Assembly: GCA_963575745.1 (NCBI GenBank) | Contig: CAUYUJ010005647.1 | Coordinates: forward strand, 368,932 to 432,931 | Direction: 5' to 3' | Length of the DNA stretch: 64,000 nucleotides | From: Prorocentrum cordatum | Lineage: Eukaryota > Sar > Dinophyceae > Prorocentrales > Prorocentraceae | Part shown: positions 1 to 64,000 of the stretch, in pieces | How the letters are laid out: the number at the start of each line of letters is the position of its first letter | Numbering within the stretch: the first letter of the stretch is position 1 | Position numbers and translations under genes: made by a program | Notes under the pieces: model-generated | The model's database searches: none | What the model was told of the DNA's origin: nothing | Seen by the model: only the letters and a program-made list of their open reading frames with translations

Positions 1-480
1 TGGTGGTCGTCGTCGCCATCTCTTTCGTCGTCGTTGCCGTTCGCCCGTCAGTTCGGGTCCACCCGCCCGCTCCCCCCCTTCGGGTCCGCCCGCCCGCCCG
101 TTTTGATGTCCCTGTCCCGCCCGCCCGCGCAGCCCGTTCGGGCCCGCCCGCCTCCCCCGCCAGCCAGGGTCCCCGCCTGGAAGTTGCGCGCCCGCCTGCC
201 CTGCTGGGGCCCGCCCGCCTGTCCTGCTCGGGCCCGTGAGCCCGTGAGCTGCTCGACTCGAGGCCCCCCCCCCCATGGATTATACATAGAGAGAGAGAGA
301 AAGAAAGAGAGAGAGGGAGAGAGAGACTCCAGGCTCCACCCCTCCCTGCCCTCGACCCTCCGCCCTCCCCGCCCTCCCTTCCATCCCCCCTCCTCGCCGT
401 CTGCCCCCGCCCGCCCGCCCGACCCGCCCGTCAGAGTCCCCCCGCCCGCCCGCTCGATTGCTCGCGGCGGGAGGGGGAGG
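1..480. repeat. Degenerate C-rich repeat (CCCGCC-type) with a GA tract
   Basis: Positions 1-250 and 340-460 are irregular runs of CCCGCC/GCCCGC with almost no A, split by a (GA)n stretch at about 287-327. Open frames across it encode only Pro/Arg/Ala low complexity. No gene is visible. Confidence 0.6.
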
Positions 481-714
481 AGGAAGAGGAGGAGGAGACA
501 CGGAGCCCGACTTCGGCAGGCTCGGGTCGATCGTCGCTGGAGGCGGTCGAGCGGCTGATGGGTGTGGCGCTCTGGGAGCACATCCTGTCGCATGGCTGTG
601 TCGAGGAGGGACAGGAGGAGAAGGAAGACGAGGAGGCGGGTCCACAAACAACCCCATCAGTCTGGCCTGCGGCGGGCTTCGAGGCTCGCGTTTCGTGGAG
701 AAGCCCGCGCCGGC
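481..714. other. Non-coding stretch, nothing recognised
   Basis: GA-rich at 475-500 and 600-640, otherwise unique-looking GC-rich sequence. No domain, RNA gene or clear repeat is seen. Confidence 0.4.
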
Positions 715-965
715 GCAGGGGCGGTGGTTTTTGGGAGCCCCCAAACCAGGTGGTGAGACATCAGGTGGTGACTTGAATTCCCAAAAAGGCACCGCCGGGT
801 TTTGGGACACGGGGTCACCGTCCGTGTTGTGACTCCTGGACCCACCAGCGTTCGGGGCATCCTTGAAAAACCGCACGGGCCCCCAAACCGGGTGGTGACA
901 CCAAATCGCCCTAGACTCACCGCCGGGTGTTGTCACCACCACGTTTGGGGACTACCAAGGTATGC
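715..965. repeat. Dispersed irregular repeat, CCAAAC/GGTGGTGA family, copy 1
   Basis: Short motifs recur with irregular spacing: CCCAAACC-GGGTGGTGA, TCACCGCCGGGT, GTTTGGGGAC. The same motif set occurs at 26490-26725, where CACCGCACGG and TTTTGGGACTC alternate in both orientations. It probably represents a dispersed repeat family with internal inverted motifs. Confidence 0.5.
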
Positions 966-1182
966 GGTCGAAAGAACGAAAGAAATACGATGATGACGGG
1001 CATGCTTCGTGAAGGAGGCGGGAGGATGGCGGGGGTTGACGCTTGTGCTGCTGATGCTCTTGCTGCTTACGGCTGGGATGACGCGAACGAGGACCAGACG
1101 GAGGATGGGGCGGAGGTTGAGGAGGCGATACATGGGGAAGTAGCGAGAATGTCGGGGAGTGGGCGGAGGATGATAACAATGA
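966..1182. other. Intergenic, nothing recognised
   Basis: Short unique-looking stretch between a dispersed repeat and the (ATG)n tract. No convincing coding signal. Confidence 0.3.
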
Positions 1183-1186
1183 CGGC

Positions 1187-1223
<37 letters not shown>

Positions 1224-1524
1224 CTGATGCTGATGCTGATGCTGATGCTGATGCTGATGCTGATGCTGATGCTGATGCTGATGCTGATGGTGATGGTGAT
1301 GGTGATGGTGATGGTGATGGTGATGGTGATGGTGATGATGATGCTTTGTGATGACGGTGGTGACGATGGTGATGATGATGGTGGTGACGATGGTGATGGT
1401 GATGATGAAAATGACGATGGTGATGATGGTGGTGGTGATGATGATGGTGAAGATGATGATGATGGTGAAGATGATGATGATGATGATGATGATGCTGATG
1501 CTGATGCTGAAAGTGATGATGATA

Positions 1525-1568
<44 letters not shown>
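1183..1568. repeat. (ATG)n microsatellite with (GCTGAT)n and (GGTGAT)n variants
   Basis: Nearly 400 bp of ATG triplets with blocks of GCTGAT (about 1222-1285) and GGTGAT (about 1286-1335). It directly abuts the 3' end of the LINE1 element; the same ATG triplet repeat abuts the element's 5' end at 9937. Open frames here encode only poly-Met, poly-Asp or poly-His and are artefacts. Confidence 0.9.
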
Positions 1569-2354
1569 CCACGCATCCAAGAAGGTCTGGAGCTCCCCGC
1601 TCGATACAGCCTCCCGAGGCCATGGCCTTTCCCTCTGGCGCTGCGGACGCAAGGCCTGACCCGTGCCCAAGGCACACTCGCAGACTCGCCTGAAAGCCTT
1701 GAGGCCGCCGACCGCCCCAGCCAAAGGCAGGCGATCAGCAAAGCACCTGAGCCCTCACGGCGACTCAGCTCGCAGACAGCTCGGCGCGCCACACCAGAGC
1801 AACAGCCCCCTGGGCACCAGGCCACAGACGGGGCGACTTGCTCTGAGGTGACCTTCGGAGGCGATCCTGACGGTCGGCCATAGCCTACCACCACGGTTCG
1901 GCCTCCGCCTGGCGCGCACAGAGCACAGAGCGGGCTGGAGCGCAGCAAGCTGCGCGGGCTGTCGCGCCCAAGGCGCGCCAGCAGCTACATTAAACGGAGG
2001 CGCCGAAGGCGCCAAGCGACAGGCGTTGCCCAAGAGGGCGGGAGGGAGTGAACCCTGGCGTGTGCCGAGCCCCACGGGGTACAGCCTACGCCACGGGGTC
2101 CCTCCCCCCCCAGAGGCAGCGGCTCGGCGCAGGCATTCGTGATCCTTGGACCCGCCTGCGCCCGAGCTGATCAGCATGCTGGCTCGATCGGAGGCAACCA
2201 TGGCGGTGTGCGAACCTACCACCACGGTCCAGCCTCCGACTGGCTGCACAAGCATAGCTGCCTTGCAGAGGCAGCCCGAACAGCCGTGTGCAAACCACAC
2301 GTCTGTTCGCGTGATGGCAGACAGAGCGAGGCGGCAAGCGTGGCAAGAAAGAGC
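1569..2354 (-). other. 3' untranslated region of LINE1, with an internal duplication
   Basis: Lies between the ORF2 stop (TAG, 2357-2355) and the (ATG)n tract. A segment containing CCTACCACCACGGT, followed by a related tract, occurs at about 1890 and again at about 2215, so the 3' region holds two diverged copies of a 40-70-bp unit. No poly(A) tail or coding domain is seen. Confidence 0.5.
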
Positions 2355-5300
2355 CTAGCCACCATCGACGCGCCTGCGCATGCGCCGCAGCGGCTCAGGG
2401 TCGCCGATGCCGCCCGCCCCAGCGGGCTGCAGGCCGCGCTTCAGCCTGCTGAACACCGCCTTCTGCCTATCGTTCTTGGGGGCCTTCGGGCACTCCGCTG
2501 CCAAGCCCGCCAGCCTGCGGCTCTGCGTCCAGTAGCCGCACTTCACGCAGAAGAGGTGGCTACCAGCCCGCCACAGGTCGTGGGAGCCGTGGGCGTCCAA
2601 TCCCCACCAAAGCGGGAGCTGCGGCGGCGGCAGCGGCGGGGTCCCGCCACCGGCCCCAGAAGGACCCCCCGACGTCGGTGGGCTACCCCGCTGGCCGCCG
2701 CCAGGCGCGCCGCTGCCGACTCGCCCTGCACTCGCCTCGTCTCCTTCCCCCTGTGCTGGTGCCTCGCTGGCCTGACTGTGGGACAGCAGCGCCGCGCCCG
2801 CCGTGATGAGCGCCGCGGCTGCAGCGACCGATCCGCCACTGCTCTCGGCCCCTGAGGCCCAGGAGCCCGCGAGCGCGTCGCCCCTGCCCGCGCACCGCTG
2901 GCAGGCCCAGACCGTGTCGCCGTCGACGTCCAGCCACGTCCCGTGCCGCCCGCACGTGCGCTGCGGGCAGTCGGGGAAACTGCAGTGAGCTCGCCATCGC
3001 ATCTTGCAGCCGCGCCAATCGCACCGAACTGCTCCCAAGCCTGGGCCCTCGTGCCCGTCCGCTGCCGTGAGCTCGGCGTCGCCTTCCTGCATCGCCGAAC
3101 CCAGCCAGCAGAAGACCTTCTTGACGAGGCGATCCTGCCTGCGGCTCCTATCTCGCACGTCGTCGTCGCTGGGATGCATCTGCGCGCCCTGCACGGCGCG
3201 GGCATCGGCGCTGTGATTGCCCCGACGCTGCCAGGCCGTGACGCGCTCCGCCTGCACGTCCGCCAGCGTGGCGTGAGCTTTCACCTTGTGGATGGTGACG
3301 CTGCCGACCCCCACGTCGTCGAGGGCCGCCCAGAACCGCGCCCAAAGCTCGCGGTAAGGCCGCTGCCACTGCAGGCACCACGCCCTGCCCGCCGCGAAGC
3401 CGTCCACGAGCAGCTTGCAGTCAGTGAAGATCCGCACAGGTGGTGGGCAGCTCTGGATGCCCTCGATGGCCGCCACCAGCTCCGCTGCCCCTGATTCTTG
3501 GGGGTACGGCCAGGGGAGCGGTCCGAAGAGGCTGACTGCCTCGCTGTCGGGTCCCATGACGACGACCGCCCAGCCGCCGCGCGCCGAGACGAGGCTGGGG
3601 TCCAGAACGCTCCCGTCCGTGAAGAGGTCGCCCGAGAGCGGCTGCCCCACCAAGTCGGCATGACCCTCCTTCCGCGCCTCCCTGGCGTCGGTGGGCGGTG
3701 GCAGGGTCCTTCGGTGCTCGGGTGCAAGAGCGCGGGACCAGAGCGGGCCCTCGTCTCCCTCGACGCTGGCCACACCGACGATGGTGCGAAAGGGGATGTC
3801 GCCAGGGGGGCACCGCTCGCCCGCCTCCTCGTTGGAGATCCACTCGCCGCGGCTGACCTCGGTGGCTGGGCACTGCCACGCCAGGTGCCGCACTGTGCCG
3901 TGCGCAGGGCATCCCCTGGGGCACCAAGGAGAGGAGGCCAATGGGCGTTCCTCAAAGAACCGCCGCGCCACGGGCCAGAGACATCCGACCAGCGCGTTCG
4001 TGGCCGAGCTCATCTGCTTGGCCTTCTGCTTGCTCATGCGCTTGCGTGCCAGTGTGCGCCTGATACTGGACAGGGCGCCTCCATCGCGCAGGTGCTCCAG
4101 TCCTGGGTGCTTGCTCGCTGCCCGCCACAGCGCCCTCTCGTGGCCATCGGCGATGTGCTTGGCGAGCGTGGAGGCCCCCAGGGTCCGTAGGTCCAGCGGC
4201 TGCTGCTTGTCGTTGGTGAGCAGCCCTGGCAGTGTGGCGGTCCAACCCAGGCGGTGGCAGGCTAACACGCACGCAGCAGCTGGCCCGCGCCCAGCCAACG
4301 CCTCAGGCCCGCCTCTGGCCAGCAGCGCCCTAGCCCCTGCGAAAGCGCTGCCCAGGGCCCTCAGGTCCCTGCTGTCCGAGTTGAACTGCACCGCCTTGGC
4401 CCATGCGACAATGGGCAGCGCCACGTGGCCGTGCAGCGGGTCGCAGTGCAGACGCTTGCTGAGGAGGAAACTGAGGCTGAGGCTCTTGCCTGGGCCGTGC
4501 CCATGGTGAACGGCGTTGACCTGGCTCCTCCACTTGTTGAGCTGCGACGTCGGCCAACCCACCACACTCAGCCCATAGCGAGTAGCAGGCCGCAGACCAG
4601 TGTTCGCCACTCGAGCTGCTGCTGGGGTCTCCTGCGAGCGGATGGCGTGCAACCTCTGCAACTGGGATGCCGCCTTCGTATGCCGCTTCTCGAGGACCAC
4701 GAACGCTTGGCCGTCGAGGCAGTAGTCGACCCCCAGGTTCTTGACCGAGTCGGCGATGGGAAAGGCGATGCCTCCCATTAGCTTGGCGACCAGTGATGCC
4801 AGCTCTGGCGAGCTGGCCAGCAGCTCGCTCTTTGCTGCTGAGACCTTGCAGCATAGGGCCTCCAACTGTGAGATGACCGCCTTCGTCGCCTGGGCCACGT
4901 AGGCTGCGACCTGCGCCATCGGTCCGTGGCAGCCGACGCAGCAGTCGTCGAACATGATGGCGAGGGTGACTCTGGGCTCGAGCGCCCGCCACAGCCGCGC
5001 ATGCTCGTCCGCGAGCACCAGCAGGCCGCACCTGAGGAGCCGACCCGCATGCGAGCACCCCGCGATGAGTCCCGCATCCAGCAGGTAGGGCTCGGATACG
5101 CTACCGTCAAGCATGAAGCGGCGCTCCCCCGCGTACAGGGTGAGGGCCATGCCCAGCAGGCCCCGAGGGTATCCAGCCAGGACGCCACGGCCCTGGATGA
5201 TGGCCAGGTCCACGAGCTCGTAGGCCTTCCATAGGTCGATGAGTGCCGCTGCTGCTCCTTCTCCACGTGCGTGTGCGGCTTCTGCGCGCAGGGCCTGCCA

Positions 5301-8300
5301 CCAGACTGCCTCTTCGGCCGCACGGCCGCGCCCCCCCCAGAAGGCGCCTGCGACGCCAGGGTCAATCTGCGAGTCCCAGCGCCGCGCCACGGGCTGACGG
5401 ACTCGGCTCCATAGGCGCGGGAGCCAGCCCAGCAGCCCAATGGGCCGAAACCCGCCCTGGGGCTTCGGGAGCATGACCACGAGCGAGTCCGTGATGACGT
5501 CGGGCCAGCCGCCGATCTCCTCACACTTCATCCCGAAGTCAACGACTGCCTCCAGAAGCTCGTCGCTGAGGTCCGCGGCCTTCCGCGGGTTGAGGCGGTC
5601 GCTGCCGACGCCAGTGCCGTGCCTGAAGGTCCTGGCGGCCGCGCGCAGCTCATCGGCTGAGGGCCTGGGGAGGGCCTCGCCGCCAGAGCGCGGGAGCTGC
5701 GGCCGAAACCTATCGCGGTCTCGCCTGACCCGCCAGACCTCTGTTGACCATTGCTTCGCCACAAGCTTCACTCGGTCTGGGGCATGGGCTGGGGCCCCGT
5801 TGTACTCGTCGTCAGGGGCCCATGCCCTGGGCCCGCGCCGATAGGCGTGGAGCCCGCCTGCGCCTTCAGCCATGGAGTGACGGATCCACTCCTTGAAGCC
5901 CTGGCCACGAATGACGGCGAAGGCTGCTCCATCGGCCTCCGCCTCGGCCCTGGCCTCAGCGGCCCAGTCGGCCAAGGGGAGCAGGCTGGGGCACTCGGCG
6001 GCCAGGGCCACGCGTGCTGCCCACTGGGCTCCGAGGGGAAGGCCCACCGTGGACGGGGGCTTGGGCGCCCTGCTGCTCGCATGCGCTGCTCCATCGCCGT
6101 TGCTGCTGACGTCGCCGTCGGAGCTGCAGTCGCTGCCCCCGCGCCTGCCGCCGTGGTACCGCATGAACTGCTTGACACCCTGCAGGTAGCAGTAGTGCTC
6201 GTCGTCAGCGATGGCCCAGGCGTCGGGGTCGCTGTCCTCCAACTCGCGGACCTTGCGCGCATACTTGTTGCGCACGCCCTCGGAGGCCTGCCAACTGTCC
6301 TCGCACATGTCGACTGCCCGAGCCCAGCGGGCTGCCGCTCGCTCGCCAAACGGCCGAGCCGAGCTGGCGCGAGGGGGCGGGGGTGGGATCGCGCTGATAC
6401 TCTCCGCTGATGCGGCCCCCCTTCCCGCCCCCGACGCCGACGCATCGCTGCCGCCCTCTCCAGTGGCCCTCGCACTGCTGGCTACCGCTGCCGCTGCGAG
6501 GCTCGCAAAGGAGTTAACTTGGGGCCGGGGTGGGATCACGCTGTCCCCGTCCGCAGATGCGGCTCCCATCCCTGCCCCGTCAGACTGGCCCTCTGTGACG
6601 CCGACCTGCTCACCCTCGTCGCCATTGCCACCCTCGTACTGGCTGAGGCGCTCGTAGGCGTAGTGCGTGCAGAGGTCCATCCACTCTGCCTTGTCCTGCT
6701 GCGCGTCGGGGGCGTGCAGGCGCGGCAGCCAGCCGTTGGCCAGTCGCGCCAGTGCGCGCCTGACGCCTGCCTCACCCACCTCGATGGCACTCCACCCCCC
6801 CGCGTCCGCTGGGCAGGTGGCTAGCCTGCAAAGCGCTGGAGGTAGGGGAGCGACGTCGCCTATGCCATTCTCCGTCTCGGTATAGCCGTGGACGATGGGC
6901 GCGCCTGGGAGGGGCCTGCTGTAGTCACCCCGCTCTTCCAGCCAGCGCTTGGACTCGTGGTAGCTGTCCACCGTCCTGCGCAGCTCCTCCTCCCAGCAGT
7001 CGTGGTCGAGAAGGCCGAGCTGCTGAAGAATGCGCACCAGCTCCTGCCTGCCTGCGCCGCCGCGACGCCAGGCAGACTCGCATACTTCCCTGGCCGTCTG
7101 CAGGCGACGCCCAAAGTTCTGGGCCAGGCCCGTCGCAATGTGCGTCGGCAGCCCTAGCATGCGAAAGATGTAGGGCACGCAATTTTCCAACCACTCGTTC
7201 TCGTCCGCGTAGTGGTCGGGGTTGCTGGGGTTGGAGACCCACCCGCGGGCACGGCGCCCGAGCACCCGCTTGTAGCGCTTGATTGCCCTGGCCTCCATCC
7301 GCTCCGCCGCCCGCTCGTCGTTGTCCAGTTGGCACTGGACGAGCCCTGCCGAAGAAACGGCATCCGAGCCTCCGCCGACGAGCTGATGGATCTGCGTGAA
7401 ATAGTCGCTCAGATGCATGAGCTTCTTGCCCTTGTAGCTGGCCTTGGGCCCCTTGATGGGGCGCGCCCTGGCCTGCGTGCCGAAGCTGAAGCTCGGCGGG
7501 CCCCCGCGGCCACGGTACAAGCTGGCGTCGTCGGGCGGGATCTGGTAGATCCAGACGAGCTCGTTCTCCACACCCTCGCATAGGGCGCGGTAGACCTCCG
7601 TCATGGCCTGCATGTCCCCCCCCACTCCGATAGCGTCCCGCAGCTCGTCGTGGTTCCACTCCTTGGCTGGCATAGGCCCATATGGCCTGTCCTTGGGAAA
7701 GGCTGCGGGGCCCTTGACGCGGAAGGACTGGCCAAGGTCGCCCTGACAAGCCAAGTAGAGCTTGACCCCGATGTGGGGCCTGCACGGGTTGGCGTAGCCC
7801 TGCTCCGTCATATTGAGGCGCTCGCACCCGCTGACGAGGTCCAGCATATCTACACTGACGATGAACCAATCGAGCTCAGATGGCTCCTTGACGGGGGAAT
7901 GCTGGCAGGTGCCCTTGCCCGAGTCGACGACGTGGCCGCCCAACTTGCGCAGCCAGTGCCCCGCGCGGAGGTGGAACCTGTCAGGCTCGACGTTCCAGTC
8001 CCCCGCCAGGACCCAGGGCTTGCCGGTGCGCTTCAGCGTGGCTCCAACCTGCTGCAAGACGCCCTGGCTGTGCTCGCCCACGTCGTCGTTGTCCAGGTAG
8101 ACCGAGCCCAGCAGGAAGCCTCCAGGCACGACGCCGTTGATGTGCACGATGGTCGCGCGGCCCTCGGCCGCGTGGCAGCTGTCCTTGCTGCCGCCAGCGC
8201 CTGGCCCGCACATGCCACGCGAGGTGCGCACGGCCACGCCAGTGCCGCTGCTGACGGCGCGCTGGAGGCTTGCGCCGACCGAGCTCACCCCTGGGGTCAG

Positions 8301-8507
8301 CACGGCGCTCCAGCCAACCTGACGACACCACTGCTCCTGCTCCGCGGCGCGGTAGCCGTTGAGGTGGTGCTCCTGGATGCACAGTGCGTCGCCGAGGTGC
8401 GCCTCCGCCACCGCCTGCTGTTGTGGGTCCTGCTGCTCGCCGAGGATGGTGGTGAAAGGGCCCCATCCGCTGCCGTTGAGGCTCACGATGGTGAAGTGAG
8501 GGCGGCT
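2355..8507 (-). CDS. LINE1 ORF2: endonuclease-reverse transcriptase-RNase H polyprotein
   Basis: About 2050 residues counted from the first codon past the ORF1 stop; start codon unknown. Residues 1-250 form an exonuclease-endonuclease-phosphatase domain: SLNG (Asn11), CIQEHH (Glu46), LAGDWN (Asp170, Asn172), SELDWF (Asp213), CRPHIG (His245). The RT lies at roughly 4700-5700: MLPKPQGGFRPI, motif A LIDLWKAYE (about 5235), motif C IMFDDCC (about 4945), where MFDD replaces the usual F/YADD. A knuckle CPRGCPAHG..HLAWQCP follows (3862-3928). RNase H spans about 3190-3640: FTDGS, GAAELVAA, FTDCK, KVKAHAT, NHSADA, so all acidic residues are present. C-terminal Cys/His motifs (CDWRGC, CSFPDC, CQRCAG, CVKCG) may bind nucleic acid. 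It would nick the target and copy the element's RNA. No ATG precedes the endonuclease closely, and the same frame stays open upstream across ORF1 to an ATG at 9881. Confidence 0.85.
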   Translation of the reverse strand, partial: SRPHFTIVSLNGSGWGPFTTILGEQQDPQQQAVAEAHLGDALCIQEHHLNGYRAAEQEQWCRQVGWSAVLTPGVSSVGASLQRAVSSGTGVAVRTSRGMCGPGAGGSKDSCHAAEGRATIVHINGVVPGGFLLGSVYLDNDDVGEHSQGVLQQVGATLKRTGKPWVLAGDWNVEPDRFHLRAGHWLRKLGGHVVDSGKGTCQHSPVKEPSELDWFIVSVDMLDLVSGCERLNMTEQGYANPCRPHIGVKLYLACQGDLGQSFRVKGPAAFPKDRPYGPMPAKEWNHDELRDAIGVGGDMQAMTEVYRALCEGVENELVWIYQIPPDDASLYRGRGGPPSFSFGTQARARPIKGPKASYKGKKLMHLSDYFTQIHQLVGGGSDAVSSAGLVQCQLDNDERAAERMEARAIKRYKRVLGRRARGWVSNPSNPDHYADENEWLENCVPYIFRMLGLPTHIATGLAQNFGRRLQTAREVCESAWRRGGAGRQELVRILQQLGLLDHDCWEEELRRTVDSYHESKRWLEERGDYSRPLPGAPIVHGYTETENGIGDVAPLPPALCRLATCPADAGGWSAIEVGEAGVRRALARLANGWLPRLHAPDAQQDKAEWMDLCTHYAYERLSQYEGGNGDEGEQVGVTEGQSDGAGMGAASADGDSVIPPRPQVNSFASLAAAAVASSARATGEGGSDASASGAGRGAASAESISAIPPPPPRASSARPFGERAAARWARAVDMCEDSWQASEGVRNKYARKVRELEDSDPDAWAIADDEHYCYLQGVKQFMRYHGGRRGGSDCSSDGDVSSNGDGAAHASSRAPKPPSTVGLPLGAQWAARVALAAECPSLLPLADWAAEARAEAEADGAAFAVIRGQGFKEWIRHSMAEGAGGLHAYRRGPRAWAPDDEYNGAPAHAPDRVKLVAKQWSTEVWRVRRDRDRFRPQLPRSGGEALPRPSADELRAAARTFRHGTGVGSDRLNPRKAADLSDELLEAVVDFGMKCEEIGGWPDVITDSLVVMLPKPQGGFRPIGLLGWLPRLWSRVRQPVARRWDSQIDPGVAGAFWGGRGRAAEEAVWWQALRAEAAHARGEGAAAALIDLWKAYELVDLAIIQGRGVLAGYPRGLLGMALTLYAGERRFMLDGSVSEPYLLDAGLIAGCSHAGRLLRCGLLVLADEHARLWRALEPRVTLAIMFDDCCVGCHGPMAQVAAYVAQATKAVISQLEALCCKVSAAKSELLASSPELASLVAKLMGGIAFPIADSVKNLGVDYCLDGQAFVVLEKRHTKAASQLQRLHAIRSQETPAAARVANTGLRPATRYGLSVVGWPTSQLNKWRSQVNAVHHGHGPGKSLSLSFLLSKRLHCDPLHGHVALPIVAWAKAVQFNSDSRDLRALGSAFAGARALLARGGPEALAGRGPAAACVLACHRLGWTATLPGLLTNDKQQPLDLRTLGASTLAKHIADGHERALWRAASKHPGLEHLRDGGALSSIRRTLARKRMSKQKAKQMSSATNALVGCLWPVARRFFEERPLASSPWCPRGCPAHGTVRHLAWQCPATEVSRGEWISNEEAGERCPPGDIPFRTIVGVASVEGDEGPLWSRALAPEHRRTLPPPTDAREARKEGHADLVGQPLSGDLFTDGSVLDPSLVSARGGWAVVVMGPDSEAVSLFGPLPWPYPQESGAAELVAAIEGIQSCPPPVRIFTDCKLLVDGFAAGRAWCLQWQRPYRELWARFWAALDDVGVGSVTIHKVKAHATLADVQAERVTAWQRRGNHSADARAVQGAQMHPSDDDVRDRSRRQDRLVKKVFCWLGSAMQEGDAELTAADGHEGPGLGAVRCDWRGCKMRWRAHCSFPDCPQRTCGRHGTWLDVDGDTVWACQRCAGRGDALAGSWASGAESSGGSVAAAAALITAGAALLSHSQASEAPAQGEGDEASAGRVGSGAPGGGQRGSPPTSGGPSGAGGGTPPLPPPQLPLWWGLDAHGSHDLWRAGSHLFCVKCGYWTQSRRLAGLAAECPKAPKNDRQKAVFSRLKRGLQPAGAGGIGDPEPLRRMRRRVDGG

Positions 8508-9711
8508 ACCCCCGCTTCCCCCCTCTGCGGATCCCCGCGGAGCGGAGTCCTTGGAGGAGCTTCTGGGCACGAAGCTTGCGCATGGCGGCGGCTGCGGCGG
8601 CCTTGCCTGCAGCGTCGCCTGCCTCCTCGCCGTTGCCCACCTCGCCCGACACGGCCTCTGCTGCCCCCTCCTCGGTGGCCTCTTCCTCCAGGGAGTCCAA
8701 GATGACGTCGACGTCCTTCTCGTCGATCTCCTGCTCGTCGCCGCTCCCGTCGCGCTCCGCCTCGGCACCTGCTGCGGCAACGCGCTGTGCCAGACGCCGC
8801 AACTCTGCGACTTGGCCGTCCCATTGCTCAGCGAAGCCAGGGGCGAGCATGCCTGAGCACTGATTAAGAGCGGCGAGGAAAGCGGTGGCTCGCTCACCCT
8901 CGCTGAGCTGGGCGCCTGGGGACGCTGGGGCAGCCGCCCCTCGCGGCCCTTCCTCCCGCTGCTGTGCTTCACGCTCGCGGAGCTGTTGCGCCAGGAGGTT
9001 GTCGATGAGCGCCTGGAGCTCCTTCTCGCCGGCCTGACTCTGCGCATGTTTGCCCTCCAGCTCGAGCTTGTGGGCCTGTAGTTCAGCGAGCTGCTTGTCC
9101 GCCGCCGAGATCCTGCTCGCCAAGGCCGCCGTGGTGGCCTCCTGGTTCTTCTGCTTGCGCTCCAACTCACTGAGCTGGACTGATGTGGGCTTGGTTGCTG
9201 CCAGCTCGTTTTCCAACTGCTGCGCCTCCTGCCGTTTGGATTCGAGAATGGCCTCCGCGCCGTCCACGCCCTCGATCTTCTTGATCTCACTTCGTAGCTT
9301 GCCCAATCGGCGGACACGTTCTGACTTGCCGTCAGGCTGCAACCCGACGCCTGCCGCCCCAGCGCCACCGCCATCGACTCCTGGTCCTGCTTGGCTGCTG
9401 GTCTCCAACTTTTTGACCTTCCTCCGCAACTGGTTGAGCTCGTGGCGTTCTCTGGCGTCCAGTTGTGACATGCCACTCCACCAAGAACTCGTACCAGAAC
9501 CGCTTTCCCACCAGTCGTAGCCGCAACTCCTGCAGACATGCCGAGAGCCCCAATTCTTCTTGGCTCCGCACTGAGGGCAATCCCAGACCCTGGGCGCTGC
9601 ACCGCTGCCGCCCGCGCCTGGAACTTGGCCGCCCCGCTGTCCACGGCCACTACTGGCTCTGCCGCCGCCACCGCGCGCGGCACCGCGAGCACCACCTCCT
9701 CGTCCTGCCAT
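8506..9711 (-). CDS. LINE1 ORF1: zinc-ribbon and coiled-coil protein
   Basis: 401 residues from the first ATG in this frame (9711-9709) to TAG (8508-8506). Residues 1-40 are Gly/Arg/Ala-rich. Residues 43-63 read WDCPQC...N...CRSC, close to a RanBP2-type zinc finger (W-x-C-x2-C, Asn, C-x2-C). From about residue 85 to 300 the chain is charged and heptad-like with few helix breakers, suggesting a long coiled coil, and the C-terminus is Glu/Asp-rich then basic. By position it is the RNA-binding, trimerising ORF1 protein of LINEs (inference from family layout). It overlaps ORF2 by a couple of bases in the +1 frame. The frame is also open upstream into the spliced leader, but without an ATG; the first part of the overlapping ORF2 frame (from ATG 9881) looks equally protein-like, so a frameshifted true N-terminus is possible. 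Confidence 0.75.
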   Translation of the reverse strand: MAGRGGGARGAARGGGGRASSGRGQRGGQVPGAGGSGAAPRVWDCPQCGAKKNWGSRHVCRSCGYDWWESGSGTSSWWSGMSQLDARERHELNQLRRKVKKLETSSQAGPGVDGGGAGAAGVGLQPDGKSERVRRLGKLRSEIKKIEGVDGAEAILESKRQEAQQLENELAATKPTSVQLSELERKQKNQEATTAALASRISAADKQLAELQAHKLELEGKHAQSQAGEKELQALIDNLLAQQLREREAQQREEGPRGAAAPASPGAQLSEGERATAFLAALNQCSGMLAPGFAEQWDGQVAELRRLAQRVAAAGAEAERDGSGDEQEIDEKDVDVILDSLEEEATEEGAAEAVSGEVGNGEEAGDAAGKAAAAAAMRKLRAQKLLQGLRSAGIRRGGKRG

Positions 9712-9899
9712 TGGTCGAGCCCGCCGCGGCTGGGCTCCCAATCGGGCGACTGGGGCCGGGTGTCGGTGATGTAATATGGAAAGAGCTGTGGCCCCAAGGA
9801 CCACACTGAAAGCTTGGAAGATTGGGAATCTGACCCAAGAATGGACGCGACGGCTAGAGCCAGCCCCATGAGACCAGACATCTGCCCTGATCGCTCCAC

Positions 9900-9914
9900 C
9901 TTGAGCCAAAATGG
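9900..9914 (-). other. Relict (truncated) dinoflagellate spliced leader
   Basis: Minus strand reads CCATTTTGGCTCAAG, the last 15 nt of the DinoSL, immediately after a full copy. Loss of exactly the first seven bases (TCCGTAG) fits trans-splicing to the internal TAG of an older, genome-encoded leader, the known relict-SL signature of retroposed dinoflagellate mRNAs. Confidence 0.9.
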
Positions 9915-9933
9915 CTTGAGCCAAAATGGCTAC

Positions 9934-9936
<3 letters not shown>
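9915..9936 (-). other. Full-length 22-nt dinoflagellate spliced leader (DinoSL)
   Basis: The minus strand from 9936 to 9915 matches the DinoSL over all 22 nt (begins TCCGTAGCC, ends GGCTCAAG). It forms the exact 5' end of LINE1 and abuts (CAT)n. It is not an SL RNA gene: no donor GT or SL-RNA intron follows, only a second, truncated SL and then the LINE 5' sequence. Confidence 0.93.
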
Positions 9937-9973
<37 letters not shown>

Positions 9974-10185
9974 CATGATCATGATCATGATCATGATGGT
10001 CGTGTTGATGAATGGTGAGGTGTTGGGTGGAGGCGGCGATGATGTTGACGATGGTCATGAAGAGGAGGTGGAGGAGGGTGATGCTGATGATGACTATGAT
10101 GACAATGGTGATGAGCAGGAGGGGGGAGGTAATCTCGAACAGGAGGAGGATGGGCAGAAGGAGGAGGGGGTCGAGTAACAGGAGG
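9937..10185. repeat. (ATG)n and (GATCAT)n microsatellite grading into GA-rich low complexity
   Basis: ATG triplets at 9937-9972, then GATCAT units to about 9995, then ATG/GGA-rich sequence to about 10185. It flanks the 5' end of LINE1 with the same triplet found beyond its 3' end. Confidence 0.85.
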
Positions 10186-10640
10186 TGGGCGAGGAGGCGC
10201 AGGTTCGAAGGCCACCCGCATGATTGCGTAATCGTTTTTCCTTGTACGCTCACCCTGTCTGCCATGTCCTACTGTTGCTCTTACTCGCACTCTCTCTTTT
10301 ACTCTGTCAATCACTATCCTCCGCGTTATTCATATTATTCGTACCCTTATCTATCTCTTGTCCTCTCGCTCTCAGCCCTCCCGTCATCATTCCTCAAATC
10401 CTTTTCTTTCTCCCTGCCCTTCCCTACACTCTGCTCACCATATCCCCTCACCTCCCCCTTCTACTTCCCTCCCCGTTGTCTTTTTCGATCCCTGCTCATC
10501 CTCCTGCTGATGTCCCGCGATCCGCCGCGGTCCTGTTCCGGTCCTGTTGTGCCTGGTCCTGTTGCGTTTGGCCATGCTGCATTGGCCACGCGTCCGCCAG
10601 CATCCCCTCTCAGGAAGGGGCTGCAGCAAATCCAGACCCA
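10186..10640. other. Pyrimidine-rich non-coding stretch
   Basis: CT-rich from about 10230 to 10510 (many TCTC/CCCT runs), then a short GGTCCTGTT repeat at about 10530-10570. No gene seen. Confidence 0.45.
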
Positions 10641-10800
10641 GCGGCCCGCAGATCAAGGCGACGGGCGGCGACGGGGCGGCTACGGCGGCCACATGGCGGC
10701 CAGAGCGGCCCGCAGGCCCAGTTCCTTCGAAAAGAAGCAAGAACCTTCAAGCGCAAGCAGTGTTTGGGAAATTCTACGTTGTCCTGTAGCGTTTCTGCGA
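10641..10800 (-). repeat. Dispersed repeat, partner of the array at 58590-58870 (inverted)
   Basis: Contains GGCGGCTACGGCGGCCACAT and then GGCCCAGTTCCTT followed by GCGCAAGCAGTGTTTGGGAA. The reverse complement of this arrangement is present at 58590-58870 (CCCCAAGCAGTGCTTGCAC..AAGGAACTGGGCC, then GGCTATGTGGCCGCCGTCGC). Same family in the opposite orientation. Confidence 0.65.
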
Positions 10801-11619
10801 AGCCCCATGGGACAGGGCCCAGAGACCTTACTGAATGCACGGTCGGCCCGAGGTGTAAGATCGAGGTCGGCTCGGGGAGGGTACCTTTTTGTTTTTCGTG
10901 TTTGTTGCATGTTCTTGTGCATTCTGGGGGAGGGTGCACTCGAATGTTCTTCAGTTTGGCCGGCGCAGGGTCTCATCATCTTGAAGGAGATGTTTCTGTC
11001 ATGGGTCCGACCGTACGCGCGATTCCCCCCTCCTCCTCCCGAAAAAGACATGTCCCGAGATCGACGCGGCGCGCGTCGAGCCGGCCTGGGGGTCGGAGCG
11101 CGCCAGCCGCTCAGCGGCGTTCGTCGGCCGGGAGGTGGGGGGGGCAGCGTATGGGGGCGGGGGAGGGAGGGGAGGGGGCGGGGGGAGGGGGCGGGGGACC
11201 TTGTCCCCATGGTCTTGCTCTCGTCCTACACCCATCAGACACCTTAAGAAACGCAGCAGTGTTCATGGACTCCAGGTTTCGTTCAACAGAATCGGGTGTC
11301 CTTGTATATCTGGACCTGGACTACTGTCTCAGAAAACGCTTGGAGTGGAGCCAATGTTCTTAGCGTTGTATTTCCTCAACTTTGATCGGGGGTGTAGACG
11401 AACAAACCGTGTGCCAGGAAGAGGAGCAGGTGGAGCCCTGACGTCTGGGCGCCGAGACCCGAGCACGACCAGTGCTTCCGGCCCGCTTTTGTTTGGGCCC
11501 CAGGGCCCTCACGCGGATCGGTCCGGCTCTCGGAAGTTCCCGCACAGCATTGGGGTCAAACGTTCCCGTCGGACCTCGGGGAAGGAGAGGGAGACCGCGG
11601 AGAGAACGGCAGAGATCGA
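10801..11619. other. No gene recognised; G-rich tract inside
   Basis: Mostly unique-looking GC-rich sequence with a GGGGGAGG tract at about 11130-11200. Open frames are short and without recognisable motifs. Confidence 0.4.
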
Positions 11620-11815
11620 AGAAGAAATATCGCCATAAACATAAACCTTTGGCGCTCCGCGCGAGTTTCTTGGATCTGCGCTGAGCCCCCCCAGCGGCGC
11701 CTCCGGCGCCGCCCCAAGCGCGCTCCGCGCGCCAGGGAGGGGGGTCCAGCGCAGATCCAAGAAATCCGCGCGGAGCGCCAAAAGTTAATGTTTATGGCGT
11801 TGTTTCTGTCTAAGA
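11620..11815. mobile_element. Foldback hairpin element, copy 1
   Basis: Left arm CGCCATAAACATAAACC..TGGCGCTCCGCGCG..TTTCTTGGATCTGCGCTG is repeated in reverse complement on the right (CAGCGCAGATCCAAGAAA..CGCGCGGAGCGCCA..TGTTTATGGCG). The centre holds two further small palindromes (GGCGCCTCCGGCGCC and GCGCGCTCCGCGCGC). Related copies lie near 15.8, 28.0, 35.6 and 37.0 kb. No coding capacity: a MITE-like or foldback non-autonomous element. Confidence 0.8.
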
Positions 11816-11845
11816 GAGGGAGAGAGAGAGAGAGAGAGACAAAAA
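11816..11845. repeat. (GA)n microsatellite
   Basis: GAGAGA run directly beside the hairpin element, followed by A-rich AAAGAAAG to about 11880. Confidence 0.85.
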
Positions 11846-11879
11846 AAAAGAAAGAAAGACAGAAAGAAACAAACAGAGT

Positions 11880-12777
11880 TAAAAGGTGATCCATGACCTT
11901 GTACCAGGATTATTATTGAAACTGGGACCCGCCCTGCGCTGTGCCGCCCTCTGCCGTCTGCCATAGTCCTGCTTCCGCCTGGGTAGCATCGGCAGGGTTC
12001 GAATGAGATCTCGGGAGAGGGGCAGTGGGTCTGGTGATCATGCTTCGAGCTCCAGCCAAGCCTTGCACCCACCGTCATAGGATTTCTCCGTGCATATGAG
12101 GTTGAGTTACGCAGTGCTACTCAGACAAAAGCGTCAGACGGCCTTTCCGTTGACCTGAAGAGACTCGAGTGAGGAGGGCAGGATGGAGGAGGCAGGAGGG
12201 AGGAAGGACGAGGAAGGACGGAGTTCTGGGATTGCAAAGTTGTTGACGCCGATGGACTCTCAGCGGAGTGCGGCGCTTCAGCTAGCAGAGCTTCAGTAAG
12301 AAACTAAATAGTTCTGCACGGGCACCAAATGGCAAGTACAGTGACAGTACGGGCCAGGGAGAGTGCGCACAACGAGACAGCAAGACAGCAGCAAATACGG
12401 TCCTGGTGTGAAACTGGCGAAGTACCCCTGACAGCAGCAAAGAGTGTGAACCGCACTCGTGTGAGAGGGAGGGGGGAGGGAAGAGGGAGGAGGCGGCAGG
12501 GAGAAGGCAAGAAGTCGTCGAACTTGGTGCTGCCCTGCTCGAGCGGCTCCGCAAGGCTGAACGCGAGAAGCTCCGCGGCGGCGTCACCTGCCGCCCTCGC
12601 CGTCGGCTGTCTGCCTCATCCCCGGCGTCGTATGGGGGCGCTCACCTCTCCAGCGTTTGGTCGGGCATGTCCTCCTACGGGCGGATTTTGAACGAAAAAC
12701 ACAGGAGAAAAAAAAACACCTGGCGAAGGACACAGCCATATGCAGTTGTGAGTACCGTCGTTGTGAGTATCGCAATC
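11880..12777. other. About 0.9 kb without recognised genes
   Basis: Unique-looking sequence with a GGGAGG-rich patch at 12460-12510. GGGTTCGAATGA at about 11997 resembles a tRNA B box, but no cloverleaf can be folded around it. Confidence 0.35.
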
Positions 12778-14165
12778 GGTGGAGATCCCTATGGGACCAC
12801 GAAAGGCTGTCCTGGGCGGGGGAGACGCATGTGAGTGCAGCCACTGGGGCCTTCGGTGGAGCTCCCTATAGTGGCCACGAAACGCTTTCCTGGGCGGGCG
12901 GAAGCGCATGCGAACTGCGCCACTGGGGCTTTCGGTTGAGCTCCCTGTGGGGCCACGAAACGCTGTCCTGGATGGGGGAGACGCATGCGAGTGCAGCTGA
13001 GGCGTTCAGTGGAGCTCCATATGGGGCCACGAAACGCTGTCCTGGGTGGGGGAAACGCATCCGAATTGCGCCACGGGGGCTTCGGTGGAGCTCCATATGG
13101 GGTCACGAAACGCTGTCCTGGGTGGGGGAAACGCATGCGAGAGCAGCCACTGGGGCCTTCGGTGAAGCTCCCTATGGGGCCACGAAACCTTGTCCTCGGC
13201 GAGGGAGACGCATGCGAGAGCAGCCATTGGCGCCGTCGGTGGAGCTCCGTGTGGGGCCACGAAACGCTGTCCTGGGCGGGGGAGACGCATGCGAGAGCAG
13301 CCACTGGGGCCTTCGGTGGAACTCCCTATGGGACCGCGAAACGCTGTCCTAGGCCGGGAAGACGCATGCGTGAGCAGCCACTTGGGCTTTCGACCACGAA
13401 ACAGTGTCCTAGGTGGGGGAGACGCATGCGAGAGCAGCCACACGGGCCTTCGGTTGGGCTTCCTATGGGCCCACGAAGCGCTGTCCTGGGTGAGGGAGAC
13501 GCATGCGAGAGCAGCCACTGGCGCCTTCGGTGGAACTCGCTGTCCTGGGCGGGGGAGACGCATGCGAGAGCAGCCACTGGCGCCTTCGGTGGAGCCCCGT
13601 GTGGGGCCACGAAACGCTGTCCTGGGCGGGGCAGACGCATGCGAGAGCAGCCACTGGCGCCGTCGGTGGAGCTCCTTATGGGGCCACGAAACGCTGTCCT
13701 GGGTGGGGGAGACGCATGCGAGAGCAGCCACTGGCGCCTCGTGTGGAGCTCCCTATGGGGCCACGAAACGCTGTCCTGGGAGGGGGAGACGCATGCGAGA
13801 GCAGCCACTGGCGCCGTCGGTGGAGCCCCCTATGGGGCCACGAAACGCTGTCCTGGGTGGGGGAGACCCATGCGAGAGCAGCCACTGGCGCCGTCGGTGG
13901 AGCTCCCTATGGGGCCACGAAACCTTGTCCTGGGTGGGGGAGACGCATGCGAGAGCAGCCACTGGCGCATTCGGTGGAACTCCCTATGAGGCCACGAAAC
14001 GCCGTCCTGGATGGGGGAGACGCATGCGAGAGCAGCCACTGGCGCCTTCGGTGGAGCTCCCTATGGGGCTACGAAGCCCTGTCCTGGGCGTGGGAGACGC
14101 ATGCGAGAGCAGCAAATTGGGCCTACGGTGGAGCCCCCTTATGGGGCCCCGAAACGCGTGAGGGG
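12778..14165 (+). repeat. Satellite A: 77-bp tandem array, about 18 units
   Basis: The unit is the shared half-module GTGGAGCTCCCTATGGGGCC-ACGAA plus a specific half ACGCTGTCCTGGGTGGGGGA-GACGCATGCGAGAGCAGCCA. Period 77 bp in the regular middle part (for example 13676, 13753, 13830). Because 77 is not a multiple of three, long open frames on both strands are artefacts. Confidence 0.95.
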
Positions 14166-14387
14166 TGTGCCGATGGAGGGGGGAGGGGGAGGGAGGACGG
14201 GGAGGAGGAGGGGGAGGAGGAGGAGGAGGAGGAGGAGGAGGAGGAACGCGGGGCACCGTCTCTTCAAAACGAGGACCCAACACCACAGGATGGTTGCAGA
14301 AAAAACAAAACATAGTCAAACTTATCCAGGCGAACGACCCAACCATACGCAAGTGTGAAAACCGCAGGGCAGGTGGGACGAAGCAAG
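14166..14387 (+). repeat. (GGA)n and conserved tail module following satellite A
   Basis: (GGA)n at about 14200-14245, then GGGGCACCGTCT..TTCAAAACGAGGACCCAACA..CACAGGATG. The same (GGA)n plus tail occurs after satellite B at 15580-15690, so both arrays end in the same 3' module. Confidence 0.8.
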
Positions 14388-15580
14388 GGGAATTCCTCAT
14401 GGGGCCACGAACCGTGTGAGGGGTGCACCAAACTGGCGCGGGGCCGCCATGCGAACCCTGCCACTGGGGCCTTCGGTGGAGCCCCCTATGGGGCCACGAA
14501 CCGCGTGAGGGGTGCGCCAAAATGGTGCGGGGCCGCCATGCGAACCCTGCCTTTGGGGCCTTTGGTGGAGCTCCCTGTGGGGCCACGAACCGTGTGAGGG
14601 GTGTACCAAACTGGCGCGGGGCCGCCCCTGCCACTGGGGCGTTCGGTGGAACCCCCTATGGGGCCACGAGCCATGTGAGGGGTGCACCAAACTGGCGCGG
14701 GGCCGCCATGCGAACCCTGCCTCTGGGGCCTTCGGTGGAGCCCCCTATGGGCCCACAAACCGTGCGAGGGGTGCGCCAAAAAGGCGCGGGGCCGCCATGC
14801 GAACCCTGCCACTGGGGCCTTCGGTGGAGCTCCCTATGGGGCCACGAACCGTGTGAGGGGTGCACCAAACTTGCGCGGGGCCGCCATGCGAACCCTGCCA
14901 CTGGGGCCTTCGGTGGAGCTCTTTATGGGGCCACGATCCGTGTAAGGGGTGCGCCAAAATGGTGCGGGGCCGCCATGCGAACCCTGCCAGTGGGGCCTTC
15001 GGTGGAACTCCCTATGGGGCCACGAACCATGTGAGGGGTGCACCAAACTGGCGCGGGGCCGCCATGCGAACCCTGTCTCTGGGGCCTTCGGTGGAGCCCC
15101 CTTATGGGGCCAAGAACCGTGCGAGGGGTGCGCCAAAATGGCGCGGGGCCGCCATGCGAACCCTGCCACTGGGGCCTTTCGGGGGAGCTCCCTGTGGGGC
15201 CACGAACCGTGTGAGGGGTGCACCAAACTTGCGCGGGGCCGCCATGCGAACCCTGCCTCTGGGGCCTTCGGTGGAGCTCCCTAACGGGCCACGAACCGTG
15301 AGGTGTGCGCCAAAATGGCGCGGGGACGCCATGCGAACCCTGCCACTGGGGCGTTCGGTGGAGCCCCCTATGGGGCCACGAACCGTGTGAGGGGTGCGCC
15401 AAAATGGTGCGGGGCCGCCATGCGAACCCTGCCACCGGGGCCTTCTGGTGGAGCTCCCTATGAGGCTACGAACCGTGTGAGGGGAGCGCCAAAACGCGGG
15501 GCCGCCATGCGAACCCTGCCACTGGGGCCTTCGGTGGAGCTCCCTATGGGGCCACGAAACGCTGTACTGGGTGGGTGAAA
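14388..15580 (+). repeat. Satellite B: 88-89-bp tandem array, about 13 units
   Basis: Unit: the half-module shared with satellite A (CTTCGGTGGAGCTCCCTATG..GGGCCACGAA) plus a different half, CCGTGTGAGGGGTGCACCAA-ACTGGCGCGGGGCCGCCATG-CGAACCCTG. Spacing 89 between units at 14860 and 14949. The last unit (15540-15575) switches back to the satellite A half (ACGCTGTACTGGGTGGG). Confidence 0.95.
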
Positions 15581-15733
15581 CGCAGGGAGGAGGGAGGAGG
15601 GGGAGGAGGAGGGGGCAGCGGGAGGAGACACGGGGCACCGTCTGTTCAAAACGAGGACCCAACACCACAGGATGATTAAAAACAAAACAGAATCAAAACA
15701 AGAAATAGTAAAAAAAAAAAAAAAAAAAAAAAA
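15581..15733 (+). repeat. (GGA)n, tail module copy 2 and A-tract
   Basis: GGAGG-rich to 15625, then CACCGTCTGTTCAAAACGAG-GACCCAACACCACAGGATG, matching 14256-14295, then A-rich sequence ending in about 25 A (15709-15733). The A-tract abuts hairpin copy 2 and could mark a retroposed 3' end. Confidence 0.75.
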
Positions 15734-15844
15734 CGCGCTGGACACCCCTGGCGGCGCCTCCGGAGCCGCCCCTGGCACGCTCCGCGTGCCAGGGAGGGCG
15801 GATCTCAAAGTTTTTATGTTTAATGTCATTGCTTATTCCCCTGA
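15734..15844. mobile_element. Foldback hairpin element, copy 2 (left arm missing)
   Basis: Keeps the palindromic core CCTGGCGGCGCCTCCGGAGC..GGCACGCTCCGCGTGCCAGG and the right arm CTCAAAGTTTTTATGTTTAA ending TTCCCCTGA like copy 3. The left arm is replaced by a poly(A) tract. Confidence 0.7.
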
Positions 15845-15969
15845 GCACGCGCCAGCGCTCGCTGCCTGGCCGCCGCCTCCGCTGACGCCACGCTGAACGT
15901 CGCATCGGCCAGCAGTTGGGCCCTGACCCGAGGGGCCCCAGGCATGCGATGTCTTGGTGTTTCCATGCA

Positions 15970-16110
15970 CGGGGGTCCCCAGAGGTCTTTACCCGAACCC
16001 CAGGGCCAGTTTTTCGTCCCAGGTGGTTTTGTTCACGGTCCTGGGGCCCCGCGAGGGCCCCCAGGGGCCGCAAACGGCCAAACATGTCCCGTCGTGTGTT
16101 GTTCGACGCG
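15970..16110 (+). repeat. Dispersed AGAGGTCT module, copy 1
   Basis: CCCCAGAGGTCTTTACCC..CAGTTTTTCGTCC..GGTTTTGTTCACGGTCCTGGGGCC..TCCCGTCGTGTGTTGTTC. The same order of motifs occurs at 27515, 47875 and 50020. No coding signal. Confidence 0.6.
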
Positions 16111-16521
16111 AGCATGTCTGGGTCCCGACTCCCGGGCGGGGAGATCCAGAGCCCCCTCGGCCACTGCGCTGGCACCCTTCAGGGCATCAGCGCTGCACCC
16201 CAGCCGCGCGCTCGAAGAGCGCGATGCGCGGGGGGGCCCCTCCGGCCGCGAGGCCTTGCGACGGCCACCCCGCTAATTACCGCCCACCGCTGAGCTCCTC
16301 CCCCAGGGAGACCCACATAGACTGTTGAGGACCAGGAGGAGCAGCACCTTGAGATCCCGGCGTTGCAATTTTTCCACTGGGCGTGTGCGCCCGGTCTCGG
16401 GCGCCGGGACCCTCACAGATCGGCTTCGCTCGGAAGGTGCCGCTGAAAGTTGGGTTCCAGGGTTCCGGTCCAGCCGGTCGTGATCTCTCACGATGTTGCA
16501 TGTGTTCGCGTCTTCGAATCT
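16111..16521. other. No gene recognised
   Basis: Unique-looking GC-rich sequence. GGGACCCTCACAGATCG at about 16410 recurs at 21757, marking another small dispersed repeat. Confidence 0.35.
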
Positions 16522-16600
16522 CAGGGGAGGGAGGAGGAGGAGGAGGAGGAGGAGGAGGAGGAGGAGGAGGAGGAAGAGGAGGAGGAGGAGGAGGAGGAGG
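16522..16600. repeat. (GGA)n microsatellite
   Basis: About 75 bp of GGA triplets with one GAA variant, directly 5' of composite element copy 1. Confidence 0.9.
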
Positions 16601-16601
16601 A

Positions 16602-17297
16602 CCAGCGCTTCAACCCAAGATTCATCAACAGTATTGCAATCAACCCTCCCAAAAAGTTCTCTCGTCATAGGCTCATATACGGGTTTATCTACACAGGGAA
16701 ACGCCCCGTTCGAAGACAACCGTTTGAAGGACTCCAAAGCCGAGAGTCAATTTGACTGTTGCGCCCTGGCATTCCTACATCGTGCCAAAACAGCATTTCT
16801 GGGGCGCTAATAACCATGATAATCCTTAGGTTCCTGCAAACTCGTAGGACGAATGCGCGCGGCGCTGAGGCGAGAGCCTCATGTTGAAAGGGAATCGCCT
16901 TCCATCCGTGAAACCCTTTCAAGCTTCTAAGACGAATGCGCGCGGCGCGAAGGCGAGAGCCGCATGTATAGAACTAGCCATCCTCCATCCGTGCAGCGCT
17001 TGCAAACTCTTAAGACGAATGCGCGCGGCGTCATGGCGAAAACCACAGTTTGAAAAGGAACCGCCCTCCATCCGCGAAACGCTTCCTAACGTTTAACACG
17101 AATGCGCGCGGCGCTCAGGCGACAGCCACATTTTGAGAACGGACCGCCCTCCACCCGTTAGGTTCTTGAACATGTCAAGTCTCACTTTCATTAATTGTGA
17201 TGAGTTCTCAGGCGAAACGCCTCGCCCGCCGTTTCGACCGCCCTCGGGGTGCGACAGGGAGGAGATATTCATAAGTTTGTAAGAAACAGGAAGTGCG
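16602..17297 (+). mobile_element. Composite element with 83-bp internal repeats, copy 1
   Basis: Begins CCAGCG right after (GGA)n, includes GACAACCGTTTGAAG and TGTTGCGCCCTGGCATTC, then several repeats of the type ACGAATGCGCGCGGCG..GGCGAGAGCC..AACCGCCCTCCATCC, and ends with the block CTCAGGCGAAACGCC..CCTCGGGGTGCGACAGGGAG. Three more copies occur (22.8, 36.2, 37.6 kb). No protein domain is seen, so it would be non-autonomous. Confidence 0.75.
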
Positions 17298-17409
17298 CGG
17301 CATCTCGGCAACCCCAGTGGCCGAAGGCCGCAGAGATATACTTACACCGTACACAGCCCAACGCGAGAGTGACGATATATCTTGAACTGCGTCTAGCTTA
17401 CCAACGCCG

Positions 17410-17985
17410 TTGACCACGTCTTCCTTTCAGAAGGGCATCGCCAAGGACATGATCTATTGGATGAACGTGCTGCTACAGCACAACGGCGGAAAGAGCCCAG
17501 CCCCTTCAGGAGAACTAACTGACCAAAAACCGGATCACCGTGACCCATCATCGGGCCCCCCGCTAAGCACCAGCCACCAGGGCCCCGCGACAGGACCCGA
17601 GGGTCACGACAACAGCCAACCGACGCAAAGCCAAGAAGGCAGCCACCAGCATGGAGCCACTACTAAGCCAGCCACCCACAACAGTACAGACATTCCGCTG
17701 GCCGCAGATGTTCACGCTACGATTCGCCGCCACGATCGACAGCAGGTTCTGCAATCAGCACATGCAGCAGCTCCTACTGGCTCAGCACACGTTCGCGACA
17801 TCCCCGCTGCAGGGCACGCCACCATTACGACCACCAACAACGAAGGCCATGACAACCGACTAAACTACGCTCAGCGGCGAGGTCTATCGATTTGACGCGA
17901 TATACGCAGTACCGCGCCTGGACACGATGGCCATCAAAGACCAGGACAAGGATGAGCACTCCCCTGGCCACGACAGCATGTATTA
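17410..17985 (+). pseudogene. Decayed coding-like remnant, unrecognised protein
   Basis: A frame starting at ATG 17651 has non-repetitive amino-acid use (RWPQMFTLRFAATIDSRF..) and continues past one TAA (17861-17863) as GEVYRFDAIYAVPRLDT to a stop at about 17985. An alternative frame (17410-17895) is open for 161 codons but is Thr/His/Pro-rich. A pyrimidine tract followed by CAG just upstream (about 17425) could be a 3' splice site. It might be a gag-like retroelement fragment; no domain is recognised. Confidence 0.3.
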
Positions 17986-18170
17986 ATTGAATCGCTTCGC
18001 TCATTCCGCCGGCCCGTGATATGGCATCGCTGGTTTTTGTCTGTGTGTTCGTTGCCCATGTTGCGCTCTTGGGGGCGGGTGTCGTTCGGACGCGTTGCGT
18101 GGGGAGTTTTGATGGTGAAGCAGTTCCCTGGGGGTCGTCTCTCGATGGGGCGAAATAGAGTCGTCGTCAA
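17986..18170. other. Short unique stretch
   Basis: No gene or repeat recognised between the decayed coding-like remnant and the CTTGGG array. Confidence 0.3.
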
Positions 18171-18835
18171 GATGCTTCTTTGGGGGGCCTCTTGGGGTCT
18201 GTTGAGAGGCCGTTCGGGGGCGCCTGGGAGACATGTTTGAAGCCTTCTGGGGCTTCTTTTGGGCCTCCTGGGAGTCTCCTGGGGCCTCTTGGCGACATCT
18301 TGGGGCCTCTTGGAGGCCTCTTGGGGCCTCTTTGGGACCTCCTGGGCGCCTTCTGGGACGGAGGGCTCCATTTTTGAGTTCTCGGTATCCCTCCTGAGTC
18401 CCTCTTGGGCCCGTCTTGGGGCCTCTTGGTCCGTCTTGGGCGGCACTTGGGCCGTCTTGAGGGCTCTCTTGGGTCGTTTCGGCGCCGTCTTGGGAGCTTC
18501 GTGGGCCGTCTTGGAGCGGTCTTGGGGGCCTCTTGGGCCGTCTTGGAGCGTCCGGAAGCCGAAAAAGCCAGAACAAAAAAAACAAAAAACCAATGAAAAT
18601 CAACGATTTTGGCCTCTTGGGGCTCTCTTCGGAGGCCTCTTGGAAGGCTCTTGGGGCGTCTTGGAGGCCTCTTGGGCTGTCTTGGGGGCCTTTTGGGCCG
18701 TCTTGGGGTCATCTTCGGCGTCTTCGAGCGCTCTTTGGGCGTCTCGGGGGCCTCTTGGGCAGTCTTGGGGGCCTCTTGGGGCACTCTGAGCGCGCTCTGG
18801 GGAGCCTGAGAGGCCGCACCCAGAAGGAAAACCAT
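18171..18835 (+). repeat. CTTGGG/GGGCC(G/T) short-unit array
   Basis: Irregular units of 9-15 bp such as GGCCTCTTGGGGCC and GCCGTCTTGGG, with one interruption at 18545-18610 (AAAACAAAAAACCAATGAAA). In reverse complement the same words (CCCAAGACGGCCCAAGAGGC) build the 343-bp array at 41.7-43.0 kb. Confidence 0.85.
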
Positions 18836-19020
18836 CTCTGAGTAGACTTGGTGGTCGGGCGGCGGTCGGGCGGCGACCGGGCGTTGGTCGGGGTACTTTT
18901 CGCCGGGGGACCCCCAGGGGCCGCCCCGCGCGCGCGAACTAGAAATACTGTTAATACTGTTAACCAGTTACCGGAGATCTTAGCACGCCCTGGCCCGTTG
19001 GGCCGGCGAATTTCATAAGA
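18836..19020. other. Short GC-rich stretch
   Basis: GGTCGGGCGGCGGTCGGGCG repeats at 18850-18890, otherwise nothing recognised. Confidence 0.3.
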
Positions 19021-20990
19021 GTGACGCTGGCTCACCGACCAGTACGACCAGCAGCCGTACCAGATTGAAGCCCACGGGAACTGCATCCGAAGCGGACAAC
19101 CCCACAACGACCATGCCGACAGCGTGATCGACGACATGAGACGCCCACCCAACGTGGCCCCACCCTCAGGTCAGAGCGCACCACCTACCTCTTGTCTCCC
19201 GACTGCCAACGGCTGAGAGGCAAACGCCACCCTCACGCCGAAATGGGACCTGCCGCGCGGAGGCCCGTCAGTGCGCCTATATCTCCCTTGCGCCAATTGC
19301 TGCCAGCGACCGCAGACTCCCGCCCAGTTTCGATCAGGCGCGCCAGCGCTACCAGCTGTCCCGCCACCTGTCCCCGACCACTGCACTCCCCTTTACCCAA
19401 ACAGCCGCACCCACTTGTTACGACAGCAACAGCAGCTGGATTAGATTCCCCGACGGCAAACAGCACACTACTTGCTTTCACTCCGAGACGACGGCAGCAC
19501 GAGCACAAGGCGACAGCGGCACCTCAAAGGGCGCGAAGATGGTGGATCCATGGCAGTGGCTTCCTTGTCCACATTCATCCGAGGTGGCATAGGCCACCAC
19601 GGCGGCTACATCAACGACAGGCCATGTGACGCAGTAGGTCCACGGTGAGACAGGGCTCCACAATCTGCCGTGGTTTTTACGTCCGCATCTGTTCGTCAAA
19701 CGACGTGATTCCTTGTGGACGCACCTTACCCGACGTATACGCGTAGGTTTGCGGCAACACAGTGCTTCAAAACCCGCCGCGATGTTCTCACCCACAATAG
19801 TCATGATCACAGCCAACTGATGGAGTCCTCCCACGCGCCTCCTTGGTGTCACCTCAACCCCATCGTCGTGGGGCCTTGGAGGCAGCGACGCGAAGGACCC
19901 ACCATCAGCTAGGCCGGTGACAGCCGTTGCCAAACCTCCCATTTCCCACTAGTTTCCCACTTCTTCCATGATCTGCATGCCCGCCCCCCCATCTAACCTA
20001 CACCACCATTCACTGTGGAGCGGGATGGGCGGGCGCATATCACGGGGGCCACCCAGGCGGAGGTCGGGACGGCCGCGGCTAGCAGAGCCGCCAGGGCAGC
20101 CAATGCAATGGCCTCAGGTTCCCCACCACCTCCCTCTCTTTCACTTCTACCAACTTTCGTCGGCCACAGTTGACTCACCTGGCCCGCCTTCGCCCGCTGC
20201 AGCAGGCAATCGCCACACCTCCCTCTGCTCATCCGTTAAGGTTAAGCTCTTTTACCCCTCTTGCCGTCAACTCGCCATTTGCTGCATCAGCTCCACTTGC
20301 AGTCCCAACCATGAAGAGTTTTGGGTAGAGCGAGACCACGGGGTCGGGCGATGGCGCGAAGGGCAACTACTGCAGACGGCCCCTTGGCGTTGGCCAGCAA
20401 CATCTCCTATCTGGCAGCAACGCCGCGCCTCTGCCCCTCACGTGAGCACTCGAATTTCAGGTCTCTTCTGAATGCACCAAGAGTAGCCCTTCCCTTCCAC
20501 CTGCCGCCACTCAGGCAACCGTTTGGAGCGCCTGATCTGCACCTCTGTCAGCCACGTCTACATTGCAGCCGCCACCGCATCCCACCGCCGCTCTCCAGCG
20601 CCGCCTACGCCAACGCCTCTAGCTGGTGGGGGTGGGTCCATCAAGGGGGGACGAGGGCAACATTGCACCGGATGCCTCCCTTCGCTATGGCCGGGGGGGC
20701 TGGCTTGCATGTGCGCTTCCTCCCATCTCTATGCAGCAAACATTCTCACCTCTATGCGTTACGTATCTGCTGCGTGCAGTTTTGTGCTGTCGCCGCCTAC
20801 GTGCCACGCCGTCCCACCTGACTCAGCGCAGAGCGCCGCCTCCAACGGAAGGGGGGATTTAGAACGTCGTATGGAAGGGGCCGGGTGGAACGAACAACCC
20901 TGCAAGGCCACCCACCGCCAGGAGGGCGCAAACTTCCCCCACGCCCGGTGGAACCCCCCCTTCAGGCAGCCACCAGTTCCGCGCCTGGGT
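19021..20990 (+). pseudogene. Decayed AC-rich coding-like region, unrecognised
   Basis: Base composition differs from the flanks (A/C-rich plus strand). Several short frames give natural-looking protein, for example WLTDQYDQQPYQIEAHGNCI from 19027, ERDGRAHITGATQAEVGTAA from about 20019 and GNYCRRPLGVGQQHLLSGSN near 20360, but they lie in different frames with stops between. This suggests one gene or retroelement ORF broken by frameshifts. No family is recognised. Confidence 0.3.
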
Positions 20991-21342
20991 ACCCCCTAAG
21001 CCTGCCTCGGCGGAGGAGGGCCCCCGTCGTGGGACTGTGGGATGGTGGGGGCGACTCCTGCGGGCAGAGGGGAAGCCCATGGGCCGTCCCCGCTGGGCGA
21101 GATGGGCATTGGCCGCACGCCCACGCTAAGGCCGCACCGCTGCTCGCCGACCCGAATGAAAATCAGATCCTTTTTCATCTGTCTCCTACTGTATCGCGTC
21201 CTTCCGCATCGCCCCAGCGGTTACGTTGCTTGGCTCTGTAGATCGAAACCTCCCCCCAACGGTAAACACCCCTGGGGGGGGGATGGCTGCGTCTAGCAAG
21301 CAATTGGGAGGAGGCGGACGGGGACCGGGGACGAGGAAGAGG
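20991..21342. other. No gene recognised
   Basis: Unique-looking GC-rich sequence between the AC-rich region and (GGT)n. Confidence 0.3.
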
Positions 21343-21468
21343 TATGGTGGTGGTGGTGGTGGTGGTGGTGGTGGTGGTGGTGGTGGTGGTGGTGGTGGTG
21401 GTGGTGGTGGTGGTGGTCGTGGTCGTGGTGTTGGTGGTGGTGTTGGTGGTGGTGGTGGTGGTGGTGGC

Positions 21469-21500
<32 letters not shown>

Positions 21501-21561
21501 TGGCGGTGGTGGTGGTGGTGTTGGTGGTGGCGTTGGCGGTGGCGGTGGTGGTGGTGAAGAA
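21343..21561. repeat. (GGT)n microsatellite with GGC/GTT variants
   Basis: About 220 bp of GGT triplets with interspersed GGC, CGT and TTGGTG. Poly-Gly, poly-Val and poly-Thr/His frames across it are artefacts. Confidence 0.95.
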
Positions 21562-21640
21562 GAAAAATAAGAATAAAACTAGTAGTAATAATAATAATAA
21601 CAATAATAATAAGGAGGAGGAGAAGAAGAATAACGGTGGA
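21562..21640. repeat. (AAT)n and (GAA)n microsatellite
   Basis: TAATAATAATAACAATAATA at about 21586, then AGGAGGAGGAGAAGAAGAAT. Unusually AT-rich for this window. Confidence 0.85.
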
Positions 21641-22064
21641 TTGCAGTAGGCACATCACATAAGAAATTGGCCTACCAGCAGGCGCCCTTCGAAAATGTTG
21701 TGCCCCCCGATGGCCCCAGGGAACCACAGAAGCTCTGGGTGCCTGGGGCATTTCGGGACCCTCACAGATCGCCGCACAATGCGCCCAAAGATTCTTTGCA
21801 GCAGCAGGTTAGCAGGAAGTATTGTCGCATGCGCCTACTATAGATCCCCGCGTCCTCAGCCCTGGATGGAGGTCCACCAGCCTCCAAGAGTCTAGACCCG
21901 AGCCCGCTCGGGTCATCCCGGACGCCTGCCTCCAAGGCTTTCCCGGTGGCCGTGTGGCCGCCGAACCGGAAGTGCATCGGCCTCGACCGGCTGCCCACGG
22001 AGGCTGTCAAGCGCGGCCTGGGTCGCGGTTCGGTGTCAGTTTGTCTCGGCGCTGTTCGGGGTGA
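21641..22064. other. No gene recognised
   Basis: Contains GGGACCCTCACAGATCG (21757), shared with 16410. No domain is seen on either strand. Confidence 0.35.
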
Positions 22065-22074
22065 TGCCCACATT

Positions 22075-22160
22075 GTTGTGCCGTTGCCGTCGTCGTCGAT
22101 CGTCGTCGTCGTCTCGATCGTCTCCGTCGTCGTTGTCGTCGTCATCGGCGTCGGTCGCCT
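22075..22160. repeat. (CGT)n-like microsatellite
   Basis: GTCGTC/CGTCGTCG triplets with GATCG interruptions. Confidence 0.75.
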
Positions 22161-22480
22161 TGGAGTTCCCGTTACTTTTTTCAAGACACCACCACTCTGA
22201 TCTCGTTCAGGCATGCTCAAGCCATACCCAATGCGACAGTACCCAAAGCGACCCTTTCGAATCCGTTGAGCGTTGCTTAGAAGCATGGGTACAGAGGATG
22301 CCAACGTACACTTCTTACACACTCTCAAGCCACACCACACGCCCGCCATACGCAGGTCGATGTTGCTTCACAGAGTCTTAAATAATCAATGGGAACCCAA
22401 GCCTTGCCCTCCTGGGCCGCCTTAAGACCGAGTTGGGCCGTTTGGGAGGCACATCGGGCCATGTTGGCGGCCTTGGTTGC
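22161..22480. other. No gene recognised
   Basis: Unique-looking sequence before the 43-bp repeat. Confidence 0.3.
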
Positions 22481-22700
22481 CTGCCCCGGCCGTCTTCGGA
22501 GCTTGGGATCGCGGATCCAGCACTTTTGCGAGGGATCGTAGCATTGGGAGCGCGGGTCCAACCTTCTTGTTACTATAGAGATCGTGGCCCCAGGAGCGCG
22601 AAGCAACAGCTTGTACAGGTAATCGTGGCCTCGGGAGCTCGAATGTCTGGTCTGTTCTTAGAGACCGTGCCCTCGGGAGCACGGAACCATTTTCTCACTC
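22481..22700 (+). repeat. Imperfect tandem repeat, about 43-bp unit, 4-5 copies
   Basis: GATCGTAGCATTGGGAGCGC, GATCGTGGCCCCAGGAGCGC, AATCGTGGCCTCGGGAGCTC and GACCGTGCCCTCGGGAGCAC are spaced about 40-45 bp. Confidence 0.65.
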
Positions 22701-22724
22701 GGCATTTCACGGGGGAAGGGACGG

Positions 22725-22838
22725 GGGAGGAAGAGGAGGAGAAGGAGGAGGAGGAGGAGGAGGAGGAGGGGGAGGGGAGGAGGAGGAGGAGGAGGAGGAG
22801 GAGGAGGAGGAGGAGGAGGAGGAGGAGGAGGAGGAGGA
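22725..22838. repeat. (GGA)n microsatellite, 5' flank of composite copy 2
   Basis: About 110 bp of GGA triplets ending directly at the CCAGTG start of the composite element. Confidence 0.9.
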
Positions 22839-23872
22839 CCAGTGCAAACCCAAGAGTCATCAGCGATATTGGAGTGAACCCTGCCTCCAAGCTCCCTCTT
22901 CTTAGGCCCCTACAACGGTTATTCCCCATTGGAGGAACTGCCTCTTCGGAAGACAACCGTTTGAAGACCCTGAAGCATGCCAGAACATTGTTCTCGGGAT
23001 TCCAACACCACGGATCAACCTAACTGTTGCGTCTTGACAATCCTGAATCGCGCCAGAACGCCATTCCTCGGACTTCAACGCAGCGAACCAACATAATTGT
23101 TGCACCCGCATGATCCAGAATTCTTTCAAAACACCATCTCTGCCACGTTGGTGATGGGAATCCGTGAAACTCTTGCAGATGGTTAAAACGAATGTACGCC
23201 GCGCTGAGACGAGGGCCACATTTTGAAAAGGAACCGCCCTCAATCTGGAAATGCTTGGAATTTTGGAATGAAAATACACCGGGCAAAGGCGAGAGCCACA
23301 TTTTGAAAAGGAACCGCCCTCAAGCCGTGAAGCTCTTGCAGATGTTTCCAACGAATGTGCGCCGCGCTAAGACGAGGGCCACATTTTGAAAACGACCCGC
23401 CCTCAATTCGTAAAACTCTTGCGAGTGTTTAAAACGAGTGTGCGCCGCGCGAAGGCGAGAGCCGCATGTTGAAAACAGCCCGCCCTCAACCTGCGAAGCT
23501 CTTGCAAATGTTTAAAGCGAATGTGCGCCGCGCTAAAGCGAGAGCCGCATTTTGAAACCGACCCGTCCTCAACCCGTGAAAGTCTTGCAGATGTTTAATA
23601 CGAATGTGCGCCGCGCGAAGGCGAGAGCCACATTTTGAGAACGACCCGCCCTCAATCCGCGAAGCTCTTGTAATTTGTTATAACGAATGTGCACCGCGCG
23701 AAGGCGAGAGCCACATTTTGAAATCAACCCGCCCTCTATCTGTGAAGCTGTTGCAAACGTTTAAGCTTCAGAGTCGTACATGGTAAGGAAGTTTCAGGCG
23801 AAACGCCCGGCCCGCCCCAAAAACTTGCCTCGGGGTGTGACAGGGAGAAGTTATGTAGAAGAAAAAGGAATT
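22839..23872 (+). mobile_element. Composite element with 83-bp internal repeats, copy 2 (most complete)
   Basis: 5' part: CCAGTGCAAACCCAAG, GAAGACAACCGTTTGAAGAC, AACATTGTTCTCGGGATTCC, TAACTGTTGCGTCTTGACAA. Internal array at about 23165-23770: GCGCCGCGC..AAGGCGAGAGCCACATTTTG..ACCGCCCTCAATCCG, period 83 bp (TTTTGAAA at 23301, 23384, 23467, 23550, 23633). 3' block: TTTCAGGCGAAACGCCCGGC..CCTCGGGGTGTGACAGGGAG..AGAAAAAGGAATTA, then (GGA)n. The flanking (GGA)n on both sides defines the ends. Confidence 0.82.
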
Positions 23873-23947
23873 AGGAGGAGGAGGAAGAAGAGGAGGAGGA
23901 GGAGGAGTGGGAAGAGGAGGAGGAAGGAGAGGGGGGGGGGGGGGGGC
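23873..23947. repeat. (GGA)n then G-tract
   Basis: GGA/GAA triplets to 23930, then about 15 G. It is the 3' flank of composite copy 2. Confidence 0.9.
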
Positions 23948-24158
23948 AGGCGGTGCACGCAGATGAGCGCTACAACCGGATGGGGCGGCCCTTGTAGAAG
24001 ATTACGGAAGCCCTGCCAAGCAGCCCTTGGCATTCTACCACGACTCCACGTGCCAGTGGGCACGGTGGCGGCGGACAGCCGAGCGAGCCAGCAGACGGGA
24101 GGCACTTGCACACAGATCCTGCCTGTTCGTTCCCCCCCCCATTGCCCCACCGTTACTT
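23948..24158. other. No gene recognised
   Basis: Short unique-looking GC-rich stretch between the G-tract and the A-rich tract. Confidence 0.3.
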
Positions 24159-24193
24159 ATATATATATAAAAAACAAAACAAAAAAAAAAAAA

Positions 24194-24232
<39 letters not shown>
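24159..24232. repeat. Long A-tract with (TA)n start
   Basis: TATATATATA followed by about 60 bp of A with a few C. It could be a retroposed 3' tail, but no element upstream could be defined. Confidence 0.9.
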
Positions 24233-24477
24233 AGTCGAGCAACTGATTAAGGAACCTCCCTCCGAATAGCTGGGCCAGCGTTTCTTAACCACTTGCCGGA
24301 AAGCTGGCCCAGTTTTTTGAGCGCGGTCGCCATTCAAGCGTCAATAGCATACATTGGTCCAGGCTTGAGTTCAGAAATGTCCCGGAAGTTGTCCCAGATT
24401 TCGTAAATGATGAATTTCTTGATCGCAGCTTCGGCTGTGTAAGTTAATATATTTATATGTATATGTACATAAAACCT
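24233..24477. other. Short unique stretch with small inverted repeat
   Basis: AGCTGGGCCAGCG and AAGCTGGCCCAG lie about 35 bp apart (24270-24315). No gene. Confidence 0.35.
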
Positions 24478-24481
24478 CTCA

Positions 24482-24514
<33 letters not shown>

Positions 24515-24515
24515 C

Positions 24516-24567
<52 letters not shown>

Positions 24568-24670
24568 GTCACTCTCAATATCTCTCTCTCTCTATATATA
24601 TGTATTTGTATTCCTGTTATATATATATATGTGTCTCTCTCTCTCACTCTCTCTCTCTCTCTTTTTCCCT
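24478..24670. repeat. (CT)n microsatellite with (TA)n core
   Basis: CTCTCT runs flank TATATATGTATTTG..ATATATATATATG at 24590-24632. Confidence 0.95.
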
Positions 24671-25716
24671 CCATCTCTGCTGAATCGTGTACCTCCTGTG
24701 TAGACCCTTCTCCTGTCTCGCCACCTCGCGCATATCGACGTTCATTCCTGGTGTTCGATAGTCTGCCCAGGTGCGCTGTGGCTGCCCAACATCACAACGC
24801 TTTCACTGGACCTCGCCATGTTTGCCGAAGCCTTTGGCTTGAGTCGCTGGCTTGAGTCGCTGGATCGAGATGTTCGATTCATGCTTCGGCTGCGCGCCTT
24901 CTTATCCAATGATCGGTGAAGCAAAGAGAAGTAATGTTGATGCTCCCGTTGGGCTCCCTAGTGATCCAGCACACCCTTTGGCAAGCCGAAGGGAGCGCCA
25001 CTTGTGACGTGCAGTGGTGCCCGAAACGCGCCTCTGGAGTCCCATGCGTAGAAAAGAGGCAGTGGCTGAGTGGGCCCTGGAAGCAACAGGGCAGTTTTCG
25101 TTAATGGCTCCGTTTTGCCAGTTGGTTGTCGGCTCCGGCGCCGTTTTCGTTGTCCGCCGGTTCCGACTCCACTTCTGGAGCCGTTGTTGTGCCGTTTCTT
25201 GTTGTGGTTGTTTTACCGAAGTTTCCAAAACCTTCCCCGAAGACACGGGAAACCTCTCAGAAGGACGGAGGGATTCTGAGAAGCCCCGCCGCCTTCTGAT
25301 AAGGCCTCTCCTTCTCACTTCCCCCCCCTCGCTCGCCGCCGAGATGAGCAAATGCACAGGTGCGGCCCGATAGCCTACAAAAAGAGGCCTCCAAAACTGC
25401 ATCGCAAGGGGGGGGAGGGGGAGAGGGAGCGAAGCGAAGGACAGCACATTGGGGCCCCAGCCACGCTCGCCTCCGCCAGCGAGGCTCGGGTGGTGGATAC
25501 GCACATCCCCCCCACGTCACGCTCCAGTTGAAGGTCAAGAGATCCTGGAGGAGGGAGGGGGAGAAAGAAGAGGCATGAGGAAGAAGGAGGACGAGGCGGG
25601 GGCGGAGAGGCAGGATGGAGGATGAGCTAGGCTGCGCCACCTGACGCGGCAGAGGCTGTGCTGCGACCCAGGGGGCCCTGCTCGCGAGTTGCTTGCCTTC
25701 GCTCCATGGTCGTAGC
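24671..25716. other. About 1 kb without a recognised gene
   Basis: A short frame at about 24725-24919 encodes natural-looking sequence ([20 protein letters not shown]) before a stop, but it has no family match and nothing around it supports a gene. GA-rich patches lie at 25405-25440 and 25535-25620. Confidence 0.3.
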
Positions 25717-26130
25717 GGTCGTGATAAGGCTTCGGGCTGCGCACAGACAGCCCCCACAGGTTGCCCCAGATGGCCTCAGCAGGCCCCCCGAGGAGACCGG
25801 GAAGGTCTCAGCACACCAACCTTGGGGTGCGGAGCGCCCCAGGGGCGCCGCCATTTGAGACCACCCTGGGCTACTCGGGGGGCGCGTTGAGGCCAGCCAG
25901 GACTACAGGTGAAAACCATGCCAAGAAACACCCTGCTTGCCTCCAGGGTGCCCTGGGTTTCTTGGGTTTCGATGGTTTTGCTATGGAAAGCGTGACGCTC
26001 CCACACCAGAAATCAATAGACGCCCTGGCGTCTCAGGGTCGGGTTTCTTGTGGAAGGCTTCTTGTTGTCGAGCTCCAGCTGTACTTGGGGAGGGGCTGTC
26101 TGTGCGCAACCCGAGGCCTCACCACAGTGA
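25717..26130. repeat. Inverted repeat pair, about 30-bp arms
   Basis: GGCTTCGGGCTGCGCACAGA-CAGCCCCC (about 25728-25755) is matched in reverse complement by GGGGCTGTCTGTGCGCAACC-CGAGGCC (about 26092-26122). About 340 bp lie between the arms, with no coding signal. Confidence 0.55.
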
Positions 26131-26489
26131 CCCACCTTCGCTTCATACAGTGGGGGCGTTCGTTAAGGAATGTGCCTAGGCGGCTTCAGGCCCTGGGGGA
26201 TTCCTTACCTGATGAGGGCGGCGGTGATATCCGTGGCCAAGCCCTAACTCGTGTTCACACCGGCTTCCAGATCCTGGACTCCTTCCCTAAGGGTTCCGTA
26301 TTCAAGGCCTTCACCATAATCCTGGCGGTCGGCGGCCACGTGCCCGCGTCCCGCCCGCTCCTCCCCCCACGGCCGTGCCCCCCGCGCAACCACTGCCCCC
26401 GGCAGAGGCCACGAGCAAGTGCGCCCCGAGCATCCTGCGCTGCCGGCTCCAGCCGGACCACGCCACGGCGGTGCCGCCCCCGCCCACCA
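26131..26489. other. No gene recognised
   Basis: GC-rich unique-looking sequence. Confidence 0.3.
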
Positions 26490-26725
26490 CCGAATCGGGG
26501 ACACCCAAACGGGGTGGTGACCACACCGTGTGGTGAGTCGGCGGGGATTCGGGGTCACCGCACGGTTTTGGGACTCGGGTCGTTCTCCGAGGGCGTCTCG
26601 GGCGACGGGGGCATCCGAGGTCCCAAAACCGTGCGTTGACGGACCGTGCGGTGAGGTCTTGGGGGGTTTGGGAGGTCACCGCACGGCCTGTCACCACACC
26701 GTTTCGGGACTCCAAACCGAAGGAG
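26490..26725. repeat. Dispersed irregular repeat, CCAAAC/GGTGGTGA family, copy 2
   Basis: CACCCAAACGGGGTGGTGAC, GGGGTCACCGCACGGTTTTG, AGGTCCCAAAACCGTGCG and AGGTCACCGCACGGCCTGTC alternate in both orientations. Same vocabulary as 715-965. Confidence 0.55.
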
Positions 26726-27514
26726 ACCACGCGGCGCGCTCAAGGGGGCAGGGCGAGCGGAGAGACTTGGAGGAGGGCGAGTTGAGACGCTTGTAGTTGG
26801 CCTTGGGGGGGGTGGCCCTCGTCGCCACGGCTGGACGTGGTTCTCGTAAAAATTGGCACGTTTGGATCCCAGGAGGGGTCTGGGGACCTACAGCCAACCC
26901 GCATAGTAAGGATGAGCAGCTGTCCCAGGCTACCCTTGCGTGTTTCCCCTTCGGCCCATCCTTGGCCGCTTTCGCGGGCCGCGCCCCCCTCGCAAAGTGT
27001 CGGCATGGCCTTCCAAGGGCCCCCTGCATCCTCATCGCGCGTCCCTGCTCTACGGGGCGACAGCTCGCCCTGCTCCGAAGCAGGACGGCGGCCGTCCTCG
27101 AAGTGATCGCCCCCTGCGCGGCGGCCACCCAAGGGAGGCTTCTTGGAGGGCGGGGGGGCGTCCCAGCGCCCGGCCGCCCTCGCAGAGGCTGCTCTCCGTC
27201 GCTGTGCCCCCTCTGTTGCGCACCGCCGGCCCCCTGGCTGCCTGGAGGAGTGCTCTGTCGCAGGCGAACGTGTTCTCCCCACACTCCCCGAGCTCTGCCC
27301 GAAAAGTATGGCCGTTCAGGAAAACGGGGAAGAACCCTGGGACACACCCCAAGGGGGGGGGGGGGCTCTCCGGACGCACCCCTATGTATCGAGCACGGAC
27401 GCCCACCCACGCCACTCGTGTGCTCCAGGGTTGGGCCCAGAATTCCTGGTCCGCGCGAAAACCCCACGGAGCTTGGGATTGGCCCAGACCCCCCGACGCA
27501 GTGATCTTTCGCAA
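26726..27514. other. About 0.8 kb without a recognised gene
   Basis: High-GC sequence open in several frames, but no frame shows motifs. Part of a longer frame at 26940-28391 runs through repeats and is not convincing. Confidence 0.35.
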
Positions 27515-27665
27515 CGTCGACCCCCAGAGGTCTGGACCCCTTTCCCGGGACGGGCTTTTCATCATAAGTCGTTTTGTTGACGGTCTCGAGGCCCGGCAAG
27601 AACCCCCCGAGGCCGAAAATATTGAAAAACCTCCCGTCGTGTTTTTTTCACAACGCGAAGGGGTT
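27515..27665 (+). repeat. Dispersed AGAGGTCT module, copy 2
   Basis: GACCCCCAGAGGTCTGGACC, CTTTTCATCATAAGTCGTTT, TGTTGACGGTCTCGAGGCCC, CCGAGGCCGAAAATATTGAA and CCTCCCGTCGTGTTTTTTTC. Closest to copy 3 at 47.9 kb. Confidence 0.75.
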
Positions 27666-27908
27666 AGGGTGGGTCGGCAGGTCCCTTGCTACTCTGGGGG
27701 AGAGGCGGAAGAGGCGGGACCCTGCCGACGGGGCGCCGTGCCGAGCCGACGTCGCCCGGGAGGGCGGGCGCCACGGCCCCTGGCTCTCATCGAGCTCCGG
27801 CCTCCGCGGCAGGGCATCCCGGCGGGTCCGCGGGCGCCCCGGGTCTGGGTCCGCGGGCGCCCCGGCATCGCTCGGAGGTGCGCATTTGTTCTCGGCGAGG
27901 AGCATCGA

Positions 27909-28089
27909 CAGGGGAACAAAAAGTGGCATAACCATAAAAACTCTGAGGTCCGCGCGGGTTTCTCGGGTCGGCGCCGGGGCCCCCTGGCGGCGCCTCTGAC
28001 GCCGCCCCTGGCGCGCGGAGCGCGCCAGGGAGGGGGTTCAAGCGCCGAACCTCCGAGTTCTCATGTCTATGCCACTTTTTGTTCCCCTG
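27909..28089. mobile_element. Foldback hairpin element, copy 3 (reference copy with clean TIRs)
   Basis: About 181 bp. Left end CAGGGGAACAAAAAGTGGCA and right end TGCCACTTTTTGTTCCCCTG are exact reverse complements over 20 bp and stay similar for about 40. The centre is GGCGGCGCCTCTGACGCCGC and GGCGCGCGGAGCGCGCC. MITE-like; no ORF. Confidence 0.85.
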
Positions 28090-28600
28090 ACGGAGGAGCA
28101 GCCCAGATGATGTGGCAAACCAGGCACGCACGAAATCCAAAGAACGCACGGGGAACGGACGCCCCAGCGATGGCAAGGAGCCGGAAGGAGACGCGCGCTT
28201 CAGTCAGGACGGGCCTCCTGAAGCCTGTCGCCAGAGGGTCCGCGGGGCCTGTCCTCGTCCGGGACGTCGCGGGGGATTCGAGGACGAGGAGGACGAGGAG
28301 GATGAGGAGGAGGACGAGGAGGGTCGGAAGGGACGGGGAGATGGGTCGAGCAGGGGCGGCTGGCCAGCGAGACTGCCAGAGATCACGATGAGGGTCTCAC
28401 CTCTCCTCCTCCCTCCCGTCGTCGTCCTCCTCCTCCTCCTCTCCCTGGGCAGGGGTGCTGACTCCTCATGCGGGTTCTAGATTCTAGATCGCTGACAGTA
28501 CAAATGGGCAATACATAGTTGTGAGAATCGAATATTTCTGGGAGGCTTTGGACCACCGTCTGGCAGGGCGCTATACACCGCAATTATATTTCATCGTCAG
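28090..28600. other. No gene recognised; GA-rich patch
   Basis: 28255-28325 is GGACGAGGA-rich. A frame from 28112 (122 codons) starts with charged, natural-looking sequence but dissolves into the acidic repeat. Not called as a gene. Confidence 0.35.
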
Positions 28601-28795
28601 TATCGTCAATGCCGTCACTTTACGCCGTGGCCATTGCTGCCATCGCAATCGTCGTGTTGCCGCCATCATCACAGTCGTTTGGTCGTGCTCGTCGGCATCA
28701 TCATCGTCGTCAGTGTCCTCGCCATACCAGTAGCGATGTCACCGTCGTTATCATCATCACAATGACTTCGTCGCCGTCGCCGCCGCTGAGCCGTA
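28601..28795. repeat. Interrupted CAT/CGT-rich low complexity
   Basis: Scattered CATCGTCGTC and ATCATCATCACAATG triplets. Confidence 0.5.
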
Positions 28796-29370
28796 CCCAC
28801 CCTCCCTGAAGGTCCTGCAACTGGGATGGGACTGGACCAAGGTTGGACCGTCAAGCCGCAGACGTTTAGCGGACCTTGCACGGCGTAGTAGGATTCCCCA
28901 CGATTCTTTTTTGAACTGATTGATCATTTTTGCGGAATTTTCGTAGGACGTGTTTTCAGGTATCATTGGGTAAAGTTCACTACCGATTTGGGGCTGAGTG
29001 ACGTTTCAACCATTCAACCAACACGGAACTGCACTGGGACCGAACCCGGCTCAGATCTGGATTGGGACCAGATTGGGATTGGATTTGGGTAAGATTTTCA
29101 TGTCGCCGATTTCCGTTGCTTATGTAAAAACACATAGGATACACGACTTGATCTCTTCTTATAGAAGGTCTACGCATCCTCACGGGGTGTTCAAAACCTC
29201 TTTTCAGGATACACGAGGTGAGGATTGTGGTCTCAAGGTCCAGCCCGGGTCCAGTCCAGATCCGGACCGGGGCTGGAGATTGAACCCGGGCTGGACCTTC
29301 AAATCGCAGACTTGTAGCGATTTTCCTGCAGGTTACATTAGAATTACTTACGTTTTCGATGCGCCAGGAT
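28796..29370. repeat. GGTCCAG-rich region with a hairpin
   Basis: Words GGTCCAGCCCGGGT, GGACTGGACCAAGG and GATTGGGACCAGATTGGG recur. AGGTCCAGCCCGGGT (29239) and ACCCGGGCTGGACCT (29286) form a 15-bp stem with a loop of about 32 bp. Confidence 0.5.
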
Positions 29371-29575
29371 GACTCATTCCTACGGGGTTCCAGGGACTTG
29401 GTCGGGACCAGGAAGCCATGGGAATTCGTAAGATCCTGCGGGGCAGTACAAGGAGAGCGTCCTGGCTGGGACTCGGAGGGGCTAGGACAAGGAGCCTTTG
29501 GAATATGTGAAAATATTCTAGGGCGGCACAGGGGAGCGCCTATGCTGGGACCGCGAGGGGCCAGAACCAGGAGGG
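29371..29575 (+). repeat. Imperfect tandem repeat, about 75 bp, 3 units
   Basis: GACTTGGTCGGGACCAGGAA..GGGGCAGTACAAGGAGAGCG, GGGACTCGGAGGGGCTAGGA..GGGCGGCACAGGGGAGCG, GGGACCGCGAGGGGCCAGAA. Confidence 0.55.
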
Positions 29576-29639
29576 GCTGGCCCCTTGCGATCGCGGGTTC
29601 GCTTCTTTTCACGGGGGCAGCCCATGCGATCGCGCCCCC

Positions 29640-30025
29640 TCGCCCTCCACACGAATTGTGCCACACAGGGAGCTCCGCCTCTGGCACCAGTGAGGGCGCC
29701 CGCATGAGGGCCCGCGAGCGCTTCGTCACACCCCTCACATGGATCGTGCCCTTCCGGGAGCCTCCGCTTGCGGCAACACGCCCGCTTGGGGGACCGCGCA
29801 CGTTTCGGCACACCCCTCACACGGGCCGTACCCCACCCAGATGGAGCCCCACCTACGGCATTAGTGAGGACGCCCGCATGGCGGCCTCCGCTTACTTGGG
29901 CACACGCCTTACACAGATCGGCCGCATGGTTAGGGGAGCACCACTTCCGGCACCACCCAGGGGCCGCCCCAATTCCGGCACACTGCTGACGCGGATCGCG
30001 CCCCAAAGGGAGCTCCCCCAAGTAG
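29640..30025 (-). repeat. Degenerate satellite related to satellite B (inverted)
   Basis: CACACCCCTCACATGGATCG, GGCACACCCCTCACACGGGC and CACGCCTTACACAGATCG recur with GGGAGCTCC and GGAGCCCC. In reverse complement the GTGAGGGGTGTGCC core equals that of satellite B and of the 63-kb array. Confidence 0.5.
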
Positions 30026-30910
30026 AAAAGGGATCAGGAGGAGCAAATCAATTACCCAGAAACCTGATCGTTCGCCCGCGGCCATAAGGAACGAGGAGGG
30101 GGAGGAGAGGAGGAGGAGGAGGAGCGAGGAATAATGAAAGAAGGACGGGGGAGGAGAAGAGAATAGTAAGTGTTATTACATAGTTAATCCCGTCTGTGTG
30201 AAGACATAAGATCTAAGAGTGCAGAGAAACTGTTCCAGAATTCTTAGCAACAGCGCGCTTGAATTGCGTGCGGGATTTAAGTCCTAGACTCTAGACCAAT
30301 ATGATACAAGGGTGTTGGTTATAATATTTATCGTAACGTCTCCCTCTCGTCCCAGATCCCTGGATCTTAAAAACCAGGCGGGCTTGAAGGTTCAATCTGA
30401 AATCACCCCGTGCAGTCGCGGGCACCCAGCACGCATAACGATAGAGAGAGATGGGGAGACACACGTTGGAAGCAGCCAAAAATGTAGCTTGAAAGCTTTA
30501 GGGGACGAGGTGAGCAATGAAGTGATGAGAGAGAGATAGAGATAGGACTGAAGATTCATATGATTCAACATCAACGTGGCATGCACGCACTACTCTGGTA
30601 TAGGTTATAGGTGGGGGGACCCTCAGAGGAATACAGACACCCTGCCAGGCAGCTCTCGGGCATTCCAACACGCCGCTGCCATGCTGGCAAGGCGGCGGAA
30701 CTCTTCTCTCTATAGTATTCCTCGCCGCGCCAGCCTCCAAAGCCTCGTCATATAAGGGCGCGCTCAAATTGCAGCGGCGTCCGAACACAGACAGTGCACG
30801 GGCAGAGAGTGATGGCGATGAAACTTACCAGTTTCCAGACCGATGGGAAGAATAATCCACCATGCGAGAAGCGGTCGTTGATAAGTAGCCCGTTTATTCA
30901 GTCATCCTCT
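30026..30910. other. About 0.9 kb without a recognised gene
   Basis: GGAGGA patch at 30090-30125, otherwise unique-looking, relatively AT-rich sequence. No coding motifs. Confidence 0.35.
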
Positions 30911-30980
30911 TCCATCAGACTGTCTCTCTCTCTCTCTCTCTCTCTCACTCTTTCTCTCTCTCTCTCTCTCTCTCCCCCCA
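30911..30980. repeat. (CT)n microsatellite
   Basis: CTCTCT run of about 60 bp. Confidence 0.9.
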
Positions 30981-31179
30981 TTTCTCTCGCTCTTCGTCCT
31001 GCGCATTCCCCTCTCAGTCCAAGTCGTTGTCTTCCCGAATTCCTTCTCCATAGTGTTATCATTGCTATTGCTTAAACATTTAACTTTTCAGAAAAACGTA
31101 TTATTATTTTTGCTTTTAATATCGTCACTATCTCCCCTCTCTTTCCTCTGCCTTCTGTTCTCCCTCAGCCACCCTGCGC

Positions 31180-32910
31180 TAAAGTGTTCCCTAGGCTCGA
31201 GCAAAGTGTGGAGCAGAGTGTTGCTGGAACTGCGCGGTGCTACCGCCATGGTTGCGTGCGGAGGCAAGGGTTGGACGTTTAGCATGCTTGGTGCACCGCA
31301 GTGCGTGCGCACTTCCATTGGCGATCTCAGCGAGCCCGTCTCTCTGCGCGAATTCGTGAAGAATGCTTGCCGCGGCGCTCAGGGCCAGAAGACTGTCGCC
31401 ATAATCATGGATTGCCACGGGTCCCTACCACAGCTTGGCAGCGCAAGTCGCATTGGGGAACGCATCGCCAACGGGTAAATTAGAAAAACGCCCGCGGCGA
31501 TTTGCCCGCGAGGGCCGCTGCCCGAGAATGCAAAGCTTTGTGCGTATTTTCAGGCGCTGGGAGATGGAACGTGCCAACCACAGTATAGATACGAAGGCGG
31601 CGGTCCAGTTGTGCACAGGCATGCCTCTAATTCCGGCGTTCCGTCCAGGTCCTTAGGCTGTGAAAAGAGCAGGTCAGTATTTATTCAGCCGCTTTCCAGG
31701 ATACCACGTTCGTTGAGTTTCCGTTTCAAGTTGGTCTGGAAGAGACGCCCGTCTTGTTGCGCGCGGCAATGGTGCGCAGTCGTAGGTGGGGTCTTGAACG
31801 ATGGCTTCAGGGCCAGCGCGGCGTTCACCAAAAAGCACGCGCCGGAAGAGGATGCGGAAAACAAGCATATCCTGAGCCTGGGGGTCTTCCAAACATGAAT
31901 CTGGAGCACAAATTGCGGGTCGGCTTGGAAACAAGAGTTAGGCTCATGGCGCCCAACAAGACCAAGTCGAACGGCGGTGCAATGCCGCACTATGCTTTCC
32001 CGCTCCACGCGTACAGCTTGAAGCCAGTCGTGCGGCGTGATTACGTAGGGGCGGGGCGGCGTCGGCAAGACCCCACTGTCCATCATTATGGCTATGGGCG
32101 CGGGTAGGCAGGCACTCACAGGGCGACGCAGGCCCAAACCGCGGGACAATTTCCGCCACAGAGCTGGCAGGATTCAGGAACGGCCTTTCCGGGACGATCC
32201 GAACCGCGACAGGATTGACTTCGACGACCCCGAGGTTTTCATGACCGCGGAGGGAGAAAGCACGTGTCAAGCTCAGTACAACGACGTCAAGTTGGTCACA
32301 AACTATTCGCCGGTGCTCTTCCATTGGCTTCAACGCAGAGGGAAAGCCTCCAACATATGGCCGTAGCGTGACCGCGCCCAGCGAGTTCCACAAGCGCGTG
32401 AGCCAGTTCTTCTGCGGCGAGCGTCCCGCGAGTGTCTAGGCGGGGATGACAAGGTCTATCGTCATGGCGTTCGGCAAACACGGCTTCCACCTCCAGTTGC
32501 TGTCCACGTATGTTACCGCAGTAGTTCACCGCGTTGCCGACTTCGACGTGCATCAGGACGTCCTCTCCGAGGAGCACAAGCCGCTCCAAGGCGCTCAGAG
32601 CTGGGGGCCGCGCCTAGAAGCCCCCAGATGTCTATGCCGACGTGGAAAGGGAGCAGGAGATAATCGCGCTGGGCGTGTCGAGGAGTACATCTTGAGGTCC
32701 AACGAGAAGTTTTCGACGTATCCGGCGACGAGGCCGTCCTCGCAGCTGACGTTCCTGCCCGCGCCACAGCACGACGCAGGCGGGTTATTATCGCGCCACT
32801 TGCTGGCGATGGACCATAGATCATGCATGCGTGTTCCGCGCCGTTTGGGCGCTCGCGCGAGCGCTCAGGCTGCGCGGCGGATTTCGGCGCGCCCACTTTC
32901 CCGATGAGGG
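31180..32910 (+). pseudogene. Decayed P-loop ATPase, Rep/superfamily-3 helicase-like
   Basis: Several frames give protein-like sequence in order. 31238-31478 (to a TAA) reads GGKGWTFSMLGAPQCVRTSI.. Then broken pieces follow. 32049-32366 holds a Walker A GRGGVGKTP (about 32055-32072) preceded by a TAG at 32046-32048, an acidic Walker-B-like IDFDDP (about 32214-32231) and LVTNYSP (about 32290-32310) where superfamily-3 helicases carry motif C. After a TAG and a frameshift, 32446-32610 reads FGKHGFHLQLL..VVHRVADFDVHQDVL. The order Walker A, acidic box, Asn motif fits viral-type Rep helicases and related sequences endogenised in protists; this assignment is from motif memory and is tentative. At least two stops and several frame changes make it non-functional. 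Confidence 0.5.
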
Positions 32911-33180
32911 ACACGAGGACGAGGACTACGCCAGAGAAGGGACCGCAAAGCGCCGCCAGTTCTCAAGCTGAGGCCGCCTCTCCTCGCGACCTTCACTTTG
33001 CCGCCGACGCCCCCGAGCAGTCTGCTCCCCCTAAACCGGCCGCGGCGGAGGACTGGTCCGGCGATGAGAAGGCCGCGCGGACCACAGCTCTGTGAGAGAG
33101 CAGAGATGTACAGGCGTATCGCCCGCGCGAACGAGTGCTCCCAGGACATATCTACAAGAGCACTCGGTCAGGAAAAAAAA
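32911..33180. other. Possible C-terminal remnant of the ATPase pseudogene
   Basis: A frame at 32823-33095 is open and hydrophilic (Ala/Pro/Glu-rich), ending at a stop. No domain is seen. Confidence 0.25.
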
Positions 33181-33184
33181 TCAT

Positions 33185-33360
33185 ACCATCGCCATCGCCA
33201 TCCTCTCCCTCCTCGCTCCTCCCTCCTCATGTTTATCCTCCTCCTCCTCCTCCTCCACCCCGCTCCTCCCTCCTCCTTCCTCTCTCCTCTCTTGTTCCCT
33301 GCGCTCGCCTCCCTCCTCATCCTCCACTTCCTCCTTCTCCACCCCCTCCTCGCTCGCAGA
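33185..33360. repeat. (TCC)n/(CCT)n microsatellite
   Basis: CTCCTCCTCC triplets with CCCTCC variants. Confidence 0.9.
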
Positions 33361-33612
33361 TGAGAGACAAACTAAGCGTTGCGGCCGCGCGTGGAGACAG
33401 GCGCAACTGTGACAGTGTGGAAGAAACCACAATACGCCATCGTCGCCGTCCACACCGCCGACCCATCGGCAATCTGCACATCGATCGCGTTCGGTCGCTC
33501 GCGGCCACGGGCGAGAGATGAGGCTTGACCCAACTTTGCTCCCCCGAAGAGACTGCATAATCACATGCTTGTTCATACAGAGCGAGCTTTCACGAGCCCA
33601 CGCCCCCCTTGG
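33361..33612. other. No gene recognised
   Basis: Short unique-looking stretch between (TCC)n and (GGA)n. Confidence 0.3.
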
Positions 33613-33722
33613 GAAGGGGAGGAGGAGGAGGAGGAGGAGGAGGAGGAGGAGGAGGAGGAAGAGGAAGAGGAGGTGGAGGAGGAAGAGGAAAAGGAGGAGG
33701 AGGAGGAGGAGGAGGAGGTGTT
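33613..33722. repeat. (GGA)n microsatellite
   Basis: GGA triplets with GAA variants. Confidence 0.95.
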
Positions 33723-34545
33723 TTTGTTGTGTTGTCGCGCTGGTGGCATTCTGCTACGCCCACCGGGTCTAACTACATGGCCACTGCGCCTGGACCGGTT
33801 GTTGTTTGTCTTCCCACAGGAACGCAACGGCCATTCCGTGGATGTTTACCTAACGTCACAAAGCGGAGGAGGAGGACGTCTCCTTCGTTTTGCGAAGCAC
33901 GGCGTGCGATGGAGCGGGGAAGGGCGAGAGGAGAGAAGGAACCGCCACCCCGAGGTTCCCGCTAGGGAGCCCCCCAGTTTCCTCGGCCCCCGAAGGGTCG
34001 GAACGAGGCGCCACCAAGGGCGGGGAGGGTGGCAGGCTTCGCTTCCGCGGGGCAGCCATCGCTGCCTCCGAGGCTGCGGAAAGAACGCGGGCGTGATTGA
34101 CATCAAGGCTCGCACGCGACGGGCCCGAGTAGCTAGGGCACAGGCCCTTGCGAATTCGATTGAGATTAACCAACCCCTTGTTCGCGGCTGGCTTGCACTC
34201 GGGTTTTATTTGGCGGCCGTAAACAGCCGCGGTGCGTCCGCACCGAAGGCAAAAAGAAAGCGAGCAAAGGTCCCAGAAGGCCAGCCTGTGGGAGAGGTCG
34301 AGAGCCTGCCCTCCAACCTCCACAGGGACCCTCGGCTGCCAAAGCCGCATGCCGAGGGAACCCAAAGAGGTCGAGCTCGGGCGAAACATTCCGAGTGCAA
34401 GGCCTCGAGGAGGCTCCGCTTCTGAGACACCAGCCCGCACTTGAGGCAGGCGAGAGCGGACCCGCGAGTCTGGAAAGTATGAGAGCTGTCTCTGGCGGCC
34501 CGCTCCAGACGCGCGCCTCGCCTGGAGCAAACTCCAGGAGGGGCT
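33723..34545. other. Open but unrecognised region
   Basis: A plus-strand frame running to 34425 (part of an open stretch from 33565) includes GVIDIKARTRRARVARAQAL and is basic. It is continuous with the (GGA)n translation and shows no recognisable domain; coding status is doubtful. Confidence 0.25.
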
Positions 34546-34670
34546 TTGGATCTCTACGAAGACGCGGACGAGGACGAGGAGGAGGAGGAGGAGGAGGAGG
34601 AGGACGAGCACGAGGACGAGGACGAGGTGGTCGAGGACGAGACGGTCGAGGACGAGGCCGCCCTGGGCCG
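34546..34670. repeat. (GGACGA)n/(GGA)n microsatellite
   Basis: GACGAGGACGAGG hexamers with GGA triplets. Confidence 0.85.
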
Positions 34671-35581
34671 CCGCAGGCGCCCTCCGTGCCGGGCAGGGGC
34701 TCCGTCGGCCCGGGCAGGACTTCGGGCCTGATGCTGAAGCGCGACCCGGCGGGGATGCGGCGCCAGCGCCTCGGCTCTGGTCGGCCACGCGCGGAGGGGG
34801 GTACGGTAGGTTCGCGTCGCGTCGACCGGTGGCGACCCCGCCGTTGGCGTTCAAGGTTGAACGCCGTTGGCGACCCAGCATCGGTCGGTTTTGAACGATC
34901 TTACGTTTCGGAGGCGGCCGATCGTTCCAGGTTGAACGATCCGCGCGGTGTCAGGAACCAACGCTGGGGTCGACACGACACGAACCTGCAGTGGTGGGAG
35001 GGAGAGGGCTTCTTAGAAGCACCCCTGGTTCTCAGAGTTAAGTCGGGCATGTCCCCTTACAGGAGGAACGTTCGAAAATAGTTCAAACAAATAGTAGAAT
35101 AGGGAACGAATGTTCTAGTGTTTTTGACTATGTTTGAATATGGGTTGACTATGTTTTATTTGTCTTCCCAAATCTGCCTGGAGAAGGACATGCCCGACCT
35201 AATATTAGAGGGCGCGGGCCTTGTCTGTAGATGTAAGGCCCGCGCCTTCTGAGAAGCAGGCTTCGGGGGTGGACAGAACCCCCACCCTGACACGTCGATT
35301 AGTGAATTGTCGGTTTTCGGTTCTCGAGAGGGCGCCGCGGCCGTCATTTTCCAGGCTTGCGCCCGCCAGGTTTGGGCCCGAGGTCGTTTTCACTAAACCA
35401 CGTTTTGCCAGAGGGGCTCCTGTCCATCCCGGCCACCCCTGTGCCTCCCGAGTGGGATCCGAGCCGATGGGGTCGGGGCGTCGCATGCAGAGATCACCCG
35501 CCGCCATAGGGGACGGGGGTCCTGAAGGAGACGGGGTCCGGCGGCCTTCCGTTCTCTTTTCCGCCCCTCGGGGCCCTTCCC
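34671..35581. other. About 0.9 kb without a recognised gene
   Basis: Short repeats of TTGAACG/GTTCAAGG at 34845-34945 and an AT-rich patch at 35080-35170. No coding motifs. Confidence 0.35.
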
Positions 35582-35640
35582 TAGGGGAACGAAGAATGAC
35601 ATAAACATAAAAACTTGGAGGTCCCGCGCGGGATCGCCTC
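35582..35640 (+). mobile_element. Foldback hairpin element, copy 4 (left end only)
   Basis: TAGGGGAACGAAGAATGACATAAACATAAAAACTTGGAGGTC-type sequence matches the left end of copy 3; the palindromic core and right arm are absent. Confidence 0.6.
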
Positions 35641-35924
35641 GGGGTGCAATGACGGGAAGCGCGCTAAGGCTCGAAGAGTCGCGCGATGGACGTTCTCTCG
35701 GCCAGAGGCAGTATCAACTGGGGGGGGGTCTGGGGGGGGAACGCGCGGGAGGCACTCGTGGTCGGGGACGTGGCGGATTACGGGAAGCGCCTTCTCGGAA
35801 CGAGAAGGTGCTGGCAGTTTGTTAGGCTAAGCTTTCTAAGAGTAAAGAAAGGACTAAGACGCGAGGGACCATGACCGCCTGATCGCAAATACTTTTTGCT
35901 TGGCGCATTCGCTTGGCAGATTCC
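35641..35924. other. No gene recognised
   Basis: Contains a G-tract (35720-35740); nothing else recognised. Confidence 0.3.
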
Positions 35925-36246
35925 CCCTTTCCCCGTTTTTGGCAGTTTTCCGTCGGATGTTTGCGTGTTTGTCGGGTTTCCCCCCGTTTTGGGCAGTTTT
36001 CCTTTGGGTTGTTGCATGTTTGCCTGGTTTTCTCGTCGTGTTTGGCAGTTTCCCCTCGGGTTTTTGCATCTGGTTCGGGTTTCCCCCTCCGTTGTTGGCC
36101 GGTTTCCCTAGGGTTGTTGCATGTTTTCGGGCTCCCCCCCCAAGACTGGCCGTTTTCCTTCGGGTGTTTGCATGTTGTTCGGGTTTCCTCCCCGTTTTGG
36201 GCAGTGTTCCTTCGGGTTGTTGCACGTTTTTCCGGGTTTCCCCCCA
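35925..36246 (+). repeat. About 51-bp tandem array, 6 units
   Basis: Unit words: CCCCGTTTTGGGCAGTTTTC, CTTCGGGTTGTTGCATGTTT, CGGGTTTC. Directly precedes composite element copy 3, in the position where (GGA)n lies in copies 1 and 2. Confidence 0.85.
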
Positions 36247-36796
36247 CCAGTTTGAAGACCCTGAAGCATGCCAAAACATTGTTCTCGGGATTCCAGCGCT
36301 ACGGATCAACCTGACGGTTGCGTTGTGACAATCCAGAATCGCGCCAGAACGCCATTCTTGGGACTTCAGCACTGCGAAGCAACGTAACTGTTGCACCCTC
36401 ATAATTCTGAATCGGTCCAAAACACCGCTTCTGGCACGTTGATCATCGGTTTCCGTGAAACTCTTGCAACGTTTTAAAACGAATGTACGCGGTTCTACAG
36501 CGATAACCACATTTTGAAAAGGAATCGCCCGCAATCTATGAAACCCTTGCATACGTTTGAAACGAATCTCCGCGGCACTACGGCGAGAGCCACATGTTGG
36601 AAAGGAGCTGCCCTCTGTCTGTGAAGCTCTGGCACATACTGTATTGAAAAGAATGCGCGCGGCGCTAAGGCGAGATCCACATGTTGAAAACAACCCGCCC
36701 TCAACCCGTGAAGCTCTGCGCTAAGGCGAGAGCCACACTTTGAAAACGACGTGCCCTCCATCTGTGAACTCTTGTCGATGTTTAAGCTCCAGGCTC
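36247..36796 (+). mobile_element. Composite element with 83-bp internal repeats, copy 3 (5' and 3' truncated)
   Basis: Starts inside the 5' part (AGTTTGAAGACCCTGAAGCA, matching 22950), keeps AACATTGTTCTCGGGATTCC and TGTTGCACCCTCATAATTCT, then about four repeats (GCTAAGGCGAGAGCCACA, ACCGCCCTC-type). It ends at GTTTAAGCTCCAGGCTCGAA where (GGA)n begins; the CAGGCGAAACGCC block is missing. Confidence 0.75.
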
Positions 36797-36838
36797 GAAT
36801 GGAGGAGGAGGAGGAGGAGGAGGAGGAGGAGGAGGACG
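36797..36838. repeat. (GGA)n microsatellite
   Basis: GGA triplets at the 3' edge of composite copy 3. Confidence 0.9.
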
Positions 36839-36904
36839 ACGAGGCCTGACAGCCGAGAATCGACGGGTGAGGGGCGCGCAGGCGGCCTCAGGCACTGGGA
36901 GACA

Positions 36905-37050
36905 GCACTGCTTAAGCAGAAAGTGTCGGAGGTCTGCGCGGATTCTTTGGATTGGCGATGCGCGGAGCGCGCCAAGGGCGGCGCTGGAGGCGCTGCCAGG
37001 GGGGCCCAGCGCCGATCCAAGAGATCCGCGCGTAAATACTTCCCGCTCGG
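36905..37050. mobile_element. Foldback hairpin element, copy 5
   Basis: Left arm GGTCTGCGCGGATTCTTTGG-ATTGGCG and right arm CGCCGATCCAAGAGATCCGC-GCG are inverted copies around GCGCGGAGCGCGCC and GGCGGCGCTGGAGGCGCTGCC. Most similar to copy 1. Confidence 0.75.
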
Positions 37051-37086
37051 CCCCGAGACGAGCCAGTCCTTCCCTTAACGTGGCCC

Positions 37087-37089
37087 CAG

Positions 37090-37134
<45 letters not shown>
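37087..37134. repeat. (GAC)n microsatellite
   Basis: About 16 pure GAC triplets. Confidence 0.95.
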
Positions 37135-37560
37135 ACGTCTAAGCGTGCCCTGAGGCGAGCAGCAGGTGGGCCAGACGCTGCGGCTTCTGGAGCACCTCAT
37201 ATGGAAGGATCCCGGGCTCCGCGGCCTGCTGCAGTCGGAGGGCCTGAGGCAGCTCTCGCGTGGGGGGGGGGGGAGCACACGGGAAGCAGGCGGAGGAGTG
37301 GAAGAGGGAGGGGTGGAGGAGAGGGAGGGAGGCAGGAGAGGGAGGCAAGGGAGGGGAACGAGTCGAGGCAGGGAGGGAGAGGGAGGTACGAGAGGCAGGA
37401 GCTGAGGAGGACGAGGCAGGGGAGGAAGGAGGGCGGGGAGAGGGGAGAGCGAGGGGAGGAGGAGCAGGCGAGGGAGGAGGGAGAAGTGGAGGACTGAGGG
37501 GCGACTAGCGAGGAGGAGCAAAGAGGAGAAGATGAAAGGAGGAGTGAAGGGCGATGGGGT
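37135..37560. repeat. GA-rich low complexity
   Basis: From about 37262, GGGAGGAGG and GAGGGAGG words dominate to 37550; 37135-37260 is unique-looking. Frames on either strand are compositional artefacts. Confidence 0.6.
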
Positions 37561-37565
37561 TGTCT

Positions 37566-37649
37566 TCCATCTCCACCTCGCTCCTCCTCCTCCTCCTCCT
37601 CCTCCTGCTCCTCCTCCTCCTTCTTCTCCTTCTCCTCCTCCATTCCTTT
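37566..37649. repeat. (TCC)n microsatellite
   Basis: TCC triplets with TTC variants, flanking the 3' end of composite copy 4 (equal to (GGA)n on that copy's strand). Confidence 0.9.
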
Positions 37650-38513
37650 TCCTTCTGAGTAATTTCTCCCTGTCGCACCCCGAGGCCAGTCAGAAGGGCG
37701 GCCGGGCGTTTCGCCTGAGACTTCTTCACACGTGTGAACCTGAAGCTTCAAAACGGGCAGCAGCTTCACAGATGGAGGGCGGGTGGTTTTCAAAATGTGG
37801 TTCTCACCTTAGCGCCGCGCACACTCATTGCCAAACATGTGAAAGCTTTACATATTGAGGGCGGGTTGTTGTCAAAATGTGGTCCTTGCTGTAGCGCCGC
37901 GCACATTCAATTTTAGAGTTTGCAAGAGCTTCACGGACTAAGGGCGGGTGGTATTCAACATGTGATTCTCGCTTTAGCGCCATGTCCATTCATTTAATAC
38001 ACTACAAAGGCTTCACGCATTGAGGGTGGGTAGTTTTCAAAATGTGGTTCTCGCTTCAGCGTCGCGCACATTCATTCAAACAAATCGCAAAGAGCTTCAC
38101 GGATTGAGGCGGGTACTTTTCAACATGCTGTTCTCGCATCAGCGCCGCGCACAATAGTTTTTGTTAAAACAGTTTTTAGAGTATCATGGATGCTCGTGGT
38201 TAACGTACCAGAAGTGGTGTCTCGGAACGATTTCGGATTGTCAGGGCGCAACAGTTACGTGATTCGCGGCGTTGAAGTCGCAGGACTGGTGTCCTTGCAC
38301 GTTTCATGATCGCCAAGACGCAACAGTCAGGTAGATTCGTGGCGTTGAAGTCCTGAGAATGGCGCTTGGGCACGCTTCTAGATTTTCATTCGGTTGTCCC
38401 CCAACCGTGCAATTCCTTCAGTAGCAATGACTATGTGTTGCACTGGCATGTGAAGAGGGAGTTTGGAGGCAGGATCGACTCAATTATTTGTGGTGGATCT
38501 TAGGTGTACGCTG
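37650..38513 (-). mobile_element. Composite element with 83-bp internal repeats, copy 4 (reverse orientation)
   Basis: On the minus strand it begins CCAGCG next to (GGA)n at 38513, has the 5' part (GTTGCGTCTTGGCGATC-type words), about five 83-bp repeats (37750-38160) and the terminal block CTCAGGCGAAACGCCCGGCC..CCTCGGGGTGCGACAGGGAG..AGAAGGAAAAGGAAT before (GGA)n at 37650. Both ends match copy 2. Confidence 0.8.
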
Positions 38514-38709
38514 GTCCTCCTCCTCGTCCTCCTGCTCCTCCTCCTCGTCCTCCTTTTCCTCCTCCTCCTCCTTCTCCTCCTCCTCTTCCTCCTCCGCATC
38601 CTCTTCACTCCTCACCTATCACTCATCAGTCCCCACTCTTCACTCCCAACACATCAGTCCTCCGCCTCACTCCTCCTCCTCCTCCTCCTTCTCCTCCTCC
38701 TCCTCCTCC
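38514..38709. repeat. (TCC)n microsatellite between composite copy 4 and LINE2
   Basis: TCC triplets interrupted at 38605-38665. The composite element ends at its left side and the LINE2 SL remnant begins at its right side, so two elements share one tract. Confidence 0.9.
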
Positions 38710-38720
38710 TTTGGCTCAAG
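38710..38720 (+). other. Truncated spliced-leader remnant at the 5' end of LINE2
   Basis: TTTGGCTCAAG equals the 3' half of the DinoSL and is followed by TCCTGAGCACACC. Only 11 nt, but its place about 350 bp upstream of an ORF1 zinc ribbon parallels LINE1. Confidence 0.55.
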
Positions 38721-39066
38721 TCCTGAGCACACCGCGGGAGGCGCAGGACCCAGCATTGCCTCCCAGGACAGGCCCTGGCAGATAGGGCCCGAGCAGGCCC
38801 CCCCGTGGCCTTTTCGGCACCACGTCTCCGCTGTCTCAGCCCCAGGTCTCGCGCGCGTCTCCCAGCCGCAGGGTTCACAAGACACGAAGGCCAAGCAGCA
38901 GAAGTACAGCCGGCCCGGATTAGTAGGTCGACCCTGCCAGCTCAAGGGTATTATTGTGTCCTGTGCCTCGCGACATGTGCCTTATTACATTCCTGTGGCG
39001 ATGTGGCCTTCGGAAGGGTCTTGTGTCCTCTCGCGTGTCCTCTCCAATCAAGTCCGACTGTACATC

Positions 39067-40245
39067 ATGTGTTCACGTCGTGGTTGCAGCGGCTGGGTGT
39101 GATGTTCTTCTAATGCTAAGCGTTGCGTGCAATGTGGCGGCCGCATCAAGCATCAGCAGCAGCAGCAGCAGCAGGAGTCTCAGAGCAGCTCCCGTGGGCC
39201 CCCCAGCGGTTTCAGTGGCGCGGGCGAGTCGTGGGAGGGACCCCCCCCAGCCAGAGCGGCTCGACAAGCCAGGCCGCTGGCGAGAATGAGACCGCTCACG
39301 GCAGCCATCTCGTCCGCCAGGATTACGTCGAGTCACCGTCACAGACTGCGACGAGCATCAGCCCCATGAGGAAGATCCAGTGGCATTGGCTCAAGCCCAA
39401 GTCAGTTTTTCGAAGGAGTAGAAGCCCAATGGTGAGGAGCACACAGCAGCGACGGGCAAACTCAAGCAGGCCAAAGCACCGGTCTTGGCATCCAAGTCGC
39501 TTGAGCAGCAGGCCCAGTCCCTCTCGGACCACCTCGAGGCCCAGCGCCAGAAGTACGAATCGCAGTCAGCCAAGCTCAAGCAGCTCATGGATTCTATCAT
39601 GGATGCCAGCGAGAAGCACGGCAAGCTCGTCGGAGAGACGCAGAGCACGCAGCTGGAGATCCAGACCCTCGAGCACCAGTTCAACATGGCCAATCAGGCC
39701 GCCATGCAGGCGGCCACCAAGGACGGCAACCTCTCGTCCACCCTGCAAGGGGTCCTGGCAGCGAGAATGCCCCCAGGCAGCACTGCGCCGCCCGTCCTGC
39801 GCTCGAAGGTGGCAGAGCTCGCGGCAGTCTTCGACGACCTCACATCCCAGCATGCCCAAGCTCAGGCTATTGGTGGTGCGGACGCGTACGTGTTCCCAGG
39901 CGTCGGCGTGCTCCTGACGAGCCCCCCCCAACAGCAGCTGCTGGCGGCGGCGCTGCTGCGGCGGCCGCGAGCACGCCGGAGGGCGGCGCAGGCACAGCAG
40001 CGCCCGCCGCCGCTGGCGAGGGCGAGCACGCCCCCTGCCCGCAGGACGAGGAGTTCGACAGCGACAACGGCATGGACGAGTCCAGCTCCCTGGCGCGCGC
40101 GGCGGCCGCCCTGGAGGCAGTCGCAGAGGGCGCGGCCGCAATGCAGGGCGAGGACGGGCCCGACGTCAAGAGGGCCAGGGCCGCAGCGGCGGCAGCAGCA
40201 GCAGTCAAGGCAGAGACTGCATCGTCGCCGCCATCTGCCTGGCAA
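39067..40245 (+). pseudogene. LINE2 ORF1 pseudogene (zinc ribbon, coiled coil)
   Basis: From 39067 one frame reads MCSRRGCSGWV, stop (TGA 39100-39102), CSSNAKRCVQCGG, a four-cysteine ribbon like LINE1 ORF1 but with an internal stop. A CAG-repeat poly-Gln run follows. After a frame change, 39485-39900 encodes a clean amphipathic coiled coil (SLEQQAQSLSDHLEAQRQKY..), then Ala-rich sequence to 40245. Its position just before the endonuclease matches LINE1 ORF1. At least one stop and one frameshift make it non-functional. Confidence 0.7.
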
Positions 40246-40790
40246 TCGATACACCATCGCCACGGTCAATGGATCGTGCTGGGGTGCAGTGAGAGCTTGA
40301 ATTGAGCCAGACACTGCTGAGAGTTTCAACTTTACCTGCGCCCAGGAGTGCAGGTTAGAAGCAGGTGGCCACCTTGTTCGTCAGATAAAATGGTGTTTCG
40401 CACGAGGCTGGCTTGCCCACATTTCTCCCGCCGTCAGGAACCCCTTCAAGTGAATTAGTCTCGGGGGTGGCGGTGCTCGTTCGGGGCATCTTGGACCTGG
40501 GGTCCCAGCCGCTCGGGATGCCTCCAGGGACGGACAGCTGAAGGTTAGCTGGAGTTGTCATAGATGCGCCAGGGGCCCCAGCTTTCGGTCTGGTGGGCGA
40601 TTATGTCCAAGTCTCTTCTGGTCTCTGCGAGACCAGATAAAATCTTCCAGCCGCCATGAGCCACATCCAGGATCTAGTTGCTAAGCCGCTCATTGTTGCG
40701 GGAGACTTCAATCTGCAGCCATGGCGACTCCAGAAGGATTCGAATTTCCTCACTCGCGCTGGCACGCAGCATGCGGCACCCACTGCCGCC
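40230..40790 (+). pseudogene. LINE2 endonuclease domain, broken
   Basis: Pieces in different frames follow the order of the LINE1 endonuclease: TIATVNGSCWGAV (about 40250, matching TIVSLNGSGWGPF), AQECRLEAGGHLVRQIKWCF (about 40340, catalytic Glu region), GGGGAR (40462), then PLIVAGDFNLQPWRL (about 40690, the AGDWN motif with Asp and Asn). Several stops and frame changes lie between them. Confidence 0.7.
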
Positions 40791-41107
40791 GCGCACAGAA
40801 CCAGGGCAGCCAAAAGTTGGGGCTCCTGTAGGGGCCTCTTGGGCGCCGCCGCCCTTTCGCTGGCCAGGGCGGGGTGGAGTTGCCTTGGTCCTTTCAAGTT
40901 TCTGTCGCCTGCAGGACTCGTGCACCCCCTTCCCAGGAACCTCCCCGGTGCACGTGGCCAAGCTCCTCGAAATCGCTTTGCGCGATCAGTTGGCCGAACG
41001 AGCTGCCGCCAAGATAGAATGCCCGGGCGAGCAGCTTCAGGCCTCAGCCGCCCGCGCGGTGCTCAGCTCGCCCGACCTGTCTAAGCAGCAGCGCGAGTAC
41101 ATGGACT

Positions 41108-41230
41108 ATGGAGCGTGCCGAATCCGCTGGATACGACGCGCCCCAAGGATGCCTCTGTGGTCACCATAAAGATGATCTCCAGCACCGCCCCCTGGAGTGC
41201 CCCGAGATCGACAGCTCCAGATCGGGTTTT
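41108..41230 (+). pseudogene. LINE2 inter-domain Cys/His knuckle
   Basis: GCLCGHHKDDLQHRPLECPE in the frame from 41108 parallels the CPRGCPAHG..QCP knuckle that separates RT and RNase H in LINE1. It lies only about 0.35 kb after the endonuclease, against about 3.8 kb in LINE1, so the RT and linkers are deleted. 40790-41107 has no recognised motif. Confidence 0.55.
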
Positions 41231-41413
41231 ACCAGCGGGGAGCTTCTTAGTTGGAAAGACCCCACCCCGAACACCCCCTGCGCCTTGGCGCCCAATGCGC
41301 CCCCAATTTCGCGGGGGGCCCACCGCCTGGCACTGGTCTGGAATCCGCTCGGTTTTGGCGTCGAGACCCCAATGTGATGCCAGAGGAAGCTTTCGCGGGA
41401 TGCGTTTTTTATA

Positions 41414-41607
41414 TAAAAAATGGATGGCAGCTGCACGAGCAACCGGCACCGCAATTGCAATGTTGTTGGTTTTGCCGCTGTTTGCATGGCCAACGGTGAA
41501 GAGTTTGCCACGTTCAGCGGCCGCGTCGGAGCCCTAGGATCCCAAACCTCCAGCGCTGCCGAACATCTTGCCGCTGTCGCGGCTGGCCGCCTATCTCCCA
41601 TAACCGA
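41414..41607 (+). pseudogene. LINE2 RNase H, N-terminal half
   Basis: DGSCTSNRHRNCNVVGFAAV (first catalytic Asp, then the beta strand) and SSAAEHLAAVAAG (catalytic Glu) match LINE1 FTDGS..GGWAVVV..GAAELVAAIEG in order and spacing. The frame runs into (TA)n at 41610. Confidence 0.75.
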
Positions 41608-41609
41608 TG

Positions 41610-41660
<51 letters not shown>
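41610..41660. repeat. (TA)n plus (GA)n microsatellite
   Basis: TA dinucleotides 41610-41632 followed by GAGAGA to 41660. Left edge of the block interrupting LINE2. Confidence 0.95.
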
Positions 41661-41666
<6 letters not shown>

Positions 41667-41739
41667 ACGGCGCACCGGGTCCGGGGGCCCGGGGCCGGGA
41701 CCTCGACCGCAAATGTGGGCCCCGGGGGGCCCAGAGGCT

Positions 41740-42960
41740 CGTCGGACCGCCGGACGCCGTCCAAGATCGTTCGCAGGCGGCTTCGGAACGCGCCCCGATG
41801 GCTCCAGATGCCTTCCAAGACGCCTGTCATGACACCAAGGCGGTCCCAGAAGCCTCCAAGACGTTCCGAGAGGCAGCCCAAGAGAGGCCCAAGAAGCAAA
41901 AATCGTGCCATTCCTATGAGAAAACGTATATGTTTCGCATGTTCGCATCTTGGGCTTTCACCGCGTCCAAGACGGCCCAAGAGGCCTCCAAGACGGCCTA
42001 GGAGGCCTCCGGGAGCGCTCCAAGGCTGCACACGAGTGGCTCAGGACGGCCCCAAGACGGCCCAAGAGAGCCCCAAGACGAGCTCGAGAGGGGTCCCAGA
42101 CGGAGAAAGCCAACCTCGAATTCCGAGCTTCCGGCCCAAGAGGCTCCAGGAGGCGCCAGAATGCCGCCAAGAGGCGCCACAAGGCTCCCAAAAGCACCCC
42201 AAGACGTTCCGAGAGGCACCCCAAGAGAGGTCCAAGAAACAAAAATCGTGTCATTCCTATGAGAAAACGTATATGTTTCGCATGTTGGCATCTTGGGCTT
42301 TCACCGCGTCCAAGACGGCCCAAGAGGCCTCCAAGACGGCCTAGGAGGCCTCCGGGAGCGCTCCAAGGCTGCGCACGAGTGGCTCAGGACGGCCCCAAGA
42401 CGGCCCAAGAGAACCCCAAGACGACTTCGAGAGGGGTCCCAGAAGGAGAAAGCCACTCTCGAATTCCGAGCTTCCGGCCCAACACATCCCAGGAGGCGCC
42501 AAAACGCCGCCCAGAGGCGCCAAAAGGCTTCCAAAATCAGCCCAAGACGTTCCGAGAGGCACCCCAAGAGAGGTCCAAGAAGCAAAAATGGTCCCATTCC
42601 TATGGGAAAACGTATATTTTTCGCATGGTCGCCTGTGGGTGCTCACCGCGTCCAACACGTCCGAAGAGGCCCCCAAGACGGCCTAGGTGGCCCCCAAGAG
42701 CGTTCCAAGACGGTTCACGAGGCGCCCAGGACGGCAAAATTGGATTCCAAAATGGCCTAAGAGAGCCACAAGGCGTGCCCGAGAGGGGTCCCAGAGGGAG
42801 AAAGCCACTGTAGAATTCCGAGCATTCGGCCCCAAGAGGCTGCAGGAGGCGCCAAGAGAGCTCCAAGAAGCCCCCACGAGAGACCCAGGACGCCCCAAGA
42901 GGCTCCAAAGGCGGCCTAAGAGAGCCCCAAGATGGGCCCGAGAGGGGTTCCACGCAAGTT
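41740..42960 (+). repeat. 343-bp higher-order repeat built from CCCAAGACGG-type words, about 3.5 copies
   Basis: TTCCTATGAGAAAACGTATA recurs at 41911 and 42254, and with one change at 42598, giving 343-344-bp spacing. The rest of each copy is made of CCAAGACGGCCCAAGAGGCC, AGACGTTCCGAGAGG and GGGGTCCCAGA units. The short words are the reverse complement of those at 18.2-18.8 kb. Confidence 0.92.
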
Positions 42961-42982
42961 GTTATTGTATCGCTCGGGAAAG

Positions 42983-43133
42983 GACGAGGATGAGGAGGAA
43001 GACGAGGAGGAGGAGGAGGAGGAGGAGGAGGAGGAGGAGGAGGAGGAGGAGGAGGAGGAGGAGGAGGAGGAGGAGGAGGAGGAGGAGAGGGAGGAGGAGG
43101 AAGAGGAAGAGCAGGAGAAGGAGGAGGAGGAGG
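42983..43133. repeat. (GGA)n microsatellite
   Basis: About 150 bp of GGA/GAA triplets. Poly-Glu, poly-Ser and poly-Pro frames are artefacts. Confidence 0.95.
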
Positions 43134-43270
43134 GGTGCTGTGGACGCCGCCGAAGCTTCCCGGGGAGTCCTGGGGGCACCTTGGTCGAGGGCCCCTCGTC
43201 GCAGCGGCCGGGCGCAGCCCGAAGCGTTGGAGCGTTCGGAGTCCCGGGGTCGATTTTGAGACGACTTTGC

Positions 43271-43915
43271 GTTTCCAGTGTCTCGCCCTTCTCCTCGACA
43301 GTCGAAGGCCAGGCTGACAGATTGCCTTGGGTTCCAGGGGCCACTCTGGCGTGGCCAGGTTGGAGGGTTTTTCCTTGCTCGCCAGTCTGTAACCTCGCTG
43401 GCTCCCTCGCCAGATTGCCAATTTTTGCCAGAATGGGGCCGCCAGACTGGCGCCAGATTGGCTTCGACTTCGCGTCCCAAGATTTCAGTGTCTCGCTCTT
43501 CTCCTGGACAGTCGAAGGCCAGACTGACAGATTGCCTTGGGTTCCAGGGGCCACTCTGGCGTGGCCAGGTTGGAGGTTTTTCCTTGCTCGCCAGTCTGTA
43601 ACCTCGCTGGCTCTCCGCCAGATTGCCAACTTTTGCCAGATTGGGGCCGCCAGATTGGCGCCAGATTGGCTCCGACTTCGCGTCCCAAGATTTCAATGTC
43701 TCGCCCTTCTCCTGGGTAGCCGAAGGCCAGACTAACAGATTGCCTTGGGATCCAGGGCCACTCTGACGTGGCCAGGTTGGAGATTTCTACTTGCTCGCCA
43801 GTCTGTTACCTCGCTGGCTCCCCCGCCAGATTGCCAATTTTTGCCCGATAGGGGCCGCCAGATTGGCGCCAGATTGGCTTCGACTTCGCGTCCCCAATTT
43901 CTTCTCACAACGATT
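43271..43915 (+). repeat. 209-bp tandem repeat, about 3 copies
   Basis: CAGTGTCTCGCCCTTCTCCT starts at 43276, 43486 and (CAATG) 43694. Each unit contains CAGATTGCCTTGGGTTCCAG, GGCGTGGCCAGGTTGGAGG and CCAGATTGGCGCCAGATTGG. The copies are closely similar, so expansion is recent. Confidence 0.92.
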
Positions 43916-43945
43916 CCTGGGTCTGTGACTCGACAGAACCTAAGC

Positions 43946-43971
43946 GCGCGCGAAGCGCGCGCGTGGTTCTA

Positions 43972-44007
<36 letters not shown>

Positions 44008-44036
44008 GCATATATATATATATACATACAAACACA
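43946..44036. repeat. CG palindrome and (TA)n microsatellite
   Basis: GCGCGCGCGAAGCGCGCGCG (43946-43965) then TA dinucleotides 43974-44022. Right edge of the block that interrupts LINE2. Confidence 0.9.
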
Positions 44037-44420
44037 CACTCTGATTACAAAAGGTTCTACAGCTGCGCGGCAGCGCAGGGTACCTGCGCAAGAATAGATG
44101 CGACGGTTTCAAAGTCCTCGCGGGCGGAGGTCACTGTTGCCTTGGCCCCAGGCTCCAGACAGTCAAGGCCCACCAGAACCTTCACGTTCCAGCCCCACAT
44201 AGTGAGGAATACCGCCTAGCGCTCGGCAGTGATGCCACGGACAAAGTAGCCAAGGCCGCCTCGAACGTCCGCTGCCGACCCAGTCTCGCCGAGGCAAAGC
44301 AGCATCAAAGCGACGCGGCTCTGCGTGAGAAGTACCTCAGATACGTTGCCAAAGCCTTCGGGGAGTGGCCCGCGATTGTCCCGCGTAGGAACAAGGCGCT
44401 GGCTAGGCCCGTCAAGAGCC
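44037..44420 (+). pseudogene. LINE2 RNase H, C-terminal half
   Basis: SDYKRFYSCA (third catalytic Asp) begins at about 44039. After a frame change, QTVKAHQNLHVPAPHSEEY (about 44158) and ALGSDATDKVAKAASNVRC (about 44218) match KVKAHAT and NHSADARA of LINE1, including the final Asp. It continues as EKYLRYVAKAFGEWPAIVPR to about 44410. Confidence 0.78.
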
Positions 44421-45487
44421 TCTCCCCTCCCTCGGGGATTGCCTCGGCCTTGGCCTCCTGGGACCCTGGGGCCCCGCCGCCCCCCCCTCCCCCTCCGCCT
44501 CCCGCGGGCCCTCGAGTGCTCCCGAGGGCCCATGTATGGGCGACTGTTAAGGGGTAGCGCCGCTCCACGATCTGCCGCATCCGCGTCCGCTCGACCAAAG
44601 CTATGGAGGAGCAGCGGAGCAGCATGGGGCCATGGATTGCCTTGGACATTGCCCTCAGATGTCCGGCCTTGCCTCCAACCCCCGGGGCCATACCATCTAT
44701 TAGTGTGGACACCCAGAGCAACCCACAAGCATCTTAGCGCGTCACGCGCGCGGTTCTTTCAAGGAAGGCAACTCGAGAGGTCTCACGGGCAACTGCAATC
44801 CAAGACCGCCCCACAACGGGGCTAAGCTACAGCTGCAGCGGGCGCAGTCGGGCCGCCTCCCCAAGAGCGCCGCGGCCAGCACGATCGTGCTAGGCCTCCC
44901 TACAGCGCCGCTGGCGCAGCTGCTCAGAGAAGCAGCCCAAGCCAGGCAAGAGGAGGTCGCCTCACCATAGTGGCTTTGTGGCCCTTTCACTCTTCCAAGA
45001 TTCCAGTCTGTGGTTTCAAGATGCTCGGGTCGGGATCGGGCCCCCGCCGAGGGCCTCTGGCCCCTAGCCTTGTGGGACGAGACGGGGCTTCAGGTCACGT
45101 TTGAAGTCGGTTCAAGGCGACCCTTGCACCCTCTGTTGCTAGATTGGCCCACACCAGGGGCGAGGCCTGGAGCCGTCCTGACGTTCCCTACACCAGGGGT
45201 GGCGTTGCCTCGTCGTCCTGGCGTCGCCATGTGATTGTTTCGCGCGTGTGCGTGAACGTGCGCGCGCAGTGCTGTAGTCTGCCTGCACGTGTGCCAGGCA
45301 CCCCGCCTCAGGGGGAAGGTGCGCACACCCGCTGGACCCCTCATAGCCTTTTTCAGCGTCGGCAGCGTCCTGCCGTCTCTGCGGCCCTGGCTCCTCGGCC
45401 GCAGTGGATAAGACAGGTGGCACAGCGCCACGAGGTTTCGGGTTAGGGTCGGGTCGGCCAACCCTTAGCTTCCCTTATCAGCCAAGT
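44421..45487 (+). other. LINE2 3' region
   Basis: Pro-rich linker, then a degenerate Cys-containing stretch (STICRIRVRS) near 44560 that may be the remains of C-terminal zinc motifs. Beyond 45000 there are two copies of CACACCAGGGGC/ACACCAGGGGTG (45154, 45191) and no domain. Ends at (TCC)n. Confidence 0.4.
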
Positions 45488-45700
45488 GATGGTCCTCCTC
45501 CTCCTCATCCTCCTCCTCCTCCTCCCTCTCGTCCTTCTCCTCCTACTCCTCTTCCTCCTCGCCCGCCTCCGCCTCCTCTTTCTCTTTCTCGTCCTCCTCC
45601 TCATCATCATCATCATCTTCCTCTTCCACCTCCTCCACCTCCTCCTGCTCTTCTCTCCACCTCCCTTCCCCTTCCTCCTTGACGTCCTCTCCTCCCCGTT
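45488..45700. repeat. (TCC)n microsatellite, 3' flank of LINE2
   Basis: TCC triplets with TCATCATCAT at 45600-45620. Same triplet as the 5' flank at 38514-38709. Confidence 0.92.
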
Positions 45701-45885
45701 TCCCTCCGCCACATCCTCGGCCCTCCGCGATTTCCTTTCGTCTGATCCGCCTCACCCTAATGATTACCCCCTCGTCCATCTCTTCTCTTCTTCTGCCTCA
45801 CCTTTGAGCAATACTGAAGGCCTCATTTCCGCGCCGCGCAGACGGCAACAAACAGGCTGTGCTGCCCAGCGATTGCGAAGAGGGC
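45701..45885. other. No gene recognised
   Basis: Pyrimidine-rich decay of the microsatellite followed by unique-looking sequence. Confidence 0.3.
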
Positions 45886-45985
45886 GAGATAAAGAGAAGG
45901 AGAGAGACAGAGAGAGAGGGATATATATACAGGCAAAGAGAAAGAGAGAGAGAGAGAGAGAGAGACAGCGAGACAGAAAGAGCAC
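45886..45985. repeat. (GA)n microsatellite
   Basis: GAGAGA runs with a short TATATATA at about 45922. Confidence 0.9.
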
Positions 45986-46735
45986 ACGAGTTCACAGAGT
46001 TCACTGTAGTCCAATGGTCCGGCCAGGACATTGCACAAGTCCGCAACATTGATGGCATTTGGGCCAGTGCCACGGCACGTCGAGAGGAGGGGGGGCCCAG
46101 ACGGACACAGGCGCTCCTGCTTGCGGCACATGGGGCCCTGAGCTACGCCACGAAGCGGCGAGGAAACGTGGCGACTGGTTTCCGGGCGCGGGCGACGTGA
46201 CCAACGCGCCTAGCCGCGAAGGGCATAGCGGCAGGAAGCGTCGCAACCCGCCCCGAAATGCCCCCCAACATGTGGGCGACGCATGCACGCACGCTTGGGT
46301 CACGGGCGCTTCCGCCACGGAGGGCGTCAAACCCACAAAGCAATTCGTGAGTTCCTATCCCTCGGGTTGCTGCGAAGGGAATCGCGGAGTCAAGGCTGAC
46401 TAGCCCGTGGGTCCGACGGCCTGGCACGGCCTTTCGGGGGCGAGGCGCCAAGTCCGACGTCGTGGCCGCCGATCAGCCGTGAGGATCCGCGTCGGCGCCG
46501 GGGGGCCGTGGGGCCCCGCCCGGGTGTGCGAGTAGGGGGGGCGTCTGCGCCACCTGCATCTTTCAGCCTAGATGTCAGCTGCGTCGGACGCTTGCTGGGA
46601 GTCGTGTCTTCTGCCTGTGCCCACGAAGGTGGGCATTCTCTCTACGCAGTGTGCCCAGCAGGTTATCACCGCTGGCTGCAACCCAGCGAGGGTGCCCCGT
46701 CTCGCCTAAGGCAGCGCTAGCCAGGGATTGGTCCG
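45986..46735 (+). other. Unrecognised region upstream of the recombinase remnant
   Basis: A short frame gives LLLAAHGALSYATKRRGNVA near 46110 and ends in TGA (46198). No domain is recognised; it may be part of the same decayed element. Confidence 0.25.
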
Positions 46736-47880
46736 GTGCGCCACAGTTGTCCTGACCGGCCCATGCTGGAGGACCCCACAGCGCGCCTACGATTGACGGA
46801 CTGCCGAGGCACGGCCGAGGCCCCACCGCCGCCAGGGGCCCGAGCGATGGCGGGGACCCGCTTCGCGCGGAAGTGCCGCGTGGCCGCGGAGGAGAGTCGG
46901 CGTAGATTAGAGATGCAGGAGTGGGTTCGGTGGAAGCCTCGCCTGGCCGCGCTGCGCGAGAAAAATGAGAGCGCACCCCCTCGGGAAGACGCAGGCTTGC
47001 ATGGACGTGGGATTGGCATCACGGTCCGCACACGCATCAACACGATGAGGTCGCACGCGCGTGCCATGGAGACGATGAGCAGGTGGCTTCCGCGCGCGCA
47101 CGGGGCCCCGCGGCCCGCGACGATCGCGCACTTCATAGACTGCGCGCACGCCACGGCGGCCGACCCGCGGGGGCCGAGGGCACCCCACAAGATTCTGCGC
47201 GCACTGGTCAGGACGGAGCGGGCCGTGGGCATCGGTACGAGCGACAGGCTTTCCGCCCAGCTGGAGGTGCAGCAGTAGCAGGTCGTCGCGAGCGTGGAGA
47301 TGCTCCTCGGCGCGGGCAAGGGACTCACAACGAGGGCAGCACGTTTCCCCAGCGCGTTCATCAGAGCCATGGAACGGCTCGTCATGGGCGACGGCCTCGC
47401 GCGCCGTACCTGCGCGGGGTGGCGTGGCTTCGCCTCGTCAAGGTGCGGGCGGTGCTACGTTGCGACGACCACAGCCGGCTCCCGCCGCAGAATCTCGCTT
47501 TCGTGGACGAAGGGCTAACGGCCACGCTGGGACGAACGAAGACCAGCGGAGCAGGGCGTAAGATGCCGGAGCTTCCGCTAGTGGTATCCCGAGAGTGCTA
47601 CATGCTGGCCCCAGATTGGATCCAGGTGGGCGTCGACGTGTGGCAGGGGATCGCAGATTTCGAGAGGGGCTATTTCCTGCTGAGATGCGACGACGCGGGG
47701 CTGGCGTTAGTCCGCAAACCTGCTAGGCACGCCGAGGCATCAGCAGCGACTCAGGAGGAGCTCCGGAGGATGCTGAAGCCAGCGGCGTGCACGGGGAAGG
47801 TGTTCGAGCTCCTCTCCGAGGAGGTCGCGGGTTTCTGGGCCGAGCACTCGAGGCGGGCGACGACCCAGAGATCCGACGTC
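46736..47880 (+). pseudogene. Tyrosine-recombinase-like pseudogene (DIRS/Crypton type)
   Basis: First frame (ATG 46763 or upstream) to TAG 47276-47278 is helical and basic, compatible with a core-binding domain. The same frame continues past the stop (FPSAFIRAMERLVMGDGLA), then the reading frame changes near 47400 to VAWLRLVKVRAVLRCDDHS, GRTKTSGAGRKMPELPLVVS (beta hairpin Lys region) and FWAEHSRRATTQ, an HxxR box at about 47838. The terminal tyrosine region is absent: homology stops at about 47872 where a dispersed AGAGGTCT module begins. Broken by a stop, a frameshift and truncation. Assignment rests on the order LRxDD, TKT, HxxR; the catalytic Tyr cannot be checked. Confidence 0.5.
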
Positions 47881-48010
47881 GCGATTTTTTCAATACGCGG
47901 TCCCAGGACCGGTTTTTCATCCTGAGTCGTTTTGTTGACGGTCCGAGGGCCCGGCGAAGGCCCCTCGAGGCCGAAAATTACGAAAAACCTCCGTCTTGAT
48001 TTTTCAATGC
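47875..48010 (+). repeat. Dispersed AGAGGTCT module, copy 3
   Basis: GGACCGGTTTTTCATCCTGA, GTCGTTTTGTTGACGGTC, GGCCCGGCGAAGGCCCC, GAGGCCGAAAATTACGAAAA. It replaces the C-terminus of the recombinase gene. Confidence 0.75.
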
Positions 48011-48194
48011 GCTGGATCTCTGGGACCCCCTCAGCCACAGCGGCATCCGGGGTCTCGTAGAGCGACCGCGACTACCCAGGCGGGCAGTCGCTGGAGGGGG
48101 CGGACAGCTACGCGAGGGCACGCCGCGCCGTCGTGACCAAGGCGGAGGGGGAAGGGGGAAGTGGACAGAGACGAAGGGAGGGGATCGGGATAGG
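48011..48194. other. Short unique stretch
   Basis: No gene recognised before the TCC/TCA microsatellite. Confidence 0.3.
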
Positions 48195-48325
48195 TCGATT
48201 GTCATCCTCCTCATCCTCTTCCTCTCCCTCCTTTGATTCATCCTCCCCCTCCTCCTCTTCCTTCTCCTCCTCGTCCTCCTCCTCCTCTTCCTCCTCCCCT
48301 TCCTCATCATCGTCATCATCATCAG

Positions 48326-48397
<72 letters not shown>

Positions 48398-48405
48398 GAT
48401 CATCA
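48195..48405. repeat. (TCC)n then (TCA)n microsatellite
   Basis: TCC triplets to 48303, then about 100 bp of pure TCA. Confidence 0.95.
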
Positions 48406-48830
48406 GTACTGTATCCTCTTCATTCGCTTGACCCGACGGCGGGGGGGACGCGGGGTGGACCTTCGCGATGCTCCTCCCCTCCGCCTCTCCGCACCGCTCG
48501 CCCCCGCCCCCCTTCCCCCAGGGATCCCCGCCAGCCCGTAGAAGCCAGAGGGCGCGATGGTCACCCTCGCGATGCTCTTCCAGCTCCGTTCTCTCTTTTT
48601 TCATGTGTTCTCTCTCTCTCTCTCTCTCTGCCTTTCCCAGACATGGACAAGAGCCGAACCCGCCCGTGCAGGCCGGAGGACGTGAGGGTAACCTTCGCGA
48701 TCGCCATGACGGGGCCTGGCACGGCGATGCTGGAGTTCGTCGAGGACGCCCAGACATTGCGGGACGTTCGGGCCCACTACGGCTCGCCGCTGGGGACAGG
48801 CAAGAGCCGCAGGGTTTGGGCAGGGGGAGC
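48406..48830. other. No gene recognised; (CT)n inside
   Basis: CTCTCT at 48608-48630. Frames open through here are short and without motifs. Confidence 0.35.
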
Positions 48831-48995
48831 GTGAGGAGGAGGAGGAGGAGGAGGCGGAGGAAGAGGAAGAGGAAGAGGAGGCGGAGGTGGAGGAGCGGTA
48901 GAGGGAGAAGGAGGGCAAGGACGAGGTCCGGCAGCGGAGGGAGAGGAGGAGCGGAAGGGAGAGGAGACGGAAGAGGACGAGGACGAGAGTCAAAT
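48831..48995. repeat. (GGA)n-rich low complexity
   Basis: GGA/GAA/GCGGAGG triplets. Confidence 0.8.
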
Positions 48996-49179
48996 TCCCG
49001 CGGGTGGCAGGTGGACGATCCAATTGACCCCGCAGAGGTGCGGGCCGATGAGCCCCGCTGAGCTGGCCGGCACTGCCACGGAGGGGTAATTGAGCGCATC
49101 GATGTCATTGGGCCAATTGCTGCTGCCGCGCGCATCTGAGATTTACAATGCCAACGGGCCAGAATTTCGAGCCTTGACT

Positions 49180-49350
49180 GGTGGAGGAGGGGGTCTCTCA
49201 CTGCGTCGCCGATGCCTCGGCGATGCATCGGCGACGTCGTGGTGGAGAACGTCGGAGCTCCGTAGTAGCGCCGCACCGCCGAGGAATCGGCGATGAGGCT
49301 CGATCCTGCGACTCCATCTGCTCGGGCCCAGTGTGGGCGGCCTGGAACCA
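49180..49350. repeat. Palindromic GATGCATCGGCGA repeat, copy 1
   Basis: TCGCCGATGCCTCGGCGATG and GCATCGGCGACGTCGTGG, then GCCGAGGAATCGGCGATGAG and CGACTCCATCTGCTCGG. The same motifs recur at 52370-52600. Confidence 0.65.
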
Positions 49351-49540
49351 TTGGTATTCACCGAGCGCGTTCCGCTCCTCGCAAAGTGCCTACTCGCAAA
49401 CGCCAGCCAAAAAACACACAAAAAAAACGTGGCGTTCACAATGTAATGATTCGTAAATCCTGCGCGGCGGATCCAGGCCATTTGCGAGTAGCTACTTTGC
49501 GAGTAATGGAACGCGCTTGTCTAGGTATGAAGGAAACGGG
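49351..49540. other. Short unique stretch
   Basis: Contains TTTGCGAGTA/TACTCGCAAA (49384-49396 and 49492-49505), a small inverted repeat. No gene. Confidence 0.35.
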
Positions 49541-49700
49541 CTCCTCCTCCTCTTTCTCCTCCTCCTCCTCCCTTCTCCTCCTCCCTCCTCCTCCTCCTCC
49601 TCCTCCTCCTCCTTCTCCTCCTCCTCTTCCTCCTCCTCTTCCTCCTGTTCCTCCTCCTGTTCCTCATCCTCCTCCTCCTTCTCCTCCTGTTCCTCCTCGG
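49541..49700. repeat. (TCC)n microsatellite
   Basis: TCC/TTC triplets. Confidence 0.92.
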
Positions 49701-50019
49701 GGGCCGGGGCCCTGGAAGTTCTCGCCGTGTTCGGGCCCTCCGCGTGCCCCCAGCACCGTCCAACAAAAAGACTACTCGGGATGCAAAAAAACAGAAACAG
49801 CCAGGTTGGTTTCGCTTTGTTTCTGGGAGTGTTCTGTGTTCCGTCTTCGATTGTTTCTGTCATAGGTTTTTTGTCTCCGGTTTTGTCTGGACGGCTTCTG
49901 TCTTTTGTTTCTGGGTTGTTCTTGTTTGGTTGTCTGTTGCTTTTGATGTTCGATTGTTTGTCTTGTTTTTTTTCTGTCTTGGGTTTGTGTGTTGTCTTTC
50001 GTGGGGCAAGTCCAGACCT
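49701..50019. other. T-rich unique stretch
   Basis: TTGTTTCTG and GTTTGT words at 49815-49990. No gene. Confidence 0.35.
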
Positions 50020-50112
50020 CTGACGTCGTAGTTCGGTTACAGCATGGACCCCCCAGAGGTCTACACCCCTTTCTGGGACCAGCTTTTCATCCCGATTCCA
50101 TTTGTTGACGAC
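50020..50112 (+). repeat. Dispersed AGAGGTCT module, copy 4
   Basis: GGACCCCCCAGAGGTCTACA, CCCCTTTCTGGGACCAGC, TTTTCATCCCGATTCCATTT, GTTGACGACGAAAA. Closest to copy 2 in its first half. Confidence 0.72.
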
Positions 50113-50769
50113 GAAAATCACAGTAGTTGAAGGTCAATTACCTTGCCTCTCAGGGTGCCGGTCTAATGACGTGCGGCTTGGTTGGGGCCGAGAGTGTCTT
50201 CTATTCTTCAGCGTTCTTGACGCCATGCTGCTGCTTTTCCTCCTTCTCAACCTTCGACGACAATCCCAAGTCAAAAAGATAGTGCGGAAGCCGCGTCGGT
50301 GTCAGCAGGGTTGGCTCCATGCTGGGTCCCCCCCGAAAATGTGGGCTGGTAGTGGTTGCTCGCTTCCTCATCCTCGCTTACTTCTCTGGGTGCAACTGAG
50401 TCAACTCAGTCCAGTAGTGGTTCATAAGTTTCTCATTGCGGCGGCGATCCCGACATAGAGGGACAGAGTGAACGCCCTGCCCAGCAACAGTACTCTCGAC
50501 CACACTGACGAACACAATCGGCCGAAGCCGATCAACGGTGCCCACATGCACTTCGGACGGGCGTGACATCATCATTGAAGGCGTTGGCAAAGGCCCTACG
50601 GTCGTCACAATGCACGGCCTCTGATGATCAGCTATTGGCGATCTCAGGAGGGATGTTTCTAGCGAGCCAGCGGTTCCCAGACCAGCACTTGCAGATATCA
50701 AAGTTGTTGCGCGGGAGCGCTGCCCTGGAGACGCGAGCTTCATTTGTAGGGATGGAATGTTCCGAATAC
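50113..50769. other. About 0.65 kb without a recognised gene
   Basis: Less GC-rich than the flanks. Short frames on both strands, no motifs. Confidence 0.3.
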
Positions 50770-51900
50770 CGCAGGTTCTGCCAAGAGCGCCACAAAGAAC
50801 AGTCTGCAGGGGTGCGTGAGAGGACAACTGCGGCCGTCCAGTCGGAGGAACATCGCCGAGATTTACCGAGCACATGAACAGGTCAAACCTTACACAGAGG
50901 AGGGGGACGAGGAGGAGGAGGAGGAGGAGGAGCAGGAGGCGCGGGATGAGGATGAGGGCGACGAAGAGGACACGAAGGAGCTAGACCAAGGATAGTTAGT
51001 CAAGTCTCGCAGAAAGAATGGCGTACGGGTGATGACCGAGTTTGCAAGGCAGCGATGCTTGGTGCATCGGAGGGCCTGGAGCGAGCCAACGCGGAATCAG
51101 CCGCATATAGTGGCGAGCAGACTCGTCACATGAAGGCCAAAGAGAGGGCGGCGCAGTATGAACAGGCGAACGCGCAGAAGCGTGAGGAGGTAATGAGCGC
51201 AGCTCAGTAGCATGCTGTTCACGCGCGTGTGGGGAGAGCAGAAGAAAACACTCGCAGGAGAAGGCCTCCACCGCTTCGACAGCCGAGACTCGCACGCCGA
51301 TACACACAGTGGCCCAAGCAGCAAATCGGCAGCTAACAGCTGCCCGCCCAGGCCTGGAAGTTCGGATGTCGGGTCTTGAGCATGCAAATCACCCGAGCTG
51401 GGATCAGGGTTATCCATGCTCATGCACAGCGGCTTGAGCAGCAACGAAAGCAGCTCGCAGCCGCCAACCAGGGCGCAGAAGCTCGGGTGTCGGGTCTGGG
51501 ACGTACAGGTCGCCTGAGCTCCTTGCAAGGGCCGCACGGGTGACGGCCTCACTTCAAGCGAGGATGCGCGAGGAAGAGGCGGCGGCGGAGGAGGGGGAGG
51601 AAGAATAGGATGGAGGGGGTGAGGGAGAAGGCAGAGGTCTGCAGGGAGCGCAGGACTGGTACGACAAGGTGGAGCAGCAGCAGCGGTGGCTGCCACAGCA
51701 GCGGCGGTGGCCGTCTCGGCTGCAGCAGAGGGGCGGTATCAGACCCCCGAGCCCCTGCATCTGCCAGGCGAGGCCTCGCTGAGCGCCTACCTGGCCAAGG
51801 CGGATGCTCGTTTTTCTTCCAGCTCTGGAAGACGACGAGGTGGCGGCGCGTCGTAGGATCGCGGGGAGCGTATCGGGCAGGACCATGAGCGCGGGTTGTT
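50770..51900 (+). pseudogene. Decayed coiled-coil, gag-like coding remnant
   Basis: EEEEE-rich tract 50900-50990. A frame at about 51010-51210 then reads ASEGLERANAESAAYSGEQT and KAKERAAQYEQANAQKREEV up to a TAG; a further piece VTASLQARMREEEAAAEEGE lies at about 51540-51608. These are helical and charged like LINE ORF1 coiled coils, but no zinc ribbon or partner domain is seen. Confidence 0.25.
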
Positions 51901-52369
51901 CGCAGGGTCTTGCAAATCCAGGAGTGTTTGGAGCTCCAGAGTATGATTATGGCTTCTGGAGGCCTCGGACACATTTTGGAGGACTCAACTCCCCCTGGTG
52001 TGATATAGCTGCTCGCTCAGTGCTGCAGCTTAGCAGTGTTGCGGATCTAGCTATGGTCATGCTCTCCACGCACCATCTCTAAGCTCTCCCAGCATGCTAC
52101 CTCTCGTAAGGCCATTATGATTCCCTCTCATGTCCTCCACCTTGTTGTTGTTTTTTCCAGGCACCTCTGTGTTCTCCACCCAGAACTCGTCGTACTATCA
52201 CCGAGCTGAAGCTGTACTGCCATATCGTGCGGTCGCGCAGATGTAGCGGCGCGCTGCTTCGGCTGTTGAGCAACAAGATGTCTGTATTGTTGGTACCCTC
52301 GCCCTCGGAGCTGTGGGAGGGGCAGCCTGGCAGGCCCGGCATGAAGATGGGCCGTTCTCGTCTAGGCCA
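51901..52369. other. No gene recognised
   Basis: Unique-looking sequence with GTTGTTGTT at 52145. No coding motif. Confidence 0.3.
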
Positions 52370-52600
52370 TCCAGATGGGGTCCGAGTAGATGGGGTCAGA
52401 GGATCGCGTCGCATCGCCGATGCATCGGCGATGCGGCTCGATGCGGAGCCCGTTTTTCTCCACGCCCACGCCGCCGATTCATCGCCGACGTGCATCGCCG
52501 CTGCATCGGCGATGCGTTGGCGATGCGGCGCGATCTTTCGACCCCATCTACTCGGACCCCATATCGGAGGCCCCTATCTGGAGCGTCCCGGAACGCTTTC
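52370..52600. repeat. Palindromic GATGCATCGGCGA repeat, copy 2
   Basis: 52411-52434 is a 24-bp perfect palindrome with core ATCGCCGATGCATCGGCGAT. Diverged versions follow at about 52476-52540 (GATTCATCGCCGACGTGCAT, GCTGCATCGGCGATGCGTTG). GACCCCATCTACTCGGACCC corresponds to the end of copy 1. Confidence 0.75.
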
Positions 52601-53545
52601 AGAGCGTTCCAGAGCGCCCCCGAACGGCCGCGGCGCCCGACACGTGCCCTGGACTCGCCAGGCCTCCGAGGTCCCTGATCTCTCGCAACCTCACTCTGCC
52701 CGTCGTCCTGCTGGAAGCATGCGCCACTGGCCCTGTTCCCACGTCTCGCTGCCAAAACCAGTGTGACGTGATTGCTGGGCGCCCGAACACAGTCCAGAAA
52801 ATGCTGCAACATGTATTTGATATTGTTTTTGAAAGGGATGGTGCGTGGGAGGGCCAGCATTGCCCCTGGTTTGTCGCCAAAGCCGAGAGACTCGCGGGAA
52901 GAAAAGCCCTGCACGTAAGAGTGACCCTTCGCTGGAGTGGCCTGTGGTGCGCGGCTTCTGGGGAGCGTGGGGGGGGGGGGGGGCAAACCCGAACACGCAG
53001 GCCGCTGCTAACGCACCGCATGCAACGGTCGGCAAGCCGCGCACCAAAAGGGTCACTCTTGCCCAGCGGCACTTTTGCGTGCGGCCGAGAACAGCGGTGC
53101 TGCTAAATCCAGCTGGAGCAGGTATAGCCGGAGCCACAGAGCTCCATTTGGTGGGCCTCCCCCTCTCTGGCGACGCTGAGCCCAGTTGGTGCGAGTCCAG
53201 TGGAAACTAAAGGTCTCCATCCAGTGGGCCTCCACCTGGACTCAAGCCTCTCCCGAAGATTGCGCGTCGGGGGTCATACTCGTGTTGTTAGGAACCGGCC
53301 CTGCCAGCCGCCTTCAGCCATTTGCGCGTTCACGCTCTGGGGGTGGCACTCTACGGTTGGCACATTATTTGCAGATCGGAAGTTCAAGAATGCTTGGGGT
53401 CAACGCGTTGGCACCATCCAAAGGTATTGGACGTCACGATGGTGTTCACCTACGTCTGAGCTAAAGAAAGTATTCCTGTTCCTCGGGCTGCTCGAGTGGT
53501 TGCTGCTTCAGGGGCGCACGGTGCACATAAGTTGCTACACAAACA
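52601..53545. other. About 0.9 kb without a recognised gene
   Basis: G-tract at 52970-52984. CCAGTGGAAACTAAAGG and TCCAGTGGGCC words recur around 53130-53240. No domain. Confidence 0.3.
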
Positions 53546-53690
53546 TGTAATCATATATATATATATATAGGTGTACAGACATATGCATGCATATATATAA
53601 ATATATATATAATATATACAAATACATATGTACATGTGCGTGTGTAAATATATGTGCACAATTCATATGTACGTATACAGTGCTGGCTCC
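53546..53690. repeat. (TA)n-rich AT island
   Basis: ATATATATATATAG and ATATAAATATATATATAATA; among the most AT-rich stretches here. Confidence 0.85.
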
Positions 53691-54036
53691 CTACTGCCCC
53701 CCTCCCCCCCGCCTGTCCCCCGCCCACGCCTCCCCCTCCTCTCCCCTGCCCACGCCTCCCCCTCTCCCCTCCCCCGTTTCCCCGTGCCCACTCCGCTCTC
53801 GCCCTCCCTCGTTCGAAAACCTGCCGTCCATCAGCACAACCCCAACCAGACGCTGATGAAGCTGGCTCTGACCCGCCTGGCCTTCACCGCCTCCGTGTCT
53901 GGCCGCCTAGGCTGGCCACCGGAGCGTGCCGATCGCCCCGAGAAGCGGCGAGCGCGCTGTCTGCGAGGGGAGGAACAAGAGGAGAAGGAGAAGATAGAGC
54001 AAGAGCAGGAGGAGGGTCCGTAGCCAGTTTGGCTCG
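53691..54036. other. C-rich then unrecognised sequence
   Basis: CCCCTCC words 53695-53810. Open frames beyond (NPNQTLMKLALTRLAFTASV near 53840) look protein-like but are short. Confidence 0.3.
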
Positions 54037-54560
54037 ATGATCCGCTTGGGATCCCGAGGCTGCGGTCGAGGAGGTTTCGCGCACGTACGCGCGCGGGAGC
54101 CAAAGCATCGGGACGAAGAAGGAGAAGAAGAAGAGGAAACCCGTGGTGACAATCGTGGCTCCGCACACAGTCCTGGAAGTGGAGGCCGAGGAGGTCATCG
54201 ACACGTTGCTGGCGCGGTTCGTGCTGCCCAAGCCGTGGGAGGTGGATGCGTGCGGCGAGGGCCATGGCATCGGAATAGGGGACTCGGAGTTCTGCGCGGA
54301 GCGTGACTCGGACGGGGGCCACCTCGACACGGTGTGCAACGGCGTGGGGTTCTTCTTCATCGGGAGGCGGAACCCGTGGGGAGGCAGAACCTGCCATGGA
54401 GGGCGCGGAGGGCGACTTGGTTGGCGACGCCGCGGCGCCTGTGCTGGGTGCCTCCGTGGTGGATGCCGCGGGCAGCTGCTGCGTCGAGGGCAGCTTTTCG
54501 CGCGTCGGCGACGTTGACGTGGGAGGGCGACTCTGCTGGCGGCGCCGGAGCGCCTGTGCC
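54037..54560 (+). pseudogene. Exon-like open frame, unrecognised protein
   Basis: From a TGA at about 54035 the frame is open to a stop at 54515-54517 with no ATG. It reads WDPEAAVEEVSRTYARGSQS, a Lys-rich linker, then VVTIVAPHTVLEVEAEEVID..VLPKPWEVDACGEGHGIGIG..DTVCNGVGFFFIG. Composition is natural and non-repetitive. After about 54370 the +1 or -1 frame (GEAEPAMEGAEGDLVGDAAA) looks more coding, suggesting a frameshift. It could be an internal exon or an element fragment; no domain is recognised. Confidence 0.35.
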
Positions 54561-55330
54561 AGGAGCCTGCGCTGGGCGCCGTCGCGGCGAACAATGAGAT
54601 TCGTGGGCGATGTCGTGGGAAACTCCGGTGACAAGGTGAAGAGAGGAGCGCATGTTGGTCGATGTCACGGCGCGACGGCGACCCTGTGGCGCTCGCTTTG
54701 CAGAGCTTCGGGAAGGACCTCGCGCGCGGCGAGAGCTACTGGGGCACGAAGCCAGGCGGCACCGTGCGGTGACAGGAGGGAGACTCCCTGCTTGCCGGTG
54801 CGGCACGCAACCGCTGGGAAGACACAGACGCCAGCGGCGGCGACGGCGACGACGAGGTGGCGCCCAAGAGTGACGTGGAGCGCGCGTCCGCTGCCCTCGA
54901 CCCCTGGTTCGGCATCATCGTGTTGGATGGTCCCGGAACGGCGGCTCCACGGACGACGACGGGAATAGCTGTGCTCTGCGGCCCCGCCTCCCTCGCTGCC
55001 CCGACCCTGCGCGGAGGGTGGTGCCGACCGTGGAGGGCAAGGCCCGCCCCTGGGCCGAGCCGATGGAGCTCGGCACGGCGCTGGCGCGGTCGCTCGGGCC
55101 TTGGAGAGGATAGGGGAGAGGCTGGAGAACAGAGGGCAGAGCGCGATGTTGCACGGCAGGTCGAGAAAGCAGGGTGATAACAGGAGTAAGAAGAGGACGA
55201 GAGAGAGAAAGAGTAGACAGAGAGAGAGAGAGAGAGCGTTCTTGCGACCACTGCCGTATATACATGTGTACACATATGTATACACATATGTGAGAGAGCG
55301 TGATCCACCGCCGCTTTACTGAGGAAAATT
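54561..55330. other. About 0.75 kb without a recognised gene
   Basis: (GA)n at 55200-55238 and a short TA-rich patch at 55255-55295. GC-rich frames without motifs elsewhere. Confidence 0.3.
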
Positions 55331-55625
55331 CCCCCCCTCTTCCTCCGTAACCCGGGTGTCCCCCCCCTCCAGAAATCCTCCCCCTGCTGGAACCCCCCCC
55401 CTGCCCGCGGCAACCCCCCCCCTTCCTCTGGAAAACGGGGTTACTACCGATTCGACGAACCCCCCCCTCCGGAAAACCAGGTGGCGTCACTACCGGTTCG
55501 ACGAACCCCCCCCCCTCCCACCCCCTCCGGAACACCAGGGGGGGTCACTACTGGTTCGAACCCCCTTCCGCCCATCCTCAGGAAAACCGGGGGGGGTCAC
55601 GACCCCGCCCCCCCAACGCTCCCCG
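55331..55625 (+). repeat. C-rich tandem repeat with TACCGGTTCGA core
   Basis: Units of about 57 bp: CCTCCGGAAAACCAGGTGGC, GTCACTACCGGTTCGACGAA, then C-runs. Four diverged copies. The core recurs in inverted orientation at 57477-57500 and 58195-58330. Confidence 0.75.
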
Positions 55626-55654
55626 CCGGCAGACGACTCCCGGGTCCCTACCAC

Positions 55655-57432
55655 CGTCCGCACCATATCCCCCACTGCTGTCCCCAGCACCACCACAGTC
55701 CCCACTGTCCCCACCAGTGCCCCAACCACTGTCGCACTGTTCCCACTGTCCCCACCACTGTCCCCACCACGGTCCCACTCTCCCCACTTTCCCCACTGCC
55801 CCAACCACTGTCCCCACTAGCCCATTGTCCCACTGTCCCCGCCGCTCTCCCACTGGTCTGTTCCACTGTTCCCACCACTGTCCCCACCACTGTCCCACTG
55901 TATCTCTGTTCCATTGTCCCACCGCCATCCTCGCCGCCGCCTTCACCACTGTCCCCACCACCACTATCCCCACTACTGTCCCACTGTCCCCACCACATTC
56001 CCACTGTCCCCATACCACTGTCCCCACCACCACCGTCCCCACCACCGTCCCCACCACTGTCCCCACTGTTCCCACCATTGTCCCCGCTGTCCCCACCAAT
56101 GCCCCCACCAGTTTTCACTGTCCCCACTCTCCCCACCACTATCCCACCACGGTCCCACTCTCCCCACGGTCCCCACCACTGTCTCACTGTCCCCACTGTA
56201 CCAACCACTGCCCCACTGTCCCCGCCGCTGTCCGCCTGTGGTGTCCCACCGTCCCTAGTGTCCCCACACTGTCCCCACTGTCTCCACCGTCCCCACCACT
56301 CTCCCCACTGTAATACTGTCCCACCACTGTCCTCACCAGCGCATTCACCACTGTCCCCACCACTACCGTGCCCACCACTGTCCCACTGTCCTCACCACTG
56401 TTCCGCTGTCCCCTCACCACTGTCCCCACCACCACCGTCCCCACCACTGTCCGCACCACTGTCCCACTGTCCCCGCACCAATGTCCCCACCACCACCGTT
56501 CCCACCACTGTCCCAGTATCCCCACCATTGTCCAACTTTCCCGAGGAGCGGGAATCGCTTGCCGGCGGCGAGGGGGGGGAAGGGGGGGTCCAGTGCCCCC
56601 ACCATTGTCTTATTGTTCCCACTGTCCCCACCACTGATCCCACCACAGTCCCACTCTCCATTGTCCCACTGTCCCCACCGTCCCACTGTCCCACTGTCCC
56701 CGCCGCTGTCCCACTGAGCTGTCCCACTGTTCCCACCACTGTCCCCACCACTGTCCCCACTGTACCTCTGTCCCATTGTCCCACCGCCGTCCTCGGCACC
56801 GCCTTCACCACTGTCCCCACCACCACTATCCCCACTACTGTCCCACTGTCCCCACCACATTCCCGCTGTCCCCACACCACTGTCCCCACCACCACCGTCC
56901 CCACCACTGTCCCACTGTCCCCACCACTGTCCCACTGTCCCCACTGTTCCCACCATTGTCCCCGCTGTCCCCACCAGTGCCCCCACCAGTGTCTCACTGT
57001 CCCCACTCTCCCCACCATTGTCCCACCACGGTCCCACTCTCCCCACTGTTCCCACGGTCCCCACCACACTGTCCCCACTGTACCCACTACCGTCCCACTG
57101 TCCCCGCCGCTGTCCCACTGTGCTGTCCCACCGTCCCCACTGTCCCCACCACTGTCCCACTGTCCCCACCACTCTCCCCACTGTAATACTGTCCCACCAC
57201 CGTCCTCACCACCGCCTTCACCACTGTCCCCACCACTAACTTGAGGTTACCGTCCGCACCACCACTGTCCCACTGTCCCCACCACTGTCCCGCTGTCCCC
57301 TCACCACTGTTCCCACCACCACCGTCCCCACCACTGTCCGCACCACTGTCCCACTGTCCCCGCACCACTGTCCCCACCATCACCGTTCCCACCACTGTCC
57401 CAGTATCCCCACCGTTGTCCAACTGTCCCGAG
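55655..57432 (+). repeat. CCCCACCACTGT minisatellite with a higher-order repeat of about 0.86-0.89 kb
   Basis: Words CCCCACCACTGT, CCCACTGTCCC and CACCACCACCGTCC repeat for 1.8 kb. Two large copies: CCGAGGAGCGGGAATCG at 56540 and 57430; CCTTCACCACTGTCCCCACC at about 55940 and 56801. A 587-codon Pro/Ser/Thr frame across it is an artefact. Confidence 0.93.
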
Positions 57433-57700
57433 GAGCGGGAATCGTTTGCCGGCGGCGAGGGGGGGGGAAGAGGGGGGGGTTGAACCGGTAGTGACCCCCC
57501 CCGGGTTGTTCCCAGGAAGGGCGCCGGCCCAGGGTTCTCTTTTAGTTGGTAAACTTGTCCCCGGTGCCTCAACTGAGGTGGGCCGGCGGATTCTTTCCCT
57601 GATTAATATCGAGGTCGAGGTGGGCCGGCGGATTAAAATTTGAGGATGTCTCAGGCGAAACGCTTGTTTTTGAAATCCCGATCGATAAATCACAGGGTGC
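57433..57700. other. Transition containing an inverted TACCGGTT copy
   Basis: GTTGAACCGGTAGTGACCCC at about 57479 is inverted relative to the copies at 55.4 kb. GAGGTGGGCCGGCGGATT is duplicated at 57570 and 57615. Confidence 0.5.
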
Positions 57701-57955
57701 GGGCCACTCCCCAGCACGACCACACCCCAGCAAGACCATCACCCAGCACGACCACACCCCAGCACGACCTCACCACAGCACGACCACACCCCAGCACGAC
57801 CACGCCCCAGCACGACCAGGCCCCAGCACGACCACGCCCCAGCACGACCACCCCCCAGCACGACTACCCCCCCAGCACGACCACCCCCCAGCACGACCAC
57901 CCCCCAGCACAACCACACCCCAGCACGACCACTCCCCAGCACGACCACACCGCCT
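57701..57955 (+). repeat. CCCCAGCACGACCA minisatellite
   Basis: About 16 units of 14-16 bp. Confidence 0.95.
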
Positions 57956-57969
57956 TGGTTGAGTGGTTG

Positions 57970-58115
57970 CCTGTCGTCGTGGAATTTTTCGTGGGGTGTC
58001 TCGTGGACTGTTTCGCAGGGTGTCTCGTGGAATGTTTCCAGGAAAACGTTGAAAGCGGTCGCCCGTGTCTCGTGGAATGTTTCGCGGGGTGTCTCGTGGA
58101 AGTGCCCGTCGCCCG
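57970..58115 (+). repeat. TCGTGGAATGTTTCG-type repeat
   Basis: GGGGTGTCTCGTGGA followed by TGTTTCGCAG/CAGGAAA variants, about five units. Confidence 0.75.
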
Positions 58116-58184
58116 ATACGGTGTCGTGAAAACGTTTCCATGCATGCGGTTCTACATCCCTTTCCAGGTTCGTGGGTCCATCAT

Positions 58185-58345
58185 GTTTTTTTGGGGGGGG
58201 TCGAACCGGTAGTGAATCCCCCTTTTTCATGATGGACTGGGGGGGGGAGGGGTTCGAACCGGTAGTGACCCTCCCCCGGTTTTCGAGGGGGGGGGGGACG
58301 GGTTGGGAACCCCCAGTGACCCCCCCCCCGGTTTCCCGCCAGCAG
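58185..58345 (-). repeat. G-rich AACCGGTAGTGA repeat, inverted relative to 55.4 kb
   Basis: TCGAACCGGTAGTGAATCCC, TTCGAACCGGTAGTGACCCT and GGGAACCCCCAGTGACCCCC: three units. Confidence 0.75.
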
Positions 58346-58589
58346 CGGTATAACACGCTCTTTCACACATGTACATATGCATGTGCATCTATACATTTAT
58401 ATACAGACATGCCCATACATATATGTGTATATATAACACAGAGAGACGCATTGACATATGGGTAAGTATAGCTGATTGTCACATTGAAAGAGCAGGTGGT
58501 ACAGACAAGAGAGTACATATCATATATATATATATATATAAGAGATAGAGCGCCACTGAGTAAATGCATTCACAGAGATGAGAGCTTAT
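58346..58589. repeat. AT-rich stretch with (TA)n
   Basis: TACATATGCATGTGC words and a TATATATATATATAT run at 58522-58541. Confidence 0.6.
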
Positions 58590-58870
58590 ATTCCCCAAGC
58601 AGTGCTTGCACTTAGGGGGTCGCGTTTTATTTCTAAGGAACTGGGCCGTGTCTTCGGTCTGGTGGCTATGTGGCTGCCGTCTCCGCCGCTTCGCCGCATC
58701 ATCGCCACCCGTCGTCTGGGCCGTGTCTTCGGTCTGGCGGCTATGTGGCCGCCGTCGCCACCCCTTCGCCGCCTCGTCGCCGCCCGTCGTCTGGGCCTGT
58801 CTGCCGATCTGGCGACTATGTTGCCGCCGTCGCCGCCCGTCGCCTGGGCCATTCTGCTGGTCTGGCGGCT
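58590..58870 (+). repeat. 75-bp tandem repeat, about 3 units, with unique 5' leader
   Basis: CTGGGCCGTGTCTTCGGTCT at 58641 and 58716, diverged at 58791. The leader CCCCAAGCAGTGCTTGCAC..AAGGAACTGGGCC matches 10.71-10.77 kb in reverse complement. Confidence 0.85.
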
Positions 58871-59335
58871 ACGTTGTACAAAATACCTTGCACAACCTAG
58901 ACTGCACCACATACATTGCAAATCATAGGTTGCAGAAAACAGATTACACAATCTACATTGCAGCACATATTGGTTTCACTACATAGTTTGCACAACCTAG
59001 ATTGCACCACAGATTCTGCACAACTTAGATTGCACACCATATATTGCACCACATACAGATTGCATCACATATAGGCTGCACCATCTAGGTTGCACAACAT
59101 AGATTACACCACCTGGGCTGCATCATATACATTGCACAGCATAGGTTGCACATCAAAGATGTGACAACACATGTTTCACAACCTACAGGTTGCACAGCAT
59201 AGGCGACAGACCATGTATTGCACCGCATACAGTGACTATTTATACTGGGCCACATAGACCGCGCAACATAATAGATTGCTGCACTTAGGTTCCCCGCACA
59301 TGTTGCACAACGTAGGTTCTCCTTTCTAGCAGAAG
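58871..59335 (+). repeat. TTGCACAACCTAGA/TTGCACCACATA array
   Basis: Irregular units of about 12-17 bp (GATTGCACCACATAC, GTTGCACAACATAG). The array resumes at about 60660-60735 after a 1.3-kb interruption. Confidence 0.88.
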
Positions 59336-59552
59336 AATAGACTCTACCCCCCCCCAGAGTTAACGATCCACCTTTTTTCGTATTGGAATTTGCATATGGT
59401 TCTGCCCCATGTTCCATCATAAATGAGTTCATACCATCCCAGCGAGGCCGGTATCACTCCCCCCCGCCATCTTCTGCAAAAAATACTATGCGCGCACTCT
59501 GTTTTTTTCTTCTTCTTTTTTTAAGTTTTCAAGAATCCCTTGCACACAATGT
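59336..59552. other. Unique stretch with C-runs and T-tract
   Basis: CCCCCCCC at about 59347 and a T-rich run at 59500-59525. No gene. Confidence 0.3.
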
Positions 59553-60000
59553 GACGAAGTGCACACGCGCGCGTCGTCGCGCGCGCATGCCGAAATCCTT
59601 CAAGAACCTTCGGTTTCGGAAGAATTTCAAAATCGAGCTTCCAAAACAAATACGAAATCACAAGGTCTCGAAACACTGATGTTCTAAAAACGCTTACGCG
59701 CGCGCTCTTGCGAGATCTTAAGGAAACCATCGGTTTTCAATATTTTCAAAACATACTACCAAACGGGCTTCGCGCGCGCGCATGTCGAAATCTTTCGAAC
59801 GCCCTTGCGCGCGTGCCTTCGCGGGACTCCTCTGCAAAAAACTTGACGAAGTGCAGACGCGCGCGTCGTCGCGCGCACATGCCGAAATCCTTCAAAAACA
59901 TTCGGTTTCGGACGGATTTCAAAATCGTGTATCCAAAAAACATTCAAAAACACAAGGTTTCGCAACACGGATTTTCAACAAAAGCGTGCGCGCGCGTTCT
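59553..60000 (+). repeat. CG-dinucleotide-rich tandem repeat, about 145-bp units (291-bp dimer)
   Basis: GACGAAGTGCACACGCGCGC at 59553 and GACGAAGTGCAGACGCGCGC at 59844 (291 bp apart), each followed by GCCGAAATCCTTCAA and TCGGTTTCGGA. A diverged unit lies between them. Confidence 0.82.
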
Positions 60001-60550
60001 TGCGTCGTCGTCGTCGTCGCCTTCATCCCTCCTCCCTCGTCGTCGTCGTCGCCGTCGTCGTCCTCTGTCTTTCCTCGTCGTCGTCTTCGTCTTGGCGTCG
60101 TCGTCGTTTCCGTAGTCGTTGTAGCCGTGATCGTCCTTCCTCCCTCGTCGTCTTCGTCGGCGTCTCGTCGTTGTTCCTCCTATTTCGTCGCCGTCGTCGT
60201 CGTCTTCGTCGTCTTTCCTCCTCCCTCGTCGTTGTCGTCGCCGTCGTCGTCCTCCCTCCTCCCTCGTCGGCGTCGTCGTCTTCGTTGGCGACGTCGTCGT
60301 CGTCGTTGTCGTCGTCTTCGTCGTCGCCGTCGTCGACGTCGGCGGCGTCGGCGTCGGCGTCGTCGTCGTCGGTGGCGTCGTCGTCGTCGGCGGCGTTGAC
60401 ATCGTCGTCGTAGTCGTCGTCGTCGGTGCTGTCGTCGTTGTCGTTGTCGTCGTCTTCGAAGTCGTTGGAGACGTCGGTGTCGTCGTAGTCGTTGTCGGCG
60501 GCGTCGTCGTCGTCGTTGTCGCTGTCGTCGTCGGCGTCGGTGTCGTTGCC
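60001..60550. repeat. (GTC)n microsatellite with GGC/TTC variants
   Basis: About 550 bp of GTC triplets with CCTCCCTC insertions in the first half. Confidence 0.95.
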
Positions 60551-60654
60551 AAGTGCCATGTGGTACCCATCGTCACGGTCTTAAGAGGTCTTGCGACCAA
60601 GTTGCGGGTGGGAGGGTGGGATGTTTGCACGAGCAGTGGAGAGGACAGTTTCAA

Positions 60655-60740
60655 ATTGAGCAAGTGAACTGCACCACATAGATGGCACCACATATATTTC
60701 AGAACATCGGTTACGCCACATCGATTGCTAGAAACGTTTG
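60655..60740 (+). repeat. Resumption of the TTGCACCACATA array
   Basis: AACTGCACCACATAGATGGC and ACCACATATATTTC match the 58.9-59.3 kb array. Confidence 0.7.
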
Positions 60741-61175
60741 GTTGGAACCCACGCTGACTAACATTATATAATAGAGTGCAGAGAGAGTTGAGAGGGCATG
60801 TCTAGGAAACAGGGCTGAGAGAGAGAGAGAGTGGATGAGAGAGTGGCATAAAGCTGGCCGGGGTGAAATACCAGAGACACGTTCAGGAAATTTGCCGAGT
60901 CACGTTCTCTTCTGTGTCGCCTTCATATGTGTATCTCCATACGCATTTGCATTGCGCACAGACATACACATGCATATATGCATTAAGCGGCTTGCACATA
61001 TCCCGAAGTAACTACTGGATTGCGGAGTTGCTACTTGGGTTGTCAAGGAGTTCCTTCGCATGGCAGGATGACGGCTGGTCGCGGCTAGCCAAAACCAGGC
61101 CTGAGCTTTGGCGTGTCAGGATTGCGATGTGCCACGTGTTGTCCCTACCAGCCGCTTCGAGCCCAGACGAGACCA
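60741..61175. other. No gene recognised
   Basis: Short (GA)n at 60812-60832 and TGCATATATGCATTA-type AT-rich words near 60970. Confidence 0.3.
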
Positions 61176-61632
61176 TTTCCCTGAGGTGGCGGCCTCTGCC
61201 TGGCCACGATTTGCCCCGACCAGCAGATTGCCCTGGCGTGGCCGACTTTCGGCTCACCGCGACTAGCCCTGGTTAGTCCGTTGCGCTGGTGTGGCGGGTT
61301 CGCGACTGGCCGTGGCTAGGCCCCACTAGCCACGTCCAGCCTCGACGAGCCGTTTGAACGGGAATGGCCGAGTCCGGTCGGACACGATTCATCCCGATTA
61401 TTTCGATGTGTTTCGGCGAGGCTTTGCTGTGATGTTGCGGGAGGTTCGCCTGGCCGCGATTGGCCCTGAGCTGGCCTTGGCCACGGTGTGCCCGTATTTT
61501 GGCTGGCCCCGATTGACCCCGACTGGTTTCGGCCAGCCCGTGCATTTGTGATTTCAGATGGCCGCTGCTGGCCCAGGCTTGCCCATGGCCGTGATACGGC
61601 TGCATATCCGAAGGTTGCGACCAGCCCCGAGG
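61176..61632 (+). repeat. Degenerate TGGCCxCGATTGGCCCCGAC array
   Basis: Irregular units of about 20-30 bp: GGCCACGATTTGCCCCGACC, CTGGCCGCGATTGGCCCTGA, GGCTGGCCCCGATTGACCCC. Confidence 0.7.
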
Positions 61633-61723
61633 TGCCCCGACGCCTCGGCCGGTATAATACTATACCTATACGACCACCCTTCGGGTGATAAGGAGGCGAG
61701 GGGTGGGGGGGGGCAACGTCGCA

Positions 61724-62013
61724 CTCGATCGATCTCACTATCGAACTCACTACCGATCTCACAATCGACCCTGACCGATCGATCTCACAATCGATCTGAC
61801 TATCGATTTCCAATCGATCTCACAATCGATCTCACAATCGATCTCACATTCGGTCTCGCTATTGATCTCACAATCGATATCACAATCAATCTCACAATCG
61901 ATCTCACATTCGATATGGCTATCGATCTCACCATCAAACTCACTACAAATGTAATTATCGATCTCACATTCGGTCTCACTACCGAAATCACAATCGATCT
62001 CGCAATCGACGTC
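61724..62013 (+). repeat. 12-bp array ATCGATCTCACA
   Basis: About 24 units. The ATCGAT core is palindromic; variants ATTCGGTCTCAC and GATATGGCT are interspersed. It passes directly into (ATC)n. Confidence 0.93.
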
Positions 62014-62014
62014 G

Positions 62015-62053
<39 letters not shown>

Positions 62054-62072
62054 ACATCAACATCAACATCAA

Positions 62073-62109
<37 letters not shown>

Positions 62110-62212
62110 GCCATCATCAACATCATCAGTATCACCATCATCATCATCATCATCATCATCACCATCATCATCAGAATCATCATCATAATCATCATCAACA
62201 TCATCATCGGGA
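62014..62212. repeat. (ATC)n microsatellite with AACATC variants
   Basis: ATC triplets with (AACATC)n at 62050-62072. Confidence 0.95.
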
Positions 62213-62224
62213 CACAGACGGTAC

Positions 62225-62405
62225 ACAACCGGGACACCGGCGGGACACCGGCGGGACACCGCGGGGCCCCGGCCGCCCGGAAGGGAATCATTTGGTCCGG
62301 CCGCGCCTCAGCCACACGGGACACCAGCGGGACACCGGCGGGACACCGCGGGGTCCCGGCCGCCCGCAAGGGAATCATTTGGTCCGGCCGCGCCTCAGCC
62401 ACAGG
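62225..62405 (+). repeat. 87-bp tandem duplication with GGGACACCGGC units
   Basis: AAGGGAATCATTTGGTCCGG occurs at 62281 and 62368. Each copy is preceded by (CGGGACACCGG)n and followed by CCGCGCCTCAGCCACA. Confidence 0.85.
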
Positions 62406-63140
62406 AGACTTTCTCTCGCCCGCCCACGCAGCTTCGCCTCGCCCGCACGGCACGCACGAACACGAAACCGAAATCGATTTCCCGGTAGGGGGTCTCTCCG
62501 TTCCATTTCGATCTCACCCCCTCACCTCCGATATCCGCTGTTTCTGCACCAGCCCCAGCCGAATGTCCCAGCTCCGCTTCCTGCGGTGCCTTTATGGTAA
62601 TCATGGCATCGTATGGTTTCCGACCCTTTAACGTTCGAGGTCTACGCGCCGTTACCATTGAACGTCGACGGACACTCGTCCTCATCCTTCTCCTTCTCCG
62701 ATCCTCCCCAGGAGCAGGAGGAGGGATCGAGAGGAAAAATAAGAGCAGGGCGAAGAGAGAATTGACAAGCACCGCGCAAACACTGATGGACAACATAATT
62801 GTTTCCACTAGCTCCACCTTCAGCGCGTGGCGGCTCTAAGTATGTGTGTGCCCTCGGCTGATCGCACATGCACGAATTATGTGTGCATGGCCGATTCCTG
62901 CTGTGAGAGGTTTCGTAGGTCGTTTGGGCTTCGGGGGGGGATAGGAGTGCAGGTAGCACCCCGCTCTATCTTACAGATCACAGTGCATGCCATTACGCCG
63001 GCCACATTGTGTTGAGAGGTGACGATCGTGTTCGTGCTCTGTCTCTCGCCTCTTGGTCTCCCCTCTCCAAAATACTGCCTTGGTAAGTTCTGCTACTTGT
63101 GCAACCTGGCGATGTGCGCATACATGTCTAAGTACGTGTG
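62406..63140. other. About 0.7 kb without a recognised gene
   Basis: Unique-looking sequence. A CTCCTTCTCC patch lies at 62685-62700 and GGAGCAGGAGGAGG at 62710-62725. Confidence 0.35.
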
Positions 63141-63144
63141 TACA

Positions 63145-63165
63145 TATATATATATATATCCATAA
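63145..63165. repeat. (TA)n microsatellite
   Basis: ATATATATATATATAT run before the 73-bp array. Confidence 0.85.
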
Positions 63166-63189
63166 GGGCTTCGCCCCATGCCGCCGGGA

Positions 63190-63975
63190 CCTGTTTGTTT
63201 TTCGACCTTGGCCCTACGGATCTGCGTGAGGGGTGCCACCGGATTTCAGAAATGTACCAAATCCCTTCTGTTTTTTTGACCCTGACCCAATGGATTTGCG
63301 TGAGGGGTGCCGCCGAATTTCAGACATGTGGCAAATCCCCTGTGTGTTTGGACCCTGACCCTGTCGATCCGCGTGAGGGGTGCCACCGTATTTCAGAAAT
63401 GTTGAGAATCCCGTAGGTTTTCCGACCCTGACCCTGCCGATCTGTGTAAGGGGTTCCATCGAATTTCGGAAATGTAGCAAATCCCATATGTTCTTGGACC
63501 CTGAGCCCGCCGATCTGCGTGAGGGGTGCCACCGAATTTCAGAAATGTAGCAGATCCCTTGTGCTTTTGGACCCTGGCACCGCCGATCTGTGTGAGGGGT
63601 GCCAGCGAATTTCAGAAATGTAACAAATCCGATGTGTTTTTGCACCCTGACCCCCGCGATCTGCGTGAGGGGTGCCATCGAATTTCAGAAATGTAGCAAA
63701 TCCCATATGTGTTTGGACCCTGACCCCGCCGATCTGCGTGAGGGGTGCCAGCCAATTTTAGAAATGTAGCACATCCCTTGTGTTTCTGGACCCTGACACC
63801 GCCGATCTGCGTGAGGGGTGCCAACAAATCAGACATGTAGCAGATCCCGTGTGTTTTTGGACCCTGACCCCGCCGATCTGCGTGAGGGGTGCCACCGAAT
63901 TTCAGAAATGTGGCAAATCCCATATGCGTTTGGACCCTGACCCCGCTGATCTGCGTGTGGGGTGTAGATGTTCAC
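63190..63975 (+). repeat. 73-bp tandem array, about 11 units
   Basis: Unit: GACCCTGACCCCGCCGATCT-GCGTGAGGGGTGCCACCGAA-TTTCAGAAATGTAGCAAATC-CCATATGTTTTTG. Start points 63221, 63295, 63368, 63441, 63514, 63587 give 73-74-bp spacing. The GTGAGGGGTG core is shared with satellite B. Confidence 0.95.
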
Positions 63976-64000
63976 CCACCCCAGCAAGTCAGAGCACACG

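Follow-up and report, generated by a model that had tools for sequence, protein, structure and literature searches.

Spliced leaders at the 5′ ends of a LINE family inserted in ATC microsatellites of the dinoflagellate Prorocentrum cordatum suggest passage through host trans-splicing

A LINE located in the 64,000-nucleotide stretch of DNA analysed here (the window, on contig C5647), from the bloom-forming alga Prorocentrum cordatum, begins with a double dinoflagellate spliced leader (DinoSL), which raises the question of whether its transcripts are trans-spliced by the host before they are copied back into the genome. A previous reading of the sequence alone (the sequence-only reading) had proposed at least two rounds in which transcripts are trans-spliced, copied, inserted and spliced again, with the host supplying a new 5′ end each time. 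LINEs need a complete 5′ end and a means of transcription, and host trans-splicing appears to serve here; known solutions include internal promoters and ribozymes, according to the accessible part of the source (PMC8190864).

The junction proved to be as the sequence-only reading had described it (minus strand, 9936 to 9900): a complete 22-nt DinoSL is joined without a gap to its own last 15 nucleotides, the relict, and the minus strand reads, from its 5′ side, (ATC)n, TCCGTAGCCATTTTGGCTCAAG, CCATTTTGGCTCAAG and GTGGAGCGATC. The relict is cut after the GTAG inside the leader, as expected from a 3′ splice site at that point. With up to three mismatches allowed, the leader 21-mer has three matches in the window, in comparison with a mean of 0.00 in 100 shuffles; they correspond to the leader at 9936, to the relict overlapping it, and to a decayed leader at 54018-54038. 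The latter (TCCGTAGCCAGTTTGGCTCGAT, 54017-54038 on the plus strand, with three mismatches) is probably an old retrocopy. The 5′ edge of the LINE is uncertain by 2-3 nt, since the flanking ATC repeat might also account for one C and for the T at position 9936.

Also in agreement with that reading, the double leader forms the 5′ end of an element with its own reverse transcriptase (RT) and endonuclease, an 8,368-bp LINE (Table 1). Its ORF1 protein carries what we take to be an RGG-rich N-terminus, a CxxC...CxxC zinc-ribbon-like motif and a coiled-coil-like middle, and three proteins of 320-321 residues match it along their length with identities of 98, 82, and 81%. The RT region of the ORF2 protein (P0001) is 27-32% identical to 14 proteins, most of them with Pfam RT or endonuclease domains, and the three RT aspartates are invariant across 15 aligned sequences. 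The Pfam model RVT_1 is absent from P0001 by itself, yet present in 10 of these 15 sequences; as Pfam missed the RT with ORF2 alone, the assignment rests on the homologues and on the aligned residues. The endonuclease match to PF03372 (E=1.2e-4, 22.4 bits) is slightly below the cut-off of 24.5, and the profile of the 15 sequences matches AP endonucleases and the L1 endonuclease. The RNase H domain lies after the RT, a trait of I-group LINEs; its residues could be aligned and the profile matches a solved RNase H, PF00075 being absent from P0001 and present in two of the 15 aligned members. The aligned residues of the three domains presumably have the corresponding catalytic roles. Altogether, the RT with its aspartates, the APE-like endonuclease on its N-terminal side, the constant 3′ end and the target repeat on both sides identify an APE-type LINE. 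No match at E≤0.001 was obtained with the first 700 residues of ORF2 as query (8000 candidates scored); in the viral collection the double leader was unmatched and ORF2 had no confirmed relative. No Rfam family reached the gathering threshold in the window, and thus no known ribozyme was found at the 5′ end of the LINE.

No in-frame ATG for ORF2 exists between 8663 and residue 151, which falls inside the endonuclease. The frame of ORF2 is open through the whole of ORF1 back to the leader (window 9929-8506, minus strand), with in-frame ATGs in the 5′ UTR (9881, 9869) and within ORF1; when ORF1 was shuffled synonymously, this frame stayed open in just 4 of 5000 trials. Translation of ORF2 may use an upstream start or a +1 shift at GGGTAGC. 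The GAT arrays at both ends of the LINE have the same strand, and the only other pure GAT runs (≥5 units) in the window, whose GC content is 60.9%, lie near 45603, 48326, and 62015-62161. Two long minisatellite arrays with 77-bp and 89-bp units are located upstream of the LINE, at 12776-15558.

Table 1. Coordinates of the LINE and of its parts in the window.
Feature	Position	Strand	Remarks
Full-length LINE insertion, 8368 bp	1569..9936	-	Both ends abut GAT/ATC arrays; same ends in second full-length copy
(GAT)n flank at LINE 5′ end	9937..9973	+	GAT array itself 9935-9973, abutting leader
Complete 22-nt DinoSL	9915..9936	-	Reads TCCGTAGCCATTTTGGCTCAAG (DinoSL, D = T); first bases of LINE
15-nt DinoSL relict (last 15 nt of older leader)	9900..9914	-	Reads CCATTTTGGCTCAAG
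5′ UTR after leader	9712..9899	-	Starts GTGGAGCGATC; same start, GTGG or ATGG, in other copies
ORF1, 401 aa	8506..9711	-	Homologous proteins
ORF2: endonuclease, reverse transcriptase, RNase H, Cys-rich C-terminus	2355..8495	-	
APE-type endonuclease domain	7773..8375	-	E98, D222, N224, D265, H297 of P0001
Reverse transcriptase domain	4389..5636	-	D1143, D1239, D1240
RNase H domain	3195..3638	-	D1683, E1728, D1748, H1797, D1820
3′ UTR	1569..2354	-	74-nt internal direct repeat (77%); ends GGATGCGTGG; no poly(A)
(GAT)n-rich array at LINE 3′ end	1187..1568	+	Abuts element end at 1569

A genome-wide search (4,128,499,153 bases in 21,875 contigs) was then used to examine the 5′ ends of other copies. 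A leader-free query, consisting of 400 bases of the 5′ region of the LINE, gave 40 scored matches among 202 candidates. In all of the 30 loci first returned, window included, DinoSL stands directly before GTGG[A/C]GCGATC and ATC repeats stand before the leader; several of these 30 leaders carry one substitution. The 40 copies comprise 34 with a single leader, four with leader and relict, one with the leader at a later AG, and one noisy copy, and every one has ATC repeats within 30 bases upstream. The pattern of the LINE start, with up to three mismatches, was found at 84 places. Of these, 38 belong to the 40 copies already counted; 26 more were read and the other 20 stand outside the count. 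The 26 additional copies all have the leader, five with a relict, and ATC repeats before it (by eye). Thus, the 66 copies, window included, are distributed into 55 with a single DinoSL, nine with DinoSL and the 15-nt relict, one with a shifted junction, and one noisy, and all of them follow ATC repeats. Mutated leaders are present in L109, L119, L120, L163, L167, L169, and L172, among others.

Full-length copies with a conserved non-SL 5′ UTR were the finding against which the sequence-only reading had staked its claim; DinoSL was instead located directly upstream of the LINE in 65 of the 66 copies, the remaining one being indel-noisy with a leader-like string. No alternative 5′ UTR was found among the 66 copies read, a sample biased toward close relatives of the window copy, with very divergent copies outside the reach of the search and 5′-truncated ones necessarily absent. 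Not all copies are independent: L102 is the same insertion as L027/L070, and L110 and L117, which have similar flanks, may be one duplicated insertion. In the copy with the shifted junction (L150), the leader is fused to GGCAGATG, 13 nt further on, just after a CAG; alternatively, the 13 skipped nt could have been lost by deletion at a short match of AGG.

One copy, L070 on contig C2, matches the window LINE from end to end, with 97.7% identity in 8320 aligned nt. It carries a single leader, lacking exactly the 15 nt at its 5′ end, and both of its ends lie inside ATC repeats; by sequence, its 5′ end is the predicted parent form of the window copy. Between the two copies, dN/dS is 0.37 for both ORF1 (6 synonymous and 7 replacement changes) and ORF2 (71 and 81), values that point to selection at the protein level. 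In L070, ORF2 is broken by small indels and one stop.

A tree of 30 copies was built on 1880 nt; L146, L176, L180, and three relict copies starting with ATGG were not included. In this tree, the window copy (L092) is sister to the single-leader L093, the relict copy L115 is sister to the single-leader L111, and the relict copy L105 stands among single-leader copies. Over 370 nt, the closest neighbour of relict copy L146 has a single leader, and further relict copies were found in the ATGG-starting subfamily (three) and in the GTGG group (two). As relict copies are scattered over the tree, the extra 15 nt were gained at least three times. Shared variants occur in none of the 22 leader columns (first 30 copies minus three with relicts) and in 10 of the 188 columns of the 5′ UTR (all 30 copies), too few for a verdict from this comparison. 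The last 332 nt of the 3′ ends of L111 and L115 (L138 and L140) are only 79-81% similar to those of the window, and the 1.9 kb at the 5′ end of L115 are 98% similar to L112 and L096, a combination for which an exchange of 3′ ends is possible.

Of 20 3′ regions sampled, 14 reach the element end, four gave no match, one runs into N, and one is too short. The 14 readable ends stop at GCGTGG in 13 cases and 2 nt earlier, at GCGT, in the other, and all of them run into ATC repeats. A poly(A) tail is expected at the 3′ edge of a copied mRNA; none was present at these 14 ends or in the two full-length copies. The insertion target is thus an ATC repeat on both sides, inside which the length of a target-site duplication is unreadable. 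A 5′ end that is mRNA-like and a 3′ end that is not suggest that an enzyme of the element recognises the 3′ UTR, rather than a generic copying of polyadenylated mRNA.

The leader is widespread beyond this family. Its exact 21-nt sequence has 14,218 sites in the genome (7201 + 7017), and the reversed control has none. We read 87 of the first 100 sites (contigs C1 to C114), which are not a random sample. A trinucleotide (period-3) microsatellite directly precedes 53 of these 87 sites; control positions show this adjacency in 59 of 2646 cases across the loci of the first 67 sites, and in 41 of 1280 across the window. Among those first 67 sites, 40 follow a period-3 repeat, with units CCT (28), AGG (11), and ATC (1, a LINE of the window family). 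A relict (≤2 mismatches) is present at 13 of the 87 sites, and one site has two relicts. Three SL-headed repeat loci outside the window family were read further, and all three carry an RT: L143, after CCT repeats, encodes an endonuclease and an RT (E=1.2e-15) in a single frame of 1869 aa; L142 has an RT (2.3e-6, Pfam score below the curated cut-off), also after CCT repeats; and L144, after GGA repeats, has tblastn matches (best 1e-153) for endonuclease, RT, and RNase H, its Pfam RT match (4.2e-5) scoring below the curated cut-off. These loci were chosen because they looked repeated, so they give no estimate of the RT-bearing fraction.

Other arrangements were noticed at DinoSL sites. In L144, L024, L054, L057, L072, and L087, DinoSL is followed by full-length, decaying leader-like strings (TCCGGAGCCGTTTTGGCACAGG in L144) in place of 15-nt relicts, as if the splice acceptor had been an AG immediately upstream of the older leader, such as a GGA repeat could supply. 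A common leader module like GGATACCGCTAGTCCGCGG was recognised by eye at L004, L010, L012, L026, L030, L032, L036, L045, L074, L078, L080, L082, and L089; the similarity among L030, L032, and L036 is limited to about 110 nt, and L030 leads to an RT frame. On contig C39, DinoSL lies in each of three nearly identical units (L059, L060, and L061); these have no upstream microsatellite and are possibly SL RNA genes. In other collections, DinoSL alone was found in one viral contig and in two contigs of bacterial bins. The former (L001, a 7.2-kb IMG/VR contig labelled viral) has exact DinoSL copies at 2746-2766 and 2893-2913 (minus strand), 147 nt apart; one of the latter (L002, Dehalococcoidia bin) opens at 1-60 with (CAT)n and DinoSL, followed by bacterial-looking frames, and is possibly a chimaeric assembly with dinoflagellate DNA.

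Our main reading, to which we assign a probability of about 0.8, is that the window copy is a full-length member of an APE-type LINE family whose transcripts would enter host SL trans-splicing, be copied up to the leader, and be inserted in ATC microsatellites. According to this proposal, read-through from upstream DNA would transcribe a LINE copy located within (ATC)n repeats, and host trans-splicing would add DinoSL to its RNA. If the acceptor were the AG ending the encoded leader (AAG/CAAG), the leader would be renewed without growth; the GTAG inside the leader would leave a 15-nt relict, and a later AG would produce a shifted junction. The enzyme of the element would then cut another ATC repeat and insert there a copy of the RNA, made from the 3′ UTR up to the leader. 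Splicing, read-through transcription and the use of the CAAG acceptor are all deduced from genomic DNA. Since the relict was kept and GTAG used, the RNA behind a copy with leader and relict began upstream of the source leader, suggesting transcription from flanking DNA. Use of GTAG in every cycle would accumulate relicts, yet 55 of the 66 copies have a single leader, so either the CAAG acceptor or the absence of splicing must dominate; renewal at the final AAG, the acceptor that we propose, would explain these single leaders. A leader newly added at alternative acceptors would likewise account for the relict copies and for the junction of L150.

The simplest reading of the window copy is at least two passages through this cycle, and the part of the sequence-only reading that called for transcripts spliced, copied, inserted and spliced again is supported by the relict-less copy with 97.7% identity and by the leaders of 65 copies. 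Its further suggestion of a new 5′ end from the host in each round was borne out in part: this is evident only where a relict or a shifted junction is present, and the double leader is a minority form.

The main competing explanation, which we consider unlikely, is that the leader is a fixed 5′ UTR captured once and inherited without further trans-splicing, with an RNA start at its first base keeping DinoSL and relicts arising as rare accidents. The predominance of single-leader copies fits it, and so does a published view, in the accessible part of a review, that DinoSL itself is possibly a promoter of retrogenes (PMC6050394). Three leader substitutions also recur, at positions 7 (G>A, three copies), 14 (T>G, two), and 2 (C>T, two); inheritance, duplicated loci or chance may be behind them, those at position 2 being perhaps junction effects. 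Given that such mutations are common to several copies, part of the family may inherit its leader. However, the relicts in nine of the 66 copies are cut exactly at the internal GTAG, on at least three separate branches, and these, like the leader at a new AG in L150, need a newly added leader; in addition, the other LINE families would each need to have captured the same leader.

Much less probable is a tandem duplication by slippage of the 15-nt unit within one leader, at the DNA level and independently of splicing. An AG precedes both units, so three duplication registers yield an identical sequence, but these are the only three of 1362 modelled duplications (lengths 5-40) of a one-leader 5′ end that reproduce the window 5′ end, and the arrangement nevertheless recurs in nine copies of the family and at the 13 sampled DinoSL sites mentioned above. 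The same 37-nt tandem of leader and relict is a known mark of dinoflagellate retrogenes, reported for 6213 of 6544 retrogene transcripts in the accessible part of the source (PMC12014239). Slippage was therefore rejected on the contrast between 3/1362 and 9/66. An accidental junction, in which a template switch (such chimaeras are known for other LINEs) or a chance insertion set a host mRNA leader before a truncated LINE, was also rejected for the family as highly improbable, since the same junction recurs in the second full-length copy and in many insertions found with both the leader-free query and the LINE-start pattern.

Returning to the proposed trans-splicing cycle, the copy-to-copy record (no relict, one relict, shifted junction) makes it testable. 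It also bears on the identity of the enzyme behind the many SL-tagged dinoflagellate retrogenes: as DinoSL sites and LINEs both adjoin trinucleotide microsatellites, the LINE machinery is a concrete suspect. Against it, the accessible part of a review terms the enzyme type behind dinoflagellate retroposition unknown and favours LTR elements as the likelier engine (PMC6050394). A broader proposal, on which we are evenly divided, is that several dinoflagellate LINE families may routinely go through trans-splicing in their life cycle, which would rebuild their 5′ end in every round so that they need no promoter of their own, and that these very microsatellite-targeting LINEs may write SL-tagged host retrogenes. 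If this is true, many genomic DinoSL tags would denote LINEs instead of host genes, and some of the rounds would be recorded in the number of relicts.

Dinoflagellate retrogenes with DinoSL relicts were reportedly described by Slamovits and Keeling in 2008. The tandem of leader and relict on retrogenes was thus already known, and what is new, in the literature searched, is a leader-headed LINE family in a dinoflagellate; no description of such families was found there, subscription papers being mostly outside the search. In the accessible parts of the following sources, the transcripts of dinoflagellates are presumed polycistronic, with trans-splicing resolving them (PMC10666404), and a LINE RT is placed about 17 kb from a leader-tagged viral copy in a study on RNA viruses (PMC10235124).

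The following comparisons likewise refer to the accessible parts of each source. Dinoflagellate retrogenes share with the window LINE the 22+15-nt signature, the splice logic and the multiple rounds (PMC12014239, PMC3229502, PMC7245778), but their recycled RNAs are host mRNAs (PMC6050394), whereas in the window family endonuclease and RT are encoded by the tagged RNA itself and almost all copies read carry the tag. In Schistosoma mansoni, six genomic SL exons are merged to transposable elements, and the authors suggest trans-spliced, retro-transcribed elements; however, they allow for chimaeric assembly, and a family-wide 5′ end, a series of relicts or a target site are not mentioned in those parts (PMC5832876). 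The trypanosomatid L1Tc/ingi elements with Pr77 are also LINEs in a host with SL trans-splicing and polycistronic transcription, but they have an internal promoter, a ribozyme, and unspliced transcripts, whereas the window family appears to use the host leader (PMC8190864). The SymbioLINE elements of Symbiodinium, also LINEs of a dinoflagellate, combine an upstream ORF with one that carries the RT; they differ in that SymbioLINE-Dnmt has a DNA methyltransferase in ORF1, and a 5′ leader is not mentioned in the accessible text (PMC5890265). Finally, target-specific LINEs of microsatellites or multicopy genes resemble the window family in the confinement of insertion to a repeat, but they use restriction-like endonucleases, whereas the window family combines an APE-type endonuclease with an ATC target (PMC4640811).
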